Part shown: piece after piece, positions 1 through 64,000 of the stretch
Position numbering within the stretch: position 1 is the stretch's first letter
Layout of the letters: each line of letters starts with the position of its first letter
Origin: Agelas oroides
Taxonomy: Eukaryota > Porifera > Demospongiae > Agelasida > Agelasidae
Direction: 5' to 3'
DNA length: 64,000 bases
NCBI GenBank assembly: GCA_949130485.1
Contig: OX422185.1
Span: forward strand, 711,501-775,500
The notes under the pieces: model-generated
Told to the model about the DNA's origin: nothing
Database searches by the model: none
What the model saw: the letters and a program-made list of their open reading frames with translations, nothing else
Position numbers and translations under genes: made by a program

Positions 1-195
1 ACATTTACATCAACACATACATGGCAAAATGTGAAGTCTGGTTTTAGCATATATTGGTTCAGTGCATAATGTACCATCACAAGAATATCATTGCATGATA
101 CAAGTATAAATATCATATTACTATTTCACAACAACAATAATACGCATACACTCTGCTAAAAAGTGCATGTAAACACACTAGATTGTGACCGCTAG
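1..195. other. Unassigned non-coding edge
   Basis: AT-rich sequence with no supportable gene. It ends with CA-rich, minisatellite-like wording (tacgcatacactctgct, aaacacacta) resembling the flank at 960-1030, which suggests it is the outer edge of the same duplicated repeat block. Confidence 0.4.
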
Positions 196-380
196 TCATT
201 GTGGACCATTTTCATTGGTGGTATTTGTCCCTCTTGCACCACCTTAGAGCAGGCTAGCTGCCTCCCACAACAGGGGCATGTCAGAGGAGGATGGCCACTG
301 TCAGTGCAAAGAAGAGTTGTATAGAGGAACACAAGCCAGATAGAGACTGCTGAACTGACCAGGTATATAAAACATTGTAA
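196..380. repeat. Duplicated flank of minisatellite, copy 1
   Basis: This roughly 185-bp segment recurs at about 1,040-1,240 and again at about 55,345-55,550, with shared words such as gtccctcttgcaccacctt and gaggaacacaagccagatag. The two local copies bracket the simple-sequence array. ORFs over it run through the microsatellite and are not credible genes. Confidence 0.75.
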
Positions 381-383
<3 letters not shown>

Positions 384-474
<91 letters not shown>

Positions 475-484
475 GGGGGGGGGG
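384..484. repeat. (TG)n microsatellite plus G13 tract
   Basis: A nearly perfect TG dinucleotide array of about 88 bp ends in an uninterrupted run of 13 G at 472-484. Such tracts are length-unstable and difficult to sequence, so the exact length here should be treated with caution. Confidence 0.95.
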
Positions 485-960
485 AGTACAGTAATACACG
501 CACACAGTAATACACGCACAACAGTAATACACGCACACAGTAATACAAGCACACAGTAATACACGCACAACAGTAATACACGCACACAGTAATACAAGCA
601 CACAGTAATACACGGACACAGTAATACACGCACGCAGTAATACACGCACACAGTAATACACGCACACAGTAATACATGCACACAGTAATACACGCACACA
701 GTAATACACGCACACAGTAATACACGCACACAGTAATACACACACACAGTAATACACGCACACAGTAAAACAAGCACACAGTAATACAAGCACACAGTAA
801 TACACGCACACGGTAATACACACACACAGTAATACACGCACACAGTAATACAAGCACACAGTAATACATGCACGCAGTAATACACGCACAACAGTAATAC
901 ATGCACGCAGTAATACACGCACAACAGTAATACACGCACACAGTAATACACACACACATT
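485..960. repeat. 16-bp minisatellite (gtaatacacgcacaca)n
   Basis: About 29 tandem copies of a 16-nt unit, gtaatacacgcacaca, with point variants (acaagc, acatgc, acacac) and occasional 15-nt units. Because 16 is not a multiple of 3, all three frames of the minus strand stay open and give Cys/Tyr/Val-rich artefactual proteins. A shorter array of the same unit (about 8 copies) lies at 55,127-55,262. Confidence 0.95.
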
Positions 961-2640
961 AATACATGGACAACAATAATACACTCACACTCTGATAAAA
1001 AGTGCATTTGAACACACACACACCACATACATGACTGCTAGTCATTTTCATTGGTGATTTAGAGTGCTTGTCCCTCTTGCACCACCTTTGAGCAGGCTAG
1101 CCAATGGGTGACATGCCTCCCACAACTGGGGGTATGTCACATATTGATGATCACTGTCAGTGCAAAGAAGAGAGAGTTTTATAGAGGAACACAAGCCAGA
1201 TAGAGACTGCTGAATTGACCAGGTATGTAAAACATTGTAATGCCTGGTGTTAGTGTGTGTGTGTGTGTGTAGAGGGGGGATGCAGTTAAGACTGCAATAC
1301 CTGATATGTAAGCCCTCAAAGTAGCATTAATTCCACCGCAATTTACAAGTAAATGTTTGGTTAGCATTTTGTTGTTTACCTAAGTGTTCCATTACTTTGG
1401 CAAGGGCTCAAATAAACTTCCTGTAACAGCATTCCCATCTGGTTGTTGTTTTGTTTTCTGCTCTGAAATGAAACGCTACATAAGTAACCTGGCAACAAAA
1501 GTGGATGGAGTTATCCTTATTTGTAGTCCATACTACAGGATCCTTGAATATATCATTAGTCTCACAAGCCAGACCCAACCAACCCCAATACGGATCACTT
1601 TTAGGATACTGAAAGCAATCTGCACTGATGCTTCATTTTCAAAAACAGACTTAGCATCAACTTACCATGTAACTGCGTCATTTCAAGTAGCTTATATCCA
1701 CAGTTTTCAAGTGGGTGACTGTGGACATTGCTACATTTCCAACTTGTTGATACATTTTGATGATGGTAATCTATGATGTTTGTTCCATTCTGTATTAGAG
1801 ATGGGCCAAGCATGTTAACCCTTTAACCACTGATGATCCCATTTGCCATCGTCGCTACATAAGTAACCTGGCAACGAAGTTATCCTTATCTGTAATCCAA
1901 CTACAGGATCCTTGAATATAGGATTAGTCTCACAAGCCAGACCCAACCAACCCCAATACGGATCACTTTTAGGATACTGAAAGCAATCTGCACTGATGCT
2001 TCATTTTCAAAAACAGACTGGTAGCTTAGCATCAACTTATCAGGTGAGAGTTACCATGTAACTGCGTTATTTCAAGTAGCTTATATCCACAGTTTTCAAG
2101 TGGGTGACTGTGGACATTGCTAGCTACAGTTCCAACTTGTTGATACATTTTGATGATGGTAATATATGACGTTTGTTCCATTCTGTATTAGAGATGAGTC
2201 AAGCATGTTAACCCTTTAACCACTGATGATGCCATTTGACGTTGTCTGACTTTAGCTGTATGTTATCAGTTGGCATGTTATCAATTGGCACAATCCGTTT
2301 TGAAGATAGGTTTTGCACTAGCAAAAAGAGTCGGGATTGGGGAAGTGCACGGTTTCAGCATGGTCGGATAGCCCTGACCATTAATAACTCAGTAATGAGT
2401 GGGTGTGGTCAAGGTCGTGAACCTCCCAGAGAATGGCTCAAAGAAGCCTTGATATTACATTATGATTTGGCATAACAAAATTTAGTTTGGTAGGGATTTC
2501 AGGATAGTCTCAGCCCAGCCCACTAGAGTTGTACGTCTCCCCACTCATTCACATGGCTGGTCTGGTGACTGTTGGGCACTTTCTTGGTTATGCTGAGTTA
2601 GCTGTCAGTCTTCAACAAGCTACTGAATAGCATTACGCGC
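960..2640. repeat. Segmental duplication, left arm (direct)
   Basis: This block matches 55,255-56,570 in the same orientation, including the short (GT)n at about 1,252, the caagggctcaaataaacttc stretch and the cactgatgatgccatttg stretch. Inside it, about 1,470-1,850 and 1,851-2,235 are two tandem copies of a unit of about 380 bp that is single-copy in the right arm. No convincing gene is seen; ORFs in this block are not conserved in frame between copies. Confidence 0.85.
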
Positions 2641-4310
2641 ACCATAAAGCCAAGAATCCTATCCAGGCAATCTAGTGGAAGAAATTGTTTTTTTTTCATG
2701 AATCATAGTTTAGCAGAAGTCATACATTTCCTACTATTCTAATGACAGTAGCACAAATATAGTGTTATTCTGTTAGAATAATGGTGGTGCTCACTTTGAA
2801 ACATTTGCTCGCAGTACAGTTCCATTCCAGAGTTGGAGATCCCCCAATATGTTGACCAGGTCCTGTGCTCTCTGAAAAGAGAGAAGGTTACAATGCATAC
2901 CCAAGATAACAGAGTATAAGATACCAGTGAATTACTTCCTCTTCTTCAGTATATTCATATTATGGTGCTAGTGATGAATGCTGCAGACCTCACAAAGACA
3001 GCTGTAACGATGGCAAGGTTGCCCACGGTCTGTTCTGACTCACTACAAGCTGCATTTCTTACTGTACGTGTTAAACACGCAAAGACGTCAGTGTAGTCAA
3101 GTGTGATATTACCTGGTGTATATGTATGGATGGACCATGTACACCATGTTGAGTGTGCATCAACTAGTGCCTATTCTATGGTCAAATCGACACTCACAAT
3201 GTTGATTGAGCTGAAAAGGTAGGAGCCTGTAAGATGGAATATTGATCCTGACTGTTCAAACATCAGTTAGGCACATAGGTATATACATAATTATATAAAT
3301 TATATGTGCACCCTGCATAAATGCAAGTATGAATGCTGGCATAGATGCATGCATGCTTGCAACATCTTAAGCCAATTATTTTTGCCGAGCTGCAAATACA
3401 GTAAAACTTGGCACTAAATCCCACTCCCACGGCTGCACTGTAACAAAGAGCTGCATGGCTAGTAGTTGCAGTTAAGTGGGCAAAGCGTGTCTTGCTACTC
3501 AGTGTAAGAAAACTGGCTTCACCCGAGGAGTGAAGTCTTTTGGCCAAGTAGCACCAACATGTGCAGTAAAGCTTATAAAGGCAGCCCTGTCTCAAGATTC
3601 TGTGGGTATCTTTGAGACTTGTTATAGGTAAGATAAGTATTGAATAAACATTCTTCATGGCATAACTCTCCATCAATAATCACAATACAGACAATTGCAA
3701 GTGACAGAAACTTCAGTACTGTTGAGCTCATGATTGCTGCATAAATTATTCAGTGGGAGCTGCATTGTACAAACTACTTGGGAGACTGAATGTTTAGGAT
3801 GGGCACCTATTTTCATGAGTACCCTGAATTGATTGATCAAAGCTTGGAGGGACAATATGAGGGTGACTGATCCTCCGCTTATCCTGACTTGCGTATATTG
3901 ACAGGGGTGGGTGGGTATAGGGGAAAAAATTCACTTTCGGGCTGGCTAGCCAAGACCATGTGCATATTTCACGGCACATGGTCTTGGATGTTAACTTACT
4001 TTGACTGCATTGCATATGTGACAAATTTAATGACGATTGTGTATCACACCAATTTCCCCTTTCCTCCCTCCCCGACCCCCTCCCCTCCTTCACTCTCTAT
4101 TCCTCATTCCTCCCCCCCCCACCATACAACTATAAATCTCTTCCATGGTGTGCCTTGAGACTTGCGGGAGTCACTGTTGAACTGTTGTCGATGATCCCTG
4201 GATGCAGAGAAAGAGAACCATCGTCTTCTGGATGGATGGTTTTGCAGCTGTTTCCAGTGAGGAAGTTGTGATTTGTATGAATTCAAAGTAGTCTATTTCC
4301 TTACCATTAC
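2640..4310. repeat. Segmental duplication, inverted block
   Basis: The sequence is related in reverse-complement orientation to 59,763-60,790. Examples are atttcctactattctaatg at about 2,728 against the complementary stretch at about 60,700, and the aatagactactttgaattca stretch at 59,775 against 4,275-4,295. The neighbouring blocks on both sides are duplicated in direct orientation, so this piece was inverted in one arm. Apart from the orphan exon at 2,795-2,871, nothing gene-like is seen. Confidence 0.8.
2795..2871 (-). CDS. Orphan internal exon, unknown function
   Basis: A 77-nt candidate exon with a good acceptor (ctcttttcag) and donor (AAA|gtgagc). One frame stays open and reads AQDLVNILGDLQLWNGTVLR near its middle. 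It looks like a small helical piece of a larger extracellular or signalling protein, but I do not recognise the family. The paralogous exon at 60,580-60,649 keeps both splice sites but has indels that destroy the frame. No partner exons were identified nearby, so this may be a relic. Confidence 0.4.
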
Positions 4311-4315
4311 TGTTA

Positions 4316-4790
4316 GTTGGTTACCCCCATTCTTTTTCACATACAAATACACTTTCCGTACACACACACACACACACCTCCTCCCTCCATTCCCACACAT
4401 GATAAACAGAGTGACTGTAAGATCTCAACAAAGTTCATCAGAACTCTAATTTATGGCCTTTTTAGTAGCAGGATTTTAAATTGTGCATGCCGATTTCAGG
4501 CCATTGTATAACTTAAATTCATGAACCAGTCCTCACACATGTTTGCTGTGGTATCATGTGTCTCAACATAGTAAAACATAATGTTGTGATTTGTAGCATT
4601 ATTATGGTCACTGCCACACTGCCTAGATCTCAAGTTTCCTCGAACTCTGGGGTGTGAAGTCTTGACTGGTCTCAAGTCTCTCAATCTCTGTTTCAAATAA
4701 AGTCTTACATGGTGATGACCATATCTTGAGTGTCTTCAGTGAGGTGTTCTGCAGCAGTCCCCTTGCTATCTGTCTGAGTCCAGCCTTAGA
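4316..4790. repeat. Segmental duplication, second direct block
   Basis: Matches 61,740-62,220 in direct orientation: the ttctttttcac word, the short (CA)n, the attcatgaaccagtcctcac stretch, and then an LRR coding end. It shows that the left arm of the duplication resumes direct orientation after the inverted block. Confidence 0.8.
4626..4790 (-). pseudogene. LRR protein C-terminal fragment
   Basis: The minus strand reads SKAGLRQIARGLLQNTSLKT followed by ETEIERLETSQDFTPQS, nearly identical to the last leucine-rich repeats and tail of the LRR gene at 62,017-62,715. Only the last one and a half repeats remain. Upstream the sequence changes abruptly to a short tandem repeat at 4,791. This is a truncated duplicate and not a working gene. 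Confidence 0.75.
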
Positions 4791-4882
4791 TAGTCTCCAC
4801 CATAGTCTCAACCATAGTCTCCACTATATTCTCCACCATAGTCTCCACTATATTCTCCACCATAGTCTCCACCATCCATCTG
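4791..4882. repeat. Short tandem repeat (ccatagtctccactatattctc)n
   Basis: Imperfect tandem copies of an 11/22-nt unit, ctccaccatagtctccactat and variants, four to five times. It begins exactly where the LRR fragment stops and probably expanded from LRR coding sequence (tagtctccaccat). Confidence 0.8.
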
Positions 4883-5376
4883 CTGCAGAAGGTGAGACTC
4901 ATAACTTGCTAGGATATATCACTGTAAAAAAAGTGGGTAGTTTTAACCCATTTTGGTTACCTCAGTTTCATACCCTTTTCCACACGATTGGACAATTTCA
5001 TTAGCAAAGTATTCTCCCATGACATTTACTAATGTTCTGGAAAGTCAAATTAAGTTGTTAATCTGTTGGAATCTAAAGCAGGCAGAGGGACTCCACTGTG
5101 TTTAACAATGCAGACAATTGAATTAAAACTGAGGTAACCAAATTTAGTCAGAACAACCTTTCCTTTTTTACAGTGTATGTCATTGCTGCACCACATGGGT
5201 CTGACTTCTGGGAGAGAGTGAGAGGGAAAAGAGAAATAGTGGAAGGACAGTGGAAGTACTTTGCAAGGGGGAGAAACAGAGTGAGGGTCAATGCTACCAT
5301 GCAGTATATTGTATCTTACATTTATGACTACATACAATAATTGATGTACAAACCACAAGTGTGGTATGAGTCTCGC

Positions 5377-5477
5377 TCACATTTCTCTGCTGTCTGGACG
5401 AACTCTTCTGATGGCCTCCACCACCTCCACTAGAGCATACTTGACTCTCTCACCATTCACCTCCAGAATAATATCAT
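5377..5477 (-). pseudogene. PDZ domain C-terminal half exon (minus copy)
   Basis: After a tttcag acceptor the frame reads DDIILEVNGERVKYA and continues to VRPDSREM followed by a stop. The G/D-D-x-I-L-x-V-N-G core is the classic PDZ carboxylate-loop/beta-C segment. Only the second part of a PDZ domain is present and no first half was found nearby. A near-identical copy lies on the opposite strand at 5,785-5,888. Probably a relic exon. Confidence 0.55.
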
Positions 5478-5784
5478 CTGAAAACAAAATTAATGTGAGA
5501 GGAAGGAGGAGCAGGTAGCTTTGACTTCTCATCCCATTTCTCTTCCTACAGTTCTCTCCTTCCCATGCATTCTTCTTCTTGTGGGGTCTGCATCATTTCA
5601 TCCTTTCTACGCTTGCTGTTTGTGCCTGTATCCTACATAATGAATGGAAACATTGGGTAAACAGTTGTCCAATCAGTGTGTAGAAATTTTGGCAGGATAA
5701 ATATATAGGAAATATAGAAATGAACACTACTAAAAAATGTATAATTAGCCATCAAACCCCTCCTCCTCTCAGGGTTGTTTCCAG

Positions 5785-5888
5785 GTGATGCTATTCTGGA
5801 GGTGAATGGTGAGAGAGTCAAGTATGCTCCAGTGGAGGAGGTGGTGGAGGCCATCACAAGAGTTCCCCCAGACAGCAGAGAAATGTGA
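5785..5888 (+). pseudogene. PDZ domain C-terminal half exon (plus copy)
   Basis: Acceptor ttccag is followed by GDAILEVNGERVKYAPVEE and a stop after PPDSREM. It is the inverted partner of 5,377-5,477, about 90 percent identical by eye. It abuts degenerate ankyrin sequence of the opposite strand, so the two PDZ pieces form an inverted pair about 300 bp apart. Confidence 0.55.
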
Positions 5889-6502
5889 ATGGGACTCATA
5901 TACCACTATAGCTGACCGATGAATGGGAGTAATACCAGAAGAGTTTCTAGGTGCATGTTGGATTACAGTGCTTTCCAAAGTAAGGAACTTCACAATGTCT
6001 AGATGTCCTTTGGGTGCAGTGGTGTTTTTCATCCAAACACGATGGGTCACACCCTTGATCATCAATCAAACACTTCATAATGTGGAGATGGCCCTTCTGA
6101 GCAGCAATACGAAGAGGAACACGGCCATATTGGCCTGGAATGTTTGGACTACTAATGTCTGTGTGACCATTCTGTGCAGCAATACAAAGAGGAACACGGC
6201 CATATTGGCCTGGATTGTTTGGACTACTAATGTCTGTGTGACCATTCTGTGCAGCAAAATATGTTCTTCTTTGATGTCAGAGAGGGCATGAGGTCCTTCA
6301 TTGATTTTACTTCTTGATCTCCTCAGTTAGAAATTTGACAGTGTTGAGGCATCCACCTTCACAACTAATGTCATCTACTACTATCATCCTGATGCTGGGT
6401 AACAAGATACTTAGGTGTGCATGTTCACTAGCATCATGAAGTGGTGTTCTCTTACAACAATCTAGACATGCAGGGTTACAATTTTTCTTAGTACATCTAT
6501 AC

Positions 6503-7186
6503 TTTCAGTGGCTTCTCAGGAGGAAGAGAGGGGACCATACCCTATGTGGCTGGGATGAGTGAGGACATTGGGCGCGTTTGCAGAAAGTTCAACATCAGTG
6601 TAGTCTTTAAGTCCGGGTGGACTCTCCACTCAATCTTGATCAAGGTCAAGGATACATTACCTCTTGGTAGTAATCCAATGTGGTATATCATATCCCCTGC
6701 AGCTGTGGCCAGGTCTACATCGGGGAGACCAGACAGAGACTGGAGACGAGACTGAAGGAACACCGGGATGCCTGTGAGAGGGGGATGATGGAGAAGTGAG
6801 CTGTAGCGGAGAATGCGTGGGAGAATCACCACCCGATCCACTGGGAGGAGACCACAGTGCTGGACCATGGCAAAGGACAGGAGCTGTTGGCGAAGGAGGC
6901 CCTGCACATCCAGATGACACCCTCAGAAGAGCGCTTCAACCGAGATGGAGGACTGGAAGTCTCTGCTGGTTGCTGGACTGCTGTGATGAGGATGCAGGGA
7001 GGGAGGAGCAATCTTCACCAACCTTTGACCTCCAATGACGTGTATCCTCAGTAGTGCATGGCTATAAATAGCAATGTTTGTTCACACTTCTTCACTTTCG
7101 CCCTGATGATGACTGGAGCATTTTGTTGAAACGTCGGCAAGTTATCTTCCGAGCTAAAGTTGGTACCAGATAACCTTCTCTTCATT
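6503..7186 (+). mobile_element. Penelope-like element 3' fragment
   Basis: This 5'-truncated insertion sits inside an ankyrin exon. It encodes the end of a Penelope-like polyprotein (see the CDS entry) and ends with a short 3' region containing gttgaaacgtcggcaagtta. The flanking target words are tacatctatac at 6,492-6,502 and tacatctaaac at 7,187-7,197, an 11-nt direct repeat with one mismatch. A diverged relative of the 3' tail (tcgaaatgttggccaaagct) appears at about 14,817. Confidence 0.75.
6510..7053 (+). pseudogene. Penelope-like RT C-terminus with GIY-YIG nuclease
   Basis: One frame reads IPYVAGMSEDIGRVCRKFNI and then KVKDTLPLGSN. After a one-base shift it continues YHIPCSCGQVYIGETRQRLE, which is a GIY-YIG endonuclease core with its paired cysteines. 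The tail reads HIQMTPSEERFNRDGGLEV. Penelope-like elements are known to fuse a reverse transcriptase to such a nuclease for target cleavage. Here only the C-terminal part remains, with a frameshift at about 6,690 and a stop after MMEK. A dead copy. Confidence 0.8.
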
Positions 7187-7429
7187 TACATCTAAACTCC
7201 TTCCCTGTGCAGCTGCGTGAAGAGCAGTGTCTCCATATTTGTCTTTCTGAAGTGGATTTTGGTGCTCATTGTCCATAAGAAACTTGAGCCTCTCCAAATC
7301 TCCTCTCCTGGCAGAAAGGTATAATTCAGGTGTACTCCCAGTTAACAGATGCCCACTAGATAACTGAAGTGTGCTCTCCTCATCCAGTTTGTCTAGTTCG
7401 TTAAATAGTAGGTCCTGTATTGTAGTTCA

Positions 7430-7740
7430 ATTTCGAGTTCACTTTCTCAGACAATATCTTATGTAATATTGAGGGTGATTGGAACTAACAACTGTGGGCA
7501 TCCGCAAAAAGCAGTCCTGAAACAACCTGAAACAATTATTGCACCAAGGAGGCTGGATTACTGTACACAAGAGGCAGTTCTTTCTCAAAGTGTCTATTTC
7601 CGAAGACACAACCCTCTAGCAACCATCCGCATGTGCGCCCCCATTAGTTCCAACCACCCTTAATGAGAGCACTTAGACTTGTCCATTCACCAATAACAAG
7701 GAGTGGTCATGAAAAACCACTGACAATTTTCAATGTTACA
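7430..7740. repeat. Intron-flank duplication, copy 1
   Basis: Resembles 9,565-9,905 in the same orientation, with shared words such as gtccattcaccaataacaagg, ggttggaactaacaac and caaagtgtctatttc. Together with the ankyrin exon it forms a tandemly duplicated unit of about 2.1 kb (5.9-7.74 and 8.7-9.9 kb). No gene seen. Confidence 0.7.
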
Positions 7741-8722
7741 AGGTGCTCCAATTTCAAATCTGTTGTGCTAGAACTAAGTATCTATCTGAGATATATAAAA
7801 AAAACTATACTATATAGTTGGTGCCACAAAGCTATTTTCAGCCAATTCGTCTTGGACTTGAAAGGGTTAAGTGCCAAAAATTGGGCGCAATTCAGTTCAA
7901 GTGACTTTTGAAGCTTCGCTATGAAACTAGTGGTGGTAGTGATGGATTTCACTTGATGTATCTTGTGCAAAAACGCCTGGACCACTCAAGTTTATAGCTG
8001 TCAAGAGACTATATTAGCTGTTACTTTATGTTGCAATACATAGAAGAATAATTGATGGTTTGAGGTGACTTTTGACAACTAAATTTTGGGTTAGGGTTAG
8101 TGAAATTGATTGTTGGTAGAGTATTAAAATAGCTGGACCACTCGAGTGGATATCTGCTAAAGGGTATATAAAATCCCATAATCTGGCACATAACCCTCTG
8201 TTTGCTTTACATAAAGTCATAGAAACGATTGTAACTGTACTTTACAAACAAGGTCACTTGGTTCTTAGATTTCAGCATACTTGAGTCAAGTTTGTTCGTT
8301 CTTTTGATTTTTCCCTATTTTGGAATTGTCCGTTATATCGTGGATGTCCACTGTTGAGGGGTGTCTGTTAAGCGGGGTTCCACTGTAATAACACCAGACA
8401 TTGTGACTTACTGAAAAAGAAGGTGCAATAGCAAGACAAATGAAGGATATAGTGTTTGTAACAACTGTGTATATAACAAAAATACTGTGCAAATACTAAA
8501 AAATTTGATGGAAAAGGATAGGGTTTGTATAACTATACAGTAAATAACGCATGCATAATAAGCAGTACAAGAAACTATACTATACACGTTTGAAGGTATA
8601 AACAAACAACATAACTTACTGACTTAATCTTAATCACTGCTAGTCAGTTGAATGCTAGGTAGAGAGCCACATTGTGATGGCCCTTGGTTTGAGGTGTTGC
8701 ATTGTGTTGACTTCTTACATAT
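7741..8722. other. Non-coding interval with DNA-transposon end
   Basis: No gene is supported here. It contains two telomere-like TTAGGG words (about 8,088-8,099). It also contains gtctgttaagcggggttccactgta ending at 8,387, whose complement starts TACAGTGGAACCCCGCTTAA, a form typical of pogo/Tigger-type terminal inverted repeats. The other end of that element was not located. Confidence 0.45.
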
Positions 8723-9541
8723 CTAAGTAGGAGGACACTTCAGCTTCTCAACAAAGAACTGAACTACTTGTAGGTGGCCATTTTTTGCTGCACAATCGAG
8801 GGGAGTGTTCTTCCAAATGTCTTCTTGGTTTCGACAGCAGTGTTTCTCGAAGGTGAGAAAATTTACAATGTCCAACTGTCCAGTGTATGCAGCATGATGA
8901 AGTGGTGTTTGTTTGTTGCTATCCAAACATGATGGGTCACACCCTTGTTCATCAATCAAATACTTTATAACATGTAGATGACCCCCTGCAGCAGCATAAT
9001 GAAGAGGGGTACGACCATACTGCCCTGGAATATTTGGACTACAGTTCAGATCAGTTATGAATAATCGAACTATGTCTGTGTGGCCATACAATGCAGCAAT
9101 GTGCAAAGGAGTGGTGTTCTTCTTTGTTGTCAGATAAGGCATGAGTTCTTGCATTGTATTGTACTTCTTGATCTCTGCAGTTAGAAATTTGACAATGCTG
9201 AGACAACCACTCTTACAACTAATGTGTAATGGAGTCAATCCATCCTCATCCCGACACAATGGTTCTACCTGCTGCTCAGTAACAAGATACTTGACCACAT
9301 CAAGGTGAGCATGTTCAGCAGCCACATGAAGTGGTGTTCTCCCATATTGACCTAGACATGCAGGGTTGCAGTTTCTCTCATCAATGAAATACTTGAGTAT
9401 GTCTAAACTTCTTCCCTGTGCAGCTGCGTGAAGAGCAGTTTCTCCATATTTGTCTTTCTGAAGTGGATTTTGGTGCTCATTGTCCGTAAGAAACTTGACT
9501 CTCTCCAGATCTCCTCTCCTGGCAGCAAGATGTAATGGGTC
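8723..9541 (-). CDS. Ankyrin-repeat exon, last exon of Death-helical-ANK gene
   Basis: Starts at the ctacaatacag acceptor (phase 0, matching the upstream linker exon) and runs 272 codons to a TAG. It encodes about seven ankyrin repeats with good TPLHxAAxxGHLxxVKxL cores, for example GRTPLHYAAAGGHLHVIKYL. Ankyrin stacks mediate protein binding. Compared with the paralogous exon at 52,077-53,393 it lacks about 30 residues after the acceptor and about four repeats, and it ends early: where the paralogue continues PPNIQDVHNRTP, this copy has a stop. It is therefore a shortened but open product. Confidence 0.75.
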   Translation of the reverse strand, partial: DPLHLAARRGDLERVKFLTDNEHQNPLQKDKYGETALHAAAQGRSLDILKYFIDERNCNPACLGQYGRTPLHVAAEHAHLDVVKYLVTEQQVEPLCRDEDGLTPLHISCKSGCLSIVKFLTAEIKKYNTMQELMPYLTTKKNTTPLHIAALYGHTDIVRLFITDLNCSPNIPGQYGRTPLHYAAAGGHLHVIKYLIDEQGCDPSCLDSNKQTPLHHAAYTGQLDIVNFLTFEKHCCRNQEDIWKNTPLDCAAKNGHLQVVQFFVEKLKCPPT

Positions 9542-9564
9542 CTGTATTGTAGTTCAATTTAGAG

Positions 9565-9905
9565 TTTACTTGCTGAGATAATATCTAATGTAATAATAAG
9601 GGAGGTTGGAACTAACAACCATGTGTATCCAAAAGTATTCAAAAATCTGTTGTCCATAAACACGCTGGGCATTTATTATGATGACCCCAAGCCACTTACT
9701 GGAAGCCACACTTGCACATGCACTTACATTGCATCAGGAGTCTGGAGAACTGTATGCAAGAGGTGGTTCTTTCCCAAAGGGTGTTTATTTCTGAGATACA
9801 ATCGCTTAGCAACTGTCCACATGCGATCCCCCAATTAGCTCCAATCAACCTTAATGAAAGTGCTCAGACTTGTCTGTTCACCAATAACAAGGAGGAGTGG
9901 AGGTT
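9565..9905. repeat. Intron-flank duplication, copy 2
   Basis: Partner of 7,430-7,740. It lies in the intron between the ankyrin exon and the acidic linker exon. No coding potential is supported. Confidence 0.65.
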
Positions 9906-10001
9906 AGATAGTCATGTTGACATGAAAATACTGCTGACAATTTTTCAATGCTACCAGATTGTGTGAGCTTCATTTTTGTAATGTGAGTCAGTATCTGTAC
10001 A

Positions 10002-10557
10002 TACCGTACTCACTCGACATTATGCCACCTTCGATTATAAGCCCCCCTTACTATTTGCAAACATTTGTTGCAGAGGTATATTTATCACCAATTTATGCCC
10101 CCCTCGGCCATACATGGAAAATTTAATAAGAACGGAAGAACTCTGTGACTCCGACGAATGAGAGGAAGGTTAGAACTCACCGTACCACCCTATATAGAGT
10201 GTAGCTACCTACTGGCCAGCGATACACCAACTAAGTGATTGGCTACATGGTGGCAGGCTCGTAGCTAGCTGGTGGTGCGAAAACTGCATTGTGTTTTCTG
10301 ACCGCACACACTCTGTGCCTTCATTGATTCATGATCCTTTGCCCTGCAGAACTGAGCCACTATGAGCTTCATTGCAAGCCGCACGAGATGGTGATGGACA
10401 ATTCTGCCATTGTTGCTTCCCTCGCACTCTCCACAGCGAGGAAAGGGGGCATATAAATGAGACTAAAATACCATTATTCAATTATGAGCCCCCCCCCATA
10501 CTTGTAGCTAAATCTAATCAGAAAAAAGGGGGGACGTAATTATGAGTGAATACCGTA
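10002..10557. mobile_element. MITE with TACCGTA-type inverted ends
   Basis: The left end, taccgtactcactcgacatt, and the complement of the right end, tacggtattcactcataatt, form imperfect terminal inverted repeats. The subterminal parts are rich in runs of C/G (gccccccc). No transposase is encoded. The element lies in an intron of the Death-helical-ANK gene. The ends resemble Tc1/mariner-type MITEs with a TA target, but the family is not certain. Confidence 0.6.
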
Positions 10558-10730
10558 CTAAGAACATGTGCACATAATTTTGTCTAGTTTTGAGTATATT
10601 GTCTCCTTAGCCACAGAAATGCTCTCATAGTTGTGCGTATGTAGAGCATGCATCACTGACGAACTCTTAGAAGACCTAATATTATCGCACAATTCAATAC
10701 TTTACTATATACATACACACACTCACTGAC

Positions 10731-10864
10731 CTCTTCATCATCAGAACACCTGCATGAATTTCTGTCATCTGTGACAATACTGGTCCCCATGGCAGAGTCT
10801 GCATCAATGTCATGTACTGTCAGTGCTGCCTGAAACACTGGGACCCTCAGTTCCGCAACAGATT
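10731..10864 (-). CDS. Acidic linker exon 2 of Death-helical-ANK gene
   Basis: A 134-nt exon, phase 1 in and phase 0 out (ttttag acceptor, GAG|gtcagt donor). It encodes a short acidic segment ending CRCSDDEE, with no domain recognised. The paralogous exon at 53,840-53,973 has exactly the same length and borders, which strongly supports that it is a real exon. Confidence 0.75.
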
Positions 10865-11293
10865 CTAAAATGGAAAGGTTATATCAAGGGCTTATCAAGC
10901 TGCCAAAATGATATAAGAATTTACAATGAAGTGCTGCAACTGAGCACTGAGCTATAACCACCAGGCAACCACCAGCCCTCACAATCCTCTCCATATACTG
11001 CACAATGCTGAATGCTTCAGTCTCAACATGTGGCACCACTCAGTATGTGCCGTCAGAACTCCGTTAGGGGTTGACTGGGAAATTCTTTCCGTCGGAAAGA
11101 ACCCATGCTGAGTGTTTCATTTATTTTTAATGTTCTTAATATTCTTAATGTATAATAAAACGTAAACTTCCGGCCTTCAGTGTTGTAAACAGCTAGGGTG
11201 CATTCTTTAGCTAGTAGTATGAAAGGTATGATAGCCAGTCTGTAAATTTGTAGGTCTACAGTCTACAGACCCAGTACAGTATTCCTGGCTCAC

Positions 11294-11327
11294 CAGTGTC
11301 TTCTGGTTCAGATACATCGCCATCTCC
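11294..11327 (-). CDS. Acidic linker exon 1 of Death-helical-ANK gene
   Basis: A 34-nt micro-exon between atatag and ACTG|gtgagc, phase 0 in and phase 1 out, reading GDGDVSEPEDT. The copy at 54,245-54,278 has identical length and phase. It joins the all-helical exon to the next linker. Confidence 0.7.
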
Positions 11328-11743
11328 CTATATGAGTGGAAACAACATTGAGTGCATTGTCAATGGTGTGAGTTGAAAGAGGAAAGTGAAAAGCTGACAG
11401 TCACTGAGGATGGAACCCAGGGCCTCAGTCCAGAACTGTTAATGCCCTGACTGCTGAGTTGCAACTACCAGCTCTTGCAATGCTCTATGTGTAGGTACAG
11501 AAAATTTGAATGCTTCAGTGAATGAATGCCTCAGTCACACATCCGGTAGCCACTGTTCAGAACTCTTTCTACAACCAACAGTCCTCTATATGCAAGTACT
11601 GAATGCTACAGTCACACACCATACACCCAGCACTTTCAAAACACAGTTAGGGTTCTCTATCAACAAAAAAAAATGTTTATCAGCCATGCTGATGTGGTAC
11701 TATAATTTGAACAGTGACATGTGACTGTACAGTAACTACAAAC

Positions 11744-12684
11744 CTTGGCAGCAAACTGGTAGTCTCCACAGGTCAATCTGATCACACCCTCTGCTGCCAG
11801 GGCCCTCTCTTGCTCACTGGACAGTGGAAATATCTCCTGCTGCACAAATGAGGGTACCTGGAAGATGAGCTGCAAACACCCTTCTTCCACTCGACAGAGA
11901 CGTAAAACGCTTTGAGGTGTAACATGTAATGCTCTACTAAGTCTGTATTGAAACTTCTTTAGCTCTTTCACAGTGAAGTCTTCGTACACAGAATCTACCT
12001 TCACAACTAAATCAACATGATCAGCGTTGCTCTTAGACCCATACTCTGGTGGACATTCATAAACTCGACGCTTTGAATATTCGTCAAATTCTTTCTCATA
12101 ATTCTGAAGCTCATCTCTGTCCTGGTCTGTGCCAAGTCCGTCAACAATGTGTTCAATCACACGATAGTTGAAAAAGGAAATGTAGTCTCTAATAATGAAC
12201 AGCACGTCCTCGATACTTCCTGCATTCCGAAGCTCTTGGAAAAAGGTTTGAAGTGCTGGCTTCTGAGAGTCCTTGTAGACTGGGTCAAATGCACGCAATG
12301 ACAAGAGGTGGGCAACTAGCTTGTCCACAGAAACGTTTTGCTTATGTAGTGACTTGAGGACTCTGGAGTGAAGGCACCAGAATTTATGGACAATGTCCTC
12401 TGATTCCACGCACAGCCGGATACTGAGTCCCTCCTGTTGCTCTGGGGTAAGCCCACTGAATGTGAGGTAAGGGAATGATGAGCTAGTGGTGGAAGTGGGG
12501 GCTGGAGAGCCAGTCTCGAGGGGCTTCTGAGTCTCCTCACTCTGAGTGGAAGATCCTGGTCCAGAACTGACACGGGCACCTTCTGAAGTGAAAACCTCAT
12601 CTGATGTTGGTTTGCTACCACCCAAGTCTTCCTGGTTTCTGAAGGGAGTTTGCTTGGTGGTCTGAGGAGCTGCAGCTGAAACCA
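11744..12684 (-). CDS. Large all-helical domain exon
   Basis: A 941-nt exon (phase 1 in, phase 0 out). The first 100 residues are Ser/Thr/Pro-rich and disordered. The rest is a predicted helical module of about 200 residues, including SEDIVHKFWCLHSRVLKSLH and FIIRDYISFFNYRVIEHIVD, then a mixed segment ending EEGCLQLIFQVPSF. I believe this layout recurs in sponge and cnidarian Death/ankyrin proteins, but I cannot name the family. A truncated, broken copy lies at 54,631-54,871. It probably acts in signalling-complex assembly (inference from neighbours). Confidence 0.75.
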
Positions 12685-12869
12685 CTGTAGTTATAGGTTA
12701 GACGAGAGACAATAACACTGTATGTAGTATGTTGTGTTTGTAGTCTTAATAACGTCACCAAGATTGCTTTAGCATGTAATACTATGGCTATTCACAAGCA
12801 CTTACATATGCACATGTACTTCCACAAAATTATTATTACACGAAAACACAATCTAAACTGTTACCTCAC

Positions 12870-13064
12870 CTTTCTCCTCTTTTCTCCCCTTGTCCTCCTC
12901 CTTTTTCTTTTTTTCCCCTTCTATTTCTCCCTCCAACTCCCTCCTCCGCTTCCGATGAGAGATTGTCTCCATAACGCCTGGGAAGTGAGGTCCTGGGGTT
13001 GAGATGGAAATCGAATTTGTTGAGGTTGGGGGAAGTGAAGCTGGAGGAATTATATGTGTGTAGT
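12870..13064 (-). CDS. Low-complexity charged exon
   Basis: A 195-nt exon, phase 1 to phase 1, bounded by ggcag and AAAG|gtgagg. It encodes a Pro/Ser/Thr-rich stretch, then a Lys/Glu-rich segment (HRKRRREL, KKKKEEDKGRKEEK) that is probably a disordered or coiled-coil linker. It joins the Death exon to the helical exon in frame. The acceptor is the weakest of the gene model. Confidence 0.6.
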
Positions 13065-13440
13065 CTGCCATTATGCATTACAGGAAAGCAGTATTAGTGA
13101 TTATACAGGTGTCTGTATGTACATACACATACAAGTGCCTGCATGTTAATACTGAAACACAAAATTTTGTGCCAGCAAAAGGGCATCGTACTCCAACTGA
13201 ATTTCCTTGAGGTGAGACTGAGTGGGTACGAAAGAAACTGCAGCCTTAGTAGTCAAAGCCAATCTTTTACAAAGCCTACAAGTGGAGCATACATGCAAAC
13301 AGTCAGCCACTATCACTAACTACACTGCATGGGGTTTGGTCAGGCTCACTCCAGTAAGGTCTCTCCACCTTCAGCTTCAATAATCAGGTAAAAGCAGCAA
13401 AAAGGGAACAAACACATTGCCATGGCTATTAATTTGTTAC

Positions 13441-13731
13441 CTGAATGTTGTTTAGCAATGTTCAGAGCAAGAGCACAGTTGTCTCCAGCTGCAGGGTGTG
13501 CTACTACTTTCACCACAGCTCGCCATCTTGGTTCACCAAATCTCTCCACATTGTAGTTTCTTTTCAGCCAGCAGGTAAGCATCTCTGACAAACACTCTTT
13601 GGGTTTCCCAGAGTTGCTTTCTTGAATTGCTTCCAAACGTCCAGACTCAATCCGGAGACCTCTACCAATGGTCTTCCAACTACCAGCAACCGGCATCATC
13701 TCTGTCAGTATATCAAAGTGATCATCCTCTC
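13441..13731 (-). CDS. Death-domain exon
   Basis: A 291-nt exon (gatag acceptor, TTCAG|gtaaca donor, phase 1 to 1). It encodes a typical Death fold: SWKTIGRGLRIESGRLEAIQ, then ECLSEMLTCWLKRNY, then WRAVVKVVAHPAAGDN and ALNIAKQHS. The conserved Trp in helix 1, the CLxxMLxxWL helix and the final LAxxIAxxH helix are all present. Death domains assemble homotypic apoptotic or NF-kB-type signalling complexes. It is the N-terminal module of a predicted product of at least 820 residues whose start exon was not found. Confidence 0.85.
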
Positions 13732-13871
13732 CTATCAGGAAGAAGTGACATCAGATCGATGCAATTATCCAGTAGGTATACCAATGCAATGTATTGTCAC
13801 TCACTTCTAGTTGATGAATATTGTTTATATGTGTTGGTGCTGAAAGGGGCCTTCTCAACTAACAATATTAC

Positions 13872-13922
13872 CTAATGGTGTATTATCCACTGTGGGGAGT
13901 ACCTTATCCACCTGATCTGATC
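13872..13922 (-). CDS. Small exon 5' of Death domain
   Basis: A 51-nt candidate exon (atgtag acceptor, TTAG|gtaata donor), phase 1 to 1, reading SDQVDKVLPTVDNTPL. It splices in frame onto the Death exon. The upstream start of the gene was not identified between 13,930 and 15,100. Confidence 0.5.
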   Translation of the reverse strand, partial: DQIRWIRYSPQWIIHH

Positions 13923-15101
13923 CTACATGGAGAAAAAATTAAGATACCAATTAAATAGCTCCAAATGCTACAGTTTTGCCATGGCGTTTTCTTATATCAA
14001 GCTGATTGGTCAGAGGGTATTTCCTGTGACACTGTTTTGACATCACTTGTCTTCCAGAATTATTAATTAATTGTTCTTATCAGGGTTGCCTCACTTACAA
14101 CTCACTATGTAACATACACTATATCACTGGAGGTTGATTTAACCTAAGATGGGTCACCTCAGTTGCAAGACCTTGGCCCATACCACCTTCCACTTTTAGG
14201 GTTACATCTTTTGTGTACTCAAAGTTCCAAGGCATGAATACTTGTGTAAAAATACATGACTACTAGCTGCCCAGAGGTTGAATATTTTATCCAATAGTAC
14301 ATGAATATGGCCAGAGTTCCACCTTTATTGCACAAAAATGCAATTACAAAATGAATGTCATTTGCAACTTAATTCATGATTTGCTGGAACCTTGACTACA
14401 CAAGGGATGCAACCCTAAACCATTGTAATGGGATGTGAAAATGTCAACTTCTGGCACCTGGATCAGATTGCAGAACGAAATCACATGTACACATGACAAT
14501 TTGTCTACTCAGCAAAAAACACTGTCAACTCAAAAATGAACCTGTAAGTACAGACTACACTTCAAAGGTAAAAAGCAATTTTCAGATGTGCAGGTGTAAG
14601 ACCAAGAAGACTTAGAACTAAGTCCACTGTAGTTGACTTGCGGTGTCAAGTGAATACAGGAACAAAAAATCCATTCTGGATGCCTATTTTCACATAAAGA
14701 TAGCCATTTCAATGTGCATCAGGCATTCAGATGCCCTTTTCACAGTAAAGATGGCCATCCCGATGTGAAATAGTGAAAATTGCAGTGTCGATTTTAACAA
14801 TGAGTATAGGCATCAGTCGAAATGTTGGCCAAAGCTTTTCAAGCTCAAGTTGGTGAAAGAGAACCTTCTTTTCATCATTCAGGCCACTATTTGTTGAATA
14901 GTAGTTTTTCATCAGGGACTTCCCCAGACTAGTATGCGGGCGGTACATTACCATTATGCCATTAGATTAGTGTAGACCAGGAAATGTGTTATGTAAACAC
15001 TTCTTTGCTGACACATAATGGTTAAAACAACAAATGGCACACACAAAATGATAGCAATCCAAACAGAGCAGTCATGTACATACAAGCATAGCTACACTGA
15101 A
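13923..15101. other. Non-coding interval
   Basis: No supportable gene. About 14,700-14,885 contains words similar to the Penelope-like 3' tail at 7.1 kb (gaaatgttggccaaagct, caagttggtgaaagagaac), probably an old insertion. The promoter and first exon of the Death-helical-ANK gene should lie here or further upstream. Confidence 0.4.
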
Positions 15102-15775
15102 TCAAGTTAACTTCACTCTTTTCTTCACGGGCTCTTTATGTTTGCAATTCTCACATTGGGGATAGCATCCTTGCACTAACACAATATTGTCTTCTGAACA
15201 GCAGTGAATACAGATCGGATCATAATTCATCGAGTAGTACAGTTTCTCCAATGGGTCGTAGCACTGTAAGTCACATATGCACACTTCGCTTAGGCTACCT
15301 GAGAGTTCCGAATCACTGAGAGTTGCCCGACACGTAAATGTGTAGTCATCCAATATGGTCACCAGCTCCTGTCGTGCAATAGAAGACAGCTTTCTTGGAG
15401 AATACAGAAGGTGCCACATGCCGCATTCTTCACATTGGATCATAAGCGATACATTGCGTACATGCTTCGATAGTTGTGGTTGGTTATACCCAGTAAAGGA
15501 ATGAAAACTGGATGGAATCGGATGATCTCTACTTTTGAAAACATCATGATGTCCATTAATCAGCCAAAGAGGGTCAACGATTGCCTTCATGATTGCTTCA
15601 CTACTACTACCTACTTCATCTGCACTCCACTTCAGGTCGTTGTTAGAAAGGAATGCAATGAAGTCATTTCGTAATTTCTGTTTGTTATTCCTTGGCTCAG
15701 CAACTGTTGCAGGGAGAGCAGGGTGAGATAGGAGCCTAGAATTTCTCATTAAGACATCTAATGCGTTGGTAGAGC
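15102..15775 (-). CDS. Cys-rich protein, probable zinc-binding, last exon
   Basis: An exon opening at the cccttgcag acceptor and running 224 codons to a stop. The first half has DPLWLINGHHDVFKSRDHPI. The second half is rich in paired cysteines: MIQCEECGMWHLLYSPRKL, then single C, CICDLQC, CIHCC and CYPQCENCKHK, suggesting two or more zinc sites. The tail KKRVKLT could be a nuclear localisation signal. I do not recognise a named family. Similar CEECxxW proteins may be associated with mobile elements, but that is recollection without proof. Confidence 0.6.
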
Positions 15776-15848
15776 CTGCAAGGGCACAATTTCATTCAAT
15801 ATGAGCGCTGCTTTCATACACTCACAAGTAAATTTCTATATTGCTCAC

Positions 15849-16100
15849 CTGCCATACTAGTACACTCTCCACCTATCTCTTCGACAAGAAACTTGGCATA
15901 CGGCCCAAACACACTGATTACATCCACTGCCTTTTAAGGTTGCTGTCCACCAAATCCATTCGTTCCTTACTGCTCCCAACAAAAGTGCTGTATAGAGCTC
16001 CAACTGCGACGCCGATCCTCCCTCGATAAAACGGGTGGCTTCTTGGTAATAGAATCCTCGATAGGTAATGTCTGGGAGATTCACACCGTATATTCGCCAT
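15849..16100 (-). CDS. Upstream part of the Cys-rich gene (exon limits uncertain)
   Basis: The 3' part reads VDVISVFGPYAKFLVEEIGG and ends at a strong donor (GGCAG|gtgagc) that joins the 15,775 acceptor in phase. Further 5' the open frame changes: an ATG at 16,100 opens MANIRCESPRHYL in another frame, so either a short intron or a frameshift lies at about 15,930. Treat the start as provisional. Confidence 0.4.
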
Positions 16101-16369
16101 GGTACCAGCGTACGGCAGGCAGTCCGATTATAAACAGTGAAGTTTAACATCATTCAGCCGTTCAAAACGTGGTCGATCTCAAGGCTACCAGTATATCATG
16201 AGGCGAGGATCAGATGTGCGCATGCGCTGTAGGAAATAATGGCATAATGACGAGTTTGATGCAGGGGGAAAATTCCATGCGGGCGGGGGATGAGAAACTA
16301 ACATTCAACAAATAGTGGCCTTATGTAGCAGCCAACTGAGAAGCCACTAAAAATAGCTACATTTGCCTG

Positions 16370-16955
16370 GATTGTACATTTTTATTATTTGCGATTAATT
16401 ACGAGCAAAGTAACCGCACCCTAAGATGCTCATAAGACGTTAGTGCTGCAGGTTTACCTTGGCTCGAACACTTAAGAGTTCAGTGCTACAGGTAGGTAAA
16501 ATGTTTGTTAGTAGGCTTTAGGAAAAACAAAGTTCACTGCTAGGCTTTAGAGATCAGGATTTATTTACCTGAAGTAGAAAGCCTTAGAGTTCAGAGTTTT
16601 GCGGCTTCTTAAAAAAGCTTTACCTTCAAGGGAGGAGCCAGACATCAGTTTATCAATCGTGAACAGCAAGGCACGCCTTCACCAGCTTTATACTTGCGCA
16701 TTATGCGCGTAGTATTAGCCCGAAGCACGGTAGCGCGCTCAATACACATAGCTAATACTCAGTTAGATTGAACGTGTGACGTCACGTACGCGAAAAAATC
16801 GCTTCGGGAGTCGCTGTGAGGGGTGACGGTGGTGTAGCTGGTGAAGGGAGAGTTGTTGGTCTACCAAAGTTTCATTCATGGGGTAAGTGCACCATGCCAT
16901 TAACGAATATCAACTCAAATTGGATGTCCAACGCTTCCTCTGGCCTGTGTATTAA
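16370..16955. repeat. CRE-bearing tandem unit, copy 1
   Basis: The first of three copies of a unit of about 550 bp (others at 18,854-19,400 and 19,401-19,975). Copies share gagcaaagtaaccgca at the start, taccttggctcgaacac, gcaaggcacgccttcac, tgacgtcacgta, gagagttgttggtgtacc and ttcattc-tggggtaag at the end. The end resembles an exon/donor (ggg|gtaagt), so each unit could be a promoter plus first exon. Copy 1 is separated from copy 2 by a Helitron. Confidence 0.75.
16777..16784. promoter_or_regulatory. CRE-type palindrome TGACGTCA, unit 1
   Basis: A perfect TGACGTCA (CREB/ATF consensus) within gtgtgacgtcacgta, followed by an exon-like sequence ending in gtaag. It is conserved in all three tandem units, whereas bases around it vary, which is suggestive of function but not proof. 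Confidence 0.45.
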
Positions 16956-17102
16956 TCGGGGCGAGCGTGAGCGAGCCCCCTTCTAGTGATGTTAACGGGA
17001 CTTTCGTGTATTATATTATGTGTCGTACGTCGTGCCGCATATCCTAAACTTATCCAATTTAACGCACGTAACGTCTACGTTTAGTGCAGCATAGATAATA
17101 CA

Positions 17103-18168
17103 CTAGGGGAATGCAGTGCATTGTGGGGCGAGCGTGAATGAGTTACATGATGCATTAGAGTTTCATAGCACTACATTTACCCACTTGCATACACTAAGTC
17201 TCACATAACAATAGGCTCGTTCCCAGGTCTTCTCCACCTCCAGCTGTAGCCTGTAACAGTAGAGGCTGGAAATGCCCAGGGGTGAGGCTAGGGTATCAAA
17301 ATTGTATGCCGGTGTTCATGGAGCAATATAGCTTGGGTATAGCTATGTGCTCATCTGGGTAGCTATGTGGTTGGGTTCATTGTACACACTCTGTGTTGTT
17401 ACAGTGGGGTAGTAGCTACAGCTGTAGGCAACAAATTTAGTCTCCAAGCAATTGGCCTGAAGGGTTGCAAGTCAAGGGTGAGGGTTCAACAGCTTAGTAC
17501 GAACAAGTATATTCCATTGGTTTCCTGTGACTCCACATTTTGGCACTGTCTCCTCAGTGCATGTCTATATAGTGGATATTTGCTGAGCCCATAGAGCTGT
17601 GGGATCAGGATTCTCTAAGCTATGTAGTATGGAGCCAGGTCTTTTTTGATGTAGTCTATATTGTCAGCTCATTTCCTGGGCACAATTACTGGAGTTGTGG
17701 TATGGAAGTTTCACAAGCTCTTCTCTAGCTGTTGCTCATATTTGATTGAGTCACGCAGGCCTCCGTGATTCGAATTCTCACAAGCTGATCGCTCTGTACA
17801 CTGAGCACTCCCCGTTGGTGGCAGAGTAACGAAGCACGCCGTCAATAATCAGTCTCAGTCTCGCTAGTAGTGCCTCCCTTTCCTCACCGTTTTCAAGTCC
17901 CTGTTGCGTTGATTCCCACTGTTCAGCCTTTCTAGCGAAGCACGATGGGCTCTATCCCTTACTCTCCGTCTTGCTTTCAAACGTAGCTAGCTTAGCTATA
18001 TCTTTCGACATGTATATAGCTAACATGTGGAAATATTGCATCACGCACAAATAGGGTAGAATGCATATACGGAATACGCACGTACCATATATATATATAC
18101 ATATAAACATATAAATAGACAAATTTTCGTTTTATCCACAAGTGTGGGGCTCGCTGCGCTCGCCCCAA
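17103..18168 (-). mobile_element. Nested Helitron-like element, inverted
   Basis: Read on the minus strand, it starts TTGGGGCGAGCG at 18,168 and ends with a hairpin (AATGCACTGCATT in the 17,110-17,122 region) plus CTAG at 17,103. It is flanked by A and T. Removing it reconstitutes taatacattatctatgagtg, which occurs intact at 18,741-18,760. No coding sequence is recognised inside it. The two families share the GGGGCGAGCG start and the hairpin but differ internally. Confidence 0.75.
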
Positions 18169-18185
18169 TTATCTATGAGTGCAGA
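18168..18185. repeat. 18-bp direct repeat, copy 1
   Basis: attatctatgagtgcaga occurs here and at 18,747-18,764. Counting the bases displaced by the nested Helitron, the repeat was at least 24 bp (taatac plus this word). The two copies bracket the Rep-like ORF. Confidence 0.85.
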
Positions 18186-18762
18186 CGCCACGTGTTCTAC
18201 AATGGAGTCGTATAGCAATTCTTCAGCAAGAGTCCCCGAGTCATCAGGGAATAGAGAAGACAGACTGCAGCGTAGAAGAGAGCGAGAGAGAGCTCGTCGT
18301 GCCTCTGAAACCGCGGAACAGAGAGAGGAACGGCTGAGAGTGCGAAGAGCAAGAGATAGGGCTAGACGCGCCGCTCAGACTGCCGAAGAGAGAGACGCCA
18401 GATTGCGGCAAATACGCGATAACCGACGTCAGAGTCTGGCAACTGAAAGCGAAGAGGAGAGAGCAGTTAGGCTTCAGCAGATGAGGGACAGGCTGGCCTC
18501 TGAGACTGAAGAGGAGAGAGCAGCCAGGCTACAGCGGATGAGTGCCAACCAACGTCATAAGTTGGCCTCTGAGACTGAAGAAGAGAGAGCAGCCAGGCTA
18601 CAGCGGATGAGTGCCAACCAACGTCACAGGTTGGCCACTGAGACTGAAGAAGAGAGAGAGGCCAGACTACAGCGTAACAGGGAAGGGCAAAGAGGACAAC
18701 AGTCACAGCTGCCTTTGTTTGAACAGCCCTCTGTTCAGGCTAATACATTATCTATGAGTGCA
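18175..18762 (+). pseudogene. Helitron/Pif1-type protein N-terminal repeat region
   Basis: Opens at ATG 18,175 (MSADATCSTMESYSNSS) and encodes Arg/Glu-rich heptad-like repeats such as RLQRRRERERARRASETAEQ and EEERAARLQRMSANQRH, repeated about seven times. Such repeats are familiar at the N-terminus of Helitron-type replicase/helicase proteins. After the second 18-bp repeat the frame runs on into the Helitron 3' terminus (to 18,909). No helicase or Rep motif follows, so this is a captured or deleted fragment. Confidence 0.65.
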
Positions 18763-18764
18763 GA
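18747..18764. repeat. 18-bp direct repeat, copy 2
   Basis: Second copy of attatctatgagtgcaga, preceded by taatac exactly as reconstructed for copy 1 before the nested insertion. Confidence 0.85.
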
Positions 18765-18853
18765 GCCGCACCGCACCACCCGCTCTGCACGCGCTTGCGC
18801 ATCCATCGCATTCGAGCTCACGCTCGCCCCCACAATGCTGTGCATTCACCTAG

Positions 18854-19400
18854 TTATATTATATTATTTATTATACGAGCAAAGTAACCGCACCCCAAGA
18901 TGCTCATAGGAGGTTAGTGTGTTGGCTCAAACACTTTAGAGTCCAGTGCTATACATAGGTAAAATCTTTGTTAGTAGGCTTTAGGAAAACAAAGTTCACT
19001 GCTACTTAGCTACAAGACCTGAAGTAGAAAGCCTTAGAGTTCATAGTTTTGTGATTTCTTAAAAAAGCTTTACCAGACATCAGTATATCAATCGTGAATA
19101 GCAAGGCACGCCTTCACCTGCTTTATACTCGCGCGTTACGTGCATAATATTAGCCCGAAGCACAGTAGCGCGCTCAATACACGTAGCAATGATTTTATAT
19201 GTAGGTATATTGAACGTGTGACGTCACGTAAGCGCTTCGGGAGTCGCTGTGAGGGGTGACAGTAGTGTAGCTGGTGAAGGGAGAGTTGTTGGTGTACCAA
19301 AGTTTCATTCCTGGGGTAAGTGCACCGTGCCATTAACGAATATCAACTCAGATTGGATGTCCAACGCTTCCTGTGGCCTGTGTATTATATTGGGTTAGTT
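18854..19400. repeat. CRE-bearing tandem unit, copy 2
   Basis: Begins directly after the Helitron and repeats the full unit. TGACGTCA lies at 19,219-19,226, and the gtaagtgcacc exon-end motif at about 19,316. Small deletions distinguish it from copy 1 (loss of ctcaagggaggagcc, loss of gcgaaaaaatcg). Confidence 0.75.
19219..19226. promoter_or_regulatory. CRE-type palindrome TGACGTCA, unit 2
   Basis: The same perfect palindrome in gtgtgacgtcacgtaagcgc. See unit 1 for context. Confidence 0.45.
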
Positions 19401-19975
19401 ATATTATTTATCGAGCAAAGTAACCACACTCCAAGATGCTCATAAGATGTTAGTGCTGCATGTTTACCTTGGCTCGAACACTTTAGAGTTCAGTGCTATT
19501 ACGTAGGTAAATGTTTGTTAGTAGGCGTTAGGAAAACAAAGTTCACTGCTACTTGGCTACAAGACCTGAAGTAGAAGGCTTTAGAGATCAGGATTTTGTG
19601 CTGCAAATTTACCTAAAGTAGAAAGCCTTAGAGTTCAGAGTTTTGTGGCTTCTTAAAAAAGCTTTACCCTCAAGGGAGGAGCTAGACATCAGTTTATCAA
19701 TCGTGAACAGCAAGGCACGCCTTCACTAGCTTTATACTCGTGCATTACGCGCGTACTATTAGCCCGAAGCACGGCAGCGCGCTCAATACACGCAATGATT
19801 TTATACGTAGTTATATTGAACGTGTGACGTCACGTATGCGAAAAAATCGCGGGTGACAGTGGTGTAGCTGGTGAAGGGAGAGTTGTTGGTGTACCGAAGT
19901 TTCATTCATGGGTTAAGAAATATCAACTCAGATTGGATGTCCAACGCTTCCTCTGGCCTGCGTATTATATTATGT
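19401..19975. repeat. CRE-bearing tandem unit, copy 3
   Basis: The third copy, ending at the cctctggcctgcgtatt stretch. It carries TGACGTCA at 19,825-19,832. It has lost the cttcgggagtcgctgtgagg piece and the gtaagtgcacc donor-like word is changed to gttaagaaa, so it may be the most degraded. Confidence 0.75.
19825..19832. promoter_or_regulatory. CRE-type palindrome TGACGTCA, unit 3
   Basis: Third perfect copy, in gtgtgacgtcacgtatgcg. Confidence 0.4.
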
Positions 19976-20043
19976 TATATTATATTTACGCTAGACTTCT
20001 CACTGTGCATGAAGGAATATCTCTCCAATAATAATTCCTTGTC

Positions 20044-20737
20044 CCAGCCCCATTCCCATTTCCCAAAGTTAACCATAGGATACCCCCTTGGTGAAGAGAC
20101 AATTGAGCCGGAGGCTGAGGTGGTGGATAGTGAGAGTATCCGCTCAGGCAATGTGCTTGTACAGTCAACCCACCCAGGCCCGCAACCCCGTCCGCAGGGG
20201 ATCTCCACCTAGCTACCACAGTGTATTTAATTGCGAGAGGAAGGACAGCTGTAGTCAAAAAGACCCCGTCTTTATCCATCTCCACATAGATACATGTGTA
20301 TAAAGTATAAAGCCCTTATCCTAACACAGCCTGACCCAGCCCGTAGAGAAACCTACAGCATGCACACAGAGAGGTTTTAGTATCTGAGCTTACTGTTGTA
20401 ACTAGGTCACAAGCAAGCCTTCCACAGCTTAGTCGAATACATCTTTACAACCCCCAGCCCCATTCCCATTTTCCAAAGTTAACCATAGGATACCCCCTTG
20501 GTGAAGAGATAATTGAGCCGGAGGCTGAGGTGGTGGATAGTGAGAGTATCCGCTCAGGCAATGTGCTTGTACAGTCAACCCACCCAGGCCCGCAACCCCG
20601 TCCGCAGGGGATCTCCACCTAGCTACCACAGTGTATTTAATTGTGAGAGGAAGGACAGCTGTAGTCAAAAAGACCCCGTCTTTATCCATCTCCACATAGA
20701 TACATTTGTATAAAGTATAAAGCCCTCATCCTAACAC
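20044..20737. repeat. Duplication of a ~284-bp segment, spacing 410 bp
   Basis: 20,044-20,327 and 20,454-20,737 are about 97 percent identical by eye, sharing agccccattcccattt, gagccggaggctgaggtggt and gtagtcaaaaagaccccgtc. About 126 bp of unrelated sequence lies between them. Short ORFs are open in several frames but nothing recognisable is encoded. Probably a repeat element inserted or duplicated locally. Confidence 0.85.
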
Positions 20738-20739
20738 AC

Positions 20740-21078
20740 TCACACTCGTAATTTAAAATGTGAATGAGCTTCACACCCATAACGTAACTGTAGTAACTCA
20801 AGTGTGAATGAGCTTCAGACTCGTAACGTAACTGTGAGTGAACCTCACAGTAGTAACTCAAGTGTGAATGAGCTTCACACTCGTAACGGTGAATGAGCCT
20901 CACAGTAGTACATGTAACTGAAGTGTGAATGAGCTTCACACTCATAATTTAAAAATGTGAATGAGCTTCACACTCGTAACATAACGGTGAATGAGCCTCA
21001 CAGTGGTAACTCAAGTGTGAATGAGCTTCACACTCATAACGTAACTGTGAGTGAACCTCACAGTAGTAACTCAAGTCT
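20740..21078. repeat. Minisatellite of gtgaatgagcttcacactcgtaac units
   Basis: Seven or more copies of a variable 25-60-nt unit built on aagtgtgaatgagcttcacac and gtgaacctcacagtagtaac. Many units contain an internal inverted repeat (gtgaatgagcttcac), so the transcript or single strand could fold into small hairpins. No gene seen. Confidence 0.85.
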
Positions 21079-21218
21079 GGAGGGGCATGTGTGGCTGCGT
21101 GGTCACAAATGAGTATGTGTGAAGTCATGCAAGAATGTCAATACACAAGTCATGAATAATGAAGTTCAATTATGAATACTTGCTGAGTCATGAAGTGATG
21201 TGCTTGTGCACTTCTAGT

Positions 21219-21351
21219 CATGAACTGTTCAATGTTTGCATCTCATCTGACATAAAATGCCATGACAAAGTGAAACTCCTAGTTATCATGAACTGTTCAA
21301 TGTTTGCTGACATAAAATGCCATGACAAAGTGAAACTCCTAGTTATCATGA
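21219..21351. repeat. 65-bp tandem duplication
   Basis: Two adjacent copies of catgaactgttcaatgtttg through ctcctagttat, the second lacking three or four bases. It lies in non-coding sequence. Confidence 0.85.
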
Positions 21352-22391
21352 GAAAATAATGTACAACATGAACAACATGAATTTGAATAAGGCTCATTCG
21401 TTTTTCTCCTCCCACACAGCTTGGGATGAGGCTAAACATGAACCTGAACAAGCTGGTTACAAATATGTAATTCCAGAGAATGTGTTCAGCATTGTGAATG
21501 TGCATGTCTGCTGTGCAGAGTAGATCTTTTTCCCCTTGCTCCACACACAGTCTCCACTGCATCAGAAAATCCACTACTACCAGTAGTAGATATTCTTTTC
21601 CTTGAGGTTCGCTCGCACACTTTGTGATGTGTATCTTGATTGTTCATAACTTAGTTGTTTGTTTTTCAAACTTGGCTGTGAGATATGCTTACACACGTAA
21701 AACGTTGCATCATCCTACACATGAGCTGGTTCTCCAAATAGCAAGAGACGGGAGTTGGTTGACGTGAAGCGTTGCAACATGAAGACTTTTATAGTAGAAT
21801 GTACACACACTACCTCATTATAATGTCACAAATGAAGAGATTAATGGACCAATAGCAAGGGGTCATCATTTATGTGCAGTGTTTGTGATGGGGATCAAAT
21901 CAAATGATCAGTGTACTTTTAAGAGCTGATCAAGGAATTAAGATTAATTCCAAATGGCAAAGGTGATCAACAAGTTTCCCAATGCTAAGGAGGTGTAGTT
22001 ACGTGTGACGTCATGCAATGTCTACTCTAGCTCCTACTGACAGTCTAAGAATGATTATATGAATGCTTCATGTGCTGTCAAGAATGTTCAGAATGCAATC
22101 AGCAAGTCATGAATAATGATATTATGCTATATTATTTGGTGAGTCATATTCAGTTACATTGGCCATGGTGCACTAAATGCTTTTGGACCTTGATTGAAAG
22201 GACACTCACAACAGAATTTCCATCAATAGGAGTCATGGTAGAAGTGGTACTTATAACTTCAATAATTTTTAAGAAGGGATGAAGATGACCTTCAAGGAAC
22301 AGAGCTCAGCAGATCAACCAGTTCTCCAAATACTAAGATAGTCTCGTATGATCAGACCCTATACCCAGTAGAGTCGGGTCATGTGAGACTA
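21352..22391. other. Non-coding interval
   Basis: AT-rich sequence without a credible gene; only short ORFs lacking splice logic or recognisable motifs. Words such as caagaatgttcagaatgcaatcagcaagtcatgaat near 22,080 echo 21,130-21,160, so part may be an old local duplication. Confidence 0.35.
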
Positions 22392-22713
22392 ATAGAGCGT
22401 TTTCATCACGTGATCACAATTCCGTATACTAGAAATAAACTGCCATCTTGGTGTACAACTTGTACAGTATGTTATTAGCAGTATATGTGATATCGATTAA
22501 AACACCCACAGGTAAGCGTTTATATAGCTGTTTTAACTTATGTAGCAATGGTATTTTGTCCGATTCAACACATATTAGAAGCATTATAAGTATATCACTC
22601 ATTTCGTGAAGATCGCCATAGAAGCTCCTATCTCGTTGTACACCAAAATGGCAGCTGTTTTCTGTTTTCCTTCGTAATCTCGAACGTAATGACGTCACGT
22701 GCAATCGCTCTAT
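22392..22713. mobile_element. Foldback MITE, 322 bp
   Basis: The left end, atagagcgttttcatcacgt, and the complement of the right end, atagagcgattgcacgtgac, are inverted repeats. Internally aactgccatcttggtgtaca (about 22,439) pairs with the complement of tgtacaccaaaatggcagct (about 22,637), so most of the element folds back. No protein is encoded. TA flanks suggest a Tc1/mariner-like origin. The right arm also contains TGACGTCA. Confidence 0.7.
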
Positions 22714-22907
22714 AGTCTATACTAAAAATATACTAAGAAGGTCACTATTTTGTCATTTGAACCAAAAGCTGCAAGGTGAAAAGACATGGCTATTAAGTGA
22801 TCATTCACAAGCTTCGCTGTCTTAAATCCCGGTCACAAACACTTTGCTACTGGATAAGTTACTACCCCTGAATCTAGTCATTTTGCCCAAAACTGGGTTG
22901 TAAATAC

Positions 22908-23313
22908 CTTCTTTACCTGTAGGGCCAGGATTTCTCTCCACATCTCCTGCCAGCAGCAGTAGCGTCAGCATCACTGCACACACCCCCAGCAATAAGCACA
23001 CCCCAATAATGCCCATATCCGCCATTCCCCTGACCTCCGCACTCGGGACAGAGCCACCTCTCAACTTGGGACGACACACCTTGCCACACCCGCACCTCCT
23101 AATGGGACGCCTGCGGAACGTATATCCTAGTATCAGTGACAGGGAGACGACCGCCATACAGCCCTGGACCAGAAGAGGTGTGCTGTTCATGACCTCCCCC
23201 ACGCCCCATCTTGCCGCCCTCCACTGGACCTGGAGCGGGCGGCAGGTGTATCTAGACTGGTGGCAGTAGTTGAGTCCGATTCGAGCCCGCCACGTTGCGA
23301 TATCGATCCCCAT
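22908..23313 (-). CDS. 2A-bearing leader exon, copy 1
   Basis: From the ATG in GRTEVEMGIDIATWRARIG the frame runs about 135 residues. It has two hydrophobic segments (MAVVSLSLILGYTF; IIGVCLLLGVCAVMLTLLLL), and the second runs directly into AGDVERNPGP (22,921-22,944), a complete 2A ribosome-skipping signature. A splice donor follows (AAAGAAG|gtattt). 2A-type 'signal' sequences at protein N-termini are known from sponge and sea urchin proteins. The downstream partner exon was not found. The paralogue is at 36,489-36,891. Confidence 0.75.
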
Positions 23314-23390
23314 TTCTACCTCCGTCCGACCTTCGACTACAGTATTAAACACAAAGAAACTCCCACAGTGACACTGTCAGCAACCACAAC

Positions 23391-23833
23391 TAGGCCTGCG
23401 CTTATTATGCGGGCATAATTTTAAGAATAATAAGGACTTCCTGTCACCGAGCATAATACGGGAATAATCGGAATAAAACGGGAATAGTTCACGTATAGAC
23501 ATGGCGGAAACTGGTGAATTCAACAGGGGGCAGTCGTCATCTGTTGAACTCGTGAAGTCAGACGAAGAGTCTGGAGCGCCGAGTTCAAGCAGTTCTGCTA
23601 CCGCAAGCAGCCTTCTGAACCGTTTGCGTCCCCCAAAGTCGTCGGAGCAGTCGCGTACAATATTTAAACCGTTAACTCCCTCTAGCTCTGGACTGTATGT
23701 GTGATGTCATTCGCGTGTCATTGTAAAGTGTCTGTTTTTCTATGCATGATGTTGTGGGAATAATTGGATAAATTGTTAGGAATTTCCAGAAAGAAAAATA
23801 GGTCCAATCTTGAGCATAATAGGCTCAGGCCTA
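23391..23833. mobile_element. hAT-type MITE with 8-bp target duplication
   Basis: The ends taggcctgcgcttattatgc and, on the complement, taggcctgagcctattatgc form 20-bp inverted repeats. They are flanked by accacaac on both sides (23,383-23,390 and 23,834-23,841), the 8-bp target size of hAT elements. The paralogous 36.9-kb locus lacks this insertion. It is 443 bp long and contains a short ORF (next entry). Confidence 0.8.
23501..23704 (+). pseudogene. hAT transposase N-terminal remnant
   Basis: A 67-codon ORF beginning MAETGEFNRGQSSSVELVKS with a Ser-rich stretch and LLNRLRPPKSSEQSR. It lies wholly inside the hAT-type MITE. The composition matches the disordered N-terminus of BED-finger hAT transposases, but no BED finger or catalytic region is present. 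Probably left by internal deletion of an autonomous parent. Confidence 0.45.
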
Positions 23834-23930
23834 ACCACAACACACGACAAGAATGCTTTGGGCCGCTCCTACGCCCTCGAGGCTGGGTTCTAAGAGGGTG
23901 GGGCTAGATTCCAATGGGGGCTGGCTCTTC

Positions 23931-24000
23931 CTAGCCTCGTTCCCAGGCCCCGTCCGAAAAATCGGAATTTTTCGGGCGGGGCCTGGGGACGAGGCTAGGC
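23931..24000. repeat. 70-bp near-perfect palindrome
   Basis: cctagcctcgttcccaggcc ... ggcctggggacgaggctagg with a centre of ccgaaaaatcggaatttttcgg. The outer word agcctcgttcccaggcc recurs in this window at about 17,216, 40,346 and 44,316 (variants), so this looks like two facing ends of an abundant transposon family joined head to head. Confidence 0.85.
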
Positions 24001-24280
24001 TCATTATGGCTGTCTCTGCTAAGTTCTAACCTTCTCCCCACTTACAGTGTGTCGACTGGGAGAAAACAATCTTCCCGCCACATGTACGTTGTGTGAAGGA
24101 GGGGGGCCGGTGAGATGCCATAATTTTGATATTGACAGAACGTTACGATTGATAATCTATACTCTAATTTATATGGGTTAAGGTTGCACAACAGATAGTA
24201 AAACACTAGCAGTATGCTAAGGAGTTTTAGATGGACATGCAACTAGGGCATTTTCTGATGTGGAAATTTTTCCAGGGTGG

Positions 24281-24358
24281 GTGATACTCAACTGCTTCAC
24301 AAATAAGGAAGAACTGTAGTGATACTCAACTGCTTCACAAATAAGGAAGAACTGTAGC
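24281..24358. repeat. 39-bp tandem duplication
   Basis: gtgatactcaactgcttcac plus aaataaggaagaactgtag occurs twice in direct succession. Non-coding. Confidence 0.9.
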
Positions 24359-25179
24359 TCAGTATCCTCAACTCATGGCAGTATCCATTGAGTGAGTTTT
24401 GTTCCAAGCAAACAAGGACTGCTCTTAGTGAACCAACTTCACTTTTCACTAATTAGGACCACTATGGTAGACATTCAAGTAGCTACCAAAGCTTCCAACC
24501 TCCTCTTAGTTTCATACCCAGCCCAAACTTTTCACATGCTATGCAGAAAAATTGTGTGTGGACACTTTCAGTACGTAGGAAACATGAGGCCTAAAATGTA
24601 TAGACATTATATTGCAACAATCAGATTGCTCTGTGATAGTTTGCAATTAACGCCTACAATTACTGACCTGACCTGTATGTTAACTGGCCCCAGTTTTCCT
24701 AACAAAAAGTGTCCAGATCCTATTTTTCTGTGGTGCGGGACATGCATCTGGAGTAGTGTTGTCTGTGAATGTGTGGTCATTCTCCTTCACAAGTGTGAAT
24801 ATGTCAATGTACTGTGTGCACTATCGCAATTGTATAATGCTTTAGACAATATCTAAACACTAGCCCTGGCTCTTTCCACATGCATGCATGAACTGAAACT
24901 GAAAAGAAAGGAGAGAGCCTAAATACCAATAAGAATTTATCTGCATATGAGTGAATAAATAAACTCTCCTACTGTCCTACACTTTGGGGCTTACAGTGTT
25001 AGACTGGACATAATACATGTACTCTGCTTTGGCTAGTAGTAGAGCCTGAGAAGAACCTGGGAATAAGGCTAGCCTCCTGGAAAACTGACCATCGTTCAAG
25101 AGTGTAATTAACACCAAGTTAGCCCTTAAGTTTTGAGCCTTCCCTATCAGGACGCTGAAGAGTCAGAAAGTACAAGTGG
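24359..25179. other. Non-coding interval
   Basis: A 154-codon open frame at 24,392-24,856 (+) is Cys/Leu-rich and without motifs, homologues in the window or splice signals. I do not regard it as a gene. Nothing else was seen. Confidence 0.4.
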
Positions 25180-25648
25180 CCGTATTCAAATAAAACACAT
25201 GATCCAATCTAGTGCAAGAAACTTAATTCTGGGAATTTATGGGTGGATCCAGCTTAGCACAAGCCTCCACTAATTAATTTTGGGTTGATCCAATTTAGCG
25301 CAATGCCAGGATAAAGTCTCTCAGTTGTCCCAGTCACTTTATTTTGTGACAACAAAGAGCGGTCAAGAACAATTTCCAGGAAAAAGAGCTATCCAATAAA
25401 TGTTCTACTTTGGCCTTTTGTAACACCTTTTGTTGCTGCAGCTGCTACTGTCTACCAAGAACCTCACTTCTGGAGAACTGAAGGCAAGGAATTCTTTGCA
25501 TTTCTGTTTAATTTTTTGCACTTGACTGCAATTCATGGTCTACTCTAACGAAAGAAATTCAATTTCTGGAATTTATGGGTGGATCTAACTTAACACATGT
25601 CCACTCAAATTATTCAATTTGCATGCGTTTTATTCAAATAAATACGGT
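25180..25648. mobile_element. MITE with accgtatttatttgaataaa ends, copy 1
   Basis: The left end (gccgtattcaaataaaacac) and the complement of the right end (accgtatttatttgaataaa) are inverted repeats. Internal words gggtggatccagcttagcac, tcaagaacaatttccaggaa and gttgctgcagctgctac recur in the second copy at 35,667-36,070. Non-autonomous; family unknown. Confidence 0.65.
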
Positions 25649-25970
25649 AACTATATATTTAATCTTCTCCAATAGCTCCAGAACAGGACTGACTTCAGAT
25701 ATAACAAAATGAAGCAAAGAACGCTCCATTTAGTGAGCACCATACTCTCTGCTCTCTTCCTTCACTCTCTTGCTTGCTCTTCCCTTCTTCCTTCCTGTTG
25801 CTCTCATTCCTACCTTCAGAGGAAGTGGTACCTTCCGACTCATGATCTGGTACCCACACTGTGTCACCTGGTGCTAAAGGTGGTAGCTAGCTCTCAAACA
25901 TCTGTTTCTGTCTTTTCTTGAGATGTTTATTCTTTTCCCTCACAGTGACTGAATCTGGAACCTTCGGGAC

Positions 25971-26369
25971 TCACTGGCTACGGGTACTTGGCACCGTAGT
26001 ACGGAGCATACGACACATTAGTAGCTCACTTGGACTGTAGCCATTCTGGAGAGGTGTAGCTCTATATGCAAGTAATGCAAGGTAGGGATCGTCACTCTTC
26101 TTTAAAAGGTTTTTGACGGTACCTACTGCCCGTTCTGCTTCTCCGTTGCTTTGCGGACAGTATGGACTGCTTGTGATATGGTGGAATTGATAGTCCTTTG
26201 CGAACTTGGCGTATGCTTCTGAAGTGTACTGTGGTCCATTGTCAGAGATGACAACCTCTGGGATACCATGTCCTGCAAAAATGCTCTTCGTATGCACTAT
26301 TACTTGTTCTGCAGTTACTCCATTCAGACATATCTTGAGTAGTAGATGAGATATGTTCACTGCTTCCAC
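25971..26369 (-). pseudogene. Gypsy integrase core fragment
   Basis: Reads KSIFAGHGIPEVVISDNGPQ, then SSPYCPQSNGEAERAVGTVK. These are the second Asp (SDNG) and the Glu (GEAER) of the DDE catalytic triad. The final coding part (basic KKRQKQ, GDTVW-like) continues to about 25,770 in other frames. The segment carrying the first catalytic Asp lies upstream in broken frame. Confidence 0.85.
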
Positions 26370-26494
26370 TCAAACAGGTCAGTTGCAACCTTCTGCCATG
26401 GCAGGTCAGGTAGCTCAGAGGGAATCAATGGCTGGGCTCTCTGTCTCTGTGCCTTGCAGCACTCAGGGCAGTTTTTCACAAGCTCCTCTAACTC

Positions 26495-26989
26495 TCAGGA
26501 CATTCCTGGCCACCAAACAGACTGTCTTGCCCTCTCTCTACACTTCACAATGCCCTGGTGTCCTGTGTGTATTCTGGCCAACCTCTCTTTTCGAGAAAGG
26601 GGAGGGATAACAATCCGACACCCACGCATGAGTAAGCCATTCTCTACTGAGAGTTCTGCTGCTATTGGGTAATAAGGTTTTACCCCCACATCCACTTTCC
26701 GTTTCTCTGGCCATCCTGACTGGCAGTACTTGGTGATCTTTTGGCAGGCCTCGTCTTCTGTTTGGAGCTGCTTTATCTCGAGTAGTCGTTCAGTTGAAGG
26801 CAGGCTTTGAACTACTACACTCACAAATGCATTTACTTCCTCCTGTAAAGGCTGATCAGCTGATGTGGGGACTGTAGATGGTGTCCGTGAGAGAGTGTCT
26901 GCAATTGTGAGATCTTTCCCAGGAACATGTGAGATTGTGAACTGGTACCTCATCATCCGTAGTCGGAACCGCTGTACCCTGACTGGCAA
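26495..26989 (-). pseudogene. Gypsy RNase H end and integrase H2C2 domain
   Basis: Reads FTISHVPGKDLTIADTLSR, the canonical end of the Gypsy RNase H/connection. About 100 residues later comes RKERLARIHTGHQGIVKCRE and RARQSVWWPGMS, matching the H-H-C-C integrase zinc region. It is joined to the core domain through a frameshift near 26,400-26,495. Confidence 0.85.
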
Positions 26990-27057
26990 TTCTTCTAAAC
27001 ACTGGAACTAGGGGTTTGTGCATGGTCTGTATGTATGTGGAACTTCATGCCAATCAA

Positions 27058-27505
27058 CTAATCAGATAGCCGCCCATGTAAAGGCCAGCGCTTCCTTTTC
27101 AATCTGGGCATATCTCTGTTCGTGGGTGTCATCGACCGGGAGATATAGGCGACAGGTTTCAGCTCACCGGATTGTTGTTTCTGGAGAAGCACCGCACCCA
27201 AACCATAGGAAGAGGCATCTCCTGACACCACCGTATCAAGATTTGGGTCGAACGGTGCTAGTGCTGGGCTGCTAGTGAGAGCCTCTTTGATCCTGAGTGA
27301 AGGCTTTCTGTTGGGGTTCACCCTACATCCATTGGTTCCCCTTAACCAAGAGTTCTCTGAGAGGCTGCGTCATCTCTGCAAGATTTGGGGAGAACTTGCT
27401 AAGTTGGTTAGCCATGCCTAGAAAACGGCGTACATTTCCCACATTAACTGGTGTCTGCACCTTTTGGATTGCCACAACCTTGTCCGTGTCTGGTTTAATC
27501 CCCAT
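27058..27505 (-). pseudogene. Gypsy RT thumb and RNase H fragments
   Basis: 27,505-27,323 reads GNVRRFLGMANQLSKFSPNL (RT thumb/connection). After a stop and shift, 27,321-27,058 reads VVSGDASSYGLGAVLLQKQQ, the RNase H first-strand motif with catalytic Asp. Further 5', HFTQSRGNFLGHIIDAMGI continues to 27,563 before the junction with the non-LTR element. Confidence 0.8.
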
Positions 27506-27562
27506 GGCATCAATTATATGACCCAGGAAATTACCTCTGCTCTGTGTGAAGTGACATTTCTC

Positions 27563-28267
27563 ATGACTGTGTTTGCGCTATTTTCGTTGCTGCATTTTCT
27601 CTACTCTATCCTCTTGTTGGACATTCCACCAGTGTATGCAAGCCTCTATAGTGACAGTCTACCAACGCTGGTTGGTTTGGTTCCCTATGGTTGGTACCCA
27701 CAGACTCGGAGTACCGGATGGCTGCCGATACACTCTCGTACCTATCCACAAACGACTCTACTGGTCCTCTTACTATTAGCCTGTGGTGACATTGAGAAAA
27801 ACCCTGGTCCCATGGACCCCTGCTTGGTCTGTGACAAGCGTGTGCTGGACAACCAGGATGGACTTTTTTGTGAGGTGTGCCTTAATTGGGTACACAGGCA
27901 TTGTGTTAAAATGTCGGAGAGCGAATACTACCACTGGGCCAACATTGAAGATGGTTGGATCTGTCCAAAATGTGAAAAGGAATCCTTCCCATACCATGAT
28001 GTCTCTACTCTATCCTCAGATACACACTGTGACTACCTGAGCAGTGGCACTGACTCCTCAGTATCTCAATGCTCAATTTTCCATTGTAATAACCCCTCTT
28101 CTGGCCTGAAATTACTATCCACCAATGTCAGGAGCCTACTACCAAAAATCGATTACCTTCGAGGTCTTTGCTGCCATGAACACTTTGACATCATTGTAGC
28201 CTCTGAAACTTGGCTCTCAAATGCCATCTTGGACTCCGAAGTCCATATTCATGGATACAACCTATAA
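27563..28267 (+). pseudogene. Non-LTR ORF: leader, 2A peptide, PHD finger, endonuclease start
   Basis: From ATG 27,563 (MTVFALFSLLHFLYSILLLD) the N-terminus is hydrophobic. LLVLLLLACGDIEKNPGP (2A) follows, then at once MDPCLVCDKRVLDNQDGLFC and C-x-x-C/H spacing ending WICPKCEKE, a PHD-type zinc finger. The endonuclease begins LLSTNVRSLLPKIDYLRGLC and IIVASETWLS. The frame stops at 28,267 and resumes in another (28,262 onward), one frameshift. 2A would separate the leader from the PHD-endonuclease protein. Confidence 0.85.
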
Positions 28268-29340
28268 GGAAGGATCGAAATCGGCATGGAGGTGGTGTTG
28301 CTATCTATGTTTCTTCCTCCATCCCCTTCAAACAGCTCCAACTCCCGCACAGTGATCTGGAACTTTTAATAGTTGAGTGTACTCTTGGCCATCAGCTTTT
28401 CACAATAGGTGGATTCTGTCGTCCCCCAGGTGCTAGTGCGGTGGTTATGGATAATCTACATAGTGTTATCTCTCTACTCAGGCCTCAAAATTTTGCAAAT
28501 CTTGTCCTTCTTGGTGATTTTAACATCGATCCCAATACTTTGCCTTCTCCCCAACTAAGTGACTCCTTCAACCACTTATTGACTGACTTTTGTCTCAGTC
28601 AGGTTGTAAGTGAGCCAACAAGGACCTCGGGAAGGTCATCATCTACTATTGACCTTGCTGTTGTTTCAAATATGAACTCTTTTCTTTCTTGTGAGGTCCT
28701 TGCACCCTTGGCAAATTCTGACCACAAGACTGTAGTGCTAACCCTTTCTTCCCCATCCAATCACAAGCATTTCCCCCAGCCTAGGAAAACTGTCTGGATT
28801 TACAAGAGGGCTGACATTCAACTGGCTAAATGTCTCCTGAGGGATTTGCCTATGGCCTCTACCTCCGGCAGTATTGACATCTTCTGGAAGAAATGGTCTA
28901 AATCCTTTCTGGCAGCCATCAGGAAATCCATTCCATCCAAGCTGGTACCAATCAAATCAAGCAACCCAGGACATCGCGAAGCGTGAACTGTTTTACAAGC
29001 GCTATAAGAAAAGCAACTCCCAAGACTGGCTCAATAAATTCAAAACCTTGAGAAACAAAATTGTAACCAACATCCGTGATGCCAAGAAACACTTCTTCAT
29101 TCGACTTTCTACATGTAGAAGTGATCCTAAGAAGTTCTGGCCCATTATAAAATCTGTCAAACCTTGTACCAGTCTACCATGTTCCCTATCCAACGGCCAA
29201 GTTACTGTTTCCTCTGACACTGATAAAAGCAGGCTTGCTCAATGAGTTCTTCACATCTTGTTTCAATCCAGCCATACAACCACCTTCCTACTCTGAGCTT
29301 CCCCAGTGTGCAGAGGGTGATGCAGCTGATTATGACATCA
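28262..29340 (+). pseudogene. Non-LTR endonuclease domain and linker to RT
   Basis: Reads HGGGVAIYVSSSIPFKQLQL, FANLVLLGDFNID (GDFN motif), SSTIDLAVVSN and LANSDHKTVVL (SDH motif). These are the hallmark residues of APE-type endonucleases of CR1/L2/Jockey-like elements. After a shift at about 28,975 the linker region reads FKTLRNKIVTNIRDAKKHFF. The frame then breaks again before LNEFFTSCFN and fades. At least three frameshifts make it inactive. Confidence 0.85.
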
Positions 29341-29371
29341 CCCATACGGTATTCCAAAAACAGTGCACATG

Positions 29372-29380
29372 CTCATACAC
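29372..29380. repeat. 9-bp target duplication (left)
   Basis: ctcatacac immediately left of the CAGAGGAGG terminus. The same 9 bp follows the right terminus at 33,780-33,788. Confidence 0.85.
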
Positions 29381-29437
29381 CAGAGGAGGTTGGAAGCTAG
29401 TAATTAGCGACGCGCGCGATCAAGCAAAGGTAGCAAT

Positions 29438-29807
29438 TAGTGCTACGTGAATGACGTAATCATACGAGCTGCCATTGAGGCCCATAGTGAAAGGTGAAAT
29501 CGATTTACACAAACAGCTCTCGTTTGTTTGGGACGAAACTTGCTCAGTGGATACTGCCAGGTGAGCTCTAGATCGACAGTTATGGCATTTTATGGCGCGC
29601 AAAATCTTCCGCGGGGATTCCCAAGGAAACACTCAAATACTTCGCGTATCAGGAAGAGCTATAGCGGTTGATCTAGAGCTCACCTGGCAGGATCTACTGA
29701 GTGAGTTTCGTCCCAAACAAACGAGAGCTGTTTGTGTAAATCGATTTCACCTTTCACTATGGGCCTCAATGGCAGCTCGTATGATTACGTCATTCACGTA
29801 GCACTAT
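29438..29807. mobile_element. Foldback MITE inside the transposon's left inverted repeat
   Basis: tagtgctacgtgaatgacgt ... acgtcattcacgtagcacta: arms of about 150 bp are complementary to each other (also gtttgtttgggacgaaac against gtttcgtcccaaacaaac), with a short loop near 29,580-29,650. It splits the left terminal repeat exactly between ggtagc and tggccgatttgcac, which are contiguous in the right terminal repeat. AAT flanks both sides, a probable 3-bp target duplication. Confidence 0.85.
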
Positions 29808-30205
29808 AATGGCCGATTTGCACTATAGGGTCACGTGATATGGCTGGGGGTCAGCTGTCCGCGATTGTCTATTGAAAATGTATGGAGAGTGACGACCTTT
29901 ACTCATTAACTGCCTTGTAGCTCGTGTTCAGAGAGACGGATTGCGTAGATGTTTCTCGTTGTATTTGCTAAGTGTCAAGCCATCACAGCAATCTGACGAT
30001 CGGATGGCTGGGCGAAAGGAGAGAGGTGCAAGCTCCGGAGTGATACCTTCTGGCGTGTACGTGAACAGGTGAGTTGCATGTGTGTTTATAATACTTTTAC
30101 GTGTATGGCGGGCTAAAAAAAAGTCAGTGCCAGCTGTTATGAGGGCTTTCCAGCTGAGTTTAATACTTCAACGGTTGTGCAGTGATATAGTTAGTGTTTA
30201 CCGAG

Positions 30206-31546
30206 ATGGTGCATGTGTGCGCTGTAACTGAATGTCACAGTAGGTCAGATAGAGAGAAGCACTTGGCGTTTTTTCGACTACCCTTGTCGAATAAGCCACT
30301 ACTGGCCAAATGGGTTGCTAACATTGGAAGGAAGGATTTACCAGGGAATGCCAACACAAGGATTTGTAGCCTGCACTTTAAGAAGGGGAAAGACAAGTCT
30401 CGTACCGACATTCCTACCTTGGAGCTTGGCAGAAAACCAGTCTATGATGAACCATCAGAAAGAAAGCACCCCAAAAGTCGCACTATTGCACCGACTAAGC
30501 AACGACTCCCTAAGCATACCTCGGTAACAGTTGGCACTGACTTGGTTTGGGAATCAAGAATATCGGAGTTAACAGCTAAAGTGGATGAGCTGGAAGGGAA
30601 ACTGGCTAGTGCAAGGGCACATACACTTGAGATTGACAATGTACTGAAAGATGATAGTAAAGTACAATTTTATACTGGTTTCCCTTCTAAAGAGCATCTG
30701 CAGATATGCTTTGAATTTCTTGGGCCTGCTGTAAACCACCTTCAGTATTGGAAAGCAAACAATACTAAAAAATCCCAAAGAAAGAAGTGTGGACGCCAAA
30801 GAAAGCTGTCCCCATTGGAAGAGTTTTTTTTGACTTTATGTAGACTACGTTTGGGGCTGTTTGAAGAGGATTTGGCTGATAGGTTCGGAATACATGTATC
30901 TACTGTTTCACGCATATTTATCACCTGGGTGAATTTTTTATACCAGAAGTTCAAACAAATCCCCCTTTGGCCGTCGCGATCTCAAATTCAGCAACATATG
31001 CCATACTGTTTTCGTAAGAAGTATCCTACCACACGAACAATAGTAGATGCTACAGAGATTCGAGTTGTCCAATCATCTGACCCTGTAGAGCAACAGCAAA
31101 CATTTTCACACTACAAAAATACCAATACTTTTAAAGCCTTGGTGGGAATAACTCCCTCAGGTGCTGTTAGTTTTGTGTCCTCATTATACTCTGGCAATAT
31201 ATCAGACAAGGAACTGTTTGCACAGTCAGGAATACTTAGACTACTTGAGAGAGGAGACTGTGTTATGGCAGACAGGGGCTTTGATGTGCATGATCTACTG
31301 AAGTCTGTTGGAGTTGAGCTAAATATCCCTCCTTACCTTAGTGGTCGGCCACAATTGGATGAGCATGAGTTGGTAGAGACTAGGAGGATTGCTTCATTGC
31401 GAATCCATGTTGAAAGAGCCATTGAACGTATTAAGAACTACCATTTTTTTGATAGACCTGTCCCTTCAACCCTTGTTTCTATAATTGACCAGGCATTTTT
31501 TGTTTGTGCCGTACTTACAAATTTTTACCCACCTCTAGTGCTTTAA
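30206..31546 (+). CDS. THAP-domain DDE_4-type transposase
   Basis: 446 codons from ATG 30,206 (an upstream in-frame GTG is not used). The THAP zinc finger is at residues 1-75: VHVCAVTECHSR, KWVANIGRK, then RICSLHFKKG (C2CH). A coiled segment follows (SELTAKVDELEGKLA), then a helix-turn-helix (LADRFGIHVSTVSRIF). The catalytic core has IVDATEIRV (D), MADRGFDVHDLL (D) and HVERAIERIKNYHFF (E). The frame is intact from start to stop, so the gene could still be active. It cuts and pastes DNA in the nucleus and probably recognises the CAGAGGAGG ends. Confidence 0.9.
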   Translation: MVHVCAVTECHSRSDREKHLAFFRLPLSNKPLLAKWVANIGRKDLPGNANTRICSLHFKKGKDKSRTDIPTLELGRKPVYDEPSERKHPKSRTIAPTKQRLPKHTSVTVGTDLVWESRISELTAKVDELEGKLASARAHTLEIDNVLKDDSKVQFYTGFPSKEHLQICFEFLGPAVNHLQYWKANNTKKSQRKKCGRQRKLSPLEEFFLTLCRLRLGLFEEDLADRFGIHVSTVSRIFITWVNFLYQKFKQIPLWPSRSQIQQHMPYCFRKKYPTTRTIVDATEIRVVQSSDPVEQQQTFSHYKNTNTFKALVGITPSGAVSFVSSLYSGNISDKELFAQSGILRLLERGDCVMADRGFDVHDLLKSVGVELNIPPYLSGRPQLDEHELVETRRIASLRIHVERAIERIKNYHFFDRPVPSTLVSIIDQAFFVCAVLTNFYPPLVL

Positions 31547-31623
31547 TGTTCATGTCTGGCTATAATATCATCATGTTTTCAATACATATTCATAATCACA
31601 ACTTGAAAATGAATATACATAGA

Positions 31624-32570
31624 TTACAAAATATAATTTGGTTTCATAGTTGACAGCATGATCTCAGGAAGCAATAAATTGTCATAGAAGTACTCCAGTT
31701 TTGGGATGCTTATTTCTCTCCAGTGCATGTGTGGGGCTATACGGTCAATTGCAATGCCTTTAGTAGTGAAAATGCAAAAATCACACCAGTTTGCTGATGT
31801 TACGGCCAATTGCACCTGGACTTGGTCATAGTATTTGTGGTTCCTTTTTAACAGTACATTTTCTCCATCCAAATAGCAGAAGAACTTGCTGTTTTTACAT
31901 GCATCCCTGACTGTTACAAATCTAAACAAATATGGACACTTGATTTCTAGAATGCCCACTGGTTCGTATGTGTCATCAATGTGTACAGTAGCATCAGGTG
32001 TGCCAGCAAGCCAGCCATAATGTGAGTGTACGAACAGTCCACAGTCTTTTGTAGTAACAGGTGTCCCTAACTCTTCAGATTTAGTCCTTTCATAGTGATT
32101 TCTAGCTACCTGCTCATATTTCCTCCCCCAAGCCAAAGGAGCAGGTAAATGGATGAAAGGTTTGTGGTACAAAATTTCCCTAACCACTGCCTTGGTTGGG
32201 CTTTGCAATACTTTACCACACAATGATGCTGTTAGTCTGTGTCTTCGCTCATCAAACCAAGTGGGATTGCCATGTTGTCCCCTAGTTGCCTTCTCCACCT
32301 TCTGTACCTCCTCTGGCGTGAGTTGAAGTATTTGTTTACGACGTACCATATCTTCCCATGCAGGTACACTTGAGAGTGTCTCACCTTCTTGAGGGAGCAC
32401 AAGCGAGTGGCGCGTAACAGCTGTGTCTGGTGGTTCTCCCAATTGTGCATAGGTGTGGTCGTGCCGAACAATTTCTGTTTTGTCAACAACGGGACCTAGA
32501 AGATGAAGAAATCCACATACCTTGCCCAGACCCTCTAGTTTATTGTACAGGGTTTTCACAGCCTGTCATC
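31624..32570 (-). CDS. YqaJ-type nuclease domain (3' part of nuclease gene)
   Basis: Reads GNPTWFDERRHRLTASLCGK, then PLAWGRKYEQVARNHYER (active-site Glu), WLAGTPDATV (Asp) and VGILEIKCPY (E-x-K), the PD-(D/E)xK signature of YqaJ/lambda-exonuclease-like enzymes. A conserved Gln follows in VQVQLAVT. It is joined to the upstream SWIM part by a frame change at about 32,560 (HDDRL stop against VKTLYNKLE), either one lost base or an undetected mini-intron. Otherwise open to the stop at 31,624. Confidence 0.85.
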
Positions 32571-33234
32571 ATGTCGGTACAGTGGGGGCCGTGGGTCGTA
32601 TGCAGCGCTCAGTGGTTTAACACGTGTGGTAGATTGCCTATCAAACTCCAGCTTTTGGAATTTTAGCTGCTGCACGGGGACTGGCTTTACTCTCCTAGGT
32701 CTAGGATGGTTCCAGGTTTGCAGTCTTTCTGTGCATGTTTCCAACTGTGGCAGCTGACGGCGCTTACAAAAACTATCCAGTGTATAGCACAAAGCTGCAA
32801 TGTGCTTGCAGCTAGCTGTTGGAGCCGTTCCAGCTGGGCATTCACATTCAGCCTCAGTGATGTCATTTGACTGCCTTTCTAAGACCAGACTTAGCTTGTA
32901 CTTTCGATCTTTTCGCATTTGTGGTAAGCATTCACCTCGAATGTGTATAAAATAGTTGTCACTGGCGAGTTGGATATTTTGAACATGTCCTCTTTCCGAA
33001 AGTGCATAAGCATGAGAGCTCATGGATTTCACATCACTAGCTGGGCGTTCATCTCCTGTTTGACGCTCCACAAAGTATGCTATCATGTGGCCATGATTAA
33101 ATGACAGCATTGCTGTGTCATCACTGCTCCTCAGTGCATTCCATGATACCCCAGGTGTCAAGAGTTTCTCTCCAGTGACTGAGTCTGGATTATGAATGTT
33201 TTTGTCCAATCCATTAATGATGTAGTGGTCCACT
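32559..33234 (-). CDS. SWIM zinc-finger exon of nuclease gene
   Basis: Begins after a ctgcag acceptor at 33,234 and reads on in phase from the SAP exon (AR|VDHYIINGLDKN). The SWIM motif CxCx(n)CxH is seen as ECECPAGTAPTASCKHIAAL. SWIM fingers bind DNA or protein and commonly precede YqaJ domains in these transposon-borne proteins. Ends YDPRPPLYRHDD at the frame change to the nuclease. Confidence 0.85.
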
Positions 33235-33304
33235 CTGCAGAATTATAAATATGAATATCATTGTTGCATGTTATTACAACTTAGCTAAGACAACTGCTTT
33301 ATAC

Positions 33305-33462
33305 CTTGCAATGAGATCCGCCTTCTTTCCAGTGGTTACCGCCCCTCTGCATGCCAGCCAACGCTTAAGCTCCTTCACGGTAAGTTCATTCGGTTTCCTG
33401 TTGAGTAGCGATGCCCCAGGTACTGACAAGGACTGTTGTGGTGCGGGTCCAGCCTGCGCCAT
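33305..33462 (-). CDS. SAP-domain first exon of nuclease gene
   Basis: ATG at 33,462 (MAQAGPAPQQSLSVPGAS), then LTVKELKRWLACRGAVTTGK and KADLIAR, a SAP motif (DNA-binding helix-extension-helix). The donor GCAAG|gtataa joins the 33,234 acceptor in frame. This start is chosen over an upstream GTG. The order SAP, SWIM, nuclease suggests a DNA-end-processing protein working with the transposase. Confidence 0.8.
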
Positions 33463-33779
33463 CACCACGCATTATCTCCAGAGTGCGCAAGGGGGTACTT
33501 TTGCAGCCGCTGTTTTGCCCTATTATTGTTGCTATAGTAATAATGAGTAATCATGCAAACTATACTGAGAAAACAAGCTAATCGGTGTTTGCATGCAAAT
33601 ATACGAGACGGATCTGTTCACAGTGTCAGGAATTTTCCATACATTTTCAATGGAGCGCGCGCATTGCGTGACCCCCAGTCCGCGCTATGAGTATCACGTG
33701 CACCTTATAGTGCAAATCGGCCATTGCTACCTTCGCATGATCGCGCGCGTGGCTAATTACTAGCTTCCAACCTCCTCTG

Positions 33780-33788
33780 CTCATACAC
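33780..33788. repeat. 9-bp target duplication (right)
   Basis: ctcatacac, identical to 29,372-29,380. Confidence 0.85.
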
Positions 33789-33801
33789 GTAAAAAAAGAA
33801 A

Positions 33802-34598
33802 ATGGCGACGAGCAACCGAATTCGGGTGCCTGTTATTGAGGGCTATTACGTGAGTCTGCAGGAAGCTGGACTACCCTTGTCTGTCTGTATCCAGTTACAA
33901 GAGTGTAAGCTTTCCTTGCGTCATGCTCAGTGGACCGCAACACAGACGAGTTCTGTTTCTCTGTGAGCCTATTTTAGCCAGAGCAGCTTGGCGCGCAGAA
34001 AGGTGTGATTCAGCCAGCGAAGAAGCGTCGAAAGAGGTGTAAGCGCAAAATGGACAAGACTGTGCTATCCCAGAGTGCTTGTAGCACCGCTGGTATCTCA
34101 CAGCTACTTTGCCCTGAGGCAGAAGCTACAGCACCGACCACTATTCCAAATGGTGCACACTCCGCCACTACCGAGCCAGCTTATTGCACACCAGAGACGG
34201 GTGGAAGTTCTAAAGCCAGCACTGCAGACTTAACACTAGCTGTAAGCAGTGACCATGATGATGTCCTTCCTGAACTACTTACCTATGACTCTGTTGTCTA
34301 TGAGTTGAAGAGTGCCGGACCAGCCAGGTGTGAAAGTCTCCAAAGATAGTAATGAAGAATGGATACCAGTGGTTAAAAAGAGGAGAAAGAGGACTTGTAA
34401 GAGGAAAGAAGATGAGTCTGAGCTTCTGATGACAGTGGTGATGAGCTAAAAGTGAAGTTCGCAAGGGAAGTTCGCTACAAAGTGAAAGATGGAACTCCAG
34501 GCCTGAAGATCCGAAGAGGCAACACAATGCAGCCATGGAAGTGGACACCTATAGCTCCAAGCCCTATTGCAAACAGAACGAGATCTAGAATTAGTTAA
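33802..34598 (+). pseudogene. Lys-rich ORF of unknown family, frame-broken
   Basis: ATG 33,802 opens MATSNRIRVPVIEGYYVSLQ and RHAQWTATQTSS. After frame changes the reading continues QPAKKRRKRCKRKMDKT, then a Ser/Thr/Pro-rich linker, LLTYDSVVYELKSAGPARC, VKKRRKRTCKRKEDESE and finally GLKIRRGNTMQPWKWTP to a stop at 34,598. Basic clusters suggest nucleic-acid binding. I suspect an ORF of a retroelement, because a tcttatcttatc tail-like stretch follows at about 34,688, but the family is unrecognised. At least two frameshifts. Confidence 0.45.
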
Positions 34599-35666
34599 TG
34601 GAACCTTATCTGCTGTATGTCATTGTTGCACTGTCCGAGTCTTATAGGCCTTGCCTTGGCCTGCTGCTTGTAGCGAGACTTAAAAATTATATCTTATCTT
34701 ATCATGCTTAAGCATCGTGGGTGTGTCTGTTATCAGAGCACATATAATACCGTTTGGATTGTCTGCAGATCAATACTTCATGAACAGTGCAGACTTTGTC
34801 GTTGCTCCCTTACTCTTTCACGCTGACACTACATCCAGCCAGGCAGTATAGCTATTTTTCTTGTAAAGTTATGAATATGAGTTAAATAGTGCACTTGTGT
34901 AACTCTATAGTTATCATGAACTGTTCGTTAATGTTAGCTATGAGCACTGATTGGAATACAATGGAACCCACTGTCTTGTTTTTGCATACTGCAATTGATC
35001 AAAAACTGGACAGTGGGAAGGCCTGGGAATGAGGCCCTAACATTTTGCAAGTCCCAACTTTGTGTAAATACACATTATTTACCATCTGACTTCAGGGCAC
35101 CTCACTTTTCAGGAGTTCATATTCCACTCTCACAACTGTATTTAGCAGGCCTTGCTTCACATACATTTTAGGGCTACTGTATTGATTCTTTGTTTAACAT
35201 CTGAATATCCAAATACTACTCTCTATACATGAATATGCTGCACTGCAGTATTACTGGTATGTGAATATCGTCTTTGGTTCCACCCCTTGTCTTGCAAACT
35301 AAGAAAATAGAACATAAGCCTGAGAAAGCTGTGTGCAAGAAATGGATTTTTCCAAAAACGTGCTTGAGCATTGTGGGTGTGTCTGTTATCAGAGCACAGT
35401 GTTTATACATCCAAATACATGAATATACCACTGTTATGTCTTGGTTCCACCCCTTGTCTGGCACAAACATGCAATAGGTGTCCGATGTTGTGATAAAATG
35501 ATGTACAACAAGAACATTATAAGAGTATATATATAGCCAATGACAATAATGCACATGTGATTACACTTGTTACCTTTCAAGATGATACTGCGTGTAGCCT
35601 GACAGTATAATATAGCCCTTTCTTAAGAGTCATGGCAGTAGGTTGTACGTAACATCCATTTAAAAA
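34599..35666. other. Non-coding repeats
   Basis: No gene. tcgtgggtgtgtctgttatcagagcaca near 34,716 recurs at about 35,372. ttggttccaccccttgtct occurs at 35,272 and 35,442. These look like fragments of dispersed repeats. At about 35,015 gaaggcctgggaatgaggccc is a variant of the recurring agcctcgttcccaggcc motif. Confidence 0.45.
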
Positions 35667-36070
35667 AATATACTGTATTTATTTATGGGAGGATCCAACT
35701 CAGTGCAAGCCGCCACTAATTGATTTTGGGTGGATCTAATTTAGCGCAATACCAGGAATGAAGCCCCTCAGTTGTCTCAGTTGTCTCAGTCAATTTATTT
35801 TATGACAGCAAAGGGCAGTCAGGAACAATTTCCAGGAGAAAGAGCTATCCCATAAATGTTCTACTTCAGCAGTTTGTAAGACTTTTTGTTGCTGCAGCTG
35901 CTACAATCTATCAAGAACCTCACTTCTGGACAAGACTGTAAACTGAAGGCAATGACATTTCTGTTTTGACCCAGAAGTTTTATCCCGCTTGAATATAATG
36001 CGGGAAAAATTAAATTCCTGGATCTAACTCACACTCAAATTATTTAATTTGCATGCGTTTTATTTATGGT
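35667..36070. mobile_element. MITE with accgtatttatttgaataaa ends, copy 2
   Basis: Second copy of the 25,180-25,648 family: aatatactgtatttatttat at the left, internal words ggatctaatttagcgcaata and gttgctgcagctgctacaat, and gcatgcgttttatttatggt at the right. It is more decayed than copy 1. Confidence 0.6.
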
Positions 36071-36488
36071 ATGCATGCTACACAGACCATGTTATATGTG
36101 AAATGATGCAACACTTGCTCATCAACACAGAAAAATGTATACACACATAATATCACATCACAAATATTATAGATGATTTATTTCTGAGCAAAACATTCTT
36201 TAAAGTGGCAAAAAATCGACACAGTAACAAGTTTCCCAATACTAAGGAGGTGTGGTTACTATTTTTTTTTCTTTTTTGGACACAAGGAAATGATCAAACG
36301 ACCAATCACAAAATTAAAAAATCAGAAACCTTGATTCAATCCGCAAACACAAGCACCAAGTAAGTGATACCCCTTAAATATAGGACTGGCTATCATTTTG
36401 GAACAAAAAATGTATTCCACATCTTGGGGGCACCTTCAATGGAGATCAAGGCACCTTTATTACAGTGCATAATTATGAAGTTTAATAC

Positions 36489-36891
36489 CTTCTTTCCCTG
36501 TGGGCCCGGGGTTTCTTTCCACATCTCCTGCCATCAGCAGTAGCGACAGCACCACTGCACACACTCGCAGCAAGCACGTCTCAGCAATACCCATAACCGC
36601 CATCCCTCTGACCCCCGCACTAGTGACAGAGCCGCCTCTCAACTTGGAACGACACACCTTGCCACACCCACACCTCCCAATGGGACGACTGCGGAACGTG
36701 TATCCGAGTATCAGTGGCAGGGAGACGACCGCCATGCAGCCCTGGAGCAGAAAAGGTGTGCTGTTCATGACCTCCCCCACCCCCCATCTTGCCGCCCTCC
36801 ACTGGACCGGGAACGGGCGGCAGGCGTATCGAGACTGGCGACAGTAGTTGAGTCCGATTCGAGCCCGCCACGTAGCAAGATCGATCCCCAT
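36489..36891 (-). CDS. 2A-bearing leader exon, copy 2
   Basis: ATG 36,891 (MGIDLATWRARIGLNYC). About 85 percent identical by eye to copy 1 at 23 kb over its whole length. Hydrophobic segments are MAVVSLPLILGYTF and MGIAETCLLRVCAVVLSLLL, then MAGDVERNPGP (2A, 36,502-36,525) and the shared donor AAAGAAG|gtatta. The reading frame is preserved in both copies despite substitutions, which argues for a coding role at least until recently. The downstream exon is unidentified. Confidence 0.75.
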
Positions 36892-37299
36892 TTCTACCTC
36901 AGTCAAACTCACACAATGATACACAAAGAAACTGACACAGTCAGTAATTACCAAAAACACCTTTCTGCACTCCTACACCCTTGAGGCGCTGGCGGGTTCT
37001 AAGGGGGTGGGGCTGGATTCCGCGTAGATCATGATCACGATATGGACATTTCTCACATAAGCACACAACCTTGCAACCAATGTGTGAAGGGTGGGGATAG
37101 TGGTGATGGGAGAGGTGGTGAGATGCAAGCTTTTGATTTTTTTTAAACTTTATGCAAAAGGCAAAGGATGCACAAAATAGCCATACGCTAATAAGAAGTG
37201 CACCCTGTTAAAAGGGGGACAAACACAAAAACGAACACCGCACTACAAATAAGACAAAAAGTACAGGAGCAGTGAGCTATAAGTATATTATGTACAGGG

Positions 37300-37700
37300 T
37301 TAAGAACTATAGTTAACAATGTTACTCTTAAAATGCTGCAGAGGTAAATTAACAACAGACTCAGGAAGCAAGTTCCACGCATGAACAGTATGTGCGACAA
37401 ACGAGTGTAAATATGCGTTGGTACCAGCAATTGGTTGTTGGAGCAGTAATTGCCTGTTTGTACGCTGACTGTGATTTGGCCTTGTGGTAATCATATTGGG
37501 TGGGAAGAAGCATAAACCATGAACAGTTTTAACAACATGCACTGGCTGGCCTGAGCTCTTCTGGGTTCCAGGGCAATAATATCAGTCAATGACAAAAGGT
37601 CCTGATAGCCACTGTCCCAAGATTTGGTTGCCATACGCAATGCAAATTTTTCCACATCCTTCAGCTGTTTAATGTGTTTTTGCATGTATGGATTCCACAC
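37300..37700 (-). pseudogene. C-terminal tail of the CR1-like ORF, frameshifted
   Basis: Continues the RT product in two other frames: HIKQLKDVEKFALRMATKSW with IIALEPRRAQ (37,491-37,700), then TTRPNHSQRTNRQLLLQQPI and HTVHAWNLLPESVVN (37,300-37,542). The RxxR...FWNxLP-like ending is typical for CR1/L2 C-termini. Two frameshifts. Confidence 0.8.
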
Positions 37701-39178
37701 TGGACTATAGCATATTCAAGGTGAGGTCTAACCAGTGAGAGGTACAATTGGAGCAAGGTGTCTTTGCTGGCATTATTGTAGAATCTTCGATACAGGAGAC
37801 CAAGAATCTTTCTGGCTTTTGAGCAGACAGAGTCTATGTGTTGAGAAAAGGATAAGTCTCTGGCAAGAATCACGCCAAGATATTTGAAGCATTCTACCTG
37901 TTCCAGGGGTGTATCTCCGAGGTATAAAACTCCAGGATAAGTAGGCCTTCTTTTTCTAGATATCACCATATACTTGCATTTGGCAGAATTAAAGGTAAGA
38001 TGGTTCTGTTGTACCCATTTGTCAATGCTTGAAATATCATCCTGTAAAACTTGAAAGTCCTCCCTTCCTTTGATGGTACGAAACAGTAGGAGATCATCTG
38101 CGTAGAGAACAGAGTGACTGCCATCTGAAGTGCGTAGGTATGTCAGGTCGTCAATATAAATTAGAAATAGAAGAGGGCCCAAAATGGATCCTTGGGGTAC
38201 CTCCGATAGAGCATGCGAGTCTGATGAGCTTGAACCATTAACCACCACCATCTGCTTCCTGGAAGTAAGATAGTTTCCTACCCAGGCCAGGATGTTGATA
38301 TTTAGACCAGTCTGTTGTAGCTTTTCCATAAGTACTTTGTGGGGAACAGAATCAAACGCCTTTCGTAGGTCAAAAAAGACCGCTCCGATTTCACTACCCT
38401 CATCAAGCATTCTCAGCCAGTTGTCAACTGTGGCTAGTAGTGCAGTCACTGTGGACTTCCCTGGTTGAAAGCCCCATTGAGAGTTTGAGAGAGGGTGCAT
38501 GATATGGAGATGGTCTGAAATAATATGATGAACATGCACTTTGCTCAGAATACTCAAGAGAGAAATAGGCCGATAATCGTTAGGTGTGGTAGGTGTCGAT
38601 GATTTTGGTATTGGTACAATAAGAGACTTCTTCCATTCTGTAGGTACAGTGCCAGTTTGGAGGGACAAGTTCATCAAGACAGTCACAGATGGGGCTATAG
38701 CACTAGCTGTAGCCTTTAGCATGTGAGCTGATATTTTATCTGGGCTTGTTGCCTTGCTAGTGTCCAAAGTTGACAGGAAGTGATAGATCTCATCGACTGA
38801 ACACAAATAGACTTCTGGTATGTTGTTGCATGGTACACCATACATAGAGTGATCCTCTAGGGTAAGTGGGGGTACCGCCTGGTTGAAACAGCTGGAAAAG
38901 TAATTTCCAAGCATGTCTGCCTTCTCACTATCTGTACAAGCAAGGGTGTTGCCCTGTGAGAAGACAGGAATGGAACTTTGGTTCTTGTTCAGATATTTTA
39001 CAGACTTCCAGAATTTCTTAGTGTCACGTGGATTGATTTGGCGGAAAAAAGAGGTTTTGGCACCTCTTAGTTGTGTTGTCACTCTATTACGTAGCTTCTT
39101 GTACTTCTCAAAGTCAGACTTCTTTTTAGACCTTTTAGAACTGCTGAAGAGCATGTTCCTTCTTTTCATTAGTTGCAC
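37661..39178 (-). pseudogene. Reverse transcriptase, CR1/L2-like
   Basis: 505 codons in one open frame. RT blocks in order: NDYRPISLLSILSKV, QWGFQPGKSTVTALL, GAVFFDLRKAFDSVPH (first Asp), SEVPQGSILGPLLFLIYIDD, SVLYADDLLLFRTI (YADD catalytic site), CKYMVISRKRR and CFKYLGVILARDLSF. The N-terminal linker (KFWKSVKYL, YFSSCFNQA) matches the truncated element at 29 kb. All catalytic residues are present, but the C-terminus is shifted and the 5' part is missing, so it cannot retrotranspose by itself. Confidence 0.9.
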
Positions 39179-39362
39179 AAGACTCTTGCTCAGGGAAGAT
39201 TACACATATGGTGTACTACCGTACGCCATGATACTACCGTATGCCATGGATGATATTGATACTACTTATAGAAATGTTGTAACCAGTTTAAACACATGCA
39301 AACTTGCTCGCAATCCAAAAATCACAGTGAACTGTAGCTAGTTCCTTTATTACATTTTATAG

Positions 39363-39559
39363 CTCTACAAATTGAAAAAAAAGAAAGTGCACAAGATGCT
39401 GAGGAAAAGGAGGAACTTGGTGCTGTACTCAGCAAATATGGGGTGTCACTAAAGCAGTACCAAGCTAGCCTCAAGATGCCAGTGAAGAGATCGGTGGCTA
39501 GCAATGCTGTACCAAGTCCTCGTAAGAGTCCTCGCATGTCCCCTTCTGCTGCAAAGTGA
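39363..39559 (+). CDS. Probable 3'-terminal exon of an unknown gene
   Basis: After a cattttatag acceptor, one frame reads QIEKKESAQDAEEKEELGAV, YGVSLKQYQASLKMP and ends SPRKSPRMSPSAAK then stop. The helical acidic start and the S-P-x-K/R cluster (possible kinase sites) look like real coding sequence. No upstream exon was found; the CR1-like insertion ends only 170 bp upstream and may have removed it. Unknown function. Confidence 0.4.
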
Positions 39560-39739
39560 AGCCTCTTTTGAATAGACTAGTTACCTCCTTCATTGGGTTA
39601 CATGTATATTGTTGACTGGTGATATTTAAGACATTTATTACCTGTAATAGCCACTCTGTTGTGTTCGTCAAGAACAAGAATAATGTTACACTTGACTGAG
39701 TCCTTGTTCATTGTGGTCTCTACAGTGTCAGTGTCCATC

Positions 39740-40620
39740 TTTGTGATGATCCATGGATAATCATACTAACATTGTATTCCTGAATTACTGGGGTTGCTAC
39801 CATAGCATTGGATGTTGGGACTCTACCTGAGAATCCTTGGATACATTGTATTTCTGAATTACTGCATGGGGTGGCTACCATGGTGGATGTCAGATGACCA
39901 TGGATAATTCATGGCTACATTGTATTTCTGAATTACTGGGATTGCTACCACATTGGATGTCGGATGATGCATGGATATCCATGGATACATTGTATTAACA
40001 AATTACTGGGGTGGCTACCACATTGGATGTCGGATGATCCATGGATAGTCCATGGATACATTGTATTCCTGAGTTACTTTTCCAGGGGGTCTTGAACCTC
40101 ACTACTATGCCATCCTTGGACTATTCATGGATGGTCGTGGATACATTGTATTCCTGAGTTACTTTGCCAGGGGGTCTTGAGCCTGGCTGCTATGCCATCC
40201 TTGGACTATCCATGGATGGTTGTGGATACATTGTATTCCTGAGTAACTTTGCCAGGGGTCTTGAGCCTGGCTGCTATGCCATCCTTGGACTATCCATGAT
40301 GGTCGTGGATACATTGTATTCCTGAGTAACTTAGCCTGGTACGCGCGCCGGGGACGAGGCTATGAGTAACTTTGCCAGGGGGTCTTGAGCCTGGCTACTA
40401 TGCCATCCTTGGACTATCCATGGATGGTCGTGTATACATTGTATTCCTGAGTTACTTTGCCAGGGGGTCTTGAGCCTTGGCCATCCTTGGACTATCCATG
40501 GATAGTCATAGTACATGTTATTTGCAACCATCCATGGATAGTCCAAGGCTGGCATAGTAGCTAGGCTTAAGACCCGGCCCCTGACAAAGTAACTCAGGAA
40601 TACAATGTATCCATGACAGT
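39740..40620. repeat. Satellite of ~85-bp units, with an inverted end
   Basis: At least eight imperfect units built on ccatggataatccatggat, acattgtattcctgagttac, tttgccagggggtcttgagc and tatgccatccttggactat. Units from 39,740 are diverged, and those from 40,070 are homogeneous. At about 40,505-40,615 the last unit is inverted (gtaactcaggaatacaatgt). A fragment ending cgccggggacgaggct is embedded at about 40,340. Confidence 0.85.
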
Positions 40621-40739
40621 CCAACGATGAATCATGGTAATACCAAAGACTATGAATAGTAATGTAGGTCAAAGTTAAAATGGCTGTTCTATTTTTTAGC
40701 CAGTTCGTGGCAAGGCTGGACATGAGTGAGACATTCTTT

Positions 40740-41380
40740 GGAGCTGGTGCTTCCTGCACTGCTTCGACTTTTTCTGCAACAGGGTGCAAACCCTCTGAGT
40801 CAATCTGATGTCCAAGATACACAACAGATGGAGCCAGAAACACACACTTGTCTTTCCTCAGTCTGAGTCCAGATTTCATGATCCTGCGGAGGACTTCCTC
40901 CAGCGCGGACAGGTGCTCCTCTTCAGACTTTCCAGTCACTAAGACATCATCAATGTAGACGACTACACCTGGGATACCGCTGAGGATGGACTCCATCACT
41001 CTTTGGAAAATCCCCGGGGCCGAAGAGATTTCGAATGGGAGTCGGTTGTATCAGAACAACCCACGGTGCGTGTTAATGACGGCATACTTTCGGGATTCCT
41101 CGTCAAGTAGCAGCTGCTGATACGCTTGAGACATATCAAGCTTTGTGAAAGCTTTTCCTCCTGCGAGCTTCGCAAAGAGATCCTCGACCTTTGGGATGGG
41201 GTATCTGTCAAGTTTCGAGGCCTGGTTCACGGTGAGCTTAAAATCACCACAGATTCGGAGGGACTTCCCGTCGCTCTTCACTACGGGCACAATTGGAGCT
41301 GCCCAATCAGCAAACTGAACAGGCTCGATGATACCTTCGCTCACGAGGCGCTCTAACTCCTCCTCGACCTTACCTGTCAT
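40740..41380 (-). pseudogene. Gypsy reverse transcriptase fragment
   Basis: 41,380-41,051 reads VSEGIIEPVQFADWAAPIVP, LRICGDFKLTVNQ and AFTKLDMSQAYQQLLL (first catalytic Asp). After a shift, 40,999-40,740 reads GVVVYIDDVLVTGKSEEEHL (YIDD catalytic site) and VVYLGHQIDSEGL. The reading then runs into unrelated sequence. Frame-broken and truncated. Confidence 0.85.
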
Positions 41381-41901
41381 GGCATAAGGGACCGTGCTTT
41401 GCAGTATTTTGGCTGAGCTCCTGGGTCAACATGAATCTTGGCCTCGTATCCCTGCAATGTTCCTAGGCCTGGCTCAAACACTGAGTAGTAGCTCTCCAAC
41501 ACACTGGTTAATGTTCTGCATTTCACTGCGTTGATTGCTCTCCAGTCGAGACGGATCTTTGTCAGCCAATCTCGTCCAAACAAGCTTGGACCTTCACCCT
41601 TGACCACCAGCAGAGCGAGCTTCACTCGCTGTTCCTCATAACACACTTCCACTTCCGTTTGTCCCATCACTGCGATCGACTCTCCTGAATATGTACGCAA
41701 ACAGGCTTTTGAAGGCTGCAAGTGACATTCTGGAAACAGACTCCGGTATGTCTTCTCCGACACCAATGACACGGCAGCTCCAGTGTCAACCTCCATACAC
41801 AGTGGCTTTCCATCTAACATTAAGTCCACTTCCAGAGGTTGGCCAGTCTGAGCTCTGAGGGTGTGCAAGAGCTCATTAGGGTCCTCAATTCCCTCTTGCA
41901 C
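41377..41901 (-). pseudogene. Gypsy retropepsin (protease) region
   Basis: Reads LCMEVDTGAAVSLVSEKTYR, the D-T-G active site of a retroviral-type aspartic protease, then VKGEGPSLFGRDWLTKIRLD, the G-R-D-W motif typical for Gypsy proteases. Open for 174 codons and ending just before the RT. Confidence 0.85.
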
Positions 41902-42678
41902 TGTCCTGACAGGGTGCCTTTGTGTCTGTCTCCCTTGAGAAGTGGGTGGTCTCTTTGGTTGTCTGCAAACTTTCCTTATATGGCCTACTTTGCCACAGTT
42001 GTGACACCTGGCGGTCCTGAAAGGGCACTGGGCAATTATTCATGACCTCACGCTGAACTTTGCACACGTCTTTATGCAGCTGCGGTTCCGCTGCACGTCT
42101 CGTACCTTGCAGCTCACGAACGTTCTTTGCTGCGGTCTCCATTCCCAGCGCCAACTCCAGAGCTTTCTTTAAGCCCAGCTCTGTTTCCGACAATAGTCGA
42201 CGCTGAATGAGGTCGTTGTTCACTCCACACACGAGGCGGTCTCGAATCATCGTTTCGCTTGAGTGTCGTTCCGAATCGACACGTCTGCGCCAACGAGCGC
42301 AACTCCGATACATACTTTGCAATTGTCTCTCCCGGCTGTCGTTGCCGTGTGTGGAACTTGTACCTCTGTACAATCTCGGAGGGCGGTGGGTTGTGATGCT
42401 GCGTCATCACCTCCACTAACTCTTCGTACGTCTTGTCGGCCCGGTTTGGCTGGCGCGATCAGGCTCCCAAGCAACTTGTACGCCTTGGGGCCAATCACAG
42501 ACAGAAACACGGCTCGTTTCTTATCCCCGTCGGTGATTCCGTTAGCCGTCAAGAAGTGTCCGAGGCGTTCTGCGTACTGCGTCCATTCCTCGCGACCTTC
42601 CTCGAATTCGCCCATATGACCGAACTGTATCGCCATAGTTCGGGAGTCTCTCTTATCGATCCGACCTCTCGTCGCCAA
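41885..42678 (-). pseudogene. Gypsy gag, frameshifted
   Basis: 42,678-42,430 reads FGHMGEFEEGREEWTQYAER and FLTANGITDGDKKRAVFLS. Another frame continues YKFHTRQRQPGETIAKYVSE, then LVCGVNNDLIQRRLLSE. The zinc knuckle CHNCGKVGHIRKVC lies at about 41,960-42,010 in yet another frame. At least two frameshifts. Confidence 0.8.
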
Positions 42679-42679
42679 T

Positions 42680-42900
42680 GTAGTAACCTACTACTAGAAT
42701 GTGGGTTCAGTTGCAATCACTGTAATATCTGGGTACAAGACAGACATAGAGAGAAACAGTGAGAACTACAGAGAGACTCGAGAGAACTGATAAAACTGTA
42801 CAAACTCAGACTTAAATACTCATGAATCACGTGCATACATAACTAAACATAGAACAGTAACAATAGAACAGTGACATGACTACAGCTTGTATACGTATTA
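42680..42900 (-). repeat. Probable 5' LTR of Gypsy remnant 2
   Basis: The minus-strand sequence ends ggttactaca directly before ttggcgacgag, the usual start of a Gypsy leader. The upstream limit is not defined because the partner LTR is missing. Confidence 0.4.
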
Positions 42901-43429
42901 AATTTGGAATCACTATCAGAGGTCATTATTCTAAGACTCTCTTGTATGTGATCTGAATCTGGCTAAATGTGTATGTGCACAGCCTGTACAATCAAATAAG
43001 TGTTATGGACAGAACAAGTGTCCACAGGATTTACTGCATGGAGATGTAGCAATGCACCCCCACCTTGGCACCCTCCACAGAGTCTGTGTGACGTTTGATA
43101 CAAGTTCCTTGTTTGAGGAACTGTGTGTGACTTTGTGTTGTTCTCTCTGTACATAATACTATACCACAGAAACTGAGAAGACAGCGATAGCATATAATGA
43201 CATAATCTACATGAGGTGAAGTGAGCAAAGTGAGATGAATACTCTGTCCTGTATACCCTCCCCATTAATGTTATGTACACAAAGAGCAACTATTCCACTG
43301 CATACTGAAGGATGTTGTAATAGTAGATTGTTTTCCACACAACTTGTAATCATCATGACCATATAACCTATATTGAAGAGTGTACAATCATGCAGTATGT
43401 AACACACCACTAGTCTTACAATATTACAT
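42901..43429. other. Non-coding interval
   Basis: Nothing recognised; ORFs here are short and lack motifs or splice borders. Confidence 0.4.
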
Positions 43430-43810
43430 TTACAGTTCATCTTTGACAGTGGTAGAGTAGTCTATGTGTTGCATGTGAGCAATGTTGTTAGCAAGTCTAG
43501 CATTATAGAAAGGATAGTCAGCTAAAACCTTCACTACTTGCTCCCAGCAGGCTCTCCCTGTGTCTAGGTATGCCTCCAGGCACCTCCTTTTCTTTATTGT
43601 ACTGTCTGTGTCTATCATGTTACGAAGTCCATTGATAACAGCTTTCTCTACCCCTAGGTTTTCACAGAGGGTTTCCCAGTTTCCAATCTCTGCCACTGCC
43701 TTTCCATTGCAAGTTCTTGCTTGTTTGAGATACTGTGGCAGCCCTCTGCAGCTAGAGGAATAAAAGTATAGGAGAATGTCATTCGTGGTGGCCAAACCCA
43801 GTTTAGCCAT
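43430..43810 (-). CDS. Small Death-fold protein or terminal exon, ends KDEL
   Basis: 126 codons from ATG 43,810 (TGC ATG GCT). It resembles a Death-like domain: IGNWETLCENLGVEKAVING, then CLEAYLDTGRACWEQVVKVL, then YNARLANNIAHMQHID. The W-xx-L, CLxAYL and LAxxIAxxH positions align with the Death exon at 13.4 kb. The last four residues are literally KDEL, which in a secreted protein would be an ER-retrieval signal but is probably fortuitous in a cytosolic Death protein. There is an in-frame stop 5' of the ATG, so it is either a one-exon gene or an exon with a missed acceptor. Confidence 0.6.
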   Translation of the reverse strand: MAKLGLATTNDILLYFYSSSCRGLPQYLKQARTCNGKAVAEIGNWETLCENLGVEKAVINGLRNMIDTDSTIKKRRCLEAYLDTGRACWEQVVKVLADYPFYNARLANNIAHMQHIDYSTTVKDEL

Positions 43811-43839
43811 GCATTTAGGTCATTGGAAACTGGCAAGTA

Positions 43840-44332
43840 GCAAAGTAAATGACAAAAAATTTATTTTCACCAACTGTACCCTAATTGGTTAACGATCTCA
43901 ATAACCTTACCTTTCTGCACTCCAAGCAATAGAAAGCAAGGCACAGCCTAGAAATGGAGCTTTTCTTCTCTCCTATTCAGGGTCATTGAGGCCAGGTTCA
44001 GCCTCTGCTTGTCATAGATCTACATACCAGCAAGATTTCTCGGACCGGCTTCAAACTTAATGTAAGCATGCACATCAGACCTTCCTCTGACTTGAATACA
44101 AGTATGAACTACAATTTGACAACCTGTGACTTTCATGCATCAAAAAATGCCAAGGAGTTGCAAGACCCATTATAACTATGATCTGCTCTACGCAGGATGT
44201 GGGTAGCAATGTATCGAGGCCACAGAAGAGTAGCCCTGTGGGAGATGGTAGTACCAGCCTGGACCTGCCTGGTCTAGAGAAATCTCTATGGTACATGTAT
44301 GCATGTACGTAGTTAGCCTCGTACCCAGGCCG
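43840..44332. other. Non-coding interval
   Basis: No gene recognised. The right end contains agcctcgtacccaggccg at about 44,315, a variant of the recurring transposon-end motif. Confidence 0.4.
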
Positions 44333-44900
44333 TTAATTAGGAAAAACGGCCTGGCAACTTAACCAAGTTCAAACTGTTGACTTCCGCTGCCCTGGGGTTG
44401 GCAGTACCAATCAGATTTCAGAACGCTTCATGTGATAGAATTTCAATTGCGTCATAAATACATCATAGTATACCGTACCGTACCGTGGTATACTAGCACT
44501 TGGAACGACGGTTTTGTTCGAACTCCTTCTACTGACTTGTTTGTAACTACTACAGTACCTGCGGACAACACGGTTTCTTTACAAGCAAGGACCTGTTCGA
44601 GAGTAGCAGTATGATACTAGTTAGTACTGTACTTACTGTTAGTCGGGCAGTGAGCGAGAGCGAGTCTACTGCAAGCGGTGCATCTACAGATATAAGTAAG
44701 ACAGCGATCATCCAATATAAGCCTATAACGAGTCTTGCTGGCAACAACACGCTTGCACATTACGAACAGTCATGTGGCTTCAAATATCACATGCATTATC
44801 CAATATTCATGGCTTGTACGGGTGCAGCTGTAATCTTTTTGACGTCATATCCGTATACAGTTTGAACCCGGGTAAGTTGCCAGGCCGTTTTTCCTAATTA
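44333..44900. mobile_element. MITE-like element with ~45-bp inverted ends
   Basis: Left ttaattaggaaaaacggcct plus ggcaactta; right taagttgccaggccgttttt plus cctaatta. Just inside, gttcaaactgt faces acagtttgaac. About 570 bp and no transposase; short ORFs inside are not credible. The left flank carries the agcctcgtacccaggcc word. Confidence 0.7.
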
Positions 44901-44998
44901 GGTAATGCGTTGTGTACACTGAGTACACACGAATGTCTACACTAAGTGTGTGGCAGTGTAAAAATTGTTCTAAGGGTAATAGGCAGTTTGCAACATAC

Positions 44999-45175
44999 TT
45001 AGACAGGTAGGTTCACTCCCAGACCACACTCCTGTAGGTTGACATGTGCGAATACTGTCTCCCAACAGGTTGTAGCCGGTATTACAGCTGTAGGTAGCTG
45101 TCCGTCCGAATGCTGTTCCAGCAGTGTGACTAACTTGACCATTGGCTGGATTAGTTAGAGCACCACAGTCCACAA
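44999..45175 (-). CDS. CCP/sushi domain exon 2
   Basis: A 177-nt exon, phase 1 to 1 (ttttgacag acceptor, CTAA|gtatgt donor). Reads VDCGALTNPANGQVSH, TATYSCNTGYNLLGDS, RTCQPTGVWSGSEPTC: all four CCP cysteines, the G-Y and the C-terminal W-x(4)-P-x-C are present. CCP modules are extracellular binding units that depend on two disulfides. Same size as the exon at 45,284. What follows 3' was not identified. Confidence 0.9.
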
Positions 45176-45283
45176 CTGTCAAAATGAGGAACACAACATG
45201 TACTTGTAATGTGCACGTGTGAAAAGTAGGTCATTTATTAAACAAACAGCTTTGCCCACTCTGCATACAAGGCAATAACATAC

Positions 45284-45460
45284 GTAGGCAGGTAGGTTCA
45301 CTCCCAGACCACATTCCCGTAGGTTGACATGTGCGAATACTGTCTCCTATCAGGTTGTAGCCTGTGTTACAGCTATAGGTGGCTGTCCGTCCGAATGCTG
45401 TTCCAGTAGGGTGACTAACTCGGCCATTGGCTGGGCCGGACAGAGCACCACAGTCCACAA
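45284..45460 (-). CDS. CCP/sushi domain exon 1
   Basis: A 177-nt exon, phase 1 to 1 (ttttgacag acceptor, CTAC|gtatgt donor), reading VDCGALSGPANGRVSH through GMWSGSEPTCL. About 90 percent identical to the next CCP exon, including the flanking intron, so the pair arose by a recent tandem duplication. It splices in phase from the transmembrane exon at 46,181. Confidence 0.9.
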
Positions 45461-45629
45461 CTGTCAAAATGAGGAATAGATGTAACACACAACTTAAGTT
45501 CAAAACCTCATCCGCATACACAAAGAAATGTGACCACAACTAAATCATCTAGTACCAGATTCCTTGGTGAACATTATAACAAGTGCACTCCATATTCATG
45601 ACCGTATTTTTAGGTATCTGTCTGTCTGT

Positions 45630-45695
45630 CTGAGTATTAACTAATGGTAGCCATTGGCTGTGTTAGCCAACACTACATACAACTGTCAAAATAAC
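45630..45695 (-). pseudogene. Relic of a third CCP exon
   Basis: The minus strand shows cgttattttgacagttgtat followed by gtgttggctaacacagccaatgg, clearly related to the starts of the two CCP exons but with a stop and indels. It lies between the TM exon and CCP exon 1, where another repeat would be expected. Confidence 0.6.
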
Positions 45696-45719
45696 GTGTT
45701 ACAAGATGCAAGGGAAAGG

Positions 45720-45850
45720 CACTGGTTGTTAAGTGCAGCTCTTTATTAAGCGCATGATTTATTAAGTGCAGCTCTTTATTAAGCGCATAATTTATTGAGG
45801 GTTTTACCCATCACATGTTAGCACATGCGCTTAATAAATGAACTTTGAAC
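45720..45850. repeat. Direct and inverted short repeats in intron
   Basis: attaagtgcagctctttatt plus aagcgcat occurs twice (about 45,730 and 45,764), and an inverted piece, atgcgcttaataaat, follows at about 45,826, so the region can form a hairpin. Lies within the intron between the TM and CCP exons. Confidence 0.7.
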
Positions 45851-46180
45851 TTTAAGTGAACGTGTCGAGCAAAACATGTCAAGTAGTACGAAGAATGAAG
45901 AGAATGGCTGAACTAGCGCTCGGCAGTAGCTTCGTCAGGAAGCGAAAAGCTACACAAGAGAAGAGAAACTTAACCAACACTTACGGTATATTAAGCCACA
46001 CTCGGGTGTCAAGTCAAGTGCATGTGTTGTACTTCAGGTACATCTGGTAGTCCATTTTTGGGAGGCATGTTCGTAATGTATAAGAAGGAAGGGAGGGTGT
46101 GGTATGTTGAATGCAGAGCCATATGGTGCTGAAGCTTTAGTCTTAGTTCAACATGTGTCATTTCTAAAGTCATGACTTAC

Positions 46181-46261
46181 ATAAAGTGCCGAATAGTGCC
46201 AACACCACAGCAGTGATGAGGAAGCCACAGATTTTGAGTAGCTTCCAATGGCATCTCTCAT
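46181..46261 (-). CDS. Transmembrane exon
   Basis: An 81-nt exon (tttctacag acceptor, TTAT|gtaagt donor), phase 1 to 1. In the phase dictated by the preceding Ig exon it reads ERCHWKLLKICGFLITAVVL and ALFGTL: a basic flank followed by 17-18 hydrophobic residues, a good membrane anchor. Basic residues lie on the N-terminal side, favouring a cytosolic N-terminus (positive-inside rule), i.e. type II topology with the CCP exons outside. Confidence 0.75.
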
Positions 46262-46392
46262 CTGTAGAAAGAACACAGTGGTGATCAATGATTGCAAACT
46301 TTATTCCTTACAGGAAGTATATCCACCAAACTAACTTATTATTCCATGACTAAATTAAGAATACACACATTGTTAAATCAGATGAAACTCAC

Positions 46393-46668
46393 ACACAGTA
46401 AGCTGAGCCTCCTCTGAAATTTCTCCATCTTCTTTCACCTCATTCTTCACTACACATTTGTAGCGACCAGCATCACTCTTGTTCACTTGTTGAATTGTCA
46501 GTGTGTGGGTGGCAGCTCCATTGTGTCTACTGTCATTACACACATTACTGCCATTCTTCTGCCACTGATATGTAAGATTATCTCCTTCAGCTTTAATAGA
46601 AAATGTTGCTTCTTCTCCAGTGGGTATTTGCTGGTTTTCAGGGTGCTTGGTGATCTTGGGGGGATCAA
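46393..46668 (-). CDS. Ig-like exon 6 (repeat e)
   Basis: A 276-nt exon, phase 1 to 1 (cccctcag acceptor, gtgagt donor), 92 codons. It encodes an I-set-like domain with the central Trp (YQWQKNGSNV), the D-A-G-x-Y-K-C F-strand and the N-E-V turn. The B-strand Cys is replaced (ATFSIKA). It is the last of five near-identical tandem copies and joins the TM exon in phase. Confidence 0.85.
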
Positions 46669-46737
46669 CTGAGGGGAAAGAGGGCAGTATTTATAAGCAC
46701 CAAAAATGCAAATGTTGACAAATCTGATGAAACTCAC

Positions 46738-47013
46738 ACACAGTAAGCTGAGCCTCCTCTGAAACTCCACCATCTTCTTTCACCTCATTCTTCACTACAC
46801 ATTTGTAGCGACCAGCATCACTCTTGTTCATTTGTCGAATCGTCAGGCTGTGGGTGGCAGCTCCATTGTGTCTACTGTCATTGGGCACATTACTGCCATT
46901 CTTCTGCCACTGATATGTAAGATTATCTCCACCAGCTTTAATAGAAAATGTTGCTTCTGCTCCAGTTGGTATTTGCTGGTTTTCTGGGTGCTTGGTGATC
47001 TTGGGGGGATCAA
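46738..47013 (-). CDS. Ig-like exon 5 (repeat d)
   Basis: 276 nt with identical borders to its neighbours. Distinguishing features: SNVPNDSRHNGAATHSLTIR instead of CNDSR, and MNKSDAGRYKC. No B-strand Cys. Confidence 0.85.
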
Positions 47014-47092
47014 CTGAGGGGAAAGAGGGCAGTATTTATAAGCACCAAACTGGACTAAGAATGCAAATCTTGACAAATCAGATGAAACTCAC

Positions 47093-47368
47093 ACACAGTA
47101 AGCTGAGCCTCCTGTGAAACTTCTCCATCTTCTTTCACCTCATTCTTCACTACACATTTGTAGCAACCAGCATCACTCTTGTTCACTTGTTGAATCGTCA
47201 GGCTGTGGGTGGCAGCTCCATTGTGTCTACTGTCATTACACACATTACTGCCATTCTTCTGCCACTGATATGTAAGATTATCTCCACCAGCTTTAATAGA
47301 AAATGTTGTTTCTCCTCCAGTGGGTATTTGCTGGTTTTCTGGGTGCTTGGTGATCTTGGGGGGATCAA
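47093..47368 (-). CDS. Ig-like exon 4 (repeat c)
   Basis: 276 nt. Reads GGETTFSIKAGGDNLTYQW, SNVCNDSRHNGAATHSL, VNKSDAGCYKCVVKNEV. It has an extra Cys next to the F-strand (GCYKC), but still none in the B-strand. Confidence 0.85.
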
Positions 47369-47437
47369 CTGAGGGGAAAGAGGGCAGTATTTATAAGCAC
47401 CAAAAATGCAAATGTTGACAAATCTGATGAAACTCAC

Positions 47438-47713
47438 ACACAGAAAGCTGAGCCTCCTCTGAAATTTCCCCATCTTCTTTCACCTCATTCGTCACTACAC
47501 ATTTGTAGCGACCAGCATCACTCTTGTTCACTTGTTGAATCGTCAGGCTGTGGGTGGCAGCTCCATTGTGTCTACTGTCATTGGGCACATTACTGCCATT
47601 CTTCTGCCACTGATATGTAAGATTATCTCCACCAGCTTTAATAGAAAATGTTGCTTCTGCTCCAGTTGGTATTTGCTGGTTTTCTGGGTGCTTGGTGATC
47701 TTGGGGGGATCAA
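47438..47713 (-). CDS. Ig-like exon 3 (repeat b)
   Basis: 276 nt, differing from repeat d by a few substitutions only (VVTNEV for VVKNEV; QLSV for QLTV). The flanking introns are also near-identical, so gene conversion or very recent duplication is likely. Confidence 0.85.
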
Positions 47714-47782
47714 CTGAGGGGAAAGAGGGCAGTATTTATAAGCACCAAAAATGCAAATGTTGACAAATCTGATGAAACTTAC

Positions 47783-48058
47783 CCACAGTAAGCTGAGCCT
47801 CCTCTGAAACTTCTCCATCTTCTTTCACCTCATTCTTCACTACACATTTGTAGCAACCAGCATCACTCTTGTTCACTTGTTGAATCGTCAGTGTGTGGGT
47901 GGCAGCTCCAATGTGTCTACTGTCATTGCACACATTACTGCCATTCTTCTGCCACTGATATGTAAGATTATCTCCACCAGCTTTAATAGAAAATGTTGTT
48001 TCTCCTCCAGTGGGTATTTGCTGGTTTTCTGGGTGCTTGGTGATCTTGGGGGGATCAA
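47783..48058 (-). CDS. Ig-like exon 2 (repeat a)
   Basis: 276 nt, the first of the five-copy array. Reads DPPKITKHPENQQIP, ETTFSIKAGGDNLTYQWQ, HIGAATHTLTIQQV. Acceptor tttcccctcag, donor GTGG|gtaagt. It joins the more diverged first Ig exon in phase 1. Confidence 0.85.
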
Positions 48059-48254
48059 CTGAGGGGAAAGGGATCAATTAACGGAGACAAAGTAAAAACA
48101 ACACAGTACGCACTTGCAAATGTTGCATCTTTCTTACACTTGTACTATACGTACACTGTTTGCTTTTGTACCACACATGAGGATATTGAATGGAGCTTAG
48201 CTAACTAATGATACTATGAGGAGCATAATCATGTTATGGTTATGAACAACTTAC

Positions 48255-48516
48255 TGACAGTAAGAACAGCCTCATTTGAATGCTTTCCCTCTATGTAATT
48301 CTTCACATGGCACCTGTAGCGACCTTTGTGAGTCTTCTCTGCATCTAAGATACGTAAAGTGTGAGTGTTAGTGCCACGATATCCATCACGATCAGTGATG
48401 TCAACGCATTCCTTCTGCCATTGGAACTGAAGCTTATCTCCCGTCGCTTCAACCTTAAACACTGCTTCTGCTTCAGAAGGCACTAACTCTTCTTCTGGAT
48501 GTGACTGAATAGTTGG
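48255..48516 (-). CDS. Ig-like exon 1, diverged
   Basis: 262 nt, phase 0 in and phase 1 out (ccactag acceptor, CTGTCA|gtaagt donor). Reads PTIQSHPEEELVPSEAEAVF, LQFQWQKECVDI, KGRYRCHVKNY. An Ig I-set-like fold with the Trp and F-strand Cys but no B-strand Cys. Its phase-0 start matches the phase-0 end of the ROC-COR exon, which links the GTPase to the Ig array in one reading frame. Confidence 0.85.
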
Positions 48517-48647
48517 CTAGTGGAAAGGAAACAATCTGATGTATACAGTAGATTTATGTCACCAGAGTATCCCTAATAATCACAATTCTTAACATTAGAC
48601 AAAAATGGGATGTGCACATTTTTGTCAGCATACAATTGTCTACTCAC

Positions 48648-50830
48648 CTCTGGAAGCCATGCATACCAGCATAGACTTGGCTCCACTTTCTCAAGAGAAT
48701 GATTACACTGGAAGGAATGGACTTTTAATAAGTGTTCAAACTTTAGAACCGGTTGTAGCACAACTGGGTGACATTTCTTGCATTCATTGCACCAGCCTTC
48801 AAATGAAAGAAAGTAGTCTTTATGCGCTTTCAGCGAGTAATGTAACGTCTTACATGCTCTGTCAATATTTTCAAAAATCAGTTTGCGAACACCATTACAG
48901 AGGACTGACAGGGTTGACAGAGGTACATTTGGGTGGCAAGGGATAATTTCAATGTAGACATGGGTGGCTCTGACTCTCAAACGAAGAGTACCCTCATTCA
49001 TTTTGAAACAGATTTGATCTCGGAAGATTTTTGATTTATCTAAATCAAGTGTAGAATTCACCACTTGTTTGTTTGCAATACAAGCTACAAGTGATCCAAA
49101 CAGCCCTTTAGGGCAGTAGCCACACTTGAATGTTATCAGCAGAGGAGGGATGGCACCTGATTGTGTGGAATCACTGGAACTGGCTTCTTCAAGGTGAGTA
49201 ATGGCACAAGGCATGAAATACTTTTTCTGGTCACCATTTTTATTTTCACCATCACCAAGTGGTACAATCACATTAAGGTGCTCAAGGAGGTCTAGCAACA
49301 TTGAGGGAGTCAGCTTACTACGAGATCCTTTAGTTAGTCTCACATAATCTGCTCTTGTAAATAAACCCCGATTGAAATATTCAGTACATTGGCCAGAAAG
49401 AGTCTTTTCAAATACGAATGTTCTTTCAACTAATTGATTCACCATGCTAAAAACATACTGTGGGTCTCGGATCACAATTGCATTGAGATCAGATGGTTCG
49501 GTGTAATAATGAAGCACTCCAGTTTGCTTGTGAAGAAACTGGAGAGCTGCTTCAAACTCAGTTGGAGATTTGATGCCACATTCACGGGCAACCTCGAAAC
49601 AATCATGCTTGCTGATGACACTATCTTTTGCAAACTCATGCTGCATTAGTGTGCTAAAAATTAGCCATGGAGCAGGAGTGTGGACCTTAAAATCATCAGA
49701 AATTATTTGTAAAGCATCACGTATCTTTTTTGCATCTTTGTCAGATTCATCATCAGAGGCATTGTTTATAGTAAACACCATCTGTGTTTCAGAGGCATCC
49801 AATATCATACCCTTACTGTAAGCATCTGTTTTTTTGACCAGTTCTTTAACATCGTATATTTTTGCCTGACATTCCTCCTGTGAGACTTTGTCTTTGAAAG
49901 TGGCAACAAGCATCACCCTTGGTTTGATTTTGTTTCCATCTTCATCCTTGTACTCAGTAAAAGCAATGCTTCCAAGAGATCGCAACAGATCTTCTTCTAC
50001 AGTGAGACTGGAAAGATATTTTCGCATGCACTTCTGTTCATCTGGTCTCACATACTCTACTTCATATCTGCTCTGTAGATCTTTATCAAGGGGAAAGACT
50101 ATGAAGAAAACACAAGGGCCTACTACTAGTGCTGATAAGAGCTCTTGAAACTCAGGTTGGCCCCCCGAGTCAGTTAGGTAGAGGGTCCGTTTGTTATCTA
50201 CATGTTCTTTCAATCCAGAAACACCCTTTTCCTTCAAAACCTTTCGAAAGAAATCCATGCTCATATTGTACTGGTGAGTTTGAGAATCAGTGCTGAGTTC
50301 AGATGAATTCCCTCCTTCTGCAGGCGAGTAGATCTCAGGGCTATCACTTCGTATTTGTTTGGATACTTGTTCTTTCTTGTTGCTCCCCACGGAATCATTT
50401 CCTTGGAATACATTTTCCTGTTGTGCAGATGCTTGTTGTAAAATTGAATCATCTATTCGTTTTGTAGACAATTGCCTCATTAGTCGAGATTTCCGTGAAA
50501 TTGAATTCTTTCTTTTCATCTTCTGTTTTCTAGAGAGCTGCCCAATTAGTCCAGAAGCCTGTGTCTTCGGATCCTCAATTATTTTCCAATCAAAATCTGA
50601 CACTTGAGCAACAGTTGTTGAAACATCCCTGATGATTTCAACTTGTACTGACCTTTCTGCTGCTTGGGTACTAGTGCGTATCTGATTCAACTTCATGCGA
50701 AGTAAGCGTTTTAGTAACGAACTCTTCCCCACTCCAGCTGGTCCCACAAATATACAATGCATAATAGTTTGATCCATTGTTCCAGATTCACGCATTACTT
50801 GCTCACATACGGATAAGTAATGATCGACAT
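48648..50830 (-). CDS. ROC-COR (Roco-type) GTPase exon
   Basis: 2,183-nt exon (tgcag acceptor, CCAGAG|gtgagt donor), 727 codons, starting DVDHYLSVCEQ in phase 1. Counted from the internal Met of MRESGTMDQ: P-loop GPAGVGKSS (18-26), switch II DSGGQPEFQ (209-217), VATFKDKV where NKxD is expected (no Asn), then a COR-like half (FSMVNQLVERTFVFE, LLEHLNVIVPLG, CGYCPKGLFGSLVACI). A basic Ser-rich insert of about 110 residues separates the P-loop from switch II. Roco proteins are GTP-driven dimerising switches. No signal peptide. It ends WYAWLPE and splices in phase into the first Ig exon. Confidence 0.85.
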
Positions 50831-51594
50831 CTGCACAAAAATAATTATATAAGTAAATTTATCTACAACTTCCACATCTCTCTACCTATATTTCTGGATC
50901 AGCAATGTCGATCCCAGAACTGTACATAGCTTAAAGGAAGTGGCTTGCATGTACAGAGTACTTTAAAGGTTAAGAAAAGCAAATAATTCAATATATATCA
51001 ATGTGTACACTTTACCAACTTGAGCTTGTAGTCTATACAAGTTAAAGCTGCAATTCATGATCTGGTCCAGTGTGCAGCAATCAGGCTACACTACTCAAGA
51101 ACAGGACAACATTTGATTAGTGAATATTATGTTCTATAACCCATTACCTAGGCAACAAATAAGAATGCTGCTCATATCTCTCTTCTACAGTGATGTTGCC
51201 TCGGTTGCCGAGCGCTTATGGTTGGGAACCAGACTAGGCATTGTATAGATGTTTCGCGGAGCTTAATTTTCGCAGTTCGAAACGAATCACGAAAACCGCA
51301 AAAATTAAGTGCCTAGAAAATTTGGCGCTATACAGTAGTTATATCCCTCCCTGGGGGGAGGTCTTGCACTGTCAGGCTACATCCTGAACCAAAAGAATGT
51401 GTAAAATGACTACTCCCCCCCCCTACCCCCCCCGCCCAAAGGAGGGTTATAACTAAATAAATACGGTATTACTTGTTGCATGATATCCTATAAGTTCAAA
51501 GACACCAATATATGATTTTATTAACATGTAAGTGCTTTTAGCATTAAATATTATAACTTGCACCATCAACACAGAAATTTATAGCCTTTGTAAC
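50831..51594. other. Intron / intergenic with MITE-like piece
   Basis: No coding sequence. 51,235-51,475 has tttcgcggagcttaattttc facing gaaaaccgcaaaaattaagt (inverted), then cgctatacagt and a C-rich tract ending taaataaatacggtatt. It is probably a non-autonomous DNA element like those at 10.0 and 25.2 kb. Confidence 0.45.
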
Positions 51595-51667
51595 CTTCTT
51601 TCCCCCACACACCATTTCTTTCTTGGGACCGTCCCTCTTCTTGTTGCTCTCTGCTGGACTTGCTCAC
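51595..51667 (-). CDS. Candidate bridging exon between ANK and Roco exons
   Basis: Acceptor catgtag and a 73-nt open stretch, VSKSSREQQEEGRSQERNGV, with a weak donor (GAAG|gttaca). Its phase (0 in, 1 out) is exactly what is needed to join the ankyrin exon (ends phase 0) to the ROC-COR exon (starts phase 1), which cannot be joined directly. Only this phase logic supports it. Confidence 0.3.
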
Positions 51668-52076
51668 CTACATGTAATGACCAGTTATGTCAGAGCACAA
51701 CATTTACTGATACTTGTGAAAATGTAAGTGCACTACATGTCTTGCACAACAATTCAGAAGATATTACGTGTATTTATTACACAATGTGTGTTAGATTTAA
51801 GGTCAATAACCACCCGCCTCTGAAGACACAGCCAGTGGTAGTTAATGTTCTATTAGAACAAGTATTATATACTCAGCCTTGTTCTCAGACTGGTTTGTGG
51901 TCAGAAAAATGGTCAGAAAAATGAGACTGAGCATGAAGTGTTTGAAATGAAAACCAGCACATCTAGGGATGGATCCCCAAAATACAACCAAACAAGGGAT
52001 AACACACCTCAAGATTGCAGCTATTTTCCCCCCAGGCCATCTCTACATATGGATTACTTCAGTATCATTTACTTAC

Positions 52077-53393
52077 CTCAAAGCTATTCTTGGTGTTGTC
52101 AAACATCTGTAAATAGACAGCCACATTGTGATGTCCCTTGGTTTCAGCCAACTGACGAGGTGTTCTGTTATGCACATCTTGTATGTTAGGAGGACACTTC
52201 AGCTCCTCAATAAAGAAGTGAACTACATTTAAGTGGCCATATTTAGCTGCAATGTGGAGGGGGGTGTTCTTCCAATTGTCACTTGGGTTTAGATTGCAGT
52301 GTTTCTCTATGGTGAGAAATTTCACGATATGTAAATGTCCATTGCGTGCAGCAAGATGAAGTGGTGCATTTTTGTATCTATCTAAGCATGATGGGTCACA
52401 CCCTTGTTCATCAATCAAATACTTCATAATGTGCAAATGACCCCCACAGGCAGCATGATGAAGAGGGGCACCATCATACTTGCCTGGAATGTTTGGACTA
52501 CATTTCCGATCAGTGATGAAGAATTTAAGTATTTCCAAGCGGCCATACTGTGTTGCCCAATGGATGGGAGTGGAACCATCACAGTTTCTAGATGTTGGAT
52601 TACAGTACTTTTCCAAGGTAAGAAACTTCACAATCTCTAAATGTCCATTGCGTGCAGCAAGATGAAGTGGTGCATTTTTGTATCTATCTAAGCATGATGG
52701 GTCACACCCTTGTTCATCAATCAAATACTTCATAATGTGCAGATGACCCCCCTCAGCAGCATAATGAAGAAGGGTAGAGCCATACTGGCCTGGAGTGTGT
52801 GGACTGCATTTCATGTCAGTTGCGAAGAATCGAACTATGCCAATGTAGCCATTCAGTGCAGCTAGGTGTAAAGGAGTGTTGTTTTTCTTTGTTGTCAGTG
52901 AAGGCATGAGGTCTTTCATTGGTTTGTACTTCTCAATCTCCTCAGTTAGAAATTTGACAATGTTGAAATGACCGCTTTCACAACTAACGTGTAATGGAGT
53001 CACTCCATCCTCATCTTGACACAGAGGTTCTACCTGCTGCTCAGTAACAAGATACTTGACCACATCAAGGTGAGCATGTTTAGCAGCCACATGAAGTGGT
53101 GTTCTCTCACGTTGACCTAGACATGCAGGGTTACAATTTTTGTCATATACAAAATACTTGAGCACATCTAAACTCCCTCCCTGTGCAGCTGCATGAAGAG
53201 CAGTGTCTCCATATTCGTTTTTCTGAAGTGGGTTTTGGAGCTGTTTATCTACGAGAAACTTGAGAGTCTCTAGATCTCCCATCATGGCAGCAAGATGCAG
53301 TTCAGGTGTACTCTCAGTTCTCTGGTGCCCACTAGATAACTGAAGTGTGCTCTCAAAGTCATCCAATTCCTCCAGTTCTTTAGACAAAGGGTC
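52077..53393 (-). CDS. Ankyrin-repeat exon, intact long copy
   Basis: 1,317 nt, 439 codons, phase 0 to 0 (aatgcag acceptor, TTTGAG|gtaagt donor). After DPLSKELEELDDFESTLQL come about eleven ankyrin repeats, e.g. TPLHVAAKHAHLDVVKYL and APLHLAARNGHLEIVKFLT. A two-repeat block beginning GGHLHIMKYLIDEQGCDPSC is duplicated within it. The Met at the acceptor (ATG in aatgcag) is intronic and is not taken as a start. It could be the N-terminal half of the Roco-Ig protein or part of a separate Death-helical-ANK copy. Confidence 0.8.
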
Positions 53394-53839
53394 CTGCATT
53401 GTAATTCAATTTGAGATCAGTGAAGTTCATAACCATATCCCTAGATAAAAATTATAATGTCTACTGTAGTACCAATGAAAGCACTGAGTCTTTGATCTGT
53501 CCATTCACAAATAACATCAAAACGATTGTCAGGTATCCATGATGATGTGAAAAGGTAGTCAAGTACCATAACGCTACAACACTGTATGTGTGAGCTTTAT
53601 TTTTATTATGTGAGTCATTATCTGTTGTGCATAAATTTGTATACTTCATGGATGTAAGCAGCTTGTGAGGTTGTGTAAGTGGATAATTCATGACAAGTAG
53701 TCTAACCCCTAAGCCACAGAAACGCTCACGGTATGTATGAGGTTCAAAGATGTTCATGGATGTATTGTAAAGCTATCGCTGTTAGGAAATTGCATGTGTT
53801 TCTCACTTGTAGCATTATGACACCAACACACTCACTGAC

Positions 53840-53973
53840 CTCTTCATAGTCAGAAAACCTGCACGAACTTCTGTCATCTGTGATAATAATGGTCCCCATG
53901 TCAGAGTCTGCATCACTGTCATGTGTTGTCAGTGCTGCCTGAAACACTGGGATCCTCAGTTCTGCAACAGGTT
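53840..53973 (-). CDS. Acidic linker exon 2, right-hand copy
   Basis: 134 nt, the same size, phase and borders as 10,731-10,864. The acceptor TAG has become AAG, which still provides AG. Reads LRIPVFQAALTTHDSDADSD and ends SDYEE. Confidence 0.65.
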
Positions 53974-54244
53974 CTTAAAGGGAAAATGTGTAAACAAAAG
54001 GTAAATTTACTTCCTTCAGTAAACAGGTTGCACTTCTTTAGCCAGTAGCACAAACAGTTGCTAGTCTGCAATTAAGCCTTTCATATATGTGTCTACATTG
54101 AACAGAGCATCATTTTCAAAACCATTACAGCATCCTGTATGGTAGTTAGTCTGTATATTAAGCTAGCTAAAGTGAACAAAGCATCACATCCAAAATAGTG
54201 AACAGAGCATCATTTTTGAACCCAGTACAATATTCCAGACTTAC

Positions 54245-54278
54245 CACTGTCTTCTGGTTCAGATCCATTGTCATCTAC
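54245..54278 (-). CDS. Acidic linker exon 1, right-hand copy
   Basis: 34-nt micro-exon VDDNGSEPEDS, phase 0 to 1, with good acceptor (ctcatag) and donor (GTG|gtaagt). Size-identical to 11,294-11,327. Confidence 0.65.
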
Positions 54279-54630
54279 CTATGAGTGGAAAGAACACATA
54301 CTTATATGCATGGAGATTTAACCAATGGTATGAGGCGAAATAAAAGGAAGTGAAAAGGCAGCTGTTATGGAGGACTGAATCCAGGGCCTCTGGCCTGAGC
54401 TGTCAGTGCTGTGACCACTAATTTATGACCACCAGCATAATTATATTAGGTACTGAATTTTTATGGTTGGTGACCTTTTTCTATTTCTATAATCTTTTCC
54501 TTCCATTTACAAATTAAAGTTCATATTAATGTTTTGAAGAAGCATGGCTTCACTCCTGTAACTGCCAGATCACTAGATGAGGTGGTACTGTACTATACAG
54601 TGACATGTGACTGCACAGTAAAATACAAAC

Positions 54631-54871
54631 CTTGGCAGCAAACTTGTATGTAGTTGCCACAAGTCAATCTGATCACATCTTCTGCTGCCAGGGCCCTCTC
54701 TTGCTCACTGGACAGTGGAAATATCTCCTTCTGCACAAATGATGGTACCTGAAAGATGAGCTGCAAACATCCCTCTTCCACTTAACAGAGACGTAGAACA
54801 CTTTGTGGTGAAACATGTAATATTGTACTAAGTCTGTACTCAAACTTCTTCAGCTCTTTCACAAACAAGGG
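54631..54871 (-). pseudogene. Helical-domain exon, truncated and broken
   Basis: Matches the 3' 240 nt of the exon at 11,744-12,684 (EEGCLQLIFQVPSFVQKEIF). A CGA codon is changed to TAA just before VEEG, and four bases are inserted at the CGNY/QF position. Homology stops abruptly at about 54,871 (cactcttttcaca / aacaagg). The 5' part of the right-hand gene is therefore lost or dead. Confidence 0.8.
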
Positions 54872-55126
54872 GTCAGATTTTACTCTTATATACTCTACTA
54901 TTAATCATGACTTCACTTCCTGCACCTGATTTCCTGACTAATTTCCACTAAATATGTAAGCACAAAGTGAAGCACATGATTATACCAAGATTGATGCCAT
55001 TTGCATGCAGAGAAAGCTATAATATGGACATCCAACATAAACATGGTGCATTGACTCAAACATATCAACACAAAATGTAAAGTAGAATATCATTTACAAT
55101 AAGATTTGATCTTCAATTTCACAACA

Positions 55127-55262
55127 ACAGTAATACACGCACACAGTAATACACGCACACAGTAATACGCGCACACAGTAATACACGCACAAGTAATACA
55201 CGCACACAGTAATACGCGCACACAGTAATACACGCACACAGTAATACACACACACATTAATA
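55127..55262. repeat. 16-bp minisatellite, short array
   Basis: About eight copies of gtaatacacgcacaca, the same unit as the 485-960 array but less than a third as long, embedded in the same flanks. Minus-strand ORFs over it are artefacts. Confidence 0.9.
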
Positions 55263-56570
55263 CATGGACAACAATAATACACTCACACTCTGATAAAAAG
55301 TGCATTTGAACACACACACACACCACATACATGACTGCTAGTCATTTTCATTGGTGATTTAGAGTGCTTGTCCCTCTTGCACCACCTTTGAGCAGGCTAG
55401 CCAATGGGTGACATGCCTCCCACAACTGGGGGTATGTCACATATTGATGGCCACTGTCAGTGCAAAGAAGAGAGAGTTTTATAGAGGAACACAAGCCAGA
55501 TAGAGACTGCTGAATTGACCAGGTATGTAAAACATTGTAATGCCTGGTGCAGGAGTTAGTGTGTGTGTGTGTGTGTAGAGGGGGGATGCAGTTAAGACTG
55601 CAATACCTGATATGTAAAGGCCTCAAAGTAGCATTAATTCCACCGCAATTTTACTAGTAAATGTTTGGTTAGCATTTTGTTGTTTACCTAAGTGTTCCAT
55701 TACTTTGGCAAGGGCTCAAATAAACTTCCTATAATAGCATTCCCATCTGGTTATTGTTTTGTTTTCTGCTCTGAAATGAAATGCTACATAAGAAACCTGG
55801 CAACAAAGTTATCCTTATCTGTAGTCGATACTACAGGATCCTTGAATATATGATTAGTCTCACAAGCCAGACCCAACCAACTCCAATATGGATCACTTTC
55901 AAGATACTGAAAGCAATCTGCACTGATGCTTCATTTTCAAAAAACAGACAGGTAGCTTAGTATCAACTAATCAGAGTTATCATGTAACTGCGTTATTTCA
56001 AGTAGCTTATATCCACAGTTTTCAAGTGGGTGACTGCGGACATTGCTAGCTACAGTTCCAACTTGTTGATACATTTTGATGATGGTAATCTATGATGTTT
56101 GTTCCATTCTGTATTAGAGATGAGCCAAGCATGTTAACCCTTTAACCACTGATGATGCCATTTGGCGTCGTTGACTTTGGCTGCATGTTATCAATTTGCA
56201 TGTTATCAATCTGCACAATCTGTTTTGAAGATATGTTTTGCTCTAGCAAAAAGAGCTGGGATAGGGGGAGTGCATGGTTTCAGCATGGTCGGAAAGCCCT
56301 GACTATTAAAATCTCACTAATGAGTGGGTGTGGTCAAGGTCATGCACCTCCCAAAGAATGGCTCAAAGAATTCTATTGTGATTTGGCAAGTTTGGTAACA
56401 AAATTCAGTTTGGTAGGGATTTCAGGATAGTCTCAGCCCAACCCACTAGAATTGTACGTCTCCCCACTCTTTCACATGGCTGGTCTGACTGTTGTGCACT
56501 TTCTTGGTTATGCTGAGTCAGCTGTCAGTGTTGAACAAGCTAATGAATAGCATTACACCATGAAGCCAAG
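55255..56570. repeat. Segmental duplication, right arm (direct)
   Basis: Partner of 960-2,640. Identity is high at 55,310-55,560 (nearly all bases) and falls to about 90 percent further right. The 380-bp unit that is doubled in the left arm is single here. Confidence 0.85.
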
Positions 56571-57336
56571 TTGGTTATGCCAAGTCAGCAGTCAATTTGA
56601 TCAAGCCAGTGAACAGTGTTACACCATGAAAGGTTATCAGAAAGCCAATAATCACCAAACTACAGGCTAGTCTTTTGACCAGCCCACTTGCACCTCCCAG
56701 CAAGAAAGGTCTGGTGAACAAAGTTGATGCTCCAGACTATCAGGTATATTGTAAATCAATTTGAAACTGTTTTAAGCGCTATGTAATTGGGGTTCATAAT
56801 ATAATAATTGTAGTTACCCAAAATTTTAGAAAACTACAAAAAGTACTTTTAGTATAATTATGTTTTTGAGATTTGGTAGAAGTGAACCAAAGTCATCACT
56901 TTAGTCATAATTTTAAAACTTCCTTTTGGTCGTAATTTTCTAAAACTGTAGACACCAGTAGGTGAAACAACACTCCTCATTGCTAGGCTTCTCCATTTTG
57001 CTTGTTCCGCATGCTCACTGGTGAGTGCTATGTGAGTGTATCTCTCTTCCTTGCTAAGATCATCAGAAAGCCAATAGTCACTAAACTACAGGCTAGTCTT
57101 GTGCTCAGCCCACATGTGCCTCCCAATAATAAACAGTCTGGTGAACCAAGTCAAAGCTCCAGATTTTCAGGCAAGCCCTGGATAAACTAGATCTACTTTG
57201 CGAACTGATTTGGAATCATTTTAAGTGCTTTGTCACTGGGATTTATCATATCACATGAAAACAGAAAACTAAACTAAAAGTGCTTTTAGCAGTGACCTGT
57301 TTTGAGATTTGGTAAAACTAAAATGACAGTAGAGCT
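56571..57336. repeat. Non-coding, with two copies of an exon-like segment
   Basis: About 56,640-56,750 and 57,058-57,172 are two copies of a segment starting cagaaagccaatagtcac (tcaccaaactacaggctagt shared). ctggtgagtggtatg ... cttccttggtgaggtcatcag at 57,018-57,063 repeats part of the GPCR tail exon at 57,392-57,437. They appear to be debris of duplicated 3' GPCR exons. Confidence 0.55.
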
Positions 57337-59190
57337 TTAATTGTTTAAGTTGCTCGGGTCATCGGAGCAGGGTTTCCCTTCTGCATACATACTGGTGAGT
57401 GGTATGTCAGTGTATCTCTCTTCCTTGGTGAGGTCATCAGTAGTCAAGCCACTGGCATCACTCCTGCTGGGAATGGCTGAAGTACGATTTGAGCTGGCAA
57501 TATTGGCACTTGTCTTCTTACTCTTCTTTTGGGTAGGATTGGCACCAGAGCCGCCATGCTTTGGCTGCACTGGATACAGTGACTTAGGCTTGTAGTGGCC
57601 ACAAGAAGCAGCTCTAACTAAGAATCTCAGGCATACTTACACACAGAAAACAGTAAGATGACCCTGAAAAGCATTGAGGAGCACAAAGAGAACTTAGAAG
57701 GTGGTCTAAGCTTTAGAGTTCCCAAGCCCAGCGACAGTCAGCGCACCAAAGAGCCATGTCAGACCAAAGAGGAACGTGACAGCTGTTGTACTGATGAGCA
57801 GTTTCACGACAGTCTTCTTGTTCACTTGCTCTGAGATACGGCTGCAGGTGTTCACAGTGTGCTTGATGAGGACCCTGATCACCATGATAAAAATGACAGC
57901 ATTGAAGAGCAGGATGACAAAGATGGGGCCCAGGAAGGCAGGAAAGAATCAGAGATAAAGTTAGAGGAAATAATAAGGTAATATCTTTTCTACAAAATGT
58001 AAATTACTGTCCCATACATTCAGCAACTTACGATTCTTCAGATTATCCTATGGGCATGCGTAAAATAAGATCCCTGTTGACTGCACCTGAGAAGTTCACA
58101 ACCAATGGGATCACCACAAGAATGATCGGTATCACTGGGGAAAGATAAGGAGAGTGAAGTGTGTGCAAGTGTACATACGCTGTGTGAACACTGTGGCATA
58201 AGCCCATGCACTTTTTCTACTGCAGTTTTTTTTCACACTTCATCATACTTCTGCTACATCATACACTGCCCAGATGATGGGTGGAGAAACCAGAATGCAC
58301 ATGGGTTGCACACTTTTACTGTAATAAACTTTATATAACACATATACAGTTATAACTAGTGAAAAGTTAGTTACAAAATTAAGTCTCGAAACTGAAATTC
58401 TCTTGTATATCCATAATTGGAATACTGCAAACTGTATTATACCACATTACATTGCTTTCATTGGATGAACAGTGGAGTATACAGGGTCATATACTCCTGC
58501 TACTCAAAGTATGGGAATGATATAGCTACTCCATTGGATTGTTGAGACTTGCGGCTATTTAAGTCTGAGTTTGTACAGTTTCTTCTCTCTCTCTTGTATG
58601 TCTGCACATTCAAGTAGTAAGTTACTTCAATATATTTCACTTCCACCAGCAAACAAATGAGACAGCAACTGTGAATTTTGTGGTGGTTTGACCGAACATG
58701 ATGACCAGCTGCTTGAACATGAGCATGCACCCATCCACATCACAGCCACCAGTGTAAAGTAGTGGATAAGAACAGACACAGCCACACAGCCTCCGTATAT
58801 GCTTGTTTGGTTAATGCCAGTTACACAAATTTAAAGACCATCAGCATGCAAAATAGAGCTATGCAGAGCTGGATGTGAAACTTTGTGGCATCTTGCTTCC
58901 AGAGTTTCCTGTACAATGAAATGGTTTATACTGTCAAGAAAAGGTTTATACAGTATATATGGGTACACACAAAAAGGGAGGCAGCCACATACCTAACCAG
59001 TTGGATCACTACATGTTGCTTTCGACAGAGATGCAGTGCTTACCCTCCACCTCTGCATCAAACTAAGCATGCCTCTTGGTGTCAGCCAGGCATTGGCATG
59101 GCTCGAAATGCTAACCACAAGGATTGCAAAGTTGGTGAAGTGGGTACAGTCACAAATCACCACACTTCCATCTACATTTGCCATAAGGGG
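57337..59190 (-). pseudogene. Adhesion-type GPCR, eroded
   Basis: Read 5' to 3': GPS motif SVVICDCTHFTNFAILV (about 59,060-59,180, C-x-C-x-H-F-T-N-F); TM2 RKLWKQDATKFHIQLCIALF (about 58,850); TM3 CVAVSVLIHYFTLVAVMWMG (about 58,760), after which a few lost bases shift the frame before LMFKQLVIMFGQ; TM4 PVIPIILVVIPLVVNFSG (about 58,100); TM5-6 GPIFVILLFNAVIFIMVIRV and VTFLFGLTWLFGALTV (57,715-57,957); TM7 VLFVLLNAFQGHLTVF (about 57,660); tail to 57,337. TM1 is not found and stops interrupt, so it is probably non-functional. Adhesion GPCRs self-cleave at the GPS. Confidence 0.75.
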
Positions 59191-59193
59191 TGA

Positions 59194-59762
59194 AGCTTAC
59201 TCTATCCTTTTTGATGGCCACATGTCATAGAAATAGTGACATGCTGACATGGCTAGTCAGCATTGTTGATTGAGAATTAGGTGCTAAAAATGTACAGGTC
59301 TATAGCTATCTGTATCCACAGAATGACGAGGTCTCGTATGCCCCCTTGACCTTGCCATACATGAGTCAGTGCCGTAAGTAGGGGGGTGATCACACATTTG
59401 TACTGAAGTCTGAAAGCATGGTTGGAAGTGCTCCTAATTCAAAATGTCGATACAGCCTAAAATAGCTTCTGTGAGGCTCTAAAAGTTCAAACACAGTGTG
59501 CCCCTGCTGTGCCCTGGCTATGCCACTGTCAGTGGGACACACCATTCAAGGCCCTTCTACCAAATTGGTTTTCATGATTGAGGAGCTTCTTCATTAGTTA
59601 AATCACTCTCTTCTTCTGAAACCTATCTGGCTACATTCTTGGCACCAATACCAGAATGCTAATTTATAGGTTTTTTGAAAGGAAAGACTAATTTAACTAA
59701 AGGGACAAGCTGCATTTTGAATCCAACCATTTGGAAGCATCCCTTATAGCCAACTAATAATA
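59194..59762. other. Non-coding interval
   Basis: Upstream (5') side of the GPCR remnant. No GAIN-domain exon was recognised. A ggcatagccagggcacagca-type stretch near 59,510 looks repeat-derived. Confidence 0.35.
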
Positions 59763-60790
59763 ATGGTAAGGAAATAGACTACTTTGAATTCACAAATAAA
59801 TTTGTCACTGGAAACAGCCGCAAAGCCATCCATCCAGAAGATGTTTCTCTTTCTCTGTATCCAGGGCTCCTCGACAACTGTTCAACAATGACTCCTGCAG
59901 GTCTCCAAACACACCATGGAAGAGATTTAGTTGTATGGGTGGGGGAGGGAGGAAAGGGTAAAGTACAATCATCATTCACATAAGCAATGAGCATTATGCA
60001 GTTAACATCCAAGGAAGTGTGTTCTCTACTTGTTGGCAATTAGTAACAATGCAACAGCTTAAGCAAGCATGAAAGAGTTCACTTTTAATAAAGGTATTAT
60101 TTAAATATGAAAGAGTGACAGTTCATTCAATATTTACTGCAACTACTAGCCAGCCAGCTCTTTGTTAGCTACATGCACCCATGCATGATGCACGTATATC
60201 CATCTATATATATATATGTGACAAAGTAACTGATTTTTGGAACAGTCAGTATCAATATTACAGGCTCACACCTTTTCAGCTCCATCAACATTGTGTCAAT
60301 TTGATCATAGCATAGGCACTAGTTGATGCATGCTCAACATGATGTACATGGCCCGATCCATCATATACACAGAGTGTTCACACTTGACAACTACGCTGAA
60401 GTTTTGTGAGAAATGCAGCTCGTAGTGAGTCAGAACAGATAGTGGGTAACCTTGCCACTGTTACAGCTTGTTTGTGAGGTCTGCAGCACTCATCACTGTT
60501 GAAGAGGATGTACGTTCACTGGTATCTTGTACACTGTTATCATGGGCATGTTTGTAACAATACCTTTCTCTCTTTTCAGACAGCACAGCTAGGACCTGGT
60601 CAACATATTGGGGGATTTCCAGAGCTGTACTGCGAGCAAATGTTTCAAAGTGAGCACCATCATTATTCTACCAGAATAACAGTTTATTTGTGCTACTGCC
60701 ATTAGAATAGTGGGAAATGTATGACTTCTGCTAAACTATGATTCATGAGAAATACCAGGAACCCAATTTCTTCCCCTAGATTGCCTGGAT
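59763..60790. repeat. Segmental duplication, inverted partner
   Basis: Reverse-complement relative of 2,640-4,310. It keeps the orphan exon with splice sites (60,580-60,649). See the left-arm entry. Confidence 0.8.
60580..60649 (+). pseudogene. Orphan exon, right-hand copy
   Basis: Acceptor ctctcttttcag and donor AAA|gtgagc are intact, but relative to 2,795-2,871 it has a 2-base insertion (agctagg) and a deletion of about 9 bases (actctggaatgg lost). No frame retains the same peptide. Confidence 0.5.
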
Positions 60791-61739
60791 AGGATCCATC
60801 ATTGTAATGGAAGCACATTTCTGAAAAAATGTGGTAGCCTCAGATTAGTGAATATTTTTCACTAGATTGGATCTACTGTTTGTTTAGTAAAATAATGACA
60901 ATATTAACATATACAGCTTTATCTTTCACATCAAAGCGACCATAATATATATGTAGCTACCCTGGATTGATGCTAATTATCACCAACTTTATTTCCTTGC
61001 ATAGTATTGTGTCTTTGTTAAAGAATATTGTGAGTGTGTTTGGTCAGGAGCTGAGGTTTAACTTAAATTATGACAGTATGAACATTATAGAGCTTTATAT
61101 TTCACATTAAAAATATATATATATATTCACAAACTTTTATTTCTTGTGTCTTCATTTGAGAAGATTGTGAGTGTGTTTAGTCAGTGGCTGAGGCCTGAGT
61201 CCTTTACTGCTATGGCAAACAATATTAGTTGTTGAGTCACTTGCTACTGTTTCCTTCACATCAGTGGGGGAAGCTTAATGGTGGTGAAAGTATACATGCA
61301 GGTAAAGATGCAACTATAGTTGCTGAACAACTGGTAGTCCAGGGAAATGCACCCTCGGGCTGACCTGAGCTACCAGTGTTTTGACTGCCATGCAGGCAAT
61401 ATACCTCCAGCCCTCTGAGGCTCATAATCTGGTATTGGACAGATGGTATAACTGCTCTGTGTTCTAAAAAAACTTGAGGCACTTCTTAGCTACCAACAAA
61501 AATACTGTACTCATATGTTGTTTTGTGCATTTTGCTTATAAGCTTATATTCACTAATAAGCACAGGTACTAGTAGTGAACATACCCATGCAGGAACCAGC
61601 CATGCAGCAGTGAATTCTAATGACGGAATAGTACAGGCTCCACTTCACACTGTACGTAAAGACGACCGGGTTACTTCAACCATATTTGGTCATCTTAGTC
61701 ACATGCCAGTAGTGTCCGTGACACACTATTACATTTATA
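60791..61739. repeat. Non-coding with a diverged ~170-bp tandem duplication
   Basis: About 60,890-61,060 and 61,068-61,195 share agctttat(c/a)tttcacat, caactttatttccttg and attgtgagtgtgtttggtca-type words, a decayed tandem pair with (AT)n in each. No gene seen in the rest. Confidence 0.5.
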
Positions 61740-62016
61740 CTCCCCATTCTTTTTCACCTCGCACATACAAATACACTCACCATTTCCCTACACACACACA
61801 CACACACACGATGTCCACACGTGATAAAGGGAGTGACTATAAGATCTCAACAAAGTTCAGCAGAACTCTAATTTATGGCTTAATTAAATAGCAGGATTTT
61901 AAATTGCACATGCCGATTTCAGGCCATTGTATAACTTAAATTCATGAACCAGTCCTCACACATGTTTGCTGTGGTATCGTGTGTCTCAACATAGTAAAAC
62001 ATAATGTTGTGATTTG
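61740..62016. repeat. 3' flank of LRR gene, duplicated at 4.3 kb
   Basis: Direct copy of 4,316-4,620, including the short (CA)n at about 61,791 and the attcatgaaccagtcctcac stretch. It is the downstream side of the LRR gene. Confidence 0.75.
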
Positions 62017-62715
62017 TTATGGTAACTGCCACACTGCCTTGATCTCAACTTTCCCCAAACTCTGGGGTGTGAAGTCTTGACTGGTCTCAAGTCTCTCAAT
62101 CTCTGTTTCCAATAAAGTCTTGCAGTATGTTGACCATACCTTGAGTGTCTTCAGTGAGGTGTTCTGCAGCAGTCCCCTTGCTATCTCTCTGAGTCCAGCC
62201 TTAGAGATACGACAACCCCCAATACTCAGTTCAGTCAGTGACTTGTTGCATGACAACATCTCAGCCAGTGCTACTGACCCCTCCATCCCCAGTTTATTGC
62301 CACTGACGTCTAAAGTCTTCAGAGATGTGTTGTTACAGAGTGCTTTAAATACATGCATACACCCTTCTTTGGGGATTGATATAGGTGAATGCTTGAATTT
62401 TACTGCACGATCCAATCCAATGTCTAGTTCAGCAAGTAAAGTATTGCGTTCCAGACCAGCTGCAATGCGAGTGGCCACTGCAGTGTCAAGTTTGCAATTA
62501 CGTATATTCAATACTTTGAGTGTTCTGTTCACATTCAGCATTCGCTCAAATGCACAACCTACTGCCTCACCATGTAGGCCAACAGCAGCATGCGCGACTG
62601 CTTGGTCTGTGAGACCTTGTATATCCAACTTTGAGATCTTCATACCACTGTCATTTAGAGCTTCAAAGAATTCCGCACACTTCTCAGGAATTGTGTCACT
62701 TAGAATACACAACAT
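62017..62715 (-). CDS. LRR protein, C-terminal part
   Basis: 232 codons ending AVWQLP. It encodes about seven leucine-rich repeats of the ribonuclease-inhibitor/NLR type (28-29 residues): TLKVLNIRNCKLDTAVATRI, TSLKTLDVSGNKLGMEGSVA, SLTELSIGGCRISKAGLREI, then the tail ETEIERLETSQDFTPQS. It continues the LRR exon upstream through a frame change at about 62,700-62,715 (one or more bases, or an unseen mini-intron). Such LRR arrays act as ligand sensors in NLR receptors; the NACHT part is not in the window. Confidence 0.8.
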   Translation of the reverse strand: MLCILSDTIPEKCAEFFEALNDSGMKISKLDIQGLTDQAVAHAAVGLHGEAVGCAFERMLNVNRTLKVLNIRNCKLDTAVATRIAAGLERNTLLAELDIGLDRAVKFKHSPISIPKEGCMHVFKALCNNTSLKTLDVSGNKLGMEGSVALAEMLSCNKSLTELSIGGCRISKAGLREIARGLLQNTSLKTLKVWSTYCKTLLETEIERLETSQDFTPQSLGKVEIKAVWQLP

Positions 62716-64000
62716 AGTACCTTGGTCTGTCTCACTTTCCCAACTCCCAGGACATGCACCATCTCACCATTTATGCTCAGAGTGGAGTGACCTGTCGTCT
62801 GCTGGAAGAGGAACACAGCACAGGTGCCACTTAATGTCCATGGTTGTATGTTAAGTGCCGTAAGTGATGTGTTCTTGATCAGTCCAGTTAGCATATGCTT
62901 ATCTATGACTTTACAACCACTTAGATTCAACTCTTTGAGTGTTCTGTTCACAGTCAGCATCCTCTCAATTGCACAACCCACTGTCTCACTGTCACCCTCT
63001 CCTAGTTCACTCTTCCATGATAGGTCAAGCTTCTCCAGGCTAGTGTTGTGTTGTAGTGATCTGAAAATGCTAGTGACCACTGTGGTGTCAAGTCCACAAC
63101 CACTTAGATTCAATACTTTGAGTGTTCTGTTCACATTCAGCATCCTCTCAATTGCACAACCCACTGCCTCACTGTCACCCTCTGCTAGTTGACTGTTCTC
63201 TGATAGGTCAAGCTCCTTCAGGCTGGTGTTGTGCTCTAGTGATCTTAATATGCTCACTGCACCAGTGCTGCCAATGTTGTTTGAACGTAAAATCACTTTT
63301 CTCACAGAATGGTTCTGAGCTAGTCCATTAGCAATGTATGCTGCTACTTCACATGTTAATTCACAACCGCTTACATTCAATACTTTGAGTGTTCTGTTCA
63401 TGCTCAGCATCCTCTCAATTGCACAACCCACTGCCTCACTGTCACCCTCTGCTAGTTGACTGTTCCCCGATAGGTCAAGCTCCTTCAGGCTGGTATTGTT
63501 CTTTAGAAATCTGAAAACGTGAACTGCATTGTGACCGTTGATTTTCCCATTCCGACATTGAAATTCGTCTAATGACAGATGTAATGAGTCACCAGAAATC
63601 TGTAGTGTGGACAGGTATCTCATGTTCAGTAAACTGAGGAGATCAACCACACAAGATGCTCCCTCAGGATACTGTAGGCCACAAGCTTTTAACACCTTTG
63701 TATGTTCAAACATTGGTAGTTTAGAAAGTAATGACAGCTTTGTTATCATCTTAGTGTTATAGCTCAAATCCACTTCTTCAATCTGTGTGGTCCCACGGTG
63801 CTGTAAGTTCACTCTGTGCATTATCTCAAGAGATTGGCTTGTGAGTCCAGAGTTACTAAGGTCCAGAGACTTCAGTGAGCAGTCACACCATGCCAAGAAA
63901 TGAGCTAACACCAGGCAGTCAAATGGTGACATGGAATACCATGTGGCAGATAGCTTCGCACCTTTTATTGGACTTGCCAAATCATGAAATAAACTGAAAT
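62700..64000 (-). CDS. LRR protein, N-proximal part, runs off window
   Basis: Open from the window edge (frame reads FSLFHDLASPIKG before the first possible TTG, so the true start is outside) to a stop at 62,700. It begins with a motif common before NLR LRRs (WYSMSPFDCLVLAHFLAWC), then about ten LRRs, several nearly identical (GDSEAVGCAIERML occurs three times, the related GDSETVGCAIERML once, each followed by N-R-T-L-K). A cytosolic receptor LRR domain is likely. It joins the 62,715 part with a frame change. Confidence 0.8.
   Translation of the reverse strand, partial: FSLFHDLASPIKGAKLSATWYSMSPFDCLVLAHFLAWCDCSLKSLDLSNSGLTSQSLEIMHRVNLQHRGTTQIEEVDLSYNTKMITKLSLLSKLPMFEHTKVLKACGLQYPEGASCVVDLLSLLNMRYLSTLQISGDSLHLSLDEFQCRNGKINGHNAVHVFRFLKNNTSLKELDLSGNSQLAEGDSEAVGCAIERMLSMNRTLKVLNVSGCELTCEVAAYIANGLAQNHSVRKVILRSNNIGSTGAVSILRSLEHNTSLKELDLSENSQLAEGDSEAVGCAIERMLNVNRTLKVLNLSGCGLDTTVVTSIFRSLQHNTSLEKLDLSWKSELGEGDSETVGCAIERMLTVNRTLKELNLSGCKVIDKHMLTGLIKNTSLTALNIQPWTLSGTCAVFLFQQTTGHSTLSINGEMVHVLGVGKVRQTKVLCCVF

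Follow-up and report, generated by a model that had tools for sequence, protein, structure and literature searches.

A possible family of splice-switched type II Roco receptors in a sponge, with immunoglobulin, transmembrane and CCP exons between COR and a Death-like exon

The window analysed here, a stretch of 64,000 nucleotides from the sponge Agelas oroides, carries on its minus strand a gene in which a ROC-COR exon is followed by six immunoglobulin (Ig) exons, one transmembrane (TM) exon and two CCP (Sushi) exons. The gene is part of an expanded Roco family of this genome, with 132 COR-A places, 98 of them above the family cut-off, and it may represent an unrecognised kind of surface receptor. 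Our preferred reading is that ankyrin, ROC-COR and Death-like exons form a core into which exchangeable phase-1 Ig, TM and CCP exons are set, and that membrane and soluble forms would arise by splicing; we hold the arguments for and against it to be evenly balanced, because the C-terminal exon of the window is Death-like by eye only. For the same reason the wider proposal, a multi-gene family of type II Roco receptors in which splicing to a TM-CCP cassette or to a Death tail switches between surface and soluble forms, is put forward tentatively, as a possibility falling a little short of even. The exons, in window coordinates, are:

52077..53393, minus strand: ankyrin-repeat exon (Pfam Ank; donor score 11.5; start taken from the sequence)
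48648..50830, minus strand: ROC-COR exon, 727 whole codons, opening in phase 1 and closing in phase 0 (Pfam, phases, structure)
48255..48516, minus strand: Ig1 exon, phase 0 to 1 (Pfam I-set, phases)
47783..48058, minus strand: Ig2 exon, phase 1-1 (phases and splice borders)
47438..47713, minus strand: Ig3 exon, phase 1-1 (phases and splice borders)
47093..47368, minus strand: Ig4 exon, phase 1-1 (phases and splice borders)
46738..47013, minus strand: Ig5 exon, phase 1-1 (phases and splice borders)
46393..46668, minus strand: Ig6 exon, phase 1-1 (Pfam I-set, phases and splice borders)
46181..46261, minus strand: transmembrane exon, 81 nt, phase 1-1, ERCHWKLLKICGFLITAVVLALFGTL (phases, splice-site scan)
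45550..45690, minus strand: degenerate third CCP exon containing stops
45284..45460, minus strand: CCP (Sushi) exon a, phase 1-1 (Pfam Sushi, phases)
44999..45175, minus strand: CCP (Sushi) exon b, phase 1-1 (Pfam Sushi, phases)
43433..43829, minus strand: Death-like exon at the C-terminal end, so named by eye, with its phase-1 acceptor at 43829

The ROC-COR, six Ig, TM and two CCP exons of the window are all open, with intact borders. The first-pass annotation had counted eight exons joining without phase conflict; the phases hold, but the exons number ten (1 + 6 + 1 + 2). ROC-COR indeed ends in phase 0 (48648) and Ig1 begins in phase 0 (48516-48255) across an intron of 131 nt, and a start in phase 0 is likewise suggested for the relatives P0121 and P0139. 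As also annotated, phase 1-1 is common to five Ig exons (Ig2 to Ig6, 276 nt each), the TM exon (81 nt) and both CCP exons (177 nt each); each of them is bordered by AG and GT. The GTPase, however, is not the N-terminus of the protein as had been claimed: the ROC-COR exon begins behind an acceptor, in phase 1, and is therefore internal, and the N-terminus lies further upstream. The exon order from ROC-COR to CCP is supported, but the upstream ankyrin and downstream Death-like exons had been missed.

The domain pair of the window, a ROC GTPase domain followed by COR, is that of a Roco protein. Pfam COR-A scores 41.0 bits (cut-off 35.3) and Pfam Roc 26.6 bits, just below its cut-off of 27. No Roco was among the matches listed when the PDB was searched by sequence with the ROC-COR profile, small GTPases and one YjeQ protein being found instead, and fold comparison was therefore used. 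All 23 PDB fold matches of the predicted model (pLDDT 65.2, pTM 0.67) at E<=0.001 were Roco proteins, with modest TM-scores, and the nearest solved folds were those of Chlorobium Roco, LRRK1/2 and Methanosarcina Roco2. The P-loop residues G29, G34, K35 and S36 and the DSGGQ motif are invariant across 15 aligned ROC-COR sequences, and the 3' part of the exon has dN/dS values of 0.15-0.40 (21 pairs). The exon product is predicted to act as a GTPase switch. In a listing that covers 120 of the 298 ROC-COR homologues, most open frames carry ROC-COR alone, and none of these 120 joins COR and Ig families in a single open frame.

With thresholds set at the acceptor and donor scores of the 81-nt exon, it is the sole TM-like phase 1-1 candidate on either strand of the 64 kb; under looser splice thresholds the rate is 0.007-0.022 exons of this kind per Ig6-CCP gap, a figure that includes the exon itself (approximate splice-site weights). 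Its DNA is found at three places in the genome, each after ROC-COR-Ig, and mutually similar phase 1-1 TM exons are present at six more loci (L014, L021, L022, L029, L036 and L041), those of L029 and L014 showing an 81% DNA match over 59 bases. Hydrophobic frames picked up by a looser scan that required no matching donor, among them frames at L030, at L031 and past the Death-like exon of L014, were not counted as TM exons. On the splice-score scan, the recurrence at three places and the TM exons at other Ig loci, a chance origin of the exon was rejected. The basic residues first noticed ahead of the membrane segment recur, the N-flank being net basic in six of seven independent TM exons.

A basic N-flank and a hydrophobic core would equally describe a signal peptide, and the exon could then be the signal peptide or anchor of a separate CCP-Death gene starting inside the array, leaving ROC-COR-Ig independent and soluble. 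At C4:5106-5116k, at least four CCPs stand before a Death-like exon, and the matches listed include neither Ig nor COR nearby, as a gene of that kind would have it. We nevertheless consider it very unlikely: in the window no in-frame Met lies upstream of the TM segment before a stop, an acceptor directly precedes that segment, and only 131 nt separate it from Ig6; moreover, all TM exons read come after Ig exons, even at the three loci that lack CCP (L014, L021 and L022).

That ROC-COR, Ig, TM and CCP exons form one gene in this order, as first proposed, is supported by the recurrence of the order in the near-identical copies L009 and L010 and in the diverged L029, whose ROC-COR is 56% identical to that of the window. 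Parts of it are found at L036 (Ig-TM-CCP, then a Death-like exon) and L041 (TM-CCP), and C2:19708-19711k shows the order TM-CCP-Death-like. A TM exon was present at 8 of the 15 Ig loci read, 5 of these 8 also having CCP, and the other 7 had neither; once the three near-identical copies are counted as one, the association of TM with CCP reaches only p 0.07. Scans of viral and genome contig collections for relatives returned no locus.

Both CCP exons match Pfam Sushi (48.6 and 46.3 bits) and, in agreement with the first reading, keep their full cysteine set; their donors are weak (scores 3.1 and 4.2). In 16 of 20 defined pairs the CCP dN/dS is 0.22-0.46, and in the remaining four it is 0.58-0.96, on few changes. 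This constraint bears on the suggestion that the protein is a tail-anchored Roco, ended by read-through of the TM exon to a nearby stop, with the CCP exons seldom or never joined. In the window and at L010, L014, L021, L022, L029 and L036, read-through of the TM donor does run into a stop only a few codons on, but the stop is absent in L009, and introns here run into stops early anyway, for example after Ig exons. With the CCP exons constrained and found only after TM exons at the 15 Ig loci, we regard tail anchoring as very improbable.

Pfam I-set scores 40.3 bits on Ig1 and 64.5 bits on Ig6. The first canonical (B-strand) cysteine is present in none of 51 Ig domains and the F-strand cysteine in all 51, a sample that includes many near-identical copies. 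The missing Ig cysteine together with the complete CCP cysteines fits a cytosolic Ig array and an exoplasmic CCP pair; against a cytosolic array, Ig2 to Ig6 bear N-glycosylation sequons, as secreted domains may. The cytosolic Roco-Ig with extracellular CCP that had been envisaged agrees with the hydropathy, the basic TM flank and the cysteine patterns, but in a constitutive protein it would leave a Death-like tail outside the cell.

Downstream of CCP, a Death-like exon is present at every one of the six loci followed (window, L009, L010, L029, L036 and C2), and a candidate phase-1 acceptor precedes the Death-like domain at 7/7 paralogue loci scanned, where other phases also occur. The possibility that the downstream exon is unrelated, a long open frame behind a phase-2 acceptor, was dropped on the evidence of L009, where the exon is open with a phase-1 acceptor. 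The tail exon of L029 is a Pfam Death domain (25.1 bits, cut-off 22.6), and the exon in the same place scores above that cut-off at L028 and just below it at L014. The window-type exon found no match in Pfam, NCBIfam or PDB sequence searches; its L009 version gave a weak model (pLDDT 50.6) with the FADD death domain as best fold match, which is not significant (E 0.46). The L010 version contains a stop and lies 8.5 kb beyond the last CCP of that copy.

No second TM segment was found between CCP and Death at the four loci tested (4/4), nor in the C4 stretch, and a single transcript of all exons would therefore place the Death-like domain outside. Such a transcript could be constitutive, making a type II protein with CCP and a repurposed or vestigial Death-like domain both outside. 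The constant place of the exon after CCP, with phase-1 acceptors where scanned, is compatible with this, as is the fact that it is broken in two of the three near-identical copies, as if dispensable, while TM and CCP are open in all three. Yet the exon is constrained between L009 and L036 (dN/dS 0.42), and Death-like exons also follow COR at loci lacking TM or CCP, where a cytosolic placement would result. We judge a constitutive transcript quite unlikely. Given a single TM between ROC-COR and Death, alternative splicing appears the likeliest reading, one form being membrane-bound with CCP and the other soluble with Death. The idea of a sushi sensor coupled to a GTPase thus keeps its one-gene order but not its simplicity: because a constitutive type II protein would put the Death-like domain outside, it needs alternative splicing or some other resolution.

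In the splice-switched arrangement that we prefer, six Ig exons, one TM and two CCP exons would be the exchangeable phase-1 set between COR and Death. Transcripts with TM and CCP would encode a membrane protein of type II whose two CCPs face outward while ankyrin, ROC-COR and the Ig rod stay cytosolic; transcripts skipping TM and CCP would encode a soluble ROC-COR-Ig-Death protein. Possibly, the CCPs bind a ligand or cluster and thereby alter the dimer and nucleotide state of ROC-COR, and the signal may leave via N-terminal partners or Death-bearing forms.

The ankyrin exon is probably an upstream part of the same gene. It closes in phase 0, mismatching the phase-1 acceptor of ROC-COR; no convincing linker exon between the two was found in the window, where 51487-51427 is a weak candidate, and no ankyrin match lies within about 4.6 kb upstream of L009 and L029. 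In the relative P0112, on the other hand, a single open frame spans Ank, Death and COR. At 12697-11663, a domain with no Pfam or NCBIfam match lies between Death and Ank; its counterpart upstream of the Ank of the window gene contains an in-frame stop. Because of this stop, and because an insertion of 5 nt compared with L009 puts the Death-like exon out of frame, so that it stops after 57 aa, the window copy may be a duplicate in decay that yields no functional protein, regardless of its intact relatives. The Ank-ROC phase conflict and the degenerate third CCP point the same way. The open exons with intact borders from ROC-COR to the second CCP argue against decay, as does a ROC-COR dN/dS of 0.15 to L009, from 11 changes, and we think decay unlikely.

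Sponge TRADD-N and Death-like families have undergone lineage-specific expansion and have ankyrin repeats and variable C-termini (eLife 2021, PMC8195603). Their defining feature is a Death-like unit with TRADD-N after it; in the sponge studied here, a domain that lacks a family match lies in the matching position upstream of Ank. Section 10 of that paper names neither ROC-COR nor TM nor CCP for these proteins. Brown algal LRR-ROC-COR genes, proposed immune receptors, show exon shuffling and tandem repeat exons (PMC11378527), but their repeats are LRR exons, and the word "immunoglobulin" does not occur in the text of that paper. No membrane Roco, or Roco with Ig or Sushi, in sponges was mentioned among the titles and abstract openings listed in the literature searched (most subscription journals lying outside the search).

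LRRK2, the Parkinson's protein, carries the same kind of GTPase switch. It acts from the cytosol, as do LRRK1 and DAPK1, and how outside signals reach these proteins is an open question. To our knowledge, Roco proteins are soluble or peripheral, and we know of no earlier case of a membrane receptor that incorporates a Roco GTPase. If our reading is true, one TM-CCP cassette deciding between a surface and a Death-tailed form would be a natural experiment on outside signals reaching a Roco protein. It would also illustrate a way in which immune or allorecognition sensors may have been put together in an early animal lineage, by phase-1 exon shuffling. The sponge gene shares the ROC-COR tandem with LRRK1/2 and with bacterial and archaeal Roco; unlike these, it adds Ig, TM, CCP and Death-like exons after ROC-COR, and no kinase was seen in the exons examined. 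DAPK1 has the order kinase-Ank-ROC-COR-Death. The sponge loci resemble it in the ankyrin exon upstream, with its putative junction, and in the Death-like exon downstream of COR, but in the sponge Ig, TM and CCP exons are inserted between COR and Death. The Ig of the MALT1 type is cytosolic, in a Death-linked signalling protein, as the sponge Ig, if cytosolic, would be; the sponge Ig, however, forms a tandem array beside ROC-COR and lacks the first canonical cysteine in 51/51 domains.

The exons of the Roco-type gene were joined by script. Their borders and phases agreed with those proposed in the first-pass annotation, which had described an eight-exon type II membrane protein, but the joined exons number ten:

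50830-48648, minus strand, ROC-COR exon, ending in phase 0
48516-48255, minus strand, Ig1 exon, phase 0 to 1
Ig2-Ig6 exons, minus strand, 276 nt each, phase 1-1
46261-46181, minus strand, TM exon of 81 nt, phase 1-1
two CCP exons, minus strand, 177 nt each, phase 1-1

Pfam placed COR-A above its cut-off, Roc just below, and I-set and Sushi well above. With average splice-site weights, acceptors scored 6.5-9.5 from ROC-COR onward and donors from 3.1 (CCPa) to 11.5 (ROC-COR). No other exon in the 64 kb is TM-like and phase 1-1 at the splice scores of the TM exon; with looser thresholds the rate is 0.007-0.022 such exons per gap of equal length, the TM exon included. Ig2-Ig6 are mutually very recent copies (pN/pS 0.68).

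The window spans G000:C3:711501-775500 of a 259-Mb assembly in which the COR-A family occupies 132 places, 98 of them above cut-off; the loci read are a minority of these. We read 10 kb around each of 20 COR places on the window's contig, C3 (on the minus strand all 16 besides that of the window, on the plus strand 4 of 12); an Ig query matched downstream of COR at seven and found no match at 13. A whole-genome search with Ig1, in which 150 of 277 candidates were scored, gave further COR-Ig neighbours. Four plus three further COR-Ig loci were read, picked for Ig near COR prior to any CCP search result, and L036, L040 and L041 were picked later for CCP or Death-like matches there.

The order ROC-COR, Ig, TM, CCP, assigned to one gene in the first-pass annotation, recurs at L009, L010 and the diverged L029. 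L009 and L010 are recent copies on the window's contig, about 130 and 190 kb off, with ROC-COR 98-99% identical; their Ig number differs from the window's, and they have one and two CCPs, respectively. Simple duplication alone could account for their shared order. L029 is a stronger test, because its ROC-COR is only 56% identical to the window's and yet the order is kept: within 4.5 kb come four Ig exons, then TM, then CCP (68%), then a domain that Pfam identifies as Death. At L036, Ig, TM and CCP (74%) are followed by a Death-like exon that shares 65% identity with the L009 one; a diverged ROC-COR (32%) lying about 6 kb before the Ig array there may or may not be part of the same gene. Contig C2 has a CCP exon with a TM exon about 1.1 kb before it and a Death-like exon after it; Ig exons are found about 12 kb upstream. 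L014 and L022 have ROC-COR, Ig, TM and Death-like exons without CCP, and L021 has eight Ig exons and a TM exon. Phase 1-1 is common to the TM exons, and a tryptophan near the start is found in all except L021; the diverged ones end in an aromatic belt, and that of L029 matches that of L014 at the DNA level. Searching the genome with the TM exon of the window gave three places, each after ROC-COR-Ig. We consider it very probable that the ROC-COR, Ig, TM and CCP exons belong to one gene.

Among 15 Ig loci read (window, L009, L010, L014, L021, L022, L027/L036 and L028-L035), eight have a TM exon; CCP was present at five of these eight and at none of the seven without TM (one-sided Fisher, 0.019; 0.07 with three near-identical copies counted once, 3/6 versus 0/7). 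The scan for TM at the TM-less loci covered 1.3-3.7 kb at six and just 230 bases at L033. CCP exons are common in the genome (887 first-look candidates, 150 scored), scattered across the 259 Mb on both strands. The gene's CCPs have a relative in Halichondria (protein P0173). CCP dN/dS was 0.22-0.46 in 16 of 20 defined pairs and 0.58, 0.62, 0.64 and 0.96 in the other four.

In favor of the proposed type II topology, the N-flank of the TM exon is net basic in six of seven independent cases (L029 is the exception), the C-flank is neutral or acidic in all seven, and the CCPs of the window, L009 and L010 retain four cysteines, with an added fifth in CCPb of L010. The Ig domains, many near-identical, have the F-strand cysteine in 51/51 and the B-strand cysteine in 0/51, so on the ROC-COR side the Ig domains lack the canonical disulphide; the cysteine pattern is what a reducing N-side and an oxidising C-side would give. 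The several N-glycosylation sequons in each of the window's Ig2-Ig6 count against this; 30 of the 51 Ig domains have none. On balance, we lean towards a predicted type II protein with CCP outside.

The first-pass annotation missed a Death-like exon downstream and an ankyrin exon upstream. The former lies downstream of the CCPs at all six CCP loci followed (window, L009, L010, L029, L036 and C2). It is open at L009, frame-shifted in the window by a 5-nt insertion, and at L010 has one stop and lies 8.5 kb away. The window's copy of the gene may itself be partly decayed. The kind found at L009, the window and L036, putatively Death-like and so named by eye, had no match in Pfam, NCBIfam or a PDB sequence search, and the best fold match of a weak model (pLDDT 50.6) was the FADD death domain, at a non-significant E of 0.46. 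Between L009 and L036 its dN/dS is 0.42. In the same position, Pfam detected Death at L029 and L028, fell just below cut-off at L014 and gave no match at L032.

Phase-1 acceptor candidates precede the Death-like exon at 7/7 paralogue loci scanned; therefore, Ig, TM and CCP could each splice in frame to Death. No second TM was found between CCP and Death at the four loci searched, so that a transcript of all exons would put one TM between ROC-COR and Death. COR-Death loci without TM occur in the same genome, and for this reason the cytosolic Death tail is probably ancestral. This in turn leads us to favor alternative splicing, in which the TM-CCP cassette would be spliced against the Death tail. 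We give such a splice switch slightly less than even weight, down from even, because the Death name of the window's exon is unconfirmed. The CCPb-Death gap of the window holds, by eye, a MITE-like element with inverted ends (44345-44905). At L040 (G000:C4:5106317-5116210, minus strand), at least four CCP exons precede a Death-like exon that shares 76% identity with its L009 counterpart; among the matches listed, neither Ig nor COR lies nearby, and the stretch read has no TM between CCP and Death. A tandem cluster at G000:C20:6.40-6.71 Mb has 23 COR places, at least 14 with a Death-like exon within 2 kb downstream; no C20 place is among the Ig1-search matches listed.

The upstream ankyrin exon ends in phase 0, a mismatch with the phase-1 start of ROC-COR. 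A weak linker candidate exon (51487-51427) lies between them, with no counterpart among the candidates found at L009 or L010. A related ankyrin exon (65%) is present at L010; none was found within about 4.6 kb upstream at L009 and L029. Similarity between the window and L009 (upstream part, L038) ends 21 bases above the ROC-COR exon, two short matches excepted, as if this exon and the downstream part had moved as a unit. In a second block of the window (13750-8655, minus strand), a Death domain (21.9 bits against a Pfam cut-off of 22.6) is followed by a middle domain and then by an ankyrin exon. This middle domain had no match in Pfam or NCBIfam and is 71% identical to 54904-54605, which holds an in-frame stop.

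The ROC-COR exon has 298 homologous proteins, the best among 120 listed being 97% identical over 68% of the query. Judged from sequence, ROC-COR is a shuffled module, since relatives in one open frame carry NACHT-LRR (P0020, P0045) or Ank-Death (P0112) before it. When the window was aligned with 14 homologues, W-L-P was invariant at the exon end, as expected if the donor is retained, and a V is nearly so. The 3' part has dN/dS of 0.15-0.40 (21 pairs, seven loci). A model built with AlphaFold2 from 53 sequences (mean pLDDT 65.2, pTM 0.67) had 23 structural matches at E<=0.001, all of them LRRK1, LRRK2 or prokaryotic Roco; TM-scores ranged from 0.12 to 0.67 and rmsd from 7 to 11 A.

Shuffling of exons in Roco genes is described for brown algae in an excerpt of PMC11378527, and Roc/COR combined with TIR or Death domains for sea anemones in one of PMC5094078. 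PMC8195603 describes 357 Amphimedon TRADD-N proteins that have Death-like units and C-termini that vary, ankyrin repeats among them; its section 10 mentions neither ROC-COR nor TM nor CCP in these proteins. Among the titles and abstract starts listed from open-access literature, none showed a membrane Roco of this kind; ROC-COR/Ig/TM/CCP would be a new architecture inside a known superfamily.

Several transposon-like open frames were seen by eye between 25.9 and 42.7 kb of the window:

39199-37664, reverse transcriptase frame
27422-29447, endonuclease/RT-like frame
40.3-42.7 and 26-27.4 kb, gag/pol-like frames
30191-31543, THAP/Harbinger-like transposase frame

At 62020-63998 (minus strand), leucine-rich-repeat-like frames, also seen by eye, suggest a possible further NLR-like gene.
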